From the NCBI RefSeq assembly GCF_037392515.1, contig NC_090295.1:21468001-21532000 (forward strand): a stretch of 64,000 bases of DNA, in the 5' to 3' direction. Below, one piece after another: positions 1 through 64,000 of the stretch; position 1 is the stretch's first letter, and every line of letters begins with the position of its first letter. The notes under the pieces were generated by a model. That model was not told the DNA's origin, ran no database searches, and worked only from the letters and a program-made list of their open reading frames with translations. This DNA comes from Haliotis asinina (lineage: Eukaryota; Mollusca; Gastropoda; Lepetellida; Haliotidae). The position numbers and the translations under genes were made by a program.

Positions 1-264
1 AGTAGACGTCGTTGACCCGTATTTTTCTCAAAGAAGCTAACGCGCAGTGTATTTACAGTGTTCGCGATAGTTTTTATGTAACAGCGCGTGCAAAAATATA
101 GTTATAAATATGTATATCAGAATCGATGAGTCTCAGAACACGCACGCCAAATATTTTTGCGTTCTTTTGTCATTTGTTGCCGTGAAAAATGCAAGCTTCT
201 GCGTTTTCGCGAACACTGAGTTAATGTATAATGTTTAAGTTGGAAAGCACCATTTCGTTCATTC

Positions 265-442
265 ACTAACGGGATCAGGTGGTCAGACTCGCTGACTAGG
301 CTGCCACATGCCATCGGTTCCCAACTGCGTAGATCATGCTGTTGTCACAGAATTATCTGGTTCAGAGTCGATTATTTATCGACCACCGTCATTCAGCTGG
401 AATACTGCTGTGTGCGGTGTAAAACTTAACTCACTCACTTAC
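265..442 (+). mobile_element. SINE family B
   Basis: ACGGGATCAGGTGGTCAGAC... through GATTATTTATCGACCACCGT to AAAACTTAACTCACTCACT. 5' head missing. Confidence 0.85.
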
Positions 443-610
443 TATCAGTTTATCTGTGGGATGGGTTAATTACTGTCAGTGATGGAATGATTAAATCAAA
501 ACAAGAATGCAGAGTAGATAGACTAGAACAGGGCACAAAAACAAACGAGTAGTCAAGCTTTTACGCTGTTTCGCCGGTGTCAAGGTCATCTCAGTTCTTC
601 AAAGTTAACA

Positions 611-776
611 GTAAGTGAGTGAGTTTAGTTTTACGCCGCCTTTAGCAATATTCCAGCAATACCACGGCGGGGGACTCCAGAAAGTGGTTTCACACATTGA
701 ACCCATGTGGGGAATCGAACCCTGACCTTCACTGTGACGAACGAAAGCTGTAACCACTTGAGTACCCCACCGCCAC
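611..776 (-). mobile_element. SINE family A (tRNA-headed)
   Basis: On the minus strand: GGTGGGGTACTCAAGTGGTT (A-box region), GGTTCGATTCCCCACATGGG (B box), shared tail and (ACTCACTT)n. Near full length. Confidence 0.85.
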
Positions 777-2441
777 CTTAAACGTTAACAAATTCGAAAA
801 GGATGCAAGAGTATTGCGCTAACAAACCAATGTACATTTCAACCGTTACTACGAGTATGTTTTGGTTCATGTTTCAATTTCTGTTAGAACCGCCTCATGG
901 TCGTCATGGATTGCGGCCATTTAAATGAATAGTTTTACTTCTTGTGTTAAAATAACCTCGTTTCTCATTCCCACCAGCCCGAAAATTCGACCCGACTCCA
1001 TCAGATTTTTTGTTATTCGTTGCATTAGAGAACACGCTGTTTTTACTTTCCAATGTGCAGGATTTGTCACACTTCTAGGTTTTGAGAAACGGAGAAAACA
1101 AAAGTTAATTTCTACAGAAATCAAAGGGTTTTGGACATAAAATAAAATGTAAAAATACAAACTGCAAGCCCTACCCATATTTTTTTTAGTGATTAAGTGA
1201 TTTAGTGATTAAAAACTTTTTTTATGTGGCCTTGGAGAATATGCTTGCGTCTTGGTTTGAGGAGTGGTATCTATGAGTAACGCACGTTGTATCCCAATGG
1301 AAGAAATTAACGTAAACTGGCTCACACACTGTCATCATTCGTGACCAACTCCTGGTATTCCGGGACCAACTTGAAGGTTGCGGAAAGGGACGAGTGATGA
1401 CGAATGCATACGTATCAAACCACTTGACCAGGGTGATGAAGGTCATAAGACAAGACTGATAAACGCCCACTTCCAATGTTTTAGAGAAACCAAATGTTTT
1501 GATTTTATGGGAATGTTTCAGGTCAGGGTGAAGAGAGAATAATTAGCGTGTATTGTGAATAAGAGGTAAATATGATGAAACGGATTTTCCGAATTTCCTG
1601 TGAAAGGCGCCACCTTCGTAACTGGAGACCATTGTGCCATTGTACCATTGGACAAAGCGATCCTAAAGTATCGGCAAGGTGATCTAAAATCCCAGAAAGT
1701 TACAAAGACTCCGACAGTTCCCGGTGTTAAGCAACGTTAGCTCTCGAGTGAGTGAGTTAAAATTTTTCTTCGCTTCTGCATTAGTTCAGCCATATTGTCC
1801 GAATATGTGCAGGTTCGGTCTCGTCGCTCTATGACTCCCTCACTCAAGAGCTGCCGGTGCTCTATACCGAGGACTGCCGTTGACGTTGACATTGCTTTGT
1901 GCCATGATACCTTTCACCCGAGACTCATTTCGAGTTTCCCCAAGGAAGGGGCAAGTCTTCATAGGCTCTCTGATTGGGGATAATTTGTATACTGGTTTAT
2001 TCGACCCGGTCTCCTTTCGGCGTGGAATTGGCGTCCTTGTCTAATTGGCGTCCTTGTCTAATTGGCGTCTACTGGAGAAAATACATTACCCTAATGGAAG
2101 TTTGCTTATGTTTTGTTTGTGGCTTTGTGACATTTTGTTTGAACTGAGATATGCAGGAACGAAGTAGAGGCACCTGTTGGCATCGACTCCATATTTGTAC
2201 AATAGGTCTATCCCTTAAGTACCTCATGTTGAGGTGTCTTTTTCCTATTTTTGATGACTTGTTTGTTTCCTAATTCTGTCGCTTGAGGATTTACGTAAAA
2301 TAGACCTTATTGGAATAATACACGAGCGTATTGACAGCTCTACATGACATCACGTTTTTTATCTTTTGTGCGAGAAATAATACCCATTCCGGTAGTTACT
2401 GTGGATAATTTGTCTGCTCTTTAAGAAAAATACTCATTTGG
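776..2441. other. no gene seen
   Basis: Unique-looking, with only short ORFs. A triple GGCGTCCTTGTCTAATT direct repeat near 2027-2066 is the only visible structure. Confidence 0.6.
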
Positions 2442-2566
2442 AAGAGTGTGATGGGTTTTACGTCACTTTTAGCATTTTCAAGACGAGAGACATCAGAAAT
2501 GGGCCTCACACATTGTGTCCATGTGGTGAATCGAACCTGGGTCTTCGGCATGACAAACAAACATCA
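2442..2566 (-). mobile_element. SINE family A, degenerate
   Basis: Recognisable AGGTTCGATTCACCACATGG B-box region; head decayed. Abuts a family B SINE in opposite orientation. Confidence 0.65.
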
Positions 2567-2577
2567 CCACAGCTCCC

Positions 2578-2762
2578 ACAAGACGGGATCGAGTCATCAG
2601 GCTCGTTGACTTGGTTGACACACGTCATTGGTTCCCATTTGTTTGGATCGATGCTCATGCCGTTGACCACTGGTTTGTCTGGTTCAGAATCAATTATTTA
2701 CCGACCGACGCCATACAGCTGGAATATTTGCTGAGTGCTGCGTAAAACTAAACTCACTGACT
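2578..2762 (+). mobile_element. SINE family B
   Basis: GACGGGATCGAGTCATCAGG to AAAACTAAACTCACTGA; includes CTGGTTTGTCTGGTTCAGA. Confidence 0.85.
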
Positions 2763-3127
2763 GTCGATCCTAATGTTGGGAACAGAGGTGGGTTCCTCAG
2801 GCAGAACTAATGTTTTGATTATGTTCATAGGCCTGTATGCGTCATACCCCTACCAAGTATTTCGTAAAAGACACTGTTTCACTTCGGTCATTCCTCTCAT
2901 TTCAAACAGCATCGCTGTTCATAGCGTCGTGTACATATACATGAACTCAAACATATCCCTATCCTGTGAAAATTTTCCGGTCTTCGGACTGCCGAGTTGA
3001 AACGGATTGTTTAATGTGTGCTAAATCAGTTATGTCCTCCAGTTGTTGACTGTCTCATTGGATAATAGTATTTCAAAGCAGGAATATAACCTCTCAGCGT
3101 CATCACGTACATGAGGAATTACAGTAG

Positions 3128-3205
3128 AAGTGAGTTAGTATTGTTTTACGCCGCTTATAACAATATTCCAGCAATCTCGAGGAGGGGAACTCAAGAAATC
3201 CACAT
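3128..3205 (-). mobile_element. SINE family A tail fragment
   Basis: Tail and middle only; faces a plus-strand tail at 3338-3433. Confidence 0.7.
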
Positions 3206-3337
3206 TAAGAACATGTCACTTGTGAAGTAGCAGTCTAAAGTACATGTAGTTGCAATTCCTGTTAGAATTTCTTGCTCAGTCATATCAGTCGGTACGGTAA
3301 TACAACAGTCGAACACTGTTATGGCGAAAATATATTT

Positions 3338-3433
3338 CGTGGGTACAATGTGTGAAGCCCATTTTCTGGTGTCCCTCGCCGTGATATTGCTGGAATAAAG
3401 CGGCGTAAAACTAAACTCACTCACTCACTCACT
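3338..3433 (+). mobile_element. SINE family A tail fragment
   Basis: GGTACAATGTGTGAAGCCCA to CTCACTCACTCACT. 5'-truncated. Confidence 0.75.
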
Positions 3434-3478
3434 AAATATTTCGAGTTGTCCGAGGTTCAACAAACCCGAAGTGAAGGA

Positions 3479-3640
3479 GTGGGTGAGTGAGTGAGTATGG
3501 CTTCACGACGCTTTAACTAATATTCCAGCAATATCACGGCGGGTAACACCAAAATGGGCTTCACACATTGTACCCATGCGGGGAATCGAACCCGTACGTG
3601 AAGAGCAAAGGCTTTGACCACAAGGCTACCCCAATGCCTC
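3479..3640 (-). mobile_element. SINE family A
   Basis: Near full length; B box GGTTCGATTCCCCGCATGGG on the minus strand. Confidence 0.85.
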
Positions 3641-5239
3641 GGGACGACCGTATGTTTAAAAGAATTATTCAGGAAACAATTTCACTTCGAGACAACGGGA
3701 TGTCAAAATTCGACCCAACAGTGTTTGACTGTATTCTGGCTCAAAAATATACATACCCATTCAGACAAATGCTCTACATGGGAGCATGGCTTGAAACGTC
3801 ATGTGCTTCTTATCAGACGACCTTATGTGCACGTGCAAAAGGTGCAGAATTATTTTGGGTCCTGGTGTGCCTCGATATTAAGCCATGTTCGGGACGCATG
3901 CAGCTGTTGCGGTCTTAATTACTTTTAACAGTATTTTGTTTGTATAAACACTTCAAGGACTTTGTCAGCATTTTAAGGGGAGGGGAGCAAAAATGTACTT
4001 TATAGTCAATTTTACAAGATTCTTCTTTCAGATTTTAAATTCCTTTAAAAATACACGAATTCGTGTTTTCGCCTGAACATAACAAATTACTTTGTAAAGG
4101 GCACAAACCCACCCTAACCAATCCCGACCCATACTCACGTATAACATACAGTCACTTTAAACAGAATCTTTTTTGCAAGAACACCATGACTACACGTCGG
4201 TGTGAGAATATAGTGTTATTGTTACTTGTAACTCGGACATTTGACATTTGAGAAGTTGCAACCGATTCTTTAACCTTTCATTGGTCAACTAGACAAAATT
4301 AGGCCGACCCCACTATCGCAATACTGTTTCCTGATTGGCTGGTTATAGAACGAGCGGGATTTGCGTTGAATTGTTGCTCTGATTGATGTTACCGATTTCG
4401 TCCCGTGGTCTACATTTTCAATGTTTCCTTAAATATGCAGTGAAATTATTGTTATTGTTGATTTGTTTGTTAATCTGAATTTATTTCAATATCTTTTTGC
4501 GTTTGTGGGGGTACCAAAGTAAAGTCTGTGTGCACTCGTTAGCATCCGGATTTACACAATTTGCACACCGGTCAGTTTGCACACCGGTCAAATGTACTTC
4601 GAATCCATAACATATACATTAATTTGTGACGAACCAATTCATGATCAGATACAAATAGTAAAACTGCACATTGTGCGAATTTGTAAAACAGGAGCAAATC
4701 GAAGTGAATGCTTATCCCAGAAGACGAAACTCGATCTTTTTAACTAGAAAATTATCATATCGGTAGCTCAGACAATGAAAATACATATCTGTACCTCAGA
4801 GCTAACGAAAGTGTAGACACGTCATCGCCAACAAACACATTTCAGGATGAGGAAGTAAGTTAGGAATTCGCCAACAAGCCCATTTATGACCTTTCTGTAA
4901 ATTAGGAATTAGCATACTGATGAGTTAGTTCTCACAAGAAACGTGATTTTTTTTACTGATAGTATAAAATCTAGATACATAGCTGTGTCACTGTCCGGTA
5001 TCTGTCAGAGGTTGCGGCAAATATGTTCCGAGATATGTAAAGATTCAGTAACATAGTACATGCCATGTTGACATTGCAGACAATTCACAACTTGCTTTAT
5101 TATTATCATTGAATAAAGTCTCACACCCCTGTTTGTCTGTTATTATTTATTTATTCTTGGATATTGATGTTTTAAAATTAGATGTAGGTTGTTTGTTTAT
5201 TGGTTTACACAGTATTCACACTGTGTAATGAAAGCGTGT
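3641..5239. other. no gene seen
   Basis: AT-rich, only short ORFs. TTGCACACCGGTCA is directly repeated at about 4560 and 4576. Confidence 0.6.
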
Positions 5240-5322
5240 AGATAGTCGTTGGTTGGTGTTAAACGCCATACTCGGCAACATTCCAGGTACATGGTTGCGG
5301 TCTGTAGGTAATCGAGTCTGCA
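5240..5322 (-). mobile_element. SINE family B tail fragment
   Basis: GTTGGTGTTAAACGCCATAC...GGTTGCGGTCTGTAGGTAAT, degenerate tail. Confidence 0.6.
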
Positions 5323-5826
5323 GCAAACATGCTTTATTGCAATTACCGTCTAAGCGACGACAACCTCCTGATTGTCGAAACACGATCGCAGAAAATCATT
5401 TCATTTCAACACGAAATTTGACATCCTCATTTTAAGACGAGCCTTTACTTAGGTGTCAGTTCTGAGATGCAGTTACTTTAGGCCTTCAGTCACAGCGCAG
5501 GATTTACTGTTTCAGTGATTCTTCAATTATCGTCGAAAAATGAAACTGTACATTTTATATTGAGTTGCGTTAAAACTGCCCTTTGCGCTGAATGTTTACT
5601 TTGAAGAAACTGCCGTTTTCCATTGAATTGGTAATGGAAACGGTAGTGGATCCCTTTAACATGCAGTTTGAGTTCAAATGAAGACTTGTTTGGAGACTGA
5701 CGTTAAAGGTTCCTAAAAATAACAACAGCTGTGCAGGTCAACCGTTTGTGAAAAGCCTCGACAGATCCAGTGCGTGCCTCGGCGTCAATTTGTGCGTGAG
5801 AACGTGTTACTTGTTTCGTCTCGGTC

Positions 5827-5967
5827 AGTGAGTGAGTGAGTGAGTGAGTGAGTGAGTGAGTACGGATTTACGCCGCTTTGAGCAATATTCAAGGAATATC
5901 ACGGTAGGACACCGAAAAAGGACTTCCGGTTGGGCATGACGAGCGAACGCTCTGACCCACCATCCCT
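5827..5967 (-). mobile_element. SINE family A, internally deleted
   Basis: Long (GTGA)n tail, shared tail sequence, then head GACGAGCGAACGCTCTGACC; B-box region lost. Confidence 0.75.
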
Positions 5968-6454
5968 CAGTGAGAGTCAGTGTCAATGAGACTCGTTTTG
6001 GAGTGTTTAAATACACAACCAGACATTTAATATAGATTTTACTGTTAATCTTTTCATGCATGCAATATACAAGACGGAGCCATTTGTGGGACAATGTTTT
6101 AATTGATGAGAATTGTTACGACAACTGATTACGGAGGATGTTTTGCGATATGACACTTCAGCTTTAGCTTGGGTACAACACACATACTTATCACTTTGGT
6201 GGGTAAATATCCCAGGTAGTCACTATGATGCATAAGATTTATATCAGCTGGCCACTATATAATACTTTCACCAAACAGTAAACCTGTTAGATCTGTATCA
6301 CTTAGGGATGTCCTACCATATCACAGTGACATGCTTAACGCAAATGCTGTTAAAAGAGGTGTTGTCGTAAAACTCACTCACTCATACTCATACGATGTTG
6401 TTGTGGGTGTACGATATTGACAGATATCCCAGATAGACTCTACACATTGTTGAC

Positions 6455-6642
6455 CCGTGAAGATCCGGGTTAGAATTGGCCTTTACCAACCCATGTTTGT
6501 AGTAAAGTCGACTCACTCGGGCTCGCTGACGTGGTTCACTCATGTCACGTAATCCATTTGAGTAGATCCATGGCCGTGCTGTTGGCCACTGGATTATCTG
6601 GTGCAGACCTGATTATTTACAGACCACAGCCATATAGCGCCC
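6455..6642 (+). mobile_element. SINE family B, 3'-truncated
   Basis: GTGAAGATCCGGGTTAGAAT head, then CTGGATTATCTGGTGCAGAC and CAGACCACAGCCATATAG. Confidence 0.78.
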
Positions 6643-6984
6643 AACAACCAATCAACCAGCCAACCAACCAATTGCAACTACAGATTGTCTCAACCAAAAC
6701 GGTCCGAGATCTGCATCACTTCCAGACTGGCTATCCGACACTGAGTGTTAGCGCAGGCGCTGCAGAACCCGGGAACCAGGCTGCACCACTTCGGGGGTAT
6801 TCTCCAACATTAATTATAAACTGTCACGCTGTGATAAAATATACAATACTGTATAAAGGGACATTTTACCAAACTCACTCACTCACTCACGCATTCACCC
6901 ACTCTGTCCATTGTTGACATTTTCCAGAATACACGATGTTCATACACACACTGTGGTAGCTATAGCATGTTGATATAACACATA

Positions 6985-7372
6985 GTCACTATTCGATGTT
7001 GATATACACTACAGAGTGTCATTATTTGATGTTTGTATATACAAACGGTCGCTATACGATATATGGGGTTGATACCATTCGATGTTGATATACACTACAG
7101 AGTGTCATTATTTGATGTTTATATATACAAACGGTCGCTATACGATATATGGGGTTGATACCATTCGATGTTGATATACACTACAGAGTGTCATTATTTG
7201 ATGTTTGTATATACAAACGGTCGCTATACGATATATGGGGTTGATACCATTCGATGTTGATATACACTATATAGAGTCACTATTCGATATTGATATACAC
7301 TATATAGAGTCACTATTCGATATTGATATACACTATATAGAGTCACTATTAGATGTTGGTAAATACTACAGA
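6985..7372. repeat. tandem array 3' of the LPMO gene
   Basis: Three copies of an about 85-base unit (GATGTTGATATACACTACAG...TATACGATATATGGGGTTGA) followed by about four copies of a 33-base unit (GATATTGATATACACTATAT). The smaller unit is part of the larger. Begins 60 bases past the LPMO stop codon. Confidence 0.9.
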
Positions 7373-7430
7373 TTGTCACTGCACGAGGTTGATGTATTCC
7401 AGATTGTCCCAGTGTTGTTACAGAAAGCCA

Positions 7431-7522
7431 CTATTGGATGGCAATGTCGGCGCAGTTGTAATACTGTTCCTGTCTGCCCCGACCCAGGCCACACCCAGCG
7501 GCATCGCACCCCCAAAAGTTAC
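7431..7522 (-). CDS. AA15 LPMO exon 3 (terminal)
   Basis: Two bases complete a Gly codon, then 29 codons and TAG. It reads NFWGCDAAGCG...QEQYYNCADIAIQ, the usual AA15 C-terminal motif. The acceptor is TGACCAG. It is only 30 codons long, so a length-based gene caller would miss it. Confidence 0.93.
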
Positions 7523-9071
7523 CTGGTCAGGAAAAAGAAGTTACGTGAAATTTGATGCTAAAAACAAAGAAAGTCTGCACAATATCAAAATACCTTTGAC
7601 TTGTAATCGCAACCGAAAGTGCGACCTTGAAGATGATGCACAGTGAAATAATTATTGCATATCGAAGAATGTTCTGGTTGTACTGTTCTGTCAGGAGACG
7701 GAAAGAGACTTCAAGGACGAGAAGACATTTAAAAAGAAACGTGTTGCCATCAATTTCTTTGAAGTAGACTATAAGCATGCAAATTTTGGACAAATTTAAA
7801 TAATTTAATTACTTAATAACACACAAATCTGCAAGGAGGCAAATAATCTTTTACCTGTATTATACTTCCACTGCAGTATGCACTGTTGACATCTGACCCC
7901 AACCGGAAGTGACACCTGGACGACCTTCACACCGGTACCCGTGGTAAGGTCATATCTTGTTCTTCCGTCCGCCATCTTTAGTATATGTTGGTCGAAGCAT
8001 TCATGGCTGGCTGCCCTGGTGACGTCATTGTTTTCACACAACCGGAACTCGAAGTAGCCTTTGTGGTTGGCTGTCAGGTTAATCTTTACTGTGACGCTAC
8101 TTCCGGCGGTGTAATGGCGTCCGATTATTCCCTTGGCGAACTTGCCACCGGCCTCGTTATCGCGTGGAAGACTGTCCCATCGATCCCCACAAACCCCGCA
8201 TCTGCCGTTGTTCACGCTCCACAGTACCTGGAACACATGGCAAAGGTCAGATACTTTTACAGGTGTATTTTATTAATAAAAACAGGGCGTGGGGGATGGG
8301 GTGGAGAGGGGTGTTGTGTGTGTGAGAGAGAGAGGGTGGGGGTGGGGTGGGGGTGGGGATGTGTGTCAACGTTATATCACGGCTGTTAAACCTTATAAAC
8401 AGGATCAGAGGGAATATGGGATTCGAGCCCCCAACTACAGGTTCCTGATGTTTCAAAGGGACGCAAATGTTGATATCTACGACGTCACTGCCTATAGTGC
8501 GAAACGTATCGAGTGTTTAGCGCCAAGAAATTACGGAAAATTATGATCCAGGCAAGTCGCAATAAGTACTCGGTGATCAGTTCTGATAAAAACAATCCAT
8601 TTGTAGAAAGTTATGTGTCATGCCAATTTCCATACCTTCATGGCACAAAATCAGCCAGTGGTAATCTGGAAATGGAAACAGGTGAAAGATTAATTCTTCC
8701 TGTCGGAATCTCATATTTGTCCAGTGTAGAACGGATCAACCGTGACCAGTGACTGTACACCCAAAGTTCCAGGATAAAACAGATTTCCGGAACTGACTGG
8801 CTCACCATTTGCATGATGCGACTTGCGGATCGAACCATTGACCTTCTTCTCTACAGGCAGACATATCCACTAGACGACAATCTAAAGAAACACAACTTAC
8901 CCCAAACCCACCGCAAAACAAGCCGTTGTCGTTGTTGTTGACGACGGCTCCGGTGATGTTTTGCCGCCACATACTAGAACGTGCAGGGGGTTCAAACATG
9001 TAACCATGGCAACGGATGACTTCCACCTGACCAGCGATAACCAACAGTATTACTAGAGGTACAACACCCAT
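7431..9071 (-). CDS. AA15 lytic polysaccharide monooxygenase, 3 exons, complete
   Basis: Secreted copper monooxygenase that oxidatively cleaves polysaccharides; family AA15 acts on chitin and cellulose (known of family; substrate here not determined). Exons: 9071-8901 (57 codons), 8227-7855, 7522-7431; both introns are GT-AG and phases join exactly, giving 211 residues plus TAG. Residues 1-21 form a hydrophobic signal peptide; His22 follows it directly (HGYMFEPPARSS), as needed for the histidine brace. The second brace His is His112 (TANHKGYF), i.e. mature position 91, and the C-terminal YYNCADI supplies the axial Tyr region (Tyr202/203). Cysteine-rich motifs (CGVCGD, CQQCILQW, GCGLGRGRQE) match the family. 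No carbohydrate-binding module or C-terminal extension follows. A TATA box lies about 70 bases upstream. It looks intact. The 3' flank is a tandem array (6985-7372). Confidence 0.95.
7855..8227 (-). CDS. AA15 LPMO exon 2
   Basis: 124 codons plus one base. Starts VLWSVNNGRCGVCGD after a TTCCAG acceptor and ends QWKYNTG at an ACAG|GTAAAA donor. Carries the second copper His (ANHKGYF). Confidence 0.94.
8282..8374 (+). repeat. G-rich tract in LPMO intron 1
   Basis: Purine-rich stretch with many G3-G5 runs (GGGGGATGGGGTGGAGAGGGG, then GGGTGGGGGTGGGGTGGGGGTGGGG) flanking a (TG)n(AG)n patch. It is the template side of the LPMO intron and could form a G-quadruplex. It gives spurious ORFs. Confidence 0.8.
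8901..9071 (-). CDS. AA15 LPMO exon 1
   Basis: Encodes the signal peptide, the N-terminal copper His and the CGGFG segment. The donor is GTAAGT, phase 0. The reading frame continues past the donor but loses similarity to the family. Confidence 0.93.
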
Positions 9072-9138
9072 ATCAAGGAGATGTTAGTGATACGACAGAA
9101 ACTTCTCGGTATTACTTGGGTAGATCCTGTCCATTAGG

Positions 9139-9150
9139 CTTATATATACC
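9139..9150 (-). promoter_or_regulatory. TATA box of the AA15 LPMO gene
   Basis: The minus strand reads GGTATATATAAG, 68-79 bases upstream of the ATG at 9071. This predicts a transcription start near 9115 and a 5' UTR of roughly 45 bases. Position and sequence fit a TATA core promoter; the start itself is inferred. Confidence 0.65.
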
Positions 9151-9617
9151 CATGGCACACAATAGACCGGGGTGAGTAAGTATATTTTGGTTTCAAATTT
9201 CAACATATTATGCTTAATATCCGATGACCGCGACAAGTTTCGAGCCTATTTTGGAAGTAAATCCTGTTTGCGGTCAATTACCGGATAAATCGGGTGATTG
9301 CGAAATATGCTGATATCATGAAAGAACTTGACTTAAAGCCCCTCTTGCCTTTTCTTTTGTAAATACACTATATACTGTGTAGAGAATGGACAGTTTACAA
9401 ATGAATTAACAAAATAAAATGGACAAGGTAAAACATCACGAAATAATGTATTTGTTCTGGCAATCACAGCTCATACATAGCCTTTGTTTTCGACAGGATG
9501 AAATATAAAAAAAAAAATCGTAAAGTATTTGCGACGTATATATCCCCCCTCCTCTTGCAGTGAAAGCACACGCACGCACGCACGCACACACGCACGATTA
9601 GACACACCTATATGCTA

Positions 9618-9797
9618 TAGTGAGTGAGTGAGTGACTTTGGTTTTACGCCACTTTTAGCAATATTCCAGAGATATCACGGCGGGGGACACCAGAAAATGG
9701 GCCTCACACATTGTACTCATGTGGGGAATCGAAACGGGTCTTCGGCGCGACGAGCGAACGCTTTACCCACTAGGCTACCCCACCGCCCCGATATGCT
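9618..9797 (-). mobile_element. SINE family A, full length
   Basis: Complete from GGGGCGGTGGGGTAGCCTAG (minus strand) through the B-box region to (ACTCACTC). Near-consensus, 550 bases upstream of the LPMO start. Confidence 0.9.
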
Positions 9798-10136
9798 ATA
9801 GCCTTCTATGAATCAAGACATGCAAATATCACCGATGTTACTTTATCGTTTAATCGAAGAACGTGCATTTAACGTACACTTATGAAAATCCCGTAAGTTG
9901 GGGTTTAATGCGCAGATTACTTATGGTGAGTGAATAGGGGTGGCGGGGTACTCTAGTGGTTCGATCGTCACACCGAACAGTCGTGTTCCCCATGAACTTT
10001 CTACTCGTGCGCAGTCTACATCCTCCAAGCCAACCTGAACTTGTTTTATACTCTGAATACCAAGTACCAGGCAGGGTAACAAAAATCACCATTTCGTATG
10101 AAACGGTCGGAGATCGAGCCATCAACCATCCGCCCT

Positions 10137-10287
10137 TCAGGCGATGGGGTACCTAAGTGGTTAAAACGTTCGCTCGTCATACGTAAGATCCGGGTTCGAT
10201 TCTCCACGTGGTGTCCCATTTCTGGTGTCCCAGCTTTGATATTTCTGGAGTATTGCTAAAAGCGGCATAAAACCAAATTCATTCATT
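10137..10287 (+). mobile_element. SINE family A
   Basis: GCGATGGGGTACCTAAGTGG head, GGGTTCGATTCTCCACGTGG B box, tail ATTCATTCAT. Confidence 0.85.
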
Positions 10288-10879
10288 TTTCGGGAAGAAT
10301 TGTCCGCTAGTCCACACAGGTGGTTCTGAGACATGAGGTGTATTTCATACTTTAGGCCTCCTACATTTTAAGTAAGTTAATACATAACTTTATATCAGGA
10401 ACTATTCGCGAAATTTGTGGAATCCAAATACGTTTCCACATTCATTTGCTCAGGAGTTACCCATCCTCTTTGTGTGTATATTTCACAGGGAACAAATAGC
10501 TAACGCACCGGAAGAAACGTGACGGAGATTTGTCGGCCGCACTGAGTTTGAGTGTATTCTGAGAAAGTCGATCTCACCATCATCGCATGTTATTGTAATA
10601 GCAGCATCCGTGTTTCTAGGTAAGGGACTTGTGGCATAGTATTCGCACAGCAAAACAAATAACAGCAGGTCAATTGTTCTTTGTCGCCATGCAAGCGTAT
10701 CGCCGCGGGACAAAGAATTTATAGTGAAGTGGGATATTTTCAGTGATGCGTTCAAGTCTCTTTCAAATGAAAATCGAGATCCTTGTCTGATCTACCCGGT
10801 ACATACCGAGTATCCCGTGGAGGACTGGTCCGGGACTGACCTACCGCGTGATAAGACTAATCACATAATTACGCTCAAG

Positions 10880-11096
10880 TACCATGAAAGATCCGGGTTG
10901 GAATTGGTCTTCAACCGATGCTTGTTGTAAGAGGCGACTAACAGGATCGGCTGTCTTCGTTGACACGTCACCAGATCCCAGCCACATGGATCGTTGCTCT
11001 GCAGCCACTGGATTATCTGGTCCAGAGTCGATAATTTACAGAGACCATATAGCTGGAATATTGCTGAGCACAACGTTAAAGAACCAACAAACAAAT
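10880..11096 (+). mobile_element. SINE family B, near full length
   Basis: GAAAGATCCGGGTTGGAATT head to GAATATTGCTGAGCACAACG; tail lost. Confidence 0.83.
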
Positions 11097-11449
11097 ATAA
11101 GGTCCAAAAGTAGCATGTCTAAAATGTGGCCTCATCTTTGAACTGGTACGCATTACAGTCTAGTTCCCTGGGCCTGGTGCGTCTGCGCTACCGCTCAGTG
11201 TCGGAGGTCGAAACACTCGAAACGCCCTTAGTATTAAAACACTCCACCGGAAAAAATAAAATATGCAATGGTTTGGAAATATCTACCGGCACTCACTACG
11301 CTGTGTAAATATTATCATACGTATCCTATTGACATATGATTCAGGACACTCCTCTTCGTTTCGAAGAAGGAAAGAATTTTTGTTATGTTATTACCATAGA
11401 AGCAATTACATTCCTTTCTTGCTTAACTACTCAGATCCTTGTGCTATGC

Positions 11450-11612
11450 GAGTGAGTGCCTGAGTGAGTTTAGTTTTACGCTGCACTCAGTGAAACATCA
11501 CGGTGGGGACACCTGAAATGGGCTTCACACATTGTACCTATGTGGGGAATCGAACCCGGGTCTTTGGCGTGAGGAGCGAACACTTTAACCACTAGGCTAC
11601 GTCACCGCCCCA
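11450..11612 (-). mobile_element. SINE family A
   Basis: B box GGTTCGATTCCCCACATAGG on the minus strand; the tail is shortened and reads ACGCTGCACTCAGTG on the plus strand, like family B tails. Confidence 0.83.
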
Positions 11613-12200
11613 TGTTTCATGGTAGTTCATTTTCAACGTGGAAAATATTTTATATTTGCATCTGAGAAACCTTTGAAACAATTTCGATTTGGACAAAGAG
11701 AAAGAAAACCAACAAAAGTATGTTGTTTTGAAGGACAAGCGTACTTATTTGCTCGCAGAGTTTGGCATTAGACAAAGAAACAACCACCCCAAATGTATTT
11801 ATCTCAATATGAAGATATAAAAGTAGAGGATGGATTACATACGTTGTTGCCTTTGGACGCTATTCAACAACAAAGGATATAATTGATATCACGAAGATAA
11901 TTTTTCTGGTATTGAGCCTTTAATTGTTTTAATAAAAAGTAGCAGTACGACATATTCAGCACACGTCGAACACGTCTCTTCAAGTTAAGGGCAAAGGCAG
12001 GACAAGGGGTCAGCACACTGTGTCAGAGCATGGAGCCGTGATAAAATACGTCACAATGAAACCCACATGAGTAGGGACTAGTACTAATGCGTGCAGAGAC
12101 ACATACACACACACACGCGCGCATGAGCGAACCCACACCTCAACTTCTCAATTACTCCATGTTCGGCAAACTTGAAATCAACGTCAACGTCTTCGGTTCG

Positions 12201-12482
12201 GAGTGAGTGAGTGAGTGAGGGAGTTTAGTTTAGTTTTACGCTGCACTCAGCTATATTCCAGCTATATGGCGACGGTCGATAAAAAATCGAGTATGGAGCA
12301 GACAATCCAGCGACTGCATGAGCTTCGATCTGCGAAATTGGAAACCGATGATTTGTGTCAACCAAGTCAGCAAGCCCGACCACCCGATCTCGTTAGTCGC
12401 CTCTTACAACAAGCATAGTCGGTGTTTATGGCAAGTATGGGTTGCTGAAGGCCTATTCTACCCCGGGACCTCCACGGGTCCC
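12201..12482 (-). mobile_element. SINE family B, full length
   Basis: Best full-length B copy here: minus strand GACCCGTGGAGGTCCCGGGG head to GCAGCGTAAAACTAAAC and (CTCACTC). About 280 bases. Confidence 0.9.
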
Positions 12483-12702
12483 TTTCGGCTTGGATCCCGA
12501 GCATAAAACATGTAGACAATAACGTGAAAACTGTTTATTGTTCAAAAAGTATGATAAGGAAATATAGAAAAGGTAGACAAAACGTGATATATATATATAA
12601 CTGATATCACAGTAGGCAATATGGCCGTCGATAATGCTGCTAGAAGCAGCCGTCGTCAAATAACAGTGAAATATCTCCGAACAAGAGAAGGTTTTAACAT
12701 GA

Positions 12703-12830
12703 GTGAGTGAGTTTTATTTTAAGCCGCGTTCAGCAATATCCCAGCTTTATGGCTGCGGTCTGTAAATATTCGAGCCTGGACCAGACAATCCAGTGATCAA
12801 CATCATCAGCATCGATTTACGCAATGCTAG
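12703..12830 (-). mobile_element. SINE family B, truncated
   Basis: Tail and middle (GACCAGACAATCCAGTGATC on the plus strand). Confidence 0.8.
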
Positions 12831-13272
12831 TGTTAACAGATACCTAACAGCTAACGGTTGCTGTAGCACCACAATTCAACAAAGGAGTAATAATGTTTAA
12901 AGTGGAAGCTCTTTTATTCCGATTAGATAAGTTTTTGTGTATTTCAAAAATGAGCGTGTGGGGCAGCTCGGAATGGAGAAAAAAAGTCCCGTTGTTAGTA
13001 TTTTAACAGCCTGGCGTTACTGTGGTTCTAAGAATATTTTAAGAAATTAGATTGCTAAGAGTAACGACAACCGCTTAAGGTGATGTTTAAACTCGGACTG
13101 GTGTCGGCACTAGAATATTTTATTAAGTTCGTTTGAGCATTGGTAACTTTGTACGATTATTAATGCCATGCTGTGTTTCAGTGTGTAAAGGTCAACCCAC
13201 TTGCTTTGTTGGAGATTTACGAGGACGCCCGGTAGATATGGTTTCGCACTCCGGTTTGAAACCAGTAAAGAG

Positions 13273-13438
13273 TGAATGAGTGAGTGAGTTTATTTCACAC
13301 AGATTTTAGCAATATTCATGATATCACGACAGGGGACACCAGAAACGGCTTTACACCTTGTGCCCATGTGGGGAATCGAACCCGTGTCGTCGGCGTGACG
13401 ACCGAACGCTTTACCCACTAAGATACCCACAACGCCCT
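13273..13438 (-). mobile_element. SINE family A
   Basis: B box GGTTCGATTCCCCACATGGG on the minus strand; near full length. Confidence 0.85.
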
Positions 13439-14027
13439 GACAAAGAAAGATGACACTTTGGGACAACTGAAAACAGAACAATGGGTTTTGAGAAAATATA
13501 ATCCCAAATATAACATACGTTTAAACACTATGTTTTAAAGCGGGTACCATCGCCTCCATTTGCATCCAATTACATACATTTTTCTGATTACTTTTAAAAT
13601 ATTTCTGTGCATAAAAATATTTTGTGAATATTCATAAATATTCGTGTTCAATACATTAAACATGAGGCTTAATGAACTAGCCAGAACCGGGCATTTTTCA
13701 ACGCAACGGTAGAATAACAAATCAAATTTAGGTGCAAAATATTAGATAGGCTTTTTCACTCCATGAAATATCAAATTGATATCATCATGCAAAAGTGACC
13801 ACTGCATATTAGGTACCGCTCAATGAAATTGCATCACAATGTGCACTACGTCACACATTGTCGTCACACTTTTGTCTCCATTGGGAGCAAGTTAGTTATG
13901 CCATCTACACTCAAGACACAGGTTATAACAGTTTACAAACTGAATTTAACGGAAGAATGATTTTGGCTGAGTGACCTTTATGTCATATACACTTATCAAA
14001 CTGAGTTGCTTTAAATATAATTGATAA

Positions 14028-14186
14028 ACTGAGGGTAAAAAATAAGGGAACACGTGAAAACACAAGTGTTCCCTTAATTTGGTGCAGGTTTGTTTACAGG
14101 TAATGCAATACAAAGCTTTTGAAGAAACCTTGGAAAAATAAAGGAAGACCTGTTCTTTCATGTGATCACTTATTTTTCCCCTCAGT
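14028..14186. mobile_element. MITE, mariner-type TIRs
   Basis: TIRs ACTGAGGGTAAAAAATAAGG and (right) TTATTTTTCCCCTCAGT, ending beside TA. Same family as 24060-24204. Confidence 0.8.
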
Positions 14187-14501
14187 ATATTTTCGATATC
14201 AGGGCAACATTTTTTCTATCTGTGGTTCTCATCGCCCGACCGACTGCAGTTTGGCCGCCTGCCCCAAAATAGTATTTCCTCTGACTCGATCTCACGACCA
14301 CCGACTGTTCCTTTAGTGCATTCCTGCCTGTGTCAGAGCTGAGGTGAAAGACGAAGTCATGAGACAAGTGAAAATTCATAAGAAGGATATAGCACTGGGT
14401 ATTATTCATATTTCTCTGTTTTTCATTTATTAATCCACTTATATATAGAGAGAGATTTTTGCTGTATATTATGTTTACTTCCTAAATAAATGAACCCAAC
14501 A

Positions 14502-14612
14502 AAACATGCTGAACAGTAAACGAAACGCAAATATTTTGTAAGACATGACGCTGACTGTTATGAGATCTCATTTTTTCGAAAATTGCGTTTCATTTGCTGT
14601 TCAGTATATGTT
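14502..14612. mobile_element. short foldback MITE
   Basis: Inverted ends of about 30 bases: CTGAACAGTAAACGAAACGC on the left, TTGCGTTTCATTTGCTGTTC on the right. About 110 bases. Confidence 0.75.
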
Positions 14613-14670
14613 CGGGTTTTTTCCAACAGGTTTGTACTTCTTTTAAAATCCCATAACAGCTTGTGAACAG

Positions 14671-14886
14671 TGAGTGAGTGAGTGAGTTGAGTTTAACGCC
14701 GCACTCAGCAATATTCCAGCTATAAGGCAGAGGTCTGTAAATAATCGAGTCTGGAACAGACAATCCAGTGATCAACAACATCGATCGATCTGCGCAATGG
14801 GAACTGATGGCATATGTCCACCAAGTCAGCGAGTCTGGCCACCCGATCCTGTTAGTCACTTCTGACGACAAGCATAGTCGTGAACA
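14671..14886 (-). mobile_element. SINE family B
   Basis: GTGAGTGAGTGAGTTGAGTT to CAAGCATAGTCG; head truncated. Confidence 0.87.
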
Positions 14887-15253
14887 TGCAAACTAAAGTT
14901 ACAGTCAAGATTTCGTCCGTTTCTTTTGTTTTTCTTTTTTTTTCTTTTTTTTTTCATTTAATTTTAAACTTCTGATTTTGGTAGCTAGGTGATAAAAGAC
15001 AATGCTGCCCCGTCCTAAGAAAAGAGTAAAAAATAATCGCCCGTTACCTGACCGAAGAATACAATCGGTAACAGACAGAATTACGAATAACAAGAGTAAT
15101 TCTGAAAGGAATGATTCCGATAGTGTCCTCCATGTTTCCCTTGGGATCACCACTGCGCACAAATAATGCGCAGGAGTCAATCAATGCGCAGTAGTCAGGG
15201 CCGGGATAACCGGAAGTGCTGGCGCGTATTGCACAAACTCCCAACAGCGTCAT

Positions 15254-16424
15254 GATTGTTGAAAGGAGTTTTGCGGACTTCGTTGTGTGTTGTATTGCAA
15301 GGACGCCCTTTTCCTGGAATATGTCAGCAAAACATCAGCGCTGTCTATGATGGCGTCTTCTCCTTCCACGCTTCAATAAAACAATACCTGTTTGTGGAGT
15401 TAAGGCATTTAAAAATTGGTTTCAACAGAATTTCATGTCTCTCAACGCCTACCCGCTTGGGGAAAGAAAACCGATGGTGAAACTGGACCTTGACGTAAAC
15501 CCGCTTTGGTAAGACCAACTAAAATGTATAACGGTTCCCCCATAACTGAGAAAGTGAGGAACAAGTGACTCGCCAGAGGGGCACAACTCTGTATAGCCCC
15601 AAATATACTGTGGCATCATTGTCATAAAAAAGAAACCTTATACATGCAAACCAAAGCATGAGTCTCATTAACTTATTCAGACAATGACCAATTTTTCAGC
15701 CGATCCGAATTTTCTGGTGTGAAAGTGAAAATAGACGCTACAAACAACCCATGTTACATTGAATTCCAATTCCTTGTTTTATAAGAAAATGGTATTTACA
15801 AATGAACTTTAAGTTAAAAAATTTCTATATTTTATGTCGAGGTGTAGGCAGCATACCACAACTAAGAAATCACAGACTGCAACTGTTTGATGGGGTCGTA
15901 AAATGATTCACAATGCATCAGGCTCACCGGTTACACCTGTTATGTGTTTTGTTTGAGGGTTTGGTTTTTTTTGCCCTTATTCAGTGTAGTTCTGCAAAGC
16001 ACAATGAGACTGATATGATATCACTTCTGTACCAGGCAGCCAAAGTTTTCTAGCGGCAGAGCCTCGTTTTGAGATTTCCAAGATTTCCAGGTTTCCGTTT
16101 GCTGTAAGGCAGAGCTCGCCGTACAACGTGTTTGCAAGGACTAGAAGGAGTGTAGTGTTGCAATATACAAGTGCTTCGACGTATCAAATCATACTGATTA
16201 ATATACAGTATGTTTATGTATCCAGTTAAATGAATTAGTCTAAAAATCTGACCTGGTTATCGCACTACGTTGCGCAATAGGACGGAACCCTGTAAATTGG
16301 GAACGAGACTGTTGTGTAATCAATGTTTTGACTTGCCTCATTGGATATGTCCCGCTGGGGTCTAAACTGGATGGGGTTGGTCACTGTCGGTTGGTAGGAT
16401 TCATAATGGGCTCGTTAATATATT
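15254..16424. other. no gene seen
   Basis: Searched for the missing terminal exon of spermine synthase on the minus strand; none found. No repeat recognised. Confidence 0.55.
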
Positions 16425-16739
16425 AGGGCTGCAACGATTCGGTTCGAATCTGACACCATAGCTTCGATTTTCAATAACCACGATTACTATTCGATATTTG
16501 AATACTTATTTAATAGAACGTAAATTTTACTCCAACTCGGGTAGTTTCGAGCTCTGAAATAAGGATTATTACTGATTATTATCCAATGAGAATTGCTGTT
16601 AGTAGACATCGCCAAGTTGACGATTGATTTCACCCCAAAATAGCCAATTTCGAAAGTTAAGTAAACTTTGATGAACCTGTACATAGAATCGAATCGAAAA
16701 TGATCGAATCGAGGTCTGGATGAATCGGTGCATGCCCCT
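16425..16739. mobile_element. hAT-like MITE
   Basis: Starts AGGGCTGCAACGATTCGGTT; right end reversed AGGGGCATGCACCGATTC, both continuing into TCGAATC-rich subtermini. No clear 8-base duplication. 315 bases. Confidence 0.65.
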
Positions 16740-17277
16740 CACATCAGTCACTAGTTCGTATGAAGAAATGATGATTTTTCTGTAGCTGGAAAAGTGCAAA
16801 GTAAACGTTTTTCTCACTCAGTATAACCAACTGCAAAAACTTTGATTGTGACTTAAATAAATTTTGCACGTGTTTATAACGCATGTCGCTCAAATCACAC
16901 ACACTGGCTCTGTTTTGTTTTGAAGGATACACCTCTTGAAAAGAAGGGACATATTTTGTTAATATGTTGAACTCTAGGCCCATTCGTTGAAGACTCTTCT
17001 TGGTCTCACGTCCGTATTCAGTAGAGCTGGTCGTATTTCCCTGTGTTAATACAATAACATGAATATTTATATACTAAGCGTTAAGATATGCTGACATGCT
17101 GACTGATGTAGCTGCGGTAAAATCCATACAAACACACTATTTCTTTCCAAATAAAGAGATTCTTGAGACTGCAAAACAGCCTCAGCGACAAAACGCGTAA
17201 ATATCAAACGTTTGTCTTGTTCTGGGAGCGTTAGAAGGAAGCTGACCGATTCTAAATCGTTGGTTAAAATTGATACG

Positions 17278-17345
17278 CGATTGTTTACAGACCACAAGAA
17301 TGTAGCTGGAATATATGTGTAACGTTTAGCAACAAACAACAAGAA
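17278..17345 (+). mobile_element. SINE family B tail fragment
   Basis: GATTGTTTACAGACCACAAG...AACAAACAACAAG, overlapping the end of the ORF that reads past spermine synthase exon 9. Confidence 0.55.
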
Positions 17346-17462
17346 GAAATTCAGTCAAAACCCTTTTTCTGGAAGTTTAAATAGTTCAGGGCATTGTAAC
17401 CATCTTAATACAAAGGGAAGTCCTTTTTTCTTGGCATTTTCTACAAATGACGAAATACTCAC

Positions 17463-17548
17463 CCGTGCCAAATACTTCCCATCAGGAGAGAGAACTTTGA
17501 TGCTCAGCTCCAGAATCACGCTGGATGTGACGAAATCGTACTCAAACC
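17463..17548 (-). CDS. SMS: spermine synthase exon 9
   Basis: FEYDFVTSSVILELSIKVLS then PDGKYLAR, equivalent to human [22 protein letters not shown]. Acceptor CTTGCAG, donor CGG|GTGAGT. If the donor is not used the frame runs on for about 36 codons to a stop at 17355-17357, giving a C-terminus unlike the family. Confidence 0.92.
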
Positions 17549-20264
17549 CTGCAAGATAACTCCAGGAAATAAGACATGCTGCTGCCATGTTGATTTCCGG
17601 GTTTCATTTTCCGTCATGCAGTAATCTTCACACATGAAGGACCTACCGGGTCATATGGTCAGGGCTGGTTGCCTCATGTCATAGCAGCACAATGGCGTAC
17701 ATTGATGCTGATGATGTTGATCACCTGATTTTCTGGTCCAAATTCGAGTATATACAGACTGCAACCATTAAGATAGAATATTGCCGAGTGTGGCGTTAAG
17801 AAACAAATAGACAGTGAAAATAAATGGTTGCTTCCTTCTTGATTTTATTCAGGTCGAATGTTTAGAAGTTAACGGTGACTTTTGATTAAAGTTTAGTAGT
17901 AAAGTCTGCATAATGTTTAGTATTTCAATCAAACATTAGTATGCAGTATATAACCTCAAGGCCGCCGTGTGAAGATCAGAACTGGCACTGATCTTCAATA
18001 ACCCATGCTAGTCGTATGAGGCGAGTAGCAGGATCAGGCGAGTAGCAGGATCAGGCGATCAGCCTCGCTGACTTGGTTGACACGTCATTGTATCGCATTT
18101 GCGGAGATCCATGGTTATGTTGTTAATCACTGGATTGGAATTCCGTCGATTGTTTACAGACCACCGTTATATAGATGGTGCGGGTAGCGTTAAACAATCA
18201 AAAGATAGATGCGATAAAACGCCGCAGTTTGACTTGGAGACTTCATTGTGCTTCTTGATATGTCAGAATTAAATGAATGAGTGAATATGGCTTTACACCG
18301 CTTTTAGCAATATTCCAGCAATATCAAGGCGGGGGAACACAGAAATAGGCTTCACATATTGTACCCGTGTAGGGAATGCAACCTGGGTATTCAGCGTGTC
18401 CAGCAGACGCTATAACCAAAGGGCTACCCCGCCGACCAAGTCAGCATTACAGGATCATGTGTGTTTTTTTCAACCCACGTCAAACGGAAACACTTGATTT
18501 GAAGACCCTTGTCGAAGTTAAATCATTTACTTTACTTTAAATCAATCTAAAGTGTGCAAAGCTCTTCAACCATTTCATTCGTAAAAACGAAATTATCATA
18601 AAACATAGAACAAAATATGGCATGTGACATTTCCTCGTCTATTTGGGTTATATTAACAAACACTGGAATGAATTAATGTTATTGTAGCAGGAATCTAAAC
18701 AGCAGAGTGTGCCAAATTGTTCAGTACATCATAAACTAGTTGATGAGTCACGCACTCTTTCACCGTTATTTTTTGCTCGGCTAATATAACATAATTTGGA
18801 ACATTTGAAAGTTCAGTGAAAGACAGAGCTCATGGTTAAAGGATGAATGGCCTGATGCACATAAACAAATCACGTTAACGATAAAAAATGTTCAAAAGCT
18901 CAGTGCAGGGTTCTAGTGACCGATCTTTGGTAGTTTGGATGTGGTCAGTGTCAATAGGTCGTCTCCAGTTTTCGGATCGGTGAGTGCAATATGTGAATGT
19001 TTCCGGGGTTCACCACTGCCCCCTCCCCCAACAACCCCTTGCTGTATCGCAGGAACTTTGCTCAAAGCAGGCATGCATTATACAATGACTGGCAATGCGA
19101 ACATTACATGAGTGCGTTTTAAGCCCCTTTTTTATAAATATTCCGTCAGTATCACTGGGAACAGACAATGGGCAGCATTGGATCCATTAGGGGATTCGAA
19201 CCCGGGTGTGACGAGCAGGCGCTTTCACCACGCCGAAGGAGCTTTTTCCATTCCCACGTGTTGATGTCTCAATATGGGAATCGAACCCGGATCTTCGGCG
19301 GTAGAAGCAAACGCTTTGACCACTAGGCTAACCCACAGTGCCAGTCCAGTGTATAAAGGAAATATGTGGTCGTGCATGAAGGCGCGGAACACCGTGCATG
19401 ACGTATCTAGGAATCATCATAGAGAAGCTGCGTTGAAAGCAACGAGACACATTTACAACACAAGAGTATCCCTGCTTTGAAGGCTTATACATTACCGTAT
19501 TTTTCCTTGTCGACGTTGAATTCTGTGAGATCGTTAACGACATAGTCAAAGGTTGCATGCCTGTTGCAGGCACGTTTCATGTACTCTATACAGTCACCTA
19601 TCTCGATCTGCAACATAAGACAACGACGTCAAGGGCGGAGGACGTAAAGGGTAGTTGCAGTAGTCGTTGTAGTCACTTGTACGCCACAGTCAAATGAGGT
19701 GACTGGAAACACAGACCAAACCTCAGTTATATGGCTGATTTACGACTTCTACTACTGCGGTGGCTACTGACCACTTCTACAGCAGTCGCCCAATTCGGGG
19801 TATCTTGGGTCACACAGACGTTGAAGTTACTCGAATGCTAGCAAGTTAGTGTTACGTAGGTCAAGATTTACAATTGTCCATGTGATTATCAAGACAACTA
19901 CTGTTACTACTACAGCAAGTGCTACCACCGCTCCAGTGAAAGGACGGGTGAAAATTGCTCTTCAGTAACCCAAGTGCGTAGATCACTGAGGTCATCACTG
20001 GATTGTCTGGTCCAGTTTCATTATTTACAAACATGTAGCAGGGATACTGAGTGCGGCGTACCATACTCATTCACTACTACTGCTGCTGCTGCTGCTGCTA
20101 CTACTACTACTACTACTACAATAAACTATTAATACTATAATTACTACTACTACTAACCATATATCTGGAATATTGCGGAGTGCGGCGTAAAACTTCACTA
20201 CTACTACTACTACTACTACCACTACAATAAACTATTACTACTACAAAAACAACAATTACTACTA

Positions 20265-20301
<37 letters not shown>

Positions 20302-23300
20302 ACCTGCTCCATGTATATGTTGAAACAGTAAGTGTAAACAATGCATGGCGAACAGCATTAAGACAGTACTGTTGTTTTCTTTCCGTACATTCCTCACACC
20401 TTCTGTTTCAGTAGCATAATAAGTACCAATAACTCACCTTGTAATTCTCGCCTTCGTATTGGTCCATTTCACTTCCGCATATACTGCGCATGTGCGTTCT
20501 GCATGCTTTTATAACCTCTTCATCAATTTGTTGAAGTTAAGGCAAATTTGCACGACGCAGTTAGAGGCAATAGCTATGACAACAACAGATTATAACGAGT
20601 ACATAAGGAAGTGTTGAGATATTTTACAGTCAGCTATCTAACCCACTCAGCCACAAAGATGGAACTGGTGGTTGACTAGATTTCTGACACAGCTTTGACG
20701 ACACAATTCCTTTGGTGGTCAGCCGCCAAATACATGTCAACTTTACACTTTCTCAGTAACGTTCAACGTAACGTTTCATTTCATTTTCGCGCTCGTGCGT
20801 GTGAGAATCGAATCATCGACGAAGGATACGCATTTGTAGGCCCTTCTATTCTGTAAATATCAACCTCATATGTATAATTAATATTTTTTTAATATAGATA
20901 AAATAAAGGACTAAATGGGATTATCACATCCCAGTGAAACAATAGGGTTAGTGGAAAGACACCCTCACAACGTTCGCCACCAAAGCTCGTTACGGAAGTG
21001 ACGTCACCAGTAATCTAATACTGATGTTGTTGATCACGTTGATTGCTGTGACCAGCGTCCTAGTGCCTGAACCGACAGCAAAGCACTCGGACTCACATCA
21101 TTTGTTTTCTGCAGGTTCTTATGACTGACAGCTTATTCATTCCCAATAGCTAAGTGCACTGTTTCCATATTAAAACATTCCTACACATTCCGATCAGGAC
21201 CCACTACATGTTATGGTACTGGGTCCTTAGCACCTGCCGCTTTTCGGGTTTACGGGTAAACACTACAACGCCATGCTTTTCGAATAGGGCTCAAAAGTGT
21301 CCATAAATTGGTTCAGGGAAAATGGATTCAGTTCGCTATTGTATATTGCTTGGTATACATATTTCGATTGAAATATACAAGTGCACTGAGGGGCGGGACA
21401 GTTCGTAACATCCATCAGAACGTTGTCAGTTCGTTACATTCGTCAGTTTGTTACACACGTGTTCGGAATAAACGTTGTTCACTGTAAAACCCTAGACAAT
21501 AGAGGATGGTCCAAGTAAAACAATGGAACCCTAAAAGGATATCTCCACCATGGTGACGAACGCTGGTCTGGTCCTCGTGATGAGCTCGTGCAGCAGTCCC
21601 CCGTCTCCTCCACCAAGGATGAGGACAGTCTTACCGTTGAAGTCGTTTCTGTCTAGACCCAGAACCGTCTCTGTGTAGATCAGGTCGCTCTCGCCAATCA
21701 CTGGAGCACGACAGAGAAATAAGGTGAGTAAACCTTGCGATACCTTTCAAAAAAGAGTTTCAGATGAACGCTGAAAGAAAATATTTGGCCTGTAGGTTTG
21801 GTTTAGGTTGGGCTTTAATTACTGAAATAATTGCTTTGGTTACCTCAAATACTGACTGGATCCTTTAATATTCATTGAATATAATTTCATATTGTTTATG
21901 GCAATGTTTAAGCAATATCACGGAAATGGACTCAGCAAGCGGCTACCCACATTTTACCGTTGAGGGGATTTGAACCTGGTCCGAACCTAACCTTACCGAA
22001 CTTTGTTATGTGGTACCAGGAATAATTCTCAATATTCAGACAAAAGTCCGAAATGCGCACTTAAGGCGCACTTTGACGTTAGTTTGAGACTTAACGATTA
22101 TCACTTCACTATTATCAGTTTATGGCGACCTTGGAGCAAAATACGAATTTCCGGGTTACAAATACAAATTACGAAGTTCTTCGTGGGTCAGTGCGTTTGT
22201 TAGCCACCTTGAGTGAATGGACTAGCACTGGCGCAAGTGGCCCTAAAAATCATCTATAGAATACTGCAAGGGAGACATCCAAAATACTATCTTAGTTCTA
22301 CTACGATCGTAACTCACTTACGAAACCGTAAATGTACGATAATCGTAGAGATGAGATCGCGTTGTGGGGCGGGTCCAGAAATGAGTGAGTGAGTGCGTGA
22401 GTATGCTTTTACGCCGCTTTAGCAATATTCCATGAATATCACTACAACACCAGAAATGGGCGTCTCACTTGGCATCCGCGTGGGGAATCGAACACGAACA
22501 CTTTAACCACTAGGCTACCCCACCGCCCTTGTCTAGAAATGAATGTAGGAGTCCAACCTGCTCTCACAAAGCTATCGCAGCTCCATCGTAACTGACATAC
22601 GATGATGTAAACGTACGATTATCGTACAGGTAAGACCGTGGACCCAGAAATGCATAAACGTAAACTCTCATGAAGCTAACGCAGCGCTACGACGATCGTA
22701 ACTCAAACGTGAACTTACAATAAACGAAGCATTAGGAAACTTTTGTGCAAGCTGAGCTGGGTACAGCAGAGCCACGTCCACGTGTGTGCTAACCCGGGTG
22801 TGCTGAATCAGTAAAGGTCAAGGTCATATCTTACTGACGTCATCGTCGAGGTACAGCACGTTGCCGCATTGTTTGGACTTGAAAATTTTAATATTTTGCC
22901 ATCGGGAGGTAGTTTCGAACACCAGTTCCGTAAAATCTCTCTCAATCAGTCTCTCGTCCCCTGTCATCATGAAAGGCCATGGCGGCTCCGTGCTTCTCTG
23001 GACATGGAGGGGTATGCTGCAACAAACAGGGACACAAGGATGAAACGTTGATGGCTTGTAATGCAGAAGTAATATGTGAGGAAACAGTAACAGTCTGGGC
23101 TGAAACAGTGGTGGCTTGTGCTGGAACTGTAATGACTGTCGCTGAAACAATGACGGTCTGTGCTGAAATAATGACGGTCTGTGCTGAAACAATGACGGTC
23201 TGTGCTGAAACAATGAGTGTTCGTGCTGATTTCTTTGTGAATTGTGCCAAGACAGTGACGTTGACGTTTAATTTACCTTTTGGCGAGGAGGCAGTATTTG

Positions 23301-24344
23301 CCAAGGTGCTTCTTCATCCTCTCCAACCGGATCTTTGTACCCTGAAGCAAATCATATACTTTTACCATTCAAGTTTTCAAAAGATTAATTTGCTGTTTCG
23401 TTTACCAGACTATTAATCTGTGCAAAGCACATGTCTGAACAACCTTTAATAAATAAGACCAGGAGCATTTTCTTTTTTTTAAAAAAGATGTCTGACAAAC
23501 CTTTTGTGGTAATATTCTGCACATTACCGAGTAAGACCCTGCGAAGTTCTACGGCGCTTTTGGCAACGTTCCGACATTGTCACGGCGGAGGATTCCCGAA
23601 ACGGGCTTCACACATTGCACCCATGAGGCGAATCGAACCCGGATGAAGAGCAAAAAGTGCAATCACTAGGCTACCACACCGCACATTCATCTGTATTTAT
23701 GAGTGAGTGAATATAGCGTAGACAACATTCCAGAAGTGTCGTAAGGCTACCAAACAGCCAAGTCGGTGGTGTATACTCGTTACACACATAAAATCATTGT
23801 ATTTTGCTTGTGCTTGGTATTCCAAAGACAGCTTGACAAACATTTACATACATTCTCTTCCCCTAATTGCAATACTATAACAAAAGATATATTTTTTAAA
23901 ATTGGGATTTAACCTCCTTTTTATTATAAACCCTGCAATTGATCACTGTGTCAAAACGACGACCTGATCGTGATTTTAAGACTTTTTATATTTTTTTTTA
24001 ATTTCAGACCTGGATCAGCACACCAGTAATTCATTCTCAACGCCGGCAATGACAAATATACTGATGGAAACAAATAAGGGAACACAAATGTTTCTTCTTC
24101 GTATCCAGGATGCTTCGCAAGCTTTGTATTGCACTGTGGGTTTTAATCTGTTATTATATACACGAACACTTCCATGTGGTGTTTTCTTATTTGTTTCCCT
24201 CAGTATATATAGTGTTTTATAACCACAGTTCATTTCAGTTTCAGAGAGCGAAGTCGCGGTATTTTCATAAATAGGTCAAAGGACATAGGTCTCCGAAATG
24301 GTTGTTTAAATGCGATTTACAAATCGTAAGTACTACAGTTACAA

Positions 24345-24405
<61 letters not shown>

Positions 24406-27400
24406 GATTAACTACCCGCCTTTATTTGACACATGCGAGCCTAAAGCAAACATTCGTAAATTCAAATATCACATATAAAATATACATATAACGACTGGCT
24501 TTTTAACTAAAATTATTAAAATATGAAAGCCCTAACCACTTAAGTATTCTATCGTCCAAACTCAAATTGTCTACTATGTTTGGGTCTATTATCGACTTCA
24601 GTTTATTCTGGGAAACACTTTTTTCTGTGTTTTCACAAAATTGAGTAAAACCTCAAGATATTTAGCATGTAAGACCTCACACGTACCACTCTCACAAAGT
24701 AGGCCCCACTCACCAACCCACTCATGCACTAACTCTGCCCAACTCAATCACTATCTGTGTCACGCTCTCACTCATTCTCAATAACCCTGCCAAACTCACT
24801 ATCTCTGTCATGCTCTCACTCACTCACTACGCATGCTACACGCACTCACTGTAACCCTGCCAAACTGACTCACTATCTCTGTCATGCTCTCACTCACTCA
24901 CTACGCATGCCACACTCACTCACTGTAACCCTGCCAAACTGACTCACTATATCTGTCATGCTCTCATTTACTCACTCCGCATGCTATGCTCACTCACTGT
25001 AACCCTGCCAAACTGACTCACTATCTCTGTCACGCTCTCACTCACTCACAACGCATGCTACACTCGCTAACTAGCCCATGAAGATCCCGGGTTAGAATTT
25101 GCCTTCAGCAAACCATGCTTGCCTTAAAAGGTGACTATGCTTGTCGTAAGAGGTGACTAATGGGATCGGGTGGTCAGGCTCACTGACTTGCTTGACACAT
25201 GTCATCGGTTCCCAATCGATGCTCATGTTGTTGATCACTGGATTGTCTGGTACAGACTTGATTATTTACAGACCGCCGCCATGTGGTTGGAATATTGCTG
25301 AGTGCGGCGTAAAACTAAACTCACTCACTATATCCGTCACTTTCCCAGTCACTCGATTCAGTTCAATTCAGTTGTGTAGAACAAAACTGTCCATGCCTTA
25401 TATGCAGGGTGGTGGAGGCAATCGATTTAGTAGAAAATTTATCCAAGTGTGTCCACGCATCAAAAATATAGCATTCCACAATCCTACATGCTTAATTTAA
25501 TACTACCAAGTATGTGTACAAAAGTTTAAGACAGAGCCCCTGTACAGTATTGTCTATACATCGCACAGGAGTGTATGCAAAAACAGCAGGGCTATATGAT
25601 AATATAATCTACCGCTATTGCTAAATAATTAGCATTGTGTACCCGAGCGTGGGCGCTTTTGCATTCTACGTTCAATGATGTCTAGTTGTACGCTACAGAA
25701 TAAATATATAAAAGTATTAAGAAGACCTTTGCACAAGTACGGCCAGTACATACAATCAATATTCACAGAATATTTATACAGGTGTGTCCAGGCATGGGAT
25801 ATACACTATTCCATGGTCAATGATGCATAATGTTACTCCCCGGGGTAGATACGGGGTAACAGACCATATCCGATGTCACCTGTGCAGCATGGATGCTATA
25901 CTAGATCGCTATCAACAGTGCTGAGATGATTTGCCATTCCATATTGCTACTTAATTTTTAATTTACAATCTGGATATAGAAACAAAAAAAGGGCTAAATC
26001 CTATATGCAGGCATAAAAGTGATACCTTCACTACCACGCCTGCCACACTCACTCACTAACCCTGCCAAAGTCACTCACTCTATCTGTCACGTTCACTCAC
26101 TATCTCTGTCACAGTCACTTATTAAGCCTTCAACTTTCACTCACTCACTCACTCACTCACGCACTACACCTGTCATGCACATCAACTTATTCACCAGCCC
26201 ACTCACTAACCCTGCCACACTCATCGACCTATTCACCAACTCACTCACTAGCCTGCCTCAGGGCTAAACCCACTCACCCCCTCGCTGCCTTACCGAGGAA
26301 CCGTGTGGCTTTTCGGGTAGTTGTCTTGCGGCTAGTCTTTGCAGGTCAAGTGTCAAGAACCCCGATTGGTACAACCTCATCACCGCGTGACTGAAACATG
26401 CGCGATGGATAAAACATTTATCGTTTAAAGTAAATGTTGTTTTTATTTATAAAGTTTGAAACACACGTTCAATGTTCATCACGTCTCAAGCCCATACGTA
26501 TGCAAATTAGATACGTAAATTTTATAACCGGCAGTAGGACTTTCTTCGCTTAATGTTCTGCGTCCCGTTAAACAATGCGGTGTTAGGGCTAAGAGGATCC
26601 TACGCGGAACTCCCCTTCCTTACCACTGACCTATGACAATCATAGCGCTTAGGTCGTTTTATATAACAACATTCAAGTCGCCAGTCAGCGGTCACAAAAT
26701 ATTAGGGGGTGACTTTTGAGAGAGAAAAACACCTATTGCCATAGCGATAGTCTATTGCAACATTCTATTGCAATAGTATTGCAATAGTTTTCTCTCCTTG
26801 AATTATGTCATTTGACGTCATTTTCCAAATAAATGCATAGTTTGCATGAAATAAAAACAAACAAAATAATAACAAACTTGACACACAGATGTCAACATCG
26901 CTTAGCCTAACCAAGATATCCCTTTCTCGTCTTATCACTTTATTGACTTGTGTTACCGTTTTGTCGTCTCATCGCTTTCTTGCCTGCTGTTATTGCTTCC
27001 TTTTTTTCTCGACTCAAGCTATCGCTTTCTCAATTCACTGAGACAACAATTTGGATGATCGATCACGAGGAATATGTTATCGCTTTCACATTTAGTGTTA
27101 TTACTTTCTCATCTCGTGTTATCGCTTTCTCGTCATCTGTTATTGTTTTCTTACCTTATGTTATCGCTTTCTCGCCATGTTATCAGTTTCTCGTCTCGTG
27201 TTATTGCTGTTTCATTTTGTGTTATTGCTTTCTCGTCTTGTGATATCATTTTCTTGCCTTGTTTTATTGCTTTCTCGTATTGTATTATCGGTTTCTCGCG
27301 TTGTCGTCTTGTGTTATCGCTTTCTCGTCTTGAGTTACCGTTTTCTCGTAGTGGGTTATCACATTCTCGAGAACGAAGAGATGTGTGGAATGGCGTGAGT

Positions 27401-30400
27401 GTCTGGCTGTTGTGGCGAGTGATCCGTGTTCGAATTGATCTCCAGCAGTCCATGCTAACCGTAAGAGGCGATTAACGGGAAAGGGGTGTCAGACTCAGTA
27501 CCCTGGTTGACATATATCGTCGTACACCGCTTCTTACGACTGGCATGGTTTGCCAAAGACCAATTCTAACCCGGATCTTCACGACGTCTGCGATGTACCA
27601 TCAGGGAAATCACCAATTGGAAATGGTGGTCGCGAATCAGATGTCGAAACGTCAATAAAACCATTCCATGAAATGCAGAAACAAAATTAACAACTTAAAC
27701 TATCCATTAAACGCTTGCAAGGGTCGACTTACCACAACTAAAGTCACGACATTGCAACTGACGTACCTCCCATCGCTGTTGACGGCGATGTACAGGAAGC
27801 CACCGTCGTCGAGGTGTTGTTCGGTTGCTGTCGTCCACGTGCCTGTCCAAAACAAGCCTGGCAGCGCCTTGACTCGAGATAATATCTCTAGACAAGAAAC
27901 AGAAATATGTTATAGTTCTCAGAGGTAGATCGTGTTTACGTCACTGCAATTATTCGCACACCGAATGGGTGAGAGAGTTGCGTCTTATATAATGCCGCTT
28001 TTATATCCCAGCAATATCACGGCGGGGGACACCAGAAATATGCTTGACACATTGTGTCCATGTGTTACGGTGACAACTACACTGACAGAGTCACTCTACT
28101 GTGACTAGGCTCGAAACAAATTAAAGTCTAGGGTATAATAATACATTTAGGCAAACCAACCTGTTCCAGTTAACCGAAATAGTGAAGGATAAAATAAGAA
28201 CCACAACAAGAAAAGTTTTAGAATTGTATTATACTTAAGATAGATAAACAGTTTTACTTACAATGGATAACATGCATAGATGGCACCCTATTTCCTAATA
28301 GGCTAAAGTATGAGGACCGGCAGTAACTTAAGGAAGGACTGGACTATAGGATATACCTTAAAGTATAAAGGAATACCAGGGTAACAAAAATATAAATGCC
28401 AGCGGAGATTTGGGCGCGAGTTTTCAACCAAACAGTTCTCACAAAAAGCTATCTTAAGCTCAACAACAAAGGATTATCCTAAATCCTAATCCCAACTCCG
28501 ACTTAGCAAATATCCCCTGGAGAGTCCATCCTTCGCTAGCCACCTCAGTCGTCCAATGCCGGTTCCGGTCGGTCCCCGCCTTACTGACCTCTGGCTAACC
28601 CTATTTATAGCCCGCTGGCGGACCTCGCAGGTCGTAGCGAGACTTCGGTCTTTTGGTATTGACCCTTTACAAGCGAGAAGTGTACTTTTGAAATTAAGAT
28701 AATTACGGAATAGGGTGCCATAGGATAACAGAGTATATATAAAGTATATATGTGCATAAAACTGACAACATCCCCTTTACGATGATGCACATAAAAATAG
28801 ACATAAGAAATCATATCAAGCGTAAAGTGCAGTTAACTGACTTCAAACTGCCATACAATACTGGGTTGGTACACTTTAAATTCCAACATTTTCATAATAG
28901 TAATAGCTAAGTGTACCAACCGCACACCAATAAAAAAATACACATAATAAGGATTTGAATGATGTAATATAACATAATATTGAAATATAATTTTAAACGT
29001 AGCGACAGCAATTCTACATACATCAAAAACGGCCCTTACTATACTGAAGATAGCCACTAGGCTGTCACGTGATTGAGGGCGGGAGGTGGAATTCACGCAG
29101 CCGTAACACGATGTGGATCATCGAACCCGGACCGCCGGCGTGACGAGCGTACGTTTTATCCACTTCGCTACCCCACTGCCTATCACAGACTGAGGGCATC
29201 ACACCAGTGACAGGGAAACAAATCAGATATTGTTATCTATACTATGTGTCACTTAAAATTGCTCGCCCAAACGCACCTCGTGCAAACTGCTGGTGACCGC
29301 ACGAATACTCCCGGAACGGGTAGAAGTGCATGTGAAATGCGAGGTAGTTTGGGGTGGTCAAGGATACACAGGTCATTCGTGTTCTATTCGTTCGTTGCTA
29401 TTCATTCGTTGAGGCTATACGCTCCCAACGCGCGTAGGCATTAGGAACGATTGCCTACACAGTTTTATAGGTTCAATTGGCTGTTAGATTGTTGAACTTG
29501 TATAAGTGGTCAGAGGTTAGACAGTGAGGGAAATTTGGCGGATTTCATTTCATAGTTAATTTTCATCACTTTAAGAGAATCACTTTTAGTTCCTTGTAAG
29601 TCACCCAGTTTTCTCCCTTGTAATAGTTGTCACGTTTATTTTCTTATTTCGACCAAAGGTAAGTTTCAAAAATCAGTTGATTATTTTTCAGTTTCATTTA
29701 TTAGACAGCTCTGCACATGTTTATTTCCACTGCGCAACATTGCTAAAAAACAGGATAAAAACATACTCGCTCTTTCACTGAATTATTATATACAGGGAGA
29801 CGGATAATAGATGTCGAACCAGTCCATAACCTGACACACGCTTTACCAGTTACTTACAATATCATGTTGATATACTTAATACATCAGTACAAAATTAACC
29901 CGTATCTATTATCTGCCGATGAACTGATTCATAAATTATCAGTGACCTCGCCATGTGTTCTGACAACTCCATATGTTCTCGCAATAACTCTATAACATGG
30001 AAGTCAAATAAGTATGCAAAAAATACTTGGATCTGACACATTGTTTTCTGGATGATTGCATGTTTTCGCAACATAACAGAGGAGAACGCGACGTTTGTAA
30101 GATTTAGGTTCGCTGGTTCGATAATGATGGCTGATTGAGTCCTGACGGTGAGCACCAGCATGAGCATCGATCTACGCAGTCGGGATACGGCGATTACAAA
30201 GAATCCTTTTGATAATGGATTAAAGGATAAAGACAAAGGAATTTTATCAAGAGAGAGAACGGAAGCAGATGCCAGACAATGAGTGAGTGAGTGAGAGAGT
30301 TTGGTTTTACGCCGCTTTTAGCAATATTCCAGCGATATCACGGCGGGGACACCAGAAAATGGGCCTCACACATTGTACCCATCTGGGGAATCGAACCCGG

Positions 30401-33400
30401 GTCTTCGGCGTGAAGAGCGAACGCTTTAACCACTAGACCACCCCTATGACGCATAGTGACCTTTTCGTTGCGAGTTTAAATGTTTATATTTTTAAAAAAT
30501 AATCTTTTGTCCCCGCAATGACACGAGCGCCTGTGCCCAAACCTAGGTCTACACTACACACACCCTAACATACATATCGCTCTGGCCCATAGACCCGATA
30601 TTTGTGGATATAGGGTATGCGGTTTTATTCTTTGAAAGCTGTTGATTGTTTGAATAATATTTACATAGAAAATTGACTCAGGTGTACTATACATTTTCAG
30701 CCTCTACACAACTGTTAGAAGATCACACGTAGCCATTACTGCCACGTGCTTTAGTTCCTGTGATGTACAAAATTCAATACGTTGGGACTAATATTGCGGT
30801 TTCGTATGATCAGGTTAATAAACAGCTATTTGATTCAACCTTATAAGTAAAACTGATAATATTAATGAAAATGATTTATGCATTTTGTGAAATGTATAGG
30901 CGCACATATAAAAGGAATTGTCTTGTTCATTGAATTTGTTTGTGTCGGTTTTATAGACAAAACAATTATGAAAATTGATTGACCAGGTGCGGGTTTGTCA
31001 AAAACGTTTCATGATTCATTATCATTGTTTTCGATAACACAAATCAATTTAAATTCGATTAAAACATATTGTGATAGCAGGATATCTAACTGAAACAATA
31101 TTTATACGAAAAATGTTTACAAATATACAAACCAGGTCTTGTCTTAATTTGGACAAATCTTACGTCCATATTCTAATGCATGTAGTTCCATACTAAAAAG
31201 CGATCTTTCATTGCATACTTATGAAAAGAAATAATTATATAATCATGAGAAGCAGGTTTATATCTTATGTGATTATACAATGAATGGTGTTGTTAAATAT
31301 TATTTTTCATTTAAGCTAAATTGATGCCAGACAGGTGCGCGTGTTGCTCAGAATAAGATACGCAGTAAAACCGTCCAACTGAAGATATATTTAGGACACT
31401 ATTTCAATGGTAAAATCATTCATTTATGTTCTGTCTGTAGAGTGTTGGATTCAGACATAGAATCCGAGACTTTTTACACAATCCATGGAAATTAGATTAT
31501 GTAGATACTAATCAGCAAACCAGTCGTCTTTTTCCGACGTCACAAAATGCACAAAACATGCCATGACGTCAGCTAAAATGTTGTATTATTTTCGGTTTTC
31601 AATACGTTTGAAGATATGGCTATTACTCTGTTATAAATGAGAACATGAGAATCGAAGGAGAACATGAGAATAGAAGAACTAACGTATGTATCGGATAGGT
31701 CCATCCAAATCGGTATTAGGTGCTTTCTCATGTGGTACAATGGTATCATTTCTTATAAATTGTGAAACTACCAAAAGGTATCCGCTCACACTGGGGAACT
31801 TTGTATTTGGTTCACTGTGAACAAAACATAACGAAATTAAATATACTGTCCGTAACCACAGCAAATTCTCTCCATGTGATCAGAGTTGAATATTGACCTA
31901 ATGTGAAGCATAGCGGAGTTATGCCCCCTTATCTTTATACGTGCATGTCCCCTCTGTCGACGTTTGACGTCATAGAAGAAAATCCATTTTTGACATTTAT
32001 TGCGGGCCATTTTAGCACATAAATCCATTTCAACACACTTCTGTCGTTCAGATATCAGGCTGTATTTTCTTCGCTCACACTTTTCGTAAAAATGACAATG
32101 TTAAAAATCGTAACAGACTGTCCTTTTGATGTAAGGGAGAGAAAGGAGAAAGTTACTGCTTTTTAACGCATACAAAAGTTTTGGACAAAATTTAGCAGTG
32201 TCTATTTCTCAACCCCCTGAGGCAGTCACAGTTATATTTATACCAACGGATAGGAAATTAAACATTCAACATTTCTGTGTAATTTCATAGTTGGGCGCAG
32301 ATCCGGGACCATGCGGGCGCAATTCTTGCACAGCGTTCACTTTTCAAACCTTATGAAAATGTGCGCCTGAAAAATAAAATCGGCATCCAGGGACTCGTTT
32401 CACAAAGCTCTCGTACGCCTAAGTTGTCGTAACTTTTCTAGTAGCAGTCGTACCCTCAATGCTGTAACATAGGAAGTAGGAATACTACGTGAAAAATTGC
32501 GAGATCTTAGGCTTACGAGAGCCTTGTGAAACGAGTCTCTGGTGGTTGAAGGGTTCTCATGTCACGCCGAAGATCCGGGTTCGATTCCGTATAGGAAATT
32601 GTTGGTTTCATTTGTCCTGGAAATCGAACAACAATGCCAATGGTATCATGGTTTGAAAGAAATATATCCAGTTACTATTTGTGGCTATGGAAATTGGAAA
32701 TAACAGGCTCAGGCATCCATCGACGTAGGGGCGATGGGGTAGCCTTGTGGTTAAAGCATTTCGCTTGTACCGCCGAAGACCCGGGTTCGATTCCCCACAT
32801 GGGTACAATGAGTTAATCCTATTTCTGGTGTTCCTCGCCGTGATATTACTGGAATGTTGCTGAAAGCATGAACCCAAGCTCACTCACCCACTCCATCGGG
32901 CATGTACAACGTCATTTTCTTACATTTATATACGTCATCCTCGTAAATTGAGCACAGATGGACTCATCTTAGGCAAGTGAAATTGTTCAAAATTGCTTGA
33001 TTACCCAGCAGAAAATGGGTACAGGGTGGGATAAAGTCATGTGAATAGAACCTTCTAGCCCCTAACAGATAGCTTGGGATTTCTACGGTTATAATACAAT
33101 ATAATATAATATAATATAATATAATATAATATAAACGCACATATTACTATTATTACATAGCGTGCGGATGGCCCAGTTGCCAAAGTCACCGCAGTTTCAT
33201 GTGAAGAGTTAAATATGCTTGAGTTTGCAAAACAACCTTAGCTAAGATCAACCTTAAGCACTAAGGTTAGAGTTACGATCACCTTAAGAAAAAGATACGC
33301 CTGTTGCACAAAACAACTTTAGGGCAACCTTAACCCGTGGATTTTTTATTCAGGCGCACATTTTCATAAGGTTTGAAAAGTGAACGTTGTGCGAAAATTG

Positions 33401-36400
33401 CGCTAGCGTGGTCCTAGATCTGTGTACGGCTATAAAATTACACAGAAATGTAGAATATTTAATTTCCTATCCGTTGGTATAAATATAACTGCGACAACCT
33501 CAGGGATTTGAGAAATAGATACTGCTAAATGTTGTCCAAAACTTTTGTGTGCGTTAAAAAATCATTAAATTTCTCCGCTTTCATCGTATACCAATAAAAG
33601 CACTCGCCTACGATTTTTTAATTTTATCATCTTTACGAAAAGTGTGAGAACGACATAAGTGTATATGAAATGGATTTATGTGTTAATGCACAACATTGTA
33701 AGCTCAATGTTAAAAATGGCCCGCCATAAATGTCAAAAATGGATTCTCTTCTATGACGTTCACAAGGAGACGATGCACGCATAAAGATAAGGGGGCATAA
33801 CCCCGCTATGCTTTACATCAGGTCAGTGTAACTAAGATCACATGGAGAGAATTTGCTGTGAATATGGACAGTATATTTTCGTTATGTTTTGTACACAGTG
33901 AACAAACCTATTCCAATACAAAGTTCCCCAATGTGAGCGGAGACTTTTTGGTAGTTTCACAGTTTATAAGGAAAGATACCAATGTACTACATAAGAAATC
34001 GATTTGGATGGCAATAGATAATTTAGTTCTTAGATTCCAAATTCTCCTGTTTGTGTAGATGTATCTTGATTAATTTTACATCACTACTAACGGAGTAACA
34101 GACACATCTTCAAATGTAATGACATTATATAATAACATAACTGAAAATGATGCAACATTTTAGTTGACGTCATGGCATGTTTTGTGCATTTTGTGACGTC
34201 GGAAAAAGACGACACTGCTTTGCTGTATATATCTCACCTAATTTCCATTGAATATGTGAAAGGTCTCGGCTACTATGCCAGAATTCAACACACTTTAGAC
34301 AAAACGAAATAGTGTCCTGAATATATCAACAATTAGACGGTTTTATCACGTATCTTCTTGTATGCAACACGTGCTCACGTGGATCAATTTAGCGTAAATG
34401 ATTGTTCATTTAGGATATAAACATTTATGATTATGTTATTTCTCTTCATAGGTATGTAATGAAAGGTAAAAAGTAAGAACTGTTAGATTGTGTACGTAAG
34501 GTTTGTCCAAATTAAGTCATGACCTGTAAGCAGTTTTCGTATAAATATTGATTTAGATATCCTAGTTGCTATCAAAATATGTTTCAAAACGTTTTTGACA
34601 AACTCGCACCTGGTCAAAATACGCAAAATATACATCACAATACTGAAAGTGCACTCGGAATGATATGAACATTGTGTTTACTCTTGTTCAACCGACCCTC
34701 ACCTCAAAGAAATTGCCTAATATGTGCAACAATGTTGACGTGTGACATCACCACCCATGACCGATTTCTTTCAAAATGGCGGCTTTGCTGACAAGGGTAC
34801 ATCGGATTTTGCGAGGACTCTTGCCTTGATTCAGGGATCTTTTGAACATAAATTTGAGATGTAACTAATCAGAATTATTCTGAGTATCTGTGTTTTGTTA
34901 TATGTTTTTATCGTTTTCAATGTAAATGACGGGAGAAATGCCGATAAGTACCGTTGTCGTTCTGCTTGATTTTGCGTCAGTCATGGCGTCACGTTGCACG
35001 GAAACTTTGACAGTTGCTTATGAATCATTACATGATTGCATTGTATATTTTTTTAACTTGCTATTTCTTGCTGCGATACTCTTCAACTTAATATTCTAGG
35101 CGTACTTAACCATGCTGGAAAATTTCCGAAAATATCACGTATTGTAAAATCGGATTTTTTCTTTGTTTACATTTGAAACGCACAGTCTTTCGAGCACTGC
35201 GTTCGTTCTCGTTCGTTTTATGTAGACTGTTGGTGTTGGTGGCAAAGACCATTTGTAATTTGATTCTATGATGTGTGGAGAATTCAATGATGCATTTGTC
35301 GCAGCAGACTATGAAGTATACGTCATATAATAGGCGTCTCAATATCGGCCTTGTCGAAACGTGATTTTGTAAACACTATCCAATATGGCGGAAAGCGCAC
35401 TAAGTGTATTTTCGAAAACATCCCAACCAATTCTTGGTTCATGGGCGACCTTTCAGAATTATCATAACTGGTTTTCATGGAAACTTGATATCAGTGATCA
35501 TTAATATGCTATTTTTGACATTCCCATTTCTGTACACTCTCTGCTTCCTCAAAATAAAAGCAGCCGCCATATTCCCTTTCCAACCTAAAGACGCTAAGTT
35601 TGGATCGAACCAACCTTAGTTATCAACCGTAACTTAAGGTTAACCTTAGCTGAGGTTGTTTCGTGCAACGGGAGGCTAACCTTAGTAAAGGTCTAAGGTT
35701 GAAATCTTAGAGATAAGGTTGACCTTAGAGATAAGGTTGTTTTGAACAACGGAGCACTGCTGGTTGTTGGATTGGATCAGCGGATCCTTGCACGACCAAG
35801 GGAAGCAATTCTGAATAGAAAATTGTTAATATGAGACTGGGACGTTTATGTCACAAGTTGGGCTGTTACGACACACTCACAAATTCGATGAATCCCTTCA
35901 TGAATACAATTCGTTATCCGTGCTCACCAGAACCAAACGTGAATGAATATTTGCATTTCTTTTTCAAAGCATGTTTTACTTGAGCCCTTATTAAAGTGAG
36001 ATATGCAAGGATGGAACATGTAATAACCTTGCAGTTGTGCAAGTCATGTCAGTTTTCAAAGGCTGCACGAGGAACTGTGGACTGTAACTAGTACTTTATA
36101 ACATACCAAATTTGAGTGTCCTGTCAGAACACTGGTTATTACTACGACAGATTAACAGTCAACACGGGGTTTCCATATTGCGCATGAGTCACTGCAGTAT
36201 TGTATATTGAACAATATTTTATTTATGAATAATTATTCGTATTCATTACCCAATGTTTGTGATACATATCATATTCACCACACAGTGTATTCGTTGCTGC
36301 CCGAGTCACGAGCTTCTCGAGAACTATTTATTTCCTTATCCCCCATGTTACTTCCAGTCTTTTAGTATAACTTGATGACTATCTTTAGCTTCCGTATTAA

Positions 36401-38127
36401 GTTACTCTTAACTAAGTTTTATTGGGAGTAGTGCACTTTACCGGGCGCATTTTTTCCGATTTTTTTCGGATGGATATACTCGCACCAGAGGTAAGCCAAC
36501 CCTAACCTTTTTCCACTAACCCCAAGGATCCAGAATGGGGGTGCCCAAGAGCTAAGGATCTAGAAGGGGGGTGCCCAAGGGCTAAGGATCTAGAAGGGGG
36601 GTGCCCAAGGGCTAAGGATCTAGAAGGGGGGTGCCCAAGGGCTATGGATCCAGAAGGGGGTGCCCAAGGGCTAAGGATCCAGAAGGGGGTGCCCAAGGGC
36701 TAAGGATCCAGAAGGGGGGTGCCCAAGAGCTAAGGATCTAGAAGGGGGGTGCCCAAGGGCTAAGGATACAGCAGCGCGCTCATTAACAAACGCTCAGCAG
36801 TCCCCGGGTAGCAGTTCCCCGGTAAACTGCACTCTAGCCGTTTTATTATCAGTCATTTTGGTAATCATATTTATGCAAATAATTATCTATTTTTTTATCA
36901 GAAGCAAAGCGATCTTCCTCTGTGGTCTCACATGACACAGAATAAATATATGACGTAGCTTAAAATAAGTATGCAATAGTAACGGAAGAATTGTTAACGC
37001 TATGACCTTGCGAGGGAACTAGGAACATTCATGTCTGATTTTAATCACGACATGCCCACTTTCTTCAGCTGCCTGGGATGTCATAACATCATGCGATGAG
37101 TGTCCCATTGTCAGATGTATCGACTAAGAATTCTACATGTGTATGCCTTTCCTTGGTGATAAACCCTCTCATACGTGTGAATCCGGTAAATCATTATCTT
37201 ACCTCCTGCACAACCCAGTGAACCTGTCGGGGACTAACAAACCTGCGCCAGTTCAACACGACGCCAGCTACATTTGGACCCGCCTTATCCTGAATCAACA
37301 ACTTAGTAAACCTCGAAAACATGATGGTAAACTTTGCCTGCATCATCTTTCGCATTACTTCACCCTGAGAGGCATAACTTGGCATGCCCATTTGCCCGAC
37401 TCTTTATCCTACCTCACCCTAAAATCTTCTGCCTGCGTCATCCTCTACCCTACTTCACCCTAACAGCTCCTGCCTCCTCAGTGATTGTCTGCGTCATCCT
37501 CCGCTCTACCTCACCCCATCATGAACTACAACTTGCCCACCCCTATCTGCACCAGTCTCTACCGAACCTCACCCCAACAGTCCCTGTCTCTTCACTCTGT
37601 AACTGTCTGCGTGATCCTGTACACTACCTCACCCTACCATCCCCTGTCTCTTCACTCGGTAACTATCTGCGTCATCCTCTACACTACTTCACCCTAACAG
37701 TCCCAGTCTCCTCAGTGATTGTCTGCGTCACCATCTACCCTACCTCACCCCATCATGAACTACAACTTGCACACCCCTATCTGTATCAGTCTCTACAGTA
37801 CCTCACCCTAACATCCCCTGTCTCTCCACTCGCTGCCTGCGCACATCCCCCGCTGACCTGCCCCACACGCCCTCACCCTACCCCCGACTCCCACAGGCAC
37901 TACCTCCCACCGCTGATCACCGAGCACCACCACGGTCTAGGTTTCCGATTATGTGAAAGCACACAAACATATAACATATCAACTTGGCTTGCTATCCAAG
38001 CAACGTTCAAGACAATCGATGTGAAGTTATTGAGTAAATGGACATCTAACTGTACACTACCGTTCTCGTGATCTGCTAGTCTCTCCTGGTCCAGCTGAAA
38101 CCACAACATGAACGTCTGAGACTCCAT
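17463..38127 (-). CDS. SMS: spermine synthase (aminopropyltransferase), 9 exons found, 3' end missing
   Basis: Transfers an aminopropyl group from decarboxylated S-adenosylmethionine to spermidine, making spermine in the cytosol. Exons: 38127-38061, 27887-27767, 26390-26294, 23341-23277, 22995-22835, 21700-21543, 20527-20438, 19607-19496, 17548-17463. All phases join, giving 319 residues against about 366 in human SMS. Order: N-terminal domain (1 to about 95; GFLTLDLQ matches human GLVLLDLQ), linker, then the Rossmann catalytic domain with SKQCGNVL, ESDLIYTE, the nucleotide motif GGGDGG (200-205), MVEID, and NDLT with Asp279. The final exon with the VPSYLELW-type motif and its catalytic Glu was not found. 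Introns are rich in SINEs, one solo LTR and a long inverted repeat. Exon 1 is the least certain; exons 3-9 are firm. Spermidine synthase is less likely because of the extra N-terminal domain. Confidence 0.93.
17645..17812 (+). mobile_element. SINE family B, old
   Basis: GATTTTCTGGTCCAAATTCG and ATATTGCCGAGTGTGGCGTT. Strongly diverged. Confidence 0.65.
17965..18205 (+). mobile_element. SINE family B with internal duplication
   Basis: GGCGAGTAGCAGGATCA is present twice in tandem within the copy; otherwise head to tail B order. Confidence 0.78.
18276..18438 (-). mobile_element. SINE family A
   Basis: GTGAATATGGCTTTACACCG through GGCTACCCCGCCGAC (plus strand). B box decayed. Confidence 0.82.
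19107..19236 (-). mobile_element. SINE family A, degenerate
   Basis: TAAGCCCCTTTTTTATAAAT...GGGATTCGAACCCGGGTGTG (plus strand). Confidence 0.65.
19271..19342 (-). mobile_element. SINE family A head fragment
   Basis: tRNA-like head only, B box to A box (GGGAATCGAACCCGGATCTT, CCACTAGGCTAACCCA). Confidence 0.75.
19496..19607 (-). CDS. SMS: spermine synthase exon 8 (catalytic NDLT)
   Basis: 37 codons plus one base: IEIGDCIEYMKRACN..., then FDYVVNDLTEFN. Asp279 in NDLT corresponds to the active-site Asp of the family. Acceptor TTGCAG, donor TACG|GTAATG. Confidence 0.94.
19960..20075 (+). mobile_element. SINE family B fragment
   Basis: CACTGGATTGTCTGGTCCAG to GAGTGCGGCGTACC, with a further tail piece at 20157-20195 after a microsatellite expansion. 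Confidence 0.72.
20070..20305. repeat. trinucleotide microsatellites (CTA)n/(CTG)n
   Basis: Runs of CTG, CTA and ACT repeats interrupted by a SINE tail fragment (20157-20195). They give a spurious poly-Ala/Ser ORF. Spermine synthase intron 7. Confidence 0.95.
20438..20527 (-). CDS. SMS: spermine synthase exon 7
   Basis: Exactly 30 codons: IDEEVIKACRTHMRSICGSE..., equivalent to human [20 protein letters not shown]. It follows the U12-type intron and ends TACAAG|GTGAGT. Confidence 0.93.
20528..21542 (-). other. SMS: U12-type (minor spliceosome) intron of spermine synthase, AT-AA
   Basis: The 5' site reads GAG|ATATCCTTTT, a full match to the U12 consensus (A/G)TATCCTTT. Near the 3' end the minus strand has GCCTTAACTTCAACAA before exon 7. 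CCTTAAC (20536-20542) matches the U12 branch consensus, and there is no polypyrimidine tract, as expected. Keeping the conserved E|ID reading frame forces the intron to end in AA, two bases past an AC. AT-AA is a known rare U12 subtype. The boundaries are inferred from protein homology. Confidence 0.85.
21543..21700 (-). CDS. SMS: spermine synthase exon 6 (SAM-binding motif)
   Basis: Two bases plus 52 codons: IGESDLIYTETVLGLD..., then KTVLILGGGDGGLLHEL and TMVE. GGGDGG is the aminopropyltransferase nucleotide-binding loop. The exon ends at GAG followed by ATATCCTTTT, a U12-type donor instead of GT. Confidence 0.95.
22384..22530 (-). mobile_element. SINE family A
   Basis: GTGAGTGAGTGCGTGAGTAT to ACTAGGCTACCCCACCGCCC; part of the B-box to A-box spacer is deleted. 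Spermine synthase intron 5. Confidence 0.85.
22835..22995 (-). CDS. SMS: spermine synthase exon 5
   Basis: Starts catalytic domain: STEPPWPFMMTGDERLIERD, then FE...QNIKIFKSKQCGNVLYLDDDV. The acceptor must be CCAGAG|AAGC rather than the upstream CCAG, because only that keeps phase with exon 4. Donor GTCA|GTAAGA. Confidence 0.93.
23085..23245. repeat. 21-base minisatellite in spermine synthase intron 4
   Basis: Unit close to TGTGCTGAAACAATGACGGTC, about seven copies. The 21-base period keeps frames open on both strands and explains overlapping ORFs. Confidence 0.9.
23277..23341 (-). CDS. SMS: spermine synthase exon 4 (65-base micro-linker)
   Basis: 21 codons plus two bases, GTKIRLERMKKHLGKYC..., equivalent to the charged linker NKVEERMKELS in human SMS. 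Acceptor TTGCTTCAG, donor AAAAG|GTAAAT. The next intron is only 281 bases and is largely a 21-base minisatellite. Confidence 0.85.
23543..23686 (-). mobile_element. SINE family A, tail-truncated
   Basis: GGGCTTCACACATTGCACCC, GAATCGAACCCGGATGAAGA, CACTAGGCTACCACACCGCA. Confidence 0.8.
24060..24204. mobile_element. MITE, mariner-type TIRs (second copy)
   Basis: TIRs ACTGATGGAAACAAATAAGG and (right) TTATTTGTTTCCCTCAGT with flanking TA. 145 bases, in spermine synthase intron 3. Confidence 0.85.
24345..24400. repeat. (AC)n microsatellite
   Basis: About 27 AC dinucleotides. Confidence 0.98.
24745..25080. repeat. about 74-base minisatellite
   Basis: Four to five copies of CTCACTCACTACGCATGCTA...GTAACCCTGCCAAACTGACT...ATCTCTGTCA. 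A degenerate related array is at 26030-26275. Confidence 0.9.
25075..25328 (+). mobile_element. SINE family B, full length
   Basis: CCCATGAAGATCCCGGGTTA head, TGACTATGCTTGTCGTAAGA, tail AAAACTAAACTCACTCACT. Spermine synthase intron 3. Confidence 0.9.
26030..26275. repeat. degenerate TCACTCA-rich array
   Basis: Irregular CACTCACTAACCCTGCCA and ATCTCTGTCAC repeats, related to 24745-25080. Ends just before spermine synthase exon 3 (26294). Confidence 0.85.
26294..26390 (-). CDS. SMS: spermine synthase exon 3
   Basis: One base plus 32 codons: HAVMRLYQSGFLTLDLQRLA..., equivalent to human LRIYPHGLVLLDLQSYDG. Acceptor TTTCAG, donor TCG|GTAAGG. The first base completes the Ser codon begun in exon 2. 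It has no long ORF of its own. Confidence 0.9.
26925..27372. repeat. about 21-base minisatellite
   Basis: Unit close to TTATCGCTTTCTCGTCTTGTG, roughly 20 degenerate copies. Spermine synthase intron 2. Several ORFs here are artefacts of the array. Confidence 0.93.
27413..27587. mobile_element. two opposed SINE family B head fragments
   Basis: Plus-strand head 27413-27525 (GTAAGAGGCGATTAACGGGA) and minus-strand head 27529-27587 (CGTGAAGATCCGGGTTAGAA) meet head inward. Confidence 0.65.
27767..27887 (-). CDS. SMS: spermine synthase exon 2
   Basis: 39 codons with two split codons. It reads ILSRVKALPGLFW...HLDDGGFLYIAVNSDG and matches the SMS N-terminal domain around human GYLATYTNKNG. Acceptor GTCTAG, donor GGGAG|GTACGT. 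Confidence 0.82.
27966..28062 (-). mobile_element. SINE family A, tail half (split by solo LTR)
   Basis: Tail half up to TTGTGTCCATG, where the LTR is inserted. Its other half is at 29109-29180. Confidence 0.82.
28063..29108 (-). mobile_element. solo LTR fossil (Gypsy-like), nested in a SINE
   Basis: 1046 bases from TGTTACGG to CCGTAACA, flanked by CCATG and CGATG, a 5-base target duplication with one mismatch. On the minus strand a TATA box (GGCTATAAATAGGG, 28600-28613) lies mid-element as expected for an LTR. No internal coding region, so a solo LTR. It sits inside the SINE whose halves are at 27966-28062 and 29109-29180, in spermine synthase intron 1. Family assignment is inferred. Confidence 0.75.
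29109..29180 (-). mobile_element. SINE family A, head half (split by solo LTR)
   Basis: GGATCATCGAACCCGGACCG to CGCTACCCCACTGCC: tRNA-like head continuing the copy broken at 28062. Confidence 0.82.
30281..30448 (-). mobile_element. SINE family A, full length
   Basis: Near-consensus copy with (GAGT)n tail, just left of the long inverted repeat. Confidence 0.88.
32390..32540. mobile_element. MITE with GGACTCGTTTCACAAAGC ends
   Basis: Left GGACTCGTTTCACAAAGCTC (then TCGTACGCCTAAG) and right CTTACGAGAGCCTTGTGAAA (then CGAGTC) are inverted. Lies in the spacer of the long inverted repeat. Confidence 0.8.
32540..32596 (+). mobile_element. SINE family A head fragment
   Basis: GGTGGTTGAAGGGTTCTCAT, GATCCGGGTTCGATTCCGTA. 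Confidence 0.7.
32727..32893 (+). mobile_element. SINE family A, full length
   Basis: GGGCGATGGGGTAGCCTTGT head, CCGGGTTCGATTCCCCACAT, tail CTCACTCACCCACTCC. Confidence 0.88.
33092..33134. repeat. (ATAAT)n microsatellite
   Basis: About eight pentanucleotide repeats. Confidence 0.97.
33299..35672. mobile_element. probable non-autonomous DNA transposon with GTTGCAC TIRs
   Basis: The left end CCTGTTGCACAAAACAACTT and the right end (reversed) CCCGTTGCACGAAACAACCT pair over about 17 bases. Both continue into repeated AACCTTA/TAAGGTT subterminal motifs. Similar motifs just outside (33224-33298 and 35673-35752) suggest nested or multiple ends. It includes the right arm of the long inverted repeat, so the left arm is probably a second, truncated copy in reverse. 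No transposase was found. Confidence 0.6.
34740..35600. promoter_or_regulatory. cluster of three ATGGCGG (YY1-like) motifs
   Basis: CAAAATGGCGGCTTT near 34772 (+), CCAATATGGCGGAAAG near 35381 (+) and AATATGGCGGCTGC near 35560 (-) resemble YY1 sites, found just downstream of animal transcription starts. No gene is recognisable here. The region lies inside the proposed DNA element. Confidence 0.3.
35753..36514. other. no gene or known repeat seen
   Basis: Part of spermine synthase intron 1; AT-rich unique sequence. Confidence 0.55.
36515..36772. repeat. 30-base minisatellite
   Basis: Unit CTAAGGATCTAGAAGGGGGG then TGCCCAAGGG, eight to nine copies with little divergence. Spermine synthase intron 1. 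Confidence 0.95.
37425..37840. repeat. complex minisatellite beside spermine synthase exon 1
   Basis: Imperfect units of about 60 bases (TCTGCGTCATCCTCTACACT, ACTTCACCCTAACAGTCCC, TGTCTCTTCACTC) with a higher-order duplication (CATCATGAACTACAACTTGC at 37519 and 37752). Explains the 245-codon plus-strand ORF. Confidence 0.88.
38061..38127 (-). CDS. SMS: spermine synthase probable exon 1
   Basis: ATG plus 22 codons and one base, MESQTFMLWFQLDQERLADH..., resembling the SMS start (TLDF.L). The donor is AACG|GTAGTG, phase 1, which exactly fits the phase of exon 2. A TATA box lies 74 bases upstream. The donor is weaker than consensus, and the in-frame ORF continues past it, so this exon is inferred. 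Confidence 0.65.
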
Positions 38128-38200
38128 CGCGACTCAGCTGACGAGGAAGGTGGTTGACTGCCGTTGACTACCTGCCCAGCTTGTACAACCTAGTGCCAGC

Positions 38201-38209
38201 TATATATAA
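38201..38209 (-). promoter_or_regulatory. SMS: TATA-like box upstream of spermine synthase exon 1
   Basis: The minus strand reads ATTATATATAGC, 74-82 bases before the proposed ATG at 38127. A start near 38175 would give a 5' UTR of roughly 50 bases. Its place supports the exon 1 call, but it is a simple AT motif in an AT-rich genome. Confidence 0.5.
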
Positions 38210-39467
38210 TTCAGTAATACTAGCAGTACTGGGTTTTTTTTCATGTATTGTCGGTAAGTACAGGGACGTTCATAATTCAGTACCACTTTTACCTGTGAAT
38301 ACAGGTTTTATCACGTTAGGCATGTTTCATCGAAAAGTACAGTCTTGTTCAAAAACATGTAGTACCCAGTGCGTCCGCATGTTTTACCACAGTAATAGTT
38401 TTATGCAAGAACCTTCCTACTCAAAAGGCCACGACACGAGATGAACGAACGAAATGCAAATACGCAGCGCGAGCCATTGCATATATCTTCTGTACTGGCT
38501 TACATAAAGATTTCGGTGTAAGGATTCGGGCCTTTAGATTCACGCCCTTAGATTGAGATGTTTTAAGAATCAGTGTGACATTTCAACGCAATCTGAAATG
38601 TATATCATTCCTGGACAACCCATATAATAGATACACCGTAGTATAAACACAATGCAATGATTTTGTACTTCTCAAAACACACACTGACAAACACTTAACA
38701 GCGCTAGGCTTTGGGAGAAGACGAGTCACCGAAAACAACGTATATATATTAGCGAACACCTCAGTGTTAACTTTGAACGGTTTTAGCAAGGGTATCTACA
38801 CTTCAGGCTCAGCCAACCTGAGTAAAACGTGAGTAAAACGATTCGAATCTTGCATCTTCCTATTTTTCCCGCAGGTATTGTCGCGATGAAATTGCACTTC
38901 TTAGTTTTCACAGGGACTGCATTTGAACGTTTTATCAAAATGTATTTTTTGGAATGCGAAGCAGATCTTTTCGTAACCATCGCAAGAAAAAAAGACAGAT
39001 TTAGAGTTATCTCCCTTCTTGATTTCGCATAACATCGATAATTTCCGTACATCATACGTGTGTCAATGTTATTCGATATAAAGAAGTAGAACCACGTAGT
39101 ATTGCCATTTGGGCACCTCGCGTGTATACAGGGTACATTGAAAATAACAGAATGGAGCGCAGCCAGTCAGAAAGCGACATTTATGTGTAGGGTACACATA
39201 TATAATTTTATTTAATTAATCAATAATGAAGTTGTAATTTTACTGTTGAACTCATTTGGAGTGTGCAGTGGTTCGCGTCAATGCCTACATGTTGATACAC
39301 GATAGAGAAAAATTATATTCATCAGCTTGACCTAGTTTATGACGCAAATTACCAGTGCTTGATCACATGGAGTTTTAAAAAGATAATTAGGCCTTAAACA
39401 TAATATAATAAAACTCGCCCCTGTGTAATACAAATATTAATTCTGCTGATAGAGCGTGTGATCATGA
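38210..39467. other. upstream flank of spermine synthase, no gene seen
   Basis: Contains only short ORFs on both strands. A palindrome-like GAGTAAAACGTGAGTAAAAC direct repeat is at 38820-38840. Confidence 0.5.
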
Positions 39468-39610
39468 GTCAGTGAATGAGTGAGGTTTTGTTCACGCCTC
39501 ATAGAAATATTCAAACGTCTGCCTCACAAAGCGTATCCACGTTGGGAATCGAACCCGGACCCTCGGCGTAACAAGAGAACACTCTAAACACTAGATTACC
39601 TCTCTGCCCA
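39468..39610 (-). mobile_element. SINE family A
   Basis: GGGAATCGAACCCGGACCCT and AACACTAGATTACCTCTCTG; middle deleted. Confidence 0.78.
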
Positions 39611-39794
39611 CTGGTGTAAAGTAGCGGAGTACTGTCCATGTGACTTGTGGATTTCTACGTGTTTGTAGCCACTCTAACAAGAGCCGCGTTAAGTTTCGTG
39701 TGTTTTTAATATGTTTTTTTTTAAAACTTACCACAACACACACAAACAGAACCAGGTACATTTAAACACGTTTCACATTAGCGCCAGGTTGTGT

Positions 39795-39937
39795 ACCGTG
39801 ATAGTCATACGCGCGAATCGCCACGCCAAAGACCCTTGTTCGATTCCCCAAAAGCGAAACCCATTGCTGGCGTCCCCAGCCTTGATATTGCTGAAATGTT
39901 GCTAAAAGCGAAGGAGAATCAAACTCACTCATCCATA
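39795..39937 (+). mobile_element. SINE family A
   Basis: CGCCACGCCAAAGACCCTTG, TTCGATTCCCCAAAAGCG, tail AAACTCACTCATCC. Confidence 0.78.
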
Positions 39938-40329
39938 CGCACAAAGCTCATTCTAGTCACGTAAAATACAGTGGACCTGTTGGCCTGAGACAGTCAGGGA
40001 CGTTCGGACAGCCTTGTGCTTTAAACGTTCGAATGTCAAGGTCACGACTGTGAGCTATATTGACCGGTGATGACCAGCCGATCGTTATCACATGTTATGT
40101 CCGCGCGGCTGCACAAGTATTAGGGTCATTGTATGCAGCGAAGTTCAATACTGCACATTCAAATTTTTTGCGTTTGATCATTGTAGGGAAACGCATGCTT
40201 GTCATGGTTCAGGTACTCTTTCCTTAGTAGTTTTATCAACCACTTTTCAAAAGACTTAGGTTCGATTTCCTACTTGGGTGTGAAACTCCACTTAAGCGTG
40301 GTGCAGGTCAAACAATTCAATGATGCGTA

Positions 40330-40715
40330 TGCCTCCCCATTCACCCCTATACGTACACACCAACACATTCCACAGTCACACGCAAGCACACACGCATACA
40401 TACTTACGCACACGTGAACGCTCATGCCTACACATACAAAAACTTGAACATTCACACGCACGTACCCATATACAATCATGCACACACATGACCAAAAACA
40501 TGCTCTCATAGACAGTCACTCGCAAACGAACACACATGAACACGCACAAAGACGCATACACGCACACGAACCCATATACTCAAACACACACACGCGTTAA
40601 TACACATACACATGAACACAGTCGCGCAAACACGTGAACGCACAAACGCCCACACGCACACATAAACACATGCACACACAGACTCACTCAGACACACAAA
40701 TACACACCGCACAAC
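40330..40715. repeat. cryptic CA-rich simple sequence
   Basis: Interrupted CACACG/CACATA repeats. No coding meaning; ORFs on both strands are artefacts. Confidence 0.9.
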
Positions 40716-41158
40716 TCCGCCATACAGGCTCCCTCACTTCCCCTATGGCCATGTTCCTCGTTATAATGTTAAATGTAATATAGGTCCGTGTTGAGCTATT
40801 GATTCCTGCAGGCGGAGCAACTCGCCTGGCTGTGGAACACACAGACTGATATACACGCACCTTGATCTGATGTTAAATGACCTCCCACCTCACAGCCCTG
40901 TGAGTCTCATCAAGCTAGCGTGGTGTTTAATGTATACACTTGGTTAAAGAAAGAGAAAATGGACAGCCTCGTGTCTAACAAAAGTTTCTTCTCGATTTGA
41001 AACATACCAGATTGAATCCCAAATGCAAGAAAAATGACGATCTTCTGATTTACTGTTTTGCTTCACCGTTTATTGCCTAAAACATCCCAGATCGGGGGAT
41101 CTGAGTTATTGCTAATGTTTTTATGGATATGTAGTATTAAAAGCTGCATTTCACAAAC

Positions 41159-41326
41159 TGAGTGAGCGAGTGAGCAATATTCCAACTATATGGCGGCGGT
41201 CTATAAATAATCGAATCTGGTCCAGACAATCCAGTGATCAATTGGGAACCGATGACATATGTCAACCAAGTCAGCGAGCCTGACTACCCGATCCCGTTAG
41301 TCGCTTCTTACGACAAGCATAGTCGC
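41159..41326 (-). mobile_element. SINE family B
   Basis: GAGCAATATTCCAACTATAT to TTACGACAAGCATAGTCG; good copy with short tail. Confidence 0.87.
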
Positions 41327-41989
41327 TCACAAACTGACTTCAGAGCGGATTGGGAGTGGTTCACTTAAGGTCAGTGAAGCTCTGGTACACTGATATGGTT
41401 TGAACAGATTTTTATTTCGTCAAAGCGAAAAATACACAGTTATTCTTAAATTTTGATTGTTCCCATATGGAAAAAGGCAGTGAATAACGTCTTCGTTATA
41501 ATGACCACATGAACACTTACATGTTTCCGATATATGTCGATTATATCTATCTATGCTTAGATCATTACAGCCGAGTTTGAGGCGACAATGGATGATTTGA
41601 CAAAGTCTACCACCAAAAAAATTTGAATCAAAGTAATTGTAATTTTGTTTGATTCAGGGAAATAGCGTTAACAACTCCATCGGGCAATAAATTCCACGAC
41701 ATAATCGCACTCGGTGAAAATGAGTGAGAATATCTTTGCGTGCTACGGCTGATAGTTTGAATGCAGGTTGGAAGGATTATGTCCAATTTTCAAAACAAAC
41801 AACATATACATGTACTGTAGTCTTTCCAAGTTTTAATGCAAATAGAGATATCCAAATATCAAAACAAACAATGAAGGATCACTTGGTCTAATTAAAGATA
41901 GACCCTGGGAGTCTCCCTTATAGGTTTATTTCAAAGAGTACACAAACTGGGAGTAATCAGCTACACATGTACAGGTACAACATGTTTAG

Positions 41990-42600
41990 TGGGCATTCTA
42001 GAAGTTAGCGGGTCAAACACGAAACTTGATGGATTACAACGTTTATTACGTTCAGTGACGTTTCGATGTAGATTCTTACACCGTTATCAAGCTAAATGTG
42101 AACACAAGCAAATAGTGAGAAGCTTTATATACATGGTATGTTGTGACAAACAACGGATTAATATTAACAACAGCATGTAATAGAATAAACAAGTAGTACA
42201 TAATTGGAAGAAGCCAATGGGGAACTAAAACAACAAAGAGTACTACAGGGGTGAAGCCACTCACGAGATCATTAAGTAATAACAACAAATAGACACAATA
42301 CTCAGATAGTCTATGGTTTGATTAGTTCTTCATAGACCGAAAGTATGCACAATCCTTGGTCTCAATTGATCAAATGTTTCTGACGGCGGAATTTGATGGC
42401 TTCCAACAGTTACCTTTTTGTGAAGTCGTGGTTTTTGGTTGACATGGCTTTGAATATAATTTGCAAATATCTTGGTGCATGAGCTTGAACAAAAGGAGAA
42501 GGACCTTGTACCGAATCCTGCTGGAGTTGACGGATTTGGGATTATGTTCCCAAATGTTCAAGTCCTTGTAATGGCTTATGCGTCTGGAGCTTGTTAATGA
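41990..42600 (-). mobile_element. Penelope-like retroelement remnant, 3' end (fossil)
   Basis: The minus strand carries the degenerate tail of a GIY-YIG-type reverse-transcribing element (the LLEAIKFRRQ-like region), then a 3' segment with the phrase CGAAACGTCACTGAACG typical of Penelope-like 3' regions. It is broken and 5'-truncated; only the end of the element is present. Old copy. Confidence 0.6.
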
Positions 42601-42755
42601 GAAGTTTAGGGTTTAGGAGGGTGGGGGTGATGATGATTTTTTATAGAATTGCATGTGCAATGTGAATGGCCACTCCCATGCCCCTCACCCCACTCAGCTC
42701 CCCTAAAATCCCCCCCCCCCCCCCAATGCCTGACATGCACACACACACGCACATA

Positions 42756-44051
42756 CGAGGGGATGTCAAAAAGTTTTGAGTCTTGCATAGTAAAACACAA
42801 AATATTGGTATGAACCACATTTATTTTTCAACATAATCCTCTTGTGAGTCATGACACTTGTTCCATCTTTTCTACCAGGCGCTGATGGCCTTCTCTGTAG
42901 AAGGCGCCATTTTGGTCCTCAAGCCAAGCCTCAGTAGCAGCAATAAGCTCATTATCATCCTGAAATCTACGACCACGCAAGTGTTTCTTGAGATTTGGGA
43001 ACAGATGGTAATCACTTGGTGCCAGGTCTGGAGAGTAGGGGGCATGCAGCAAGATTTCGTATCCTCATTCCTGGACAGCAGCGGCTGCAACGCGAGAGGT
43101 GTGTACTGGAGCATTGTCTTGATGTAGAAGAATACCACGTCTGATCTTGCCCCGGTGCTTCTCCTTGATTGACTGTCGCACTTGCCTCAACAAGTTAGCG
43201 TAATATTCCCCATTCATTGTTCTTCCTTGTGGTAAGTAATCTATGTAGATGACGCCTTTGCTATCCCAGAAGACTGTCGCCATTACCTTCTGCACTGATC
43301 TGGAGGCTTTGAACTTTTTGGTCCTGGGAGAACTGACATGTTTCCATTCCATGGATTCTTGTTTGCTCTCAGGATCATAGTGGTGGATCCAGGTTTCATC
43401 ACAGGTTACTAGCCTAAAGTAAAAATCTTCTGGATTCTTGCTGTATCTGGTTAGCATGGAGTTGCTTATGGTGACCCTTGTTTGCTTCACTTCATCTGTA
43501 AGCATTCTTGGCACCCATCTTGGGAACACTTTAGACATGACGAGATGTTCATGAAGAATTGTCTCTATGGATCCGTGTGAAACGCCTGTGGTCTCCTCTA
43601 ACTCGTGGAGTGTGATTCGACGATTTTTCAGCACAAGTCTATGCACTCTGTCAATGTTTTCCTGACTAGTGCTTGTTGTTGGGCGACCTGGAAGGGGGTC
43701 ATCTTCAAGACTCTCTCTACCATGCTTAAATTCATTGACCCATCGGTTGATGGTAGCAGATGAAGGGGAAGACTCCCCATAAACTGCTCAAAGCCTTTCT
43801 TCAATTTTCTCCGCCGAGTTTCCTTCAAGAACTAAAAACTTAATTACTGCTCTATACTCAATTTTATTCATTTTCACTGCCGTGAGGGGAGTCTCTTTCT
43901 GTCAATGTGAGCTGTTCAATAACTTCTGAGAGTAGGATACCAAAACTTATATATCACATCAGCTACACCCCAAGGTTCAATGTCGTACCATAGGCTGTGA
44001 CACCTGGGTATGAAAAATGCTCAAGGCTCAAACCTTATTGACATCCCCTCT
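42756..44051 (-). mobile_element. mariner transposon, near-complete, TA target duplication
   Basis: A 1296-base element. Its ends are inverted copies: left CGAGGGGATGTCAAAAAGTT and right (reversed) AGAGGGGATGTCAATAAGGT, continuing TTGAG.CTTG. TA flanks both ends (42754-42755, 44052-44053). It carries one transposase frame on the minus strand with two in-frame stops. Both TIRs and the TSD are easy to see, so it is probably fairly young. Confidence 0.95.
42849..43871 (-). pseudogene. mariner transposase (D,D34D) with two in-frame stops
   Basis: 340 codons from ATG at 43871 with the frame kept throughout, but TGA at codon 28 (43788-43790) and TGA at codon 269 (43065-43067). Typical order: N-terminal HTH region (ATINRWVNEFKHG, GRP linker), TLHELEETTGVSHGSIETIL, catalytic Asp158 (CDETW), WVPRMLTDE, Asp252 (HQDNAPVHTS) and Asp287 (YSPDLAPSDYHLFP). 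The last two Asp are separated by 34 residues, the mariner hallmark. No frameshift was seen. Confidence 0.94.
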
Positions 44052-44194
44052 TACCTCCTCAGAACGACATGGGTCCCTTACCACCAGCACTTCAGTCTTG
44101 TCTCCATTCAATCTCAAGAGGTAGCAAGTCATTCAAATATGGTCAAATGTAAAGCATACCTTTTTGTTTTCTTTTTTTGTTTTATTGGGATCAG

Positions 44195-44285
44195 TCACAT
44201 CCGGGATTCGAACTCACACCCTCGGAGTCCACCTAATCGCCAGCACACAAAGTCAGCCCTCTTACCCACCCAGTCCCCCAATCAT
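44195..44285 (-). mobile_element. tRNA-like SINE head, another family
   Basis: Minus strand: GGGGGACTGGGTGGGTAAGA (A-box-like), GTGTGAGTTCGAATCCCGGA (B box). Not family A; no tRNA cloverleaf. Confidence 0.6.
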
Positions 44286-44894
44286 TGTGAGCCGGAACAG
44301 CTGTCTAATGCCGTTATAGCGCTACGACTGACAAAAGTCAGTGTTAAGGTATGAGAGTTACGATCACCTCCGTGACTTGTGCCACGACACTGTGGCCCTT
44401 ATCAAAGTTTGAGTAGTATGAGTCAGTTCAGTTTGGCACATAACCGCGGTGCAATTGTTTTACGTATTAAATGTGCCAACAGCTGTTAGGAAAGATCCAA
44501 CCATGCACTAAGTGTTCATTGTAATTACATCAGACACAACACGTGTCTTTTTCGTGCTTTTTCTTCATGATATAGATGAATAATATGAACAAATATGACG
44601 AACCCCGATCACACCTGAAATACGAGACAGTTCTTATCATATATACGTACATTCAGTTCTGGCGCTACGGCAACATGTATCAATCACATGTAATGTAGCA
44701 GCATAAGTCGTGAGGGTTTAGTTTTACGAGGTGTTCAGTCGGTTTGGTTTGTTCTGATGCTGTGTGCAGAAAGACAATAACGAAGAAAATATCTGTTGCA
44801 TCACGTGTCAGTATGTGGCATCAAGCCATGAAGTTGAACTTGATGACTTGATCTTTAGAACTTGATCTTTAAAATCAGCCGCTGATCCAGGTAG

Positions 44895-45265
44895 ATTAAG
44901 TGAGTGGACGAGAGAGTGGGTGAGTGAGTGGGTGGGTGGGTGAGTAGTGATAGAGTGGGTGGGCGTGAGAGTGAGTAGTGAGAGAGTGAGTGGGTGGGTG
45001 AGTGAGTAGTGAGAGAGAAGGTTGGTGGGTGAGTGAGTAGTGATAGAGTGGGTTGGTGGGTGAGTGAGTAGTGATAGAGTGGGTGGGTGGGTGAGTGAGT
45101 AGTGAGAGAGTGAGTGGGTGGGGTGAGTAGTGATAGAGTGGGTGGGTGGGTGAGTAGTGATAGAATGGGTGGGTGGGAGAGTGAGTAGTGATAGGGTGGG
45201 TGGGTGGGTGGGTGAGTGAGTAGTGAGAAAGAAGGTTGGTGGTCGAGTGAGTAGTGAGAGAGTAG
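44895..45265. repeat. GTGAGTAGTGA minisatellite
   Basis: About ten copies of a 30-36-base unit built of GGTGGGTGAGTGAGTAGTGA and TAGAGTGGGT. The 166-codon Thr/His/Pro-rich minus-strand ORF is this array. Confidence 0.95.
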
Positions 45266-45385
45266 TGAAAATTGTCTGACTCATCAATTTATACACTTGC
45301 GGTTCCATAATACAGGGCAGTCATGAAGAAAACCTGAATGAACATTAACGGTCCAGTGCTGCAAGAAACTGTAGATCACAAATTA

Positions 45386-46345
45386 CTAGTGTTCCAAGGT
45401 CAAGGTCTCAGAGCAGTCAGCAACTTGTGTGGCCACCATTAGCATTACCATGGTTGATTGGCATCGGCGTCCCATAGACTGGACCAGATTCCGGATGAAA
45501 TGCCTGGGAATGAGGGTCACGCTGGCGCACACGACGATCCGATTGGTCCCACAAATGTTCAACAGGGTTAGGATCCGGTGATCGTGAGGGCCTATCAAGA
45601 TCCTGAACGTTGTTCTGGGCAAAGAAATCCCTGATTATTCTTGCTGCATGCGGCCGAGCGTTATCATGCTGAACAAATGACGTTCTGGTGGTTTATGAAA
45701 GGAAGGACATGAGGCCTGCTGATTTCGTCACGGTAACGTCGGGATGTCAAATTGCCCTGGACCTGAATGAGATCTGTCCATCCACTGTAGGAGATGACAG
45801 CCCAAACCAGGTCCACTTCCTGTACACACTTTGCAGCGTAGCGTTCGTTGCGACGTCGATATACACGTGCTCTTCCGTCGGGACGTCGCAGCATGTAACA
45901 TGACGCATCACTGAAGATAACAGTTCTCCACTTCGGCAATGGCCATGGGGGATGTTGGTGACACCACTGTTTGCGTTCTTGTCGATGTTGACATATAAGG
46001 ACAGGTCCTCGCAAAGGTCTTCTGGAACGAATACCAGCCTCACGTCTGATCAGAAATTGTTCTGGGTCCTGGTTCTACAGATGTTGTGGAGGATGTTGTC
46101 GTGAACCGTTCCGCAAATGTCGAAGACGAATAAACCTGTTGAGAGCGGGCGTGGTCGACTTGACACGGGTCGACTTGACCTGGGAGGATCACGTACGTGT
46201 TGACCCTTGCTGCTGGTAGCGACGCCAAAGTCTTGCTATGGTACTCTGTGACACATCCAGTTGCCTTGCAATCGCAGACTGAGACTCCCCAGCCTCCAAA
46301 TGACCAATCGCATTGTTGAGTCTGAGTCTCCGTAAGTCAAGGCAT
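45386..46345 (-). pseudogene. decayed Tc1-like transposase (D34E)
   Basis: Three pieces in different frames: an HTH with AGESQSAIARQLDVSQSTIARLW (46345-46195), a central block WCHQHPPWPLPKWRTVIFSDAS...GRARVYRRR...NLTSRRYRDEISRPHVLPFI (46014-45670), and a C-terminal block QHDNARPH...SRSPDPNPVEHLWDQ. DNARPH to NPVE has 34 residues between Asp and Glu. A frameshift lies near 45665, another near 46020-46060, and the C-terminus is scrambled. Convincing TIRs were not found. Confidence 0.9.
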
Positions 46346-46668
46346 GACTTTATCACCAAATCTAAGATTGTCCACTGTCGCACGAACATTTGGTGGGTGG
46401 GTTTTGACGTGTTGTCCTCAATGGCAATGGATTCAACTCGGATTATTTCCAGACAGCAATACATATATTCTGATCAATGTGAATCGTCTAATGCTACTTC
46501 ATTTACATATTTAAAAAAGTAATCATTACTTTATGTAAATATGCAGTTAACGCCACAGTCACCGATATTCTATTCCAGTCAAATGTGTATGCGTGTGTGG
46601 TGGCTTGACTTAATACTGTGACTAGATTAAACGAACTGTTATGTTAATATAAGGGTGACGCTATTTCT

Positions 46669-46793
46669 TTTATAACGGTAAGGCTATTTCGCCCGAGGTA
46701 TTTCATTAACTGCCCGACAAAGGATGGCAGTTGAAAAGACAGAGGACCTCTGCAAGTGATAATGCCCTGAAAAATAGCCTTACCGTTATTATA
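46669..46793. mobile_element. hairpin MITE
   Basis: TTATAACGGTAAGGCTATTT on the left and AAATAGCCTTACCGTTATTA on the right are nearly perfect inverted ends. 125 bases, no coding content. Confidence 0.75.
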
Positions 46794-47582
46794 GCTAAAA
46801 TTAATAGAATTTTTAAGAAAATAAGAATAAAAACAACGGTATCGGTTTAGAAGCATTTACTGCTGGCAACAAACGACGTCGGTCACTAACACACATCTTA
46901 CAAATGTAGACACGTCATAGAACAACACAGATGACGTCAATATTGAGAATGACGACATTTGACCTTGACCTTTGCGCATACTGCTAGCCGCCATTGTTTT
47001 CAGTGCTCAACAACGTTCGAGTTCCAGTCTTTATTTTCATTGCTGTATGTTGTAATTTATGGTACAATTGTTATGATTGGCACAAGCAAGAGGTACATGT
47101 GACGAATGTGAGCCAGATATAAAGTCAATATTGAGCTCAAGTTCGTAGGTGAAGGTGACTGAACTTCAACAGCTGAGCTACTTAAATTATGACGTCACCA
47201 AACAACGGGCTTGATAATGGCCCGTCGTCAAGCATTTTGCGGGCATTATCAAGTTACAGAGGCCCGCTCATTTCTGATAACGTGCGGGCGTTTTAGTGAT
47301 AATTCTATCCATTTTAGCTATGATACTGTAATTACATACTAACTGTCTGTAATTGACAATACTGTTTTAGGATCAATATTGAGACTATAGATAACAGTTA
47401 TTTGTTGTAAGTGAGACAAGGTAAATCATTAATTTTGTAATTAGTATTATATAACATGGCCTTCAGTAATTCATAATATTGGGATTAGGTCACATTGAAC
47501 TGCAGTTAGAAATGGGGAAATACTGTCTCACCGAGAATCAGGATAATTTTTTTTTTCAAGTCCCCACTAGAGAGTCGGCCTT

Positions 47583-47830
47583 GTGCAGCATGTCACCCTT
47601 GCCAATTTTAAAGGACTAGCGAAACAATGATAGTGGTGTGCCTTGATGCACTAAAATGCACTGGCGAAGCATGTTACTCTTAGTATTTTTAAAGGACTAG
47701 CGAAACAATGATATTGGTGAGCCTTGATGCACTAAAATGCACTGGCGAAACATGTTACTCTTAGTATTTTTAAAGGACTAGCGAAACAATGATAGTGGTG
47801 AGCCTTGATGCACTAAAATACTGTTGCTAG
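47583..47830. repeat. 81-base tandem repeat, three copies
   Basis: AAAGGACTAGCGAAACAATG starts at 47610, 47691 and 47772, each followed by TGGTG.GCCTTGATGCACTA. Period exactly 81. Confidence 0.95.
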
Positions 47831-48174
47831 GTAACAATGATCCTCGTCAAAACTCTACTGGAGATGGTATGGAAAGTATCCAAAGCTATTCTCAAGATGA
47901 ACAAACTGTTTCGAAAAACGAAATGAGATTATTTTCAAAATAGGATAACTGAATTATCTGATAACTGTCCACGGCGTCCTTTCACAAAGCACTAAGGTGA
48001 GCGTATGTCATTAAGATAACCTTTGTGCGGTGTTAAAGGATGTGACGGTTAACCTTCGTAAAGGCTGCTGTGTGAAAGGAGCCACGAGTCGTTTACATGA
48101 CTGCATGAAATCTTTTCTTGGAGAAAGCTCTAAACTAAACTCCCGTAAGCCAACAGCATCGGTACATTAGCACG

Positions 48175-48410
48175 AGACATTCGTGACTATTTTACGGATA
48201 CGATAACCAAAAGCAAAATAGAATTAGATACTATGGATACTGATGCTTGTGACACAGTATATTCCTTATGGCCTGGAGATCTCAGATTTCCACTTCAACC
48301 GCCACTGTGGAAGACATCGCCAAGGTGATGGGAAAATCAAGACTCAGAACGTGTGCGTTGGACCTCATTCCCTCAAAATTAATAATGAAATATCTAGATG
48401 CCCCCTAAAA
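48175..48410 (+). mobile_element. LINE reverse-transcriptase remnant (L2/CR1-like)
   Basis: Broken frames read DIRDYFTDTITKSKIELD and TATVEDIAKVMGKSRLRTCA then LDLIPSKLIM, like the segment just before the RT domain of L2/CR1-type LINEs. There is a frame change near 48290. It is followed at once by the tandem duplication at 48444. Confidence 0.65.
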
Positions 48411-48443
48411 CACTGAGCGACGTGGCTACTTCAGCTGAAGGAG

Positions 48444-48769
48444 GAGACAAAAGAATATTTCGTGCCAGTAATACAATAATATGCATCCACAAGGGTGCCT
48501 GCCTGCTGTTCGTCTTCTTGCCTTCCATGGTAGGGGGATATGTAATTGCGATAGCTTCACTGTAATACTTCATAAATAAATGAGTGTTGTTTGAGAGACA
48601 GACCAGATGGAGAGACAAAAGAATATTTCGTGCCAGTAATACAATAATATGCATCCACAAGGGTGCCTGCCTGCTGTTCGTCTTCTTGCCTTCCATGGTA
48701 GGGGGATATGTAATTGCGATAGCTTCACTGTAATACTTCATAAATAAATGAGTGTTGTTTGAGAGACAG
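48444..48769. repeat. exact 158-base tandem duplication
   Basis: 48444-48601 and 48612-48769 appear identical and are separated by 10 bases (period 168). Content is non-coding (GAGACAAAAGAATATTTCGT...). Confidence 0.95.
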
Positions 48770-49399
48770 CCCATCGAGGACGCAGAGCAGCTTCGACTTA
48801 TTGCTAAGGGCCAATACAACATAGCTCATTAACGTAAGTAGATAGACTCGAGAGAGAACAAATGTAAGTTCGCTTGTGTGGCCACTTTATTTTGTCGTAT
48901 GACGGAATGATTCGAGTATTCCCGAGTGGCCGCACGAATGGTGTGTTCATTCAAATTTCGGACTGCTGAATTATGTAGTCAGCATGTAACTTCCAGGCAT
49001 ATAGGGGCGAGGATAACATTGTAGAAATATGACCAGGCATGATTGTTGCTAAAAGTTGGGCAAGCCTTTAAAACTATCTAATAAAATGCTATCTAAGATA
49101 TAAGACGCCTGGGCATAGATAGCTCCACATTCTAAACTTCTCGTATCATTCCGGCAATTAAGCCGGATTTCGTGTAGGTCACGGAAAAAGACGAGTAGTT
49201 ACGAATGGTAGATCGATTTGAACTATTTTGCACACTGCAGACAACCAACAAGAATGATATAATTGGTCTTTGTAATTCATTTCAATTCAATTTCAAATTT
49301 GATTTTGAAATTTGATTTAAAAAATAGAATGCATGTGTTCAGCATCGAAATGACACTTTCAGAGAACAGGACGCACTACATACACAATAGTCTGTCTAA

Positions 49400-50515
49400 C
49401 AGTCTCTGAACCACAGTATTTTCCCCACTACCTTGCCGTCCTGAAATTTGAAGTTGATTTTGTTGATGGGGATGTACTGCTGGACGGTACAGCGATGGGA
49501 GTAAACCAGGTAAAGTCCTTTACCAAATCTGCCCAGAATCGGTCCTTTGTGGAGAAGCTGTCTGAGAAGCCGTCTGAGAAGCCATTGCATCGTGTGTATA
49601 TACAGTGTGTGGAACAGAACAGCAATCCAACCGACACCTTCACCAGGATGAAGTCGGCTGGTCTCAAATGTGAAACTGGGGGCTTCCTTTTTGCTGCTCA
49701 GGACCAGTCACTTCCCACTCGTAACCGCCAGAATGTCATTCTTAATCAAAATGTGAACATGAAATGTCGTCTTTGCAATGAATTTACAGAGACTGTCCAA
49801 CACCTGGTCAGTAGATGCCCTTCCTTGGCACAAACATCATATCTTAAAAGACATGATGGCATGGCTAGCTGCTTTTATTATCGTCTCCTTCATGCCTGTG
49901 GCTTTGACTCCGAGGTCCATCCATGGTACGACCCTGAACATGTCCAGGGCGTCCTGGAAAATGATGCTTTTAAACTTCTCTGGAATAGGCCAGTATACAG
50001 CGTGAGACGACTTCCAGCTAACAAACCTGATCTTGTCCTTTTTGATAAAGCCAAAGAAATTATTTATATCATTGAATTTTCTGTCCCTTTGAAACAATGT
50101 GATTGGCAAGATTCGGGAAAAGCATGATAAATATGAGGACCTCGCCTTTGAAATGTCTCGCTTGCATCCCAAGTACACTGTCGTCAGGCTCCCCTTTGTT
50201 CTCGGTGCCCTTGGTTTGGTACCTCCTGATCTCTTGGCGCAGATGAGGAGAGTGCCCGGGTTCTCCACCGGGAGCACAGCCCTTCTGACAATCTGGGTAA
50301 TGCAGAAGGGTGCAGTGTTGGGGAGCCTTCATGTTCTCCGAAAAGTTGCTGGGTTCGACTAGGCAGTGTTTCCTGGGAGAAGTCCCATTCGCTGTCTGGG
50401 CTGCGTGTAGAGGGGGCGATGGCCCTGATCATGAGCTGATGATGAGCTTGACCAGCCTGACTGTGCCAGGATCACCCAAACCCTCTCTGCTGCATTCTTT
50501 TGTAATCTGTAAAAC
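49400..50515 (+). mobile_element. LINE 3' end with CCHC and restriction-like endonuclease
   Basis: C-terminal part of a non-LTR retrotransposon protein. Readable from about 49400 (YLAVLKFEVDFVDGD) through SLPTRNRQN, a C-x2-C-x8-H-x4-C motif (CRLCNEFTETVQHLVSRC), RHD...WY, and PDLVLFD...IIYIIEF, which fits the PD-x(12-14)-D/E core of restriction-like LINE endonucleases (R2/NeSL/Hero-type clades). A frameshift near 50095-50105 moves the last part (KHDKYEDLAFEMSRLHPKY, LPFVLGALGLVP) to another frame. 5'-truncated. Confidence 0.88.
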
Positions 50516-51172
50516 ATAATAATAATGTTTATTTAAATGTGCGCCCAATCTACCTCGACAGACATGCTCAAGGCGCTACAGAGTCAAGTATGTACATATG
50601 TACAGAAGTGGTACTGGAGCACATTAAGGGAAATACTACTGGAAGAAATGTGTTTTGAGTTTTGACTTGAACAAGTAAAAATTGTCAATAGTTTGGAGAT
50701 CATGAGAAAGAGAGTTCCAAAGAGTAGGGCTGCATAGGTGAAAGAACGCTGTCGGAAAGTTTTCAGTCTAAAGCTGTGCACATTGAGAAGGTCCTGGCTG
50801 TTGGAACGAAGATTGCGTGAACTGGATTATGTCAGACAAGTACTGGGAGCAAGACCCTGCTTGGCTTTGTAGGCCGGACACAGTATCCTGCTCGATCCTG
50901 GCTCTGATTGGCAACCTGTGAAGCTCCTTCAGTACTGGCTTAATTATTATATAGGCAGCGTTTAGGGAGACGATAAATGATGCGGGCGGAAGTGTTTTGG
51001 ATTTTCTGGAGTCTGTCACAAAATTTCTGAGGAGAGAAGAGAAGAGTATGCTCTGCTTTTGGAGAGAACCCAAGCTAGAACGCATATTGTGTATGATGCA
51101 TGTGCAAGATCTATGCATGCCTCCGTCTGTTATGATACTCGAAACAACATATAAATCCAGTGAATGAAACAA
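50516..51172 (-). mobile_element. LINE 3' end (L2/CR1-like RT tail) with ATTATT tail
   Basis: The minus strand shows PVLKELHRLPIRARIEQD, YLSDIIQFTQSS and, in another frame, HSFRLKTFRQRSFTYAA, the C-terminal end of a CR1/L2-type reverse transcriptase. Its 3' UTR reads TAGCGCCTTGAGCATGTC and ends in an ATTATTATT tail at 50516-50528. Frame changes make it dead. It faces the LINE at 49400-50515 tail to tail. Confidence 0.85.
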
Positions 51173-51434
51173 GCCAAATTCTAGCCAGACATCACGGCAG
51201 ATAGCTTCAAAATGTTTAAAGCCCCCAAAAGTGTTTAGCCAGACCAGATATGGTGAATTTACCCAGATGAATGGAACATGAATATATTACCAGACCATCG
51301 GGATGGCTACCTGTAAAGTTAGACCGTCGCAAACGTTAGAATCGCAAAAGCTATTTTATCCAGAAATAAAAAAACACCAAAAGGCATCAGTACACCGCCA
51401 GACCTATCTATGTGCCAAGTTTGATGAAGCGTCA

Positions 51435-51483
51435 CCAGCGTCACCAGCAAACGCTTTCACCACAAGGCTAACCCATAGCCCCC
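51435..51483 (-). mobile_element. SINE family A head fragment
   Basis: AAACGCTTTCACCACAAGGC to CCATAGCCCC only. Confidence 0.6.
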
Positions 51484-52504
51484 TCTCCGAAACTCACCAG
51501 GTAGACTGAAGCTCAGGATTCCGATATGCAAATAAGCCTGCGCCATATCGCCAGTCTTTCACAAAAACGTGTGATATTAATATATAACATAATTAACATT
51601 TTCAATGGTGAAACTCGCTATGAATGCCATGTGTTACAAATAATCACGTTCTCGGAGAGAGGTTAAGAGTAAATTATAGTATATGGAAAGTGTATAAATA
51701 TACCTCTATATTTAAGTAAAGAATCACCCAATATATATCAAATTTAGTTAAACCGTAACATAATTAACCTGCTGATTTAAACGAAAGTGCTTGAACAAAT
51801 TGCAAGAGTCCTGAACATTCTATATTATTCCATATTATATTTTGATTCCATTTATCACACTTTATGGCCTTCAGATGAAATGTAGTTGTTCATATATAAA
51901 TGAATCACCACAACAGGTGTTGGGAATTAGAACAATATGCAATTATGTTTCTGATTGCTTCATAAGTTATTACATTGACATGGCATTGCTGGCACAATGC
52001 TACTTTTAACGATATTCCAGTTTTACCGTGGCTTTGTTAGCTTTAACTTAGAGTGAGAAAAGCTGAAGTTCAACAGGATGTGTATCACTGCGGGAATCCA
52101 GGAGCATTGTGACAAACCAAGAAACAGGATTCAAACCAACGATAATAGTGCCAGCATGCCCAAGGGAGGCAACTATTTAGTAACTGAGCCATCAATGCTA
52201 CAGAAATGCTTTGAATGCTTCAATTATTATCAAGTGAAGCCAGTACTTCAATTACAATCAACTGGAAACAACACTTCAGTTATGATCAGCTGAAGTCAAC
52301 ACTTTCATTATTATCATCTGGAATAAAAGATTTAATTATTATCAGATGGAATCACTTTCACTACTATCAGCTGAAGTCAACATATGACATTGCAAAGCGA
52401 GGTTCATTTAGATTAGTGCATCATATACAGGATTTGTAATGTGTGATTCAAACACTAAAATACAACTAGAAAAAGGGTAAGGATTCCCCCTCCTTCATAC
52501 TGGT

Positions 52505-52760
52505 TGGAGACCCGTGAAGGTCCCGGGGTAGAACAGGCCTTCAGCAACCCATGCTTGCCATAAATGGTGACTATGCTTGTCGTAAGAGGCGACTAACGGG
52601 ACACATGTCATCGGTTCCCAATAGCGCAGATCGATGCTCACATTGTTGATCACTGGATTGTCTGGTCCAGACTCGATTATGTACAGACCGCCGCCGTATA
52701 GCCGGAATATTGCTGAGTGCGGCGTAAAAATAAACTCACTCACTCACTCACTCACTCACA
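52505..52760 (+). mobile_element. SINE family B, full length
   Basis: ACCCGTGAAGGTCCCGGGGT to (CTCACTCA)n. Lacks the GGTCAGGCTCGCTGACTTGG segment. Confidence 0.9.
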
Positions 52761-52927
52761 CTCGTAGGAAGATATGACAAGTAACATCTGAAGGGAAGAG
52801 AATGTCTTTTTCAATACGTCATATTGCTTCATCTTCAGTACGTCAAGGGCAGTTGGTACAAGAGCTCGGAATGATCTCCAAAATGACTGTCTTATATCAG
52901 GTACGCGAAAGAACCACTCAAACCAAT

Positions 52928-53102
52928 CACAGGCAAAGTGTAGCGCAAAATGGGTTGCGCAGCAGAACGAAATTGACCAGTCTTCGCATACGCGAGCGAA
53001 GCATATACAATGACTGGTCCAGTATATGCTAGCGAAGCATATATGAAGACTGGTCAGTTTCGTTCTGCTGCGCAACCCATTTTGCGCTACACTTTGCCTG
53101 TG
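52928..53102. repeat. near-perfect palindrome, 58-base arms
   Basis: Arms 52928-52985 and 53045-53102 are reverse complements with one mismatch. The 59-base loop contains two copies of an AGCGAAGCATATA motif. It could be a foldback MITE. It gives mirror-image spurious ORFs on both strands. Confidence 0.92.
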
Positions 53103-55377
53103 AACCAATGGAGGGGATTGTCAGATAAGCATGTTCATGAACAGGTCACAAAGCAGCTCATGAAGAAAACAGATTTCAGTTTTATATAAAAGTTTCAACA
53201 AAAATCTATCGGTCTGTCTTACCAATAAGGATGAGATTTACAAAATGTTTCATGAAAGTATATTTTTCCGTGTGTATGTGTCAAGGTTTTGCATCTGTAA
53301 GAAAGACTGTGAGGGAAGTATTATTGCCCAAAACTCAGATGGTTTTATATGGGTGTGATAGTACAGTCCGAAGGCATCTGCTTAGCATGCTGAAGGTCAA
53401 GTTCAATCCCTGGTCGAGACAACAATGTTCAGATCTGTGCTGGGCACATTTGTGTAATATCTTTAAACAAGATACATGTACTTAGAACCAGATTGTCCCA
53501 GTTCTCCCAGCTGTAAAATGTGACCACATAAGGATGTGCTCTCAGTGTGAGTGCTTATTTCATTGTGCCTAACAGGCAGCATGCATGTAATGATCCCCAG
53601 GGAGTTGAAAAAGTGTAATAGTGTTCTATGACTGTGAATAGTAATGTACATTGTGAGCAGGCAATGTGTCTGGATATGAGCGCAATACAAACCGACAAGT
53701 GCCATAGCTACTTTATTTGGCCATAAGTGAGTTGTTCTATTTTGATATTTTGCAGACATATTGGAAGTCATCTTCAGCTATGTGCACCTAATTTTCTTTC
53801 ATCTTTCCGTTGATTAGCTATTGAATGACACCCGAATAAGCACCTTAAGTACACCTTAATCATAATCTATCCTACAGACAGCCATTTCAAAACTGACTCG
53901 TATGTCTAATAAATATATGTTGTTTAAATAGTTGCAGTTTTCTGAATACAGTGGAAGTTGTCAAAACCAGCACTCACTGGGACTGAAGAAATAATCTGGT
54001 TTAGACAGTGTGCCAGATTGTAGAGCTGATGATAAATGTACAAGCCGAGGATGGGACTGAGATTTTGTGCCAGTGACGAAAACTTGCCGGATTGGACAGA
54101 TGCCAGTTTTGACAGCTTCCACTGTAATCATCAGAAAATTGAATGGAGATTATGTGTGCCGGTATGTAGATGAGATGATTTCCCAGCTGGTAGAAAGTAT
54201 TGAAAGCAATTCAGTCAAAACTAAATTCATGAAAATTATTCTTGCAAGAGTGAATTAACATGCAAGTCTATAGGAATTTTGCTAATGTTGACTCAATTAT
54301 GGCCAACTCCTGCACATTCATGCTTAATCCAAAATGATGTTTTAACATATTATTTCATGCAGCTGGTGTTCTTTTCATGCAGCTGATTTCACTTTTAAGT
54401 CACATTTAAGTCAAGATATCAATGGTTCTATGTCAATAAATAACATCAATGAACACATTCTCATTTATGAAACTGCTTCTGTCTCTAACACTTATTAAAA
54501 TCTATATAGTTCAGGTATTTAAGTACATACCTTACCATAGGTCTCACCTCACCACATATCACCCCAAGCTTTCATTCCAATACACTCATCGATTCATAAG
54601 GCAGCCATTCTAGAATAATGGTGAATCAACGAGTGTCTATCTCTTTTAGCAGAGCTTGAAGGTAATATACATAAGACCTGTGGTAAGGTAATTCATAGTC
54701 GGAGTATTTAAGTTATATTGCTGAATATCTTTGATTTAAACCCATGGTCAGATCCTGGAATGCCCAAGGGATGTAACTCTGTGCATCCTCAATCAACAGT
54801 GACAGATACATGTCATACAGATACATGTTAAAAAACTTCAAGTATTTGAAGACTGAATAAGAGTGAACAATTTTAATTTCCCCATAAAATTATATTTTAC
54901 TTAAAATATTTCACAGATCAACTACTGTTACATTCATGAAGATATAAACAAAAATTAAAATATGATGCATATTCATTTCAATAATAACAGAATACAAAGA
55001 GGTAGAAAACAACATTGAGATTATACATGTACGTTAAAAGCACCTGGTATACTTAAAAGAGAAAGAAACTAAAAAATTTTATTTTTACACATATTCAGGA
55101 AATATATTGTATTTCTGTTGACATACAAATCTCTCCACCGTTCATTATTGCATTCAAAATAATAACAGTAATATTCACCATATCCCTCAACATCATTTCA
55201 ACATGATTTTACAGCGTTCAGTTCAGCCATAACAAATTAATTACTAGATTTTCAGTCATGCCTGTCCCCACTACCATGAATTTCTTCCACACGTACCAAA
55301 GACAATCACTGGAAATCCAGTTCGTTTTGGTGATACACTTGATATACGATCCTTGCAAACATTTTACATGTGAACAT
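53103..55377. other. no gene seen
   Basis: AT-rich sequence with scattered stops in all frames and no recognised repeat. Confidence 0.6.
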
Positions 55378-55601
55378 GACCTGTGAAGATCCGTGTTAAC
55401 TAGACTTGATCTTCAGTAGCCCATGCTTGTCGTAAGCAGTGACTAACAGTATCGCGTGGTCAGGCTCGCTGACTTGGTTGACACATTCTCATGCTGTTCA
55501 TCACTGGTTTGTCTGGTCCAGACTCAATTATTTACAGACCTCAGGCATATAGGTGGAATATTGTCCAGTGTGGCTTAAAACTAAATTCAGTCACTCACTA
55601 A
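55378..55601 (+). mobile_element. SINE family B
   Basis: CCTGTGAAGATCCGTGTTAA to AAAACTAAATTCAGTCACTC, followed directly by another B copy. Confidence 0.87.
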
Positions 55602-55839
55602 CAAGTGAACATCAGGGTTAGAATTGGTCAACCAACCCATGCTTGTCGGAAGAGGCGACCAATGAGTTTAGGGTGTCAGACTTGCTGACTTGGTTGTTAC
55701 ACATCATCATATGCTCATGATGTCAATCACTAGATTGTCTGGTCCAGACTTGACTGTTCACAGACTGCCATCATGTAGCTAAAACATTGCCAAGTAGTGC
55801 ATGAAGCAACAAACAAACAAACAAACAAACAAACAAACA
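55602..55839 (+). mobile_element. SINE family B, tandem to previous
   Basis: AAGTGAACATCAGGGTTAGA head; ends in (ACAA)n instead of (ACTC)n. Confidence 0.82.
55808..55839. repeat. (ACAA)n microsatellite
   Basis: About eight CAAA repeats forming the tail of the SINE at 55602. Confidence 0.95.
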
Positions 55840-56178
55840 TGACACTTACATGTGTATCACATCTATACACAGATCATTATCAGTCTCAATGCATACTGAA
55901 ACCTTCAAAAGTATTTGAAAAAGATATAAAAGTTAAAGCGCATCCCAGCTCACAAACAAACAAAAATCACAATTTGGATAAATTTTTATGAAAATCTAAA
56001 AATTAATTCATTGTAACCCAACAGAGACTGAACAATGTTTATCAAGTACCTCAAACCACACATTCAAAAAACAGCACCTGAAAAATCTAAAAGTCTAAAA
56101 ATAAGTCTCTCTCAGAATAAGGTTGGAATTATCTCCCCTTTTGTACATTCTCAGTTAAAATACATTAGAATGTATTCC

Positions 56179-56336
56179 TGGGCCCCATTTCACAAAAGTC
56201 TCAAAGGATTAGATCTCATTACCTTCCTCGTAGCATTCATACCTCCATATAGTACAGTATAGGAGGTATGAACGCTACAAGAACAGTTACGAAATCTTAC
56301 GCTTGTGAGAGCTGTGAAACTGGGCTATGTATATAG
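56179..56336. mobile_element. MITE related to the one at 32390
   Basis: Left GGGCCCCATTTCACAAAAGT and right GAGAGCTGTGAAACTGGGCT are imperfect inverted ends, with internal palindrome CATACCTCC...GGAGGTATG. Confidence 0.7.
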
Positions 56337-56662
56337 ATACATTTCATTTTGAAAGTATAAACTGTATTCCTTATTGAAGACCACAGATCACATTACATTT
56401 GATAAATATTATGTCAGAAAAGTCAGCGTCAGAAAGAAGCAGAATACATGTTTCAGACAAGAAACTTGTGCAATTCCTTTGAAAATGATTGCAAAAAAAT
56501 TATGAAGAATTGATGACGGTGAAGACTGTTTGCAATCAACATTTCATTTTAATGTTAACATATATATTTTGAAAACATATTAGCAATGATTGAAATAATT
56601 CTTACAGTTGAGTATATTTATAATAACAATGAATTTTTGCAATGATTTTTTAAACATTTATT

Positions 56663-56951
56663 CAGCGTTGAATTTAGTACCTGCCTGCCCGACTGTCTGA
56701 GACAGGTTGTTTTCATTACTGACTACCAAATTCTCGAATTCACCTGCCTGATAGTCTGGTTACAATTTAGACATGTATATGAAGATATTCTATTTCAGCA
56801 TAATGATAAAGCATTATTAATTCACTTGTAAAAATTAACAATGAATTCCCATTAGGTCATAACAGGCAGGAAAATTTGGGTCAGGGCTGGCAAGGTTTAC
56901 ATCTAACCAGCCCTGTGGTCTGGCTGAAATTTTTGGGAGTTTCAAAGCCTG
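56663..56951. repeat. dispersed repeat D, copy 1
   Basis: Shares CCTGCC..ACTGTCTG, AATTCACCTGCC, TTTAGACATG, and CAGCCCTGTGGTCTGGCTGA with 61139-61345 in the same order. Family unknown. Confidence 0.65.
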
Positions 56952-57499
56952 ATTTATTGAACTGGAGGGCACACTTAAAATGGTTTGAAATATTTTGTCA
57001 AACGTTTATTGAAGTTCTTGGCTAAAGTTGTTGGTTGGTCCATGAACTGAGAAAGTGTTTGAGTAATGTTGATCACAATGTGTCATTGACACATAACAGA
57101 GACAATATGTCAAAACAACATGATGTAAAAACTCTTTTGTTTTAAACATTACATATATTGATCTTGGAACATATCAAATATCAAAAGAGTTCCATAAAAA
57201 GTGGATTATTTGTTCAGCATAATTTTCCCCTGGAATGTGTAAAGACAAGGCAACAGTGAAGATAAAACAGAAAGTAATAACATATCGATTTACTATCTTC
57301 ATAACAGCACACACAACAGGTGAGATCTGTACCTCTAGAGTTGTCTCCCCTTAAAACATTCAAAATGGTGTCATATTTGCCACCTACACACAGGCATCAG
57401 CAAAACAAACTCATTTTGTCAGCTATACAAACTCCTTCACACTTTGGATGAAATTATGATGTCAGTATAGCTACAACATGTGACACTCATTCCAAACTA

Positions 57500-57563
57500 C
57501 CAGTGGGGATTTGAACCCAGATCATCAGTAAGAGATCTTAACTCTTTCACAACTAGACCACCT
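57500..57563 (-). mobile_element. tRNA-like SINE head fragment
   Basis: Minus strand GGTGGTCTAGTTGTGAAAGA and CTGGGTTCAAATCCCCACTG. A and B boxes but no cloverleaf or acceptor stem. Confidence 0.55.
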
Positions 57564-57592
57564 CTAAACAATTCAAGTATCTTATAATTAGC

Positions 57593-57983
57593 CAGGGCGC
57601 GATTTAAAGAAATAAAAGCAACTTGCATCCGGTGCAACCTTAGGTAAAAGTCTTGTTGCATGTGACAAAAACAGTTTGCAAATCTTGCATAAATATGATG
57701 TTTGAGTTTTGATAATGATAGTTTGGGATATTATAATATAAGAAATCTGGTGCTGATAAGATTAGTTATCTCACTTCCTAAACTTTCATGAATAGTAAGT
57801 CCTTCAGTCACTGCTCATACAGTCATTGGAGTCTCTCTTCTATGTCAGTTCATCAATTCATTCTGTTTTCCAGCTGAAGTCTCAAAACTTGACTACTAAG
57901 TCCTTGCTGGAAGTTAAACTAGGTTGCACGTTGTAATATTGGGTTGCACCAGTGCAAGTTACAAAGCATTAAATCAAGCCCTG
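57593..57983. mobile_element. hAT-like MITE, CAGGGC ends (copy 1)
   Basis: Starts CAGGGCGCGATTTAAAG, ends (reversed) CAGGGCTTGATTTAATGC; inside, repeated TTGCACC/GGTGCAA motifs. 391 bases, downstream of the copine stop. Confidence 0.7.
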
Positions 57984-58292
57984 TAAGTGAAGCGCAAAAG
58001 CTGATTTTTCCCTGCTTCTTGGTTGGTCAGTCTAAAATCAATGTGACATGTTATGCTTGTTTGGGTTGGAAAATGTATGCAAATATCATATTTCCGACGT
58101 GACATTATATTTAAAATTAACATTATGAGATGACCATACTTGCTACAATGCCATACTTTTTTAGACTTCACATTTCATGCACCTGTTTCAATCTGAAAGT
58201 ATTTTTGTTCATCAATCAAAAAAATAGAGTCCAGTGAAGCTGTCGGGATGCAATGGACAAAGGTCCAAGGGAAACAACTCTTGGTTACTTGG

Positions 58293-58601
58293 CTACAGAC
58301 TGAGCAATCCCAGCCTCTTGATGGCCTGATACTGATCAGGGATCTCCATGAGGGCATGGAGGGCGAAGGAGGCGGACGGATTCTTCACATCTTGGGTCAC
58401 GCTGTGGTAGTCAACAAAGTGGAAGTTGTCAAACGATCTGGATGGAATCTTCTGGTCAAACTCATCCATCACGTCCCATGGTCCGTCTCCGACCCCCACC
58501 ATGATGATGGACAGAGGGTAGTGAGAGGCCTCAACGATGGCGTCAGTGGTTGCTCGCTCACTTGTCACCTGACCGTCAGCTACGATTACCAGAATGTGGA
58601 A
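58293..58601 (-). CDS. copine-like terminal exon
   Basis: 102 codons and [58 protein letters not shown], ending RLGLLSL. Acceptor TTTCCAG. This is the most conserved part of the copine domain. Confidence 0.95.
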
Positions 58602-61600
58602 CTGGAAAGATCATTATAGAAACATAGTACATGAAATTTAGTGAACTGATCATCAGTGAAGGAAATATTCCTTCTAAATATTAAAAGTATTTTACTTATA
58701 TGATATACATATGTGTATATGGGGCAAAAACAATAAAAACAATTCTTGTAAGTTAACATTTTTTTGCCAATATTTTTGAGTGGGGAAAATTTTTTTTTTC
58801 TTTTTTTTTTTCTTGAAAAACTATGACTGGCAGATTTGTACAACAAGAGGTCAATAGTCATGCCTTTTGCAAATCTTAGGGACCACAAAATGCTGGTGCT
58901 ACCTTGTCTTCTCATACTTCCAGCTGTCCAGTAAGGGTCCATTTCAGCTTGTGGATGCTCTCACAACAAGCATTGGGTACTGGGTACTTACCCTCACCTA
59001 TCTCTCACAACCAGTACTGAATACTGGATACTTGGTACTTATCCCAGCTCAGATCTCTACAGGGTTGCTCTTACAACCATTCGTGGTACTGGGTACTAGG
59101 TACTGGGTACTTATCCTGACCTAAATCTCAACAGTGTTGCTCTAAAAACCATCTCTTGGTACTGGGTACTTGGTACTTATCCTCACCTATCTCTCTACAG
59201 GGTTGTTCTCACAACCAGCACTGGGGACAGGGTACTTAAAACAAGAACAGGGTATGTGGTACTTATCTTGACCCAGATACACTAAAGCCACAAAACACAC
59301 TTAAGCGAGTAGGGTAACTTACTGTTTTGGTTGACTTGACGATTTCAACAGCCTGTTTGATAAGTGGGGCAAAGTTGGTGGGTCCACTAAGACGAACTCG
59401 AGGAGTAATATCATTGTATACTTTTAACACATCCTTGAAACCGTAGCACACACCCTGTAACATATAACACGTCATTGAAGCTTAATAGCACACACCCTGT
59501 AACACAGCCTTGAAGCCATACACCCACCCCTTAATACATAACTTATGATTGAAGCCAATTTGCACACATCCTGTAACATATAACACATCCTTAAAGTCAT
59601 ATCACACCCTGTAACATATAGAGAGAATCTCACCGAAGTGTCTACTGATGTCAAATATATCAACATCGGTTGATAAAGTAACCAATGTCCAAGGCTTGCC
59701 GATGATACATTTAACTTTATCAACAAGTGCTGATATAACTGATATCAGTAGACACGAGGGTGAAATTCTCTCTATCATTCAAAATTGTTATTCATTAGTT
59801 TTCAATGAAAAATGTACATCTCTGAATAAAGAAACTGCCATTAGATTGTACTGCAGCGATGTCATAGCATTGTGACGTTATCAAGCATTGTCAGGGCAAT
59901 TGTGCAAAATCTACTGTCAAAACAATATCTCCTATGAGATACCGTCTGCTCTCACTCAAATGATACATGTATCTCCTGAGGAACACATTTTTTGATGATA
60001 AAAGACATTCTTGAAGCCATAGCACACATCCTGTAACATATAACACATCACTGAAGGTGTAACACACCCTGTAACATATAACATATCCTTGATGCCGCAG
60101 CTCACACCCTGTAACATATAACACATCACTGAAGCTGTAACACACCCTGTAACATATAGATTATCATTGAAGCTTTTGCACACACCCTGTAACATATAAA
60201 CTATCATTTGAAGCCAAACCAGACACCTTGTAACATAACACATCATTGAAGCTATAACATACCCTGTAACATGTAGCTTATCATTGAAGGTGTTGCACAC
60301 ACACTGTCACATATGACTTATCATTGAAGCCATGGCACACACCCTGTGACATATAACACATCAATGAAACTGTAGCAAGATGTAGCACACACCCTGTAAC
60401 ATTACACATCCTCAAAGTCATATCACACCCTGTAACATACATTATACAGCCATGAGCACTGTAACAAAAATACATCCTTGAAGCTGAATCACACCCAGTA
60501 AGAGACAACACATATTTAAAGCTGTACAGCGCAATATTCATGACACTAGAAACGTCACTGATACTGACTTAATGCACAGAGTAACAATTCACAAAAGTGA
60601 CCATTTTTCAGAGTTGTAATCTTCAATAAAACTGATACCTAGATGTGACCAGCTATATTTCCCTTGCAATGTTAAGTTGACACAAACATTCACATACATC
60701 TGAAAATTTCACAGATGAACGTTCATTTTTCCATCTTAGTATGTGAATTTTTTTCCTAAACAAATCAAAACAAAAATTCCAAATCAATAATTCGAAGGAG
60801 TACATTGAAATAATCATAACAGTAGATAAGACAACAAGTAAATACACTCATATTATGCAGTGCATTTCTTAGCATGTTATGTGTGAGTGTGAACAGCCTT
60901 TGTCTAAGAAATACATATATTAATACGCTACATCTGACAAATAATAACACTGCCATGCCATCTTATCAACGCAAAAATACATTTATCCTCATGTTAAAAT
61001 ACATCTATGATGACATTTATGAAATTGGCGATATGGCAAACTAAGTTCCTAAATGGGTGGATAATTATTTAAGCAGGCATTTTGGGGAATATTAAATTTA
61101 TCCTTATTATTCTTAGAGAGATGATAGTTCATCTATTAACAGTGTTCGAAATATCTGCCTGACCAACCACATGGGACAAGTTATTTTCAACATGCCCTGG
61201 CAGACTCTTAAATTCACCTGCCCGACAGTTGGCTAAAAAATTAGACATGCATGGGCAGATGTTTTGTAAACAGATAAGTTTTGGTCAGGGATGGAAGTTT
61301 TACAGCTAATCAGCCCTGTGATCTGGCTGAAATGTGTGGCAGCTTCATCCCCTGGCATTAGAAGTGAATTCAAACATACAAGACACAAAACATGGCCTAA
61401 GAGAAAGACTAAGAATTACTTCCACATCTAAGGTAATCAAGTCAAATTATGGTTACTTTAGTAAGTATACGGCCCATGAAGGTCCGGGGTAGTCTGTCGT
61501 ACAGACCCTGAAGTATATATATCCAAGAAAGCCCACGCAAGTCTAAAAAATGTGTCAAGTCTAGATTTCCATAGCTTCAGGATGAAGAAAGTCTCAGGGC

Positions 61601-63345
61601 TCCATTTCATTATATTTTTTTTTTCAGTATGAACATTTTTCAGTAAAATATGTTCATTTCAGAGACTAGCTGTTAGTCTAGGTCCGGGGTAGAATATGCC
61701 TTCAGCAAACCATGCTTGCCATAAAAGACAGCTATGCTTGTGGTAAAAGGCGACTGGTCAGGCTTGCTGACTTGGTTGACACATGTCATCTGAGTTCCCA
61801 ATTGTGCAGACTGATGCTCCTGCTGTTGATCACTGGATTGTCTGGTCCATGTTCGATTATTTACACACTGCCACCATATAGCTGGAATATTGCAGAGTGC
61901 AGGGTAAAACTAAACTCACTCACTCACTCACTCAATAAGTTTACACCTACTAGACTGGTCAGTATTGTTAAGGAGTAACTTCCCTTCTCATTCATACCAA
62001 TGTGTTTCACCAGTCTTACAACCTCTTCACCCATTTAAACCAGTTTTTAGAGTCTCCAAATGTTCACAATAAGTCACATTCATGGATTATCTCCCTTTCA
62101 CCATTTTTGCAAAATGGCAGAATTTACAGAGGGGTTGTTTAAGGTGCTTTGACTAATTTACGAATGATCACAATAAAGTAACACTGCTAGATTATCTCTC
62201 TTTCACCACATTTTTCCCAGTAAAGGGTATGTTAGGAGTTGCTTGGACTCCTACATATATAACTGATATTTAAATCAATGGCATACACAGAGTCAAGCAT
62301 TGTTTTAATCATGACTAAAATCATATTTTCCATAATCTGTCTGTTTATTTGAAAAATATTTTGTTTCATGGGTAGGACGTATGACTTTGTTTACAAGAAT
62401 ATGGGAATTTGGTAAAAGAATTTCGTGTTAATTGGGCTTTCTTATTTATTTAGAGCTATTTACAACCACAGTGTCACTATGAATAAATATGAAACAAGCT
62501 GTCAACAATGTAATTACCAAAGTAGACAGACTCATACAAACAAGTATATTGAACCAACCTTACTGGAACATGTTTTGCAGAAGCCTTTTGTAACGTATCT
62601 CAAACCTGTTGTAAACGTATCTCAAACCTGTTGTAAACCTATCTCAAACCTGTTGTAAACATATCTCAAACCTGTTGTAAACATATCTTAAACATGTTGT
62701 AAACCTATCTCAAACCTGTTATTCAAGGTGGAAGAGGAGAGACTTCATACAAGGGACACGTGTGACATCAAGAGAACATTGACAAGCACAACACAAACAG
62801 CATGAACACAACATCAATACCTACACAATCATCACTTACATCTGGGCGGAGAGGGAAGATGCCATGGTCCCGTGTCGTCATGTCCCCAAAGCCGAACGCC
62901 GGCATCACACCCTCATTGTCGAATGGTTCCAGGGTCTCGCCAAGAACTTGAATAACCTGAATGATAGATAGGTTTGACGATGGGTATGGCTTTTGACAAT
63001 TTCAGCTATGATGAAGCTGTATGTATTGGCTGTAGATCTATATTATATTATTGTGAACAATTAGAAGATGAATATTCTCATTAAGCCAAAGTGACCTTAA
63101 CTGAATAGTGTTTATTGTGAAACACTGAAATCTCACTTTCTGTCTCTTCCACTTGGTATTCATCACTTATCCTCTGAGACTCACTCGCTCTCTCACTCAT
63201 CCCCTCGCTCACTCACAGTAACCCACCCACCCACTCACTCTTACCTTCTGGTAAGGGTTCTGTTCAGCAGCAGAGATGTCATGCAGACACTTCTTCCCGA
63301 AAGTCTTCTTCCCCTGCTGGTAGTTGCTGGCTGTGTAGTCCACGC
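58293..63345 (-). CDS. copine/RGLG-type VWA domain protein, 3' part (5' end outside window)
   Basis: The C-terminal copine domain, a von Willebrand factor A fold. Copines are Ca2+-dependent membrane-binding adaptors; RGLG proteins pair the same domain with a RING. Exons: 63345-63245, 62956-62840, 59454-59323, 58601-58293; all phases join (about 219 residues, TAG at 58293-58295). Metal-site (MIDAS) pieces are visible: D-x-T-x-S in VDYTASN, the Thr in [11 protein letters not shown], and the Asp in [38 protein letters not shown] and [15 protein letters not shown] are diagnostic. The protein stops right after the domain, so no RING finger is encoded in this model. Exons for C2 or other N-terminal parts must lie beyond 64000. 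The intron before exon 59323-59454 holds an array of copies of that exon's acceptor. Confidence 0.94.
58950..59275. repeat. about 75-base minisatellite, copine last intron
   Basis: Four or five degenerate units with GGTACTGGGTACTTATCC, CTCTACAGGGTTGCTCT and ACAACCA. CTACAGGG resembles a splice acceptor on the other strand only, so it has no obvious splicing role. Confidence 0.88.
59323..59454 (-). CDS. copine-like exon, GPTNFAPLI segment
   Basis: Exactly 44 codons: [20 protein letters not shown], then [18 protein letters not shown]. Acceptor TGTTACAG, donor ACA|GTAAGT. The first ten codons and the acceptor are repeated many times upstream in the intron (59455-60535). Confidence 0.94.
59455..60535 (-). 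repeat. array of copies of the copine exon 3' splice site
   Basis: On the minus strand the unit, 35-60 bases, reads about TATGTTACAGGGTGTGTGCT then ATGGCTTCAAGGATGTG, the same as the true acceptor and first codons of exon 59323-59454 (GVCYGFKDV). Some 15 degenerate copies, interrupted by a MITE-bearing insert (about 59610-59995). An open frame crosses much of it. Confidence 0.9.
59621..59774. mobile_element. MITE inserted in the copine intron array
   Basis: GAGAGAATCTCACCGAAGTG (left) and the reverse of GTAGACACGAGGGTGAAATT (right) form about 30-base TIRs around TCTACTGAT. It, with following unique sequence to about 59995, interrupts the acceptor-copy array. Confidence 0.7.
61139..61345. repeat. 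dispersed repeat D, copy 2
   Basis: Shorter copy of the 56663-56951 repeat; ends CAGCCCTGTGATCTGGCTGA. It lies in a copine intron. Confidence 0.65.
61680..61936 (+). mobile_element. SINE family B, full length
   Basis: GGTCCGGGGTAGAATATGCC head to (CTCA)n. A second loose head (GGCCCATGAAGGTCCGGGGT) is at 61467. Copine intron. Confidence 0.88.
62588..62722. repeat. about 22-base minisatellite
   Basis: Six copies of TATCTCAAACCTGTTGTAAA with small differences. Copine intron, 120 bases from the exon ending at 62840. Confidence 0.93.
62840..62956 (-). CDS. copine-like exon, FGFGD segment
   Basis: Exactly 39 codons: [20 protein letters not shown] then [10 protein letters not shown]...FPLRPD. Acceptor TTCAG, donor GAT|GTAAGT, phase 0 at both ends. 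Confidence 0.95.
63245..63345 (-). CDS. copine-like exon with MIDAS DxTxS
   Basis: Two bases plus 33 codons: [20 protein letters not shown]..., ending NPYQK|GTAAGA. Matches IDFTxSN and SLHxI...NPYEK of copines and RGLG. Acceptor CCTGTAG. Confidence 0.93.
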
Positions 63346-63371
63346 CTACAGGAACACAAATGCAAATCAAA

Positions 63372-63784
63372 CAGGGCTTGATTTAAAGGACGACAACCTA
63401 CTTGCACCAGGTGCAACCTAAGATAAAGGCCAACTTGCACCAGCCAGTTGCAATGTGGTGTGTTAAAACATTAGAGGTTTCGATGCACCGTAACATATTA
63501 CCGTGATGTCATACTCATAACACCATGCAATGCAGAGACAGGTGATCCAAGTTTGCAGGAGCTGTCACAGCCAAGACGTGTGTATGAATCTATGAATAAC
63601 AATGTTTCAGTTCCATAGCTATTCAAAAGTTAGAAGAAAACGGAGCTGACATACTTATGCATATAATGTTAGATTTGTTGTTGATTAATTTCTCAAAAAT
63701 TTACTTGCACCTTGTGCATGTTAGATACATAACCAGGCTGCACTTGGTCAAAATGCAAGTAAAAAAGCACTAGATTGAGCCCTG
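63372..63784. mobile_element. hAT-like MITE, CAGGGC ends (copy 2)
   Basis: Starts CAGGGCTTGATTTAAAGG, ends (reversed) CAGGGCTCAATCTAGTGC, same internal CTTGCACC motifs as 57593-57983. 413 bases, just upstream of the first visible copine exon. Confidence 0.72.
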
Positions 63785-64000
63785 CCAGGTATGAAGCCTG
63801 GTGGAGCTTTGGTGGATTCGTTTAGTATGTCACACTGAACATGCTGAAGAAAGAGGCCTCATTTCCCCATATGATGTACCTGTATACAGTATGCAAAATA
63901 GTTTTCAAATTTGTTTAGCCAGTCCAGCTGGCTACATTTGAGAGTTACAAGATAATTCATTAGCCTGAAAGTTAAATCTAGAAACCATTACAAAATGGAT

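Follow-up and report, generated by a model that had tools for sequence, protein, structure and literature searches.

The spermine synthase gene on the minus strand of the Haliotis asinina DNA analysed here (a window of 64,000 nucleotides) very probably harbours a genuine U12-type spliceosomal intron with AT-AA ends, a reading to which we assign a probability of about 0.9 on the evidence of the sequence; the gene is an animal gene of intact appearance, and an AC just inside the 3' end of the intron would lie too near the branch A to be used. The sequence-only reading that preceded this analysis had given the same coordinates and letters for the intron and had left its strand unsaid, which is the minus strand. 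The intron and its elements are the following:

20528..21542, minus strand: predicted U12-type intron with AT-AA ends, 1015 nt, phase 0, from frame and motifs
21534..21542, minus strand: U12-type 5' splice site ATATCCTTT, 9/9 to RTATCCTTT
20536..20542, minus strand: U12-type branch site CCTTAAC (TGCCTTAACT), 9/10 to TTCCTTRACT
20530..20531, minus strand: passed-over AC, 8 or 7 nt from the candidate branch A
20528..20529, minus strand: 3' terminal dinucleotide AA, from sequence and frame

The identity of the gene as a spermine synthase, proposed earlier from the letters, holds up in homology searches. Its top relative amongst solved structures is human SMS (3c6k, E 1.5e-50), followed by the best spermidine synthase at 3.5e-16 (26 distinct sequences matched), and the gene product has a Pfam match to Spermine_synth (3.4e-24). 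A tblastn search of the window with human SMS returned seven hits, five of which are exons in order with starts at 22979, 21698, 20530, 19610 and 17594; the other two, at 26392 (E 3.1) and 15322 (E 9.2), are at chance level and were discarded. The edges of the five exons (A to E) were placed from splice signals and frame, and the exons form a single open frame. Exon F was located via a weak C-terminal match (E 0.13) and a regular acceptor, and in turn led to the stop-terminated last exon, G; the alignment score of 45 between the C-terminal piece and human SMS was reached by none of 5000 shuffles.

22835..23016, minus strand: exon A, aligned part corresponding to human SMS residues 124-168 (tblastn), 5' edge presumably set by the TTGTTGCAG acceptor
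21543..21700, minus strand: exon B, ending ...VTMVE, directly upstream of the AT-AA intron
20438..20527, minus strand: exon C, starting IDEEVIKAC
19496..19607, minus strand: exon D, from tblastn with human SMS and edge setting
17463..17548, minus strand: exon E, from tblastn with human SMS and edge setting
16931..17040, minus strand: exon F, ...VPSFQEV
15345..15387, minus strand: exon G, last coding exon, YCFIEAWKEKTPS (first codon split) and stop

Exon B ends ...ACC ATG GTG GAG at 21543 and the intron opens with ATATCCTTTT at 21542; its 3' end reads CCTTAACTTCAACAA, of which ...TTTGCCTTAACTTCAACAA closes at 20528, and exon C opens ATT GAT GAA GAG at 20527. The only mismatch of the branch site is the G for T in the second place of TGCCTTAACT. 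The candidate branch A, at 20538 or 20537, lies 10 or 9 nt from the last base of the intron, and between branch site and intron end there is only TTCAACAA, without a distinct polypyrimidine tract, so that the earlier description of a U12-like branch site lacking such a tract stands. Over positions -20 to -4 the pyrimidine share is 0.65, compared to 0.53-0.76 in the other five introns, and does not separate them. The consensus strings used for scoring agree with the RUAUCCUU and UCCUURAY given in the part of PMC10853781 consulted.

Four of the introns found in the gene (A/B, C/D, D/E and E/F) are ordinary GT-AG introns, with donors matching GTRAGT at 4-6 of six places. They match the U12-type 5' splice site at four to five of nine places, against 9/9 for the AT-AA intron, and their best branch-like matches are 7, 7, 8 and 7 of 10 against 9/10, a score that sets the AT-AA intron apart by just one or two places. 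The remaining intron, between exons F and G, did not figure in the sequence-only reading and appears to be a second intron of the U12 type:

15388..16930, minus strand: second putative U12-type intron, GT-AG, 1543 nt, phase 2, GTATCCTTC...TGCCTTAACTCCACAAACAG

Its 5' splice site, GTATCCTTCA, matches at 8/9 and its branch site at 9/10, with the branch A 12-13 nt from the end TGCCTTAACTCCACAAACAG. A donor two bases upstream, GAG|GTGTAT, would yield EVLFY and a stop and lose the conserved C-terminal end, for which reason the U12 donor two bases further on is preferred. The branch regions of the two U12-type introns are alike (TGCCTTAACT); as both lie near the common consensus, the likeness needs no special explanation. 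The second intron fits the known GT-AG U12-type introns and differs from others of its class only in that an AT-AA minor intron occurs in the same gene. Genes with minor introns usually have one or two of them amongst major ones, according to the part of PMC6865273 available to us.

The AT-AA intron shares with AT-AC U12-type introns the ATATCCTTT start, the CCTTAAC near the 3' end and the lack of a pyrimidine tract from there to the 3' end; unlike them it ends in AA, and its branch-to-end distance is slightly short. In its AT-AA ends combined with U12 motifs it would be of the same kind as the non-canonical AT-AA U12-type introns of conserved animal and plant sets, as excerpted from PMC10639083, and as the CENATAC-dependent human A-type AT-AN introns described in the portion of PMC8280824 used here. 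The same excerpts record AT-AA introns in animals and plants (PMC10639083) and amongst human minor introns (PMC8280824); AT-AA U12-type introns are already known, and what would be new here is the instance in spermine synthase. The ending had been called very rare. Rare it is, since non-canonical endings make up about 3.8% of the conserved animal minor-intron set and AT-AA accounts for less than half of 75% of these, arithmetically under about 1.4%, but within the excerpted part of the same source it is also the commonest non-canonical ending of conserved minor introns in animals (PMC10639083). That part further names molluscs as relatively rich in minor introns, and puts phase 0 at an average of 22% for minor introns (PMC10639083); the phase 0 of the AT-AA intron was counted against the U12-type reading. 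Our literature search, which covered papers, retrieved none pairing spermine synthase with a U12-type or minor intron, and searches on human SMS introns and on AU-AA returned nothing; databases or supplementary tables may well already include the intron. A pattern scan of viral contigs for relatives matched five stretches, none of which was confirmed.

The far greater frequency of AT-AC than of AT-AA amongst minor introns (AT-AC makes up 24% of human minor introns in the part of PMC8280824 cited above) lends some weight to a U12-type intron that truly ends in AC, with an assembly error at 20528 (A for C, transcript sense) and CAACAC as the true end. One wrong base would suffice to turn an ordinary AT-AC intron into the AT-AA one. 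We nevertheless regard such an error as improbable, given that the sequence has no sign of it and that no stop or frameshift interrupts the seven exons found.

Support for the AT-AA junction itself comes from the reading frame. The junction MVE|IDEE aligns to human MVEIDQ with no gap, and both flanking exons align with human SMS. A junction trial comprised in-phase GT-AG, GC-AG, AT-AC and AT-AG pairs together with the AT-AA pair, its donors starting 30 nt inside exon B and its acceptors reaching to 20 nt short of the end of exon C. Of the 3036 in-phase pairs of donor and acceptor, 40 were free of stops, the AT-AA pair included. The AT-AA pair ranked first of these 40, with a score of 217 against human SMS residues 166-251, which together with the 9/9 match of the 5' site and the 9/10 match of the branch site bears out the earlier assignment to the U12-type class with AT-AA ends. 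Ending the intron at the AC two bases up (20531-20530), which the sequence-only reading had ruled out from the frame, yields MVEKLMKRL and a stop; an end at the AT two bases down meets an immediate stop, and upon intron retention translation stops after MVEISF. The branch site CCTTAAC contains an in-frame TAA 9 nt before exon C, and from this TAA to the conserved ATT GAT there is no AG. Positing a further exon inside the intron does not help either, since its junction with exon C would again call for an acceptor at ATT GAT, where no AG is to be had.

The further claim that the frame forces AA was too strong. Frame and stops favour the junction, but the intron and exon C both begin with AT, so that the intron can slide through three registers, the third of which would read AT-AT, with identical mRNA; for this reason spliced reads alone cannot fix the register, and it is the U12 5' splice-site motif that selects AT-AA. 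Together with the in-frame stop that lies in the branch site and the absence of any AG beyond it, the frame makes AT-AA the best junction of those tried.

Joining AT to an AG instead would end the intron after GAAGAG (20516) and give a protein without IDEE. This pair, were the minor spliceosome to use it, is in frame and free of stops, and is the runner-up amongst the best 15 of the 40 pairs listed (193 against 217), and AG is a commoner ending than AA. It would, however, delete the I and D that are retained in all seven distinct sequences with alignments listed (26 having matched in the structure search). The earlier note had described the whole of VEID as conserved, which is true of ID; several of the listed sequences have C or another residue in place of V, one has D for E, and the motif is better written (E/D)ID. 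The AG also lies 21-22 nt from the branch A, far above the best branch-to-3' splice site distance of 11-13 nt given in the part of a review seen by us, which in addition terms AT-AG disfavoured (PMC3584512). We consider its use very unlikely.

Joined together, the seven exons A to G form one open frame of 259 residues with a stop where human SMS ends, and the product is identical to human SMS at 107 of 240 aligned positions. Spermine synthase has an N-terminal AdoMetDC-like domain, and searches upstream on the minus strand did not find it: no N-terminal (5') exons were recovered by tblastn, or by Pfam in the three minus-strand frames between 22990 and 64000, where a GldN match fell below the cut-off and was disregarded. 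The missing N-terminal exons would suit a dead gene copy whose AT-AA end is a product of decay, but a decayed copy is hard to reconcile with the open frame and the identity to human SMS, or with the regular ends of the other five introns, and it too seems very doubtful.

Taken singly, the U12 motifs are no more frequent in the window than chance would have it: RTATCCTTT was found twice (1.38 expected) and CCTTAAC seven times (7.38 expected). Of 63880 minus-strand positions scored as donors, two reach 9/9 and 21 reach 8/9, and a 9/10 branch-site match occurs 9-20 nt upstream of 24 of 20000 random acceptor positions, a range set after the 9 of the AT-AA intron had been seen. If the two are independent, the joint chance of both motifs is about 4e-8 (the product of the counts; six introns were looked at). 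As far as the sequence goes, the placement of both motifs at the edges of a homology-defined exon pair is beyond chance. An ordinary GT-AG intron with U12 motifs by accident is highly improbable, the chance frequency of each single motif notwithstanding, because the top GT-AG pair amongst the best 15 of the 40 listed removes VEIDEE (182) and no AG is available from the in-frame TAA to ATT GAT.

In the minor spliceosome the U11/U12 di-snRNP recognises the 5' splice site and the branch site together, and U6atac then replaces U11. For the AT-AA intron, the di-snRNP would jointly bind ATATCCTTT, a perfect match, and the branch site CCTTAAC, U6atac would take over from U11 at the 5' splice site, and the 3' end would be selected largely by how far it lies from the branch A. 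The first AC, at 7-8 nt, would be too close, and the next usable position would be the AA at 9-10 nt, which is the nearby one preserving the frame; that AA rather than AC ends the intron is likely due to this short distance of the upstream AC. The spacing of 9-10 nt itself falls under the 11-13 nt optimum. The intron could have arisen from an AT-AC ancestor by an AC-to-AA base change, or by shortening of the spacer. Its actual splicing, the operation of the spacing rule at its 3' end and its ancestry are what we infer from these features.

Elsewhere in the window, Pfam Copine matches in three frames (58305-62959, minus strand, best 1.8e-32) probably mark exons of a copine gene that lies upstream of the spermine synthase gene. 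An LPMO_10 (lytic polysaccharide mono-oxygenase) match lies at 7850-8212 on the minus strand (E 4.9e-12), and a Mariner/Mos1-like transposase at 42942-43865 on the minus strand (Transposase_1 5.8e-24, DDE_3, HTH_48), with another helix-turn-helix match at about 45952-46329. No Rfam match at gathering score was obtained for RNA genes in the window. An interspersed repeat is built around GCAATATTCCAGC / CCAGACAATCCAG, several copies being preceded by repeated GAGT, and presumably resembles repeats of abalone and other vetigastropods:

645, 12781, 14708, 18307, 30321, 41222, plus strand: copies of the interspersed repeat
61893, 52665, 25250, 20010, 11064, minus strand: copies of the interspersed repeat

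An AT-AA intron is of a type that gene models following the GT-AG rule would be expected to mispredict. The upstream AC, apparently skipped, offers a natural test of whether, for the minor spliceosome, branch-point distance counts for more than which dinucleotide ends the intron. In human cells loss of CENATAC affected 92% of A-type minor introns, the class that includes AT-AA, as reported in the part of PMC8280824 relied on here, and by analogy the AT-AA intron of spermine synthase may have the same dependence. There is a slim chance that the 3' ACAA works as a tandem acceptor, use of the AC leading to frameshift and decay and use of the AA to the enzyme; were this so, the amount of spermine synthase would track the activity of the minor spliceosome and its A-type factor, and the second minor intron would be a further brake. 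With two minor introns in one gene, polyamine synthesis in the animal would rely on the minor spliceosome at two points.
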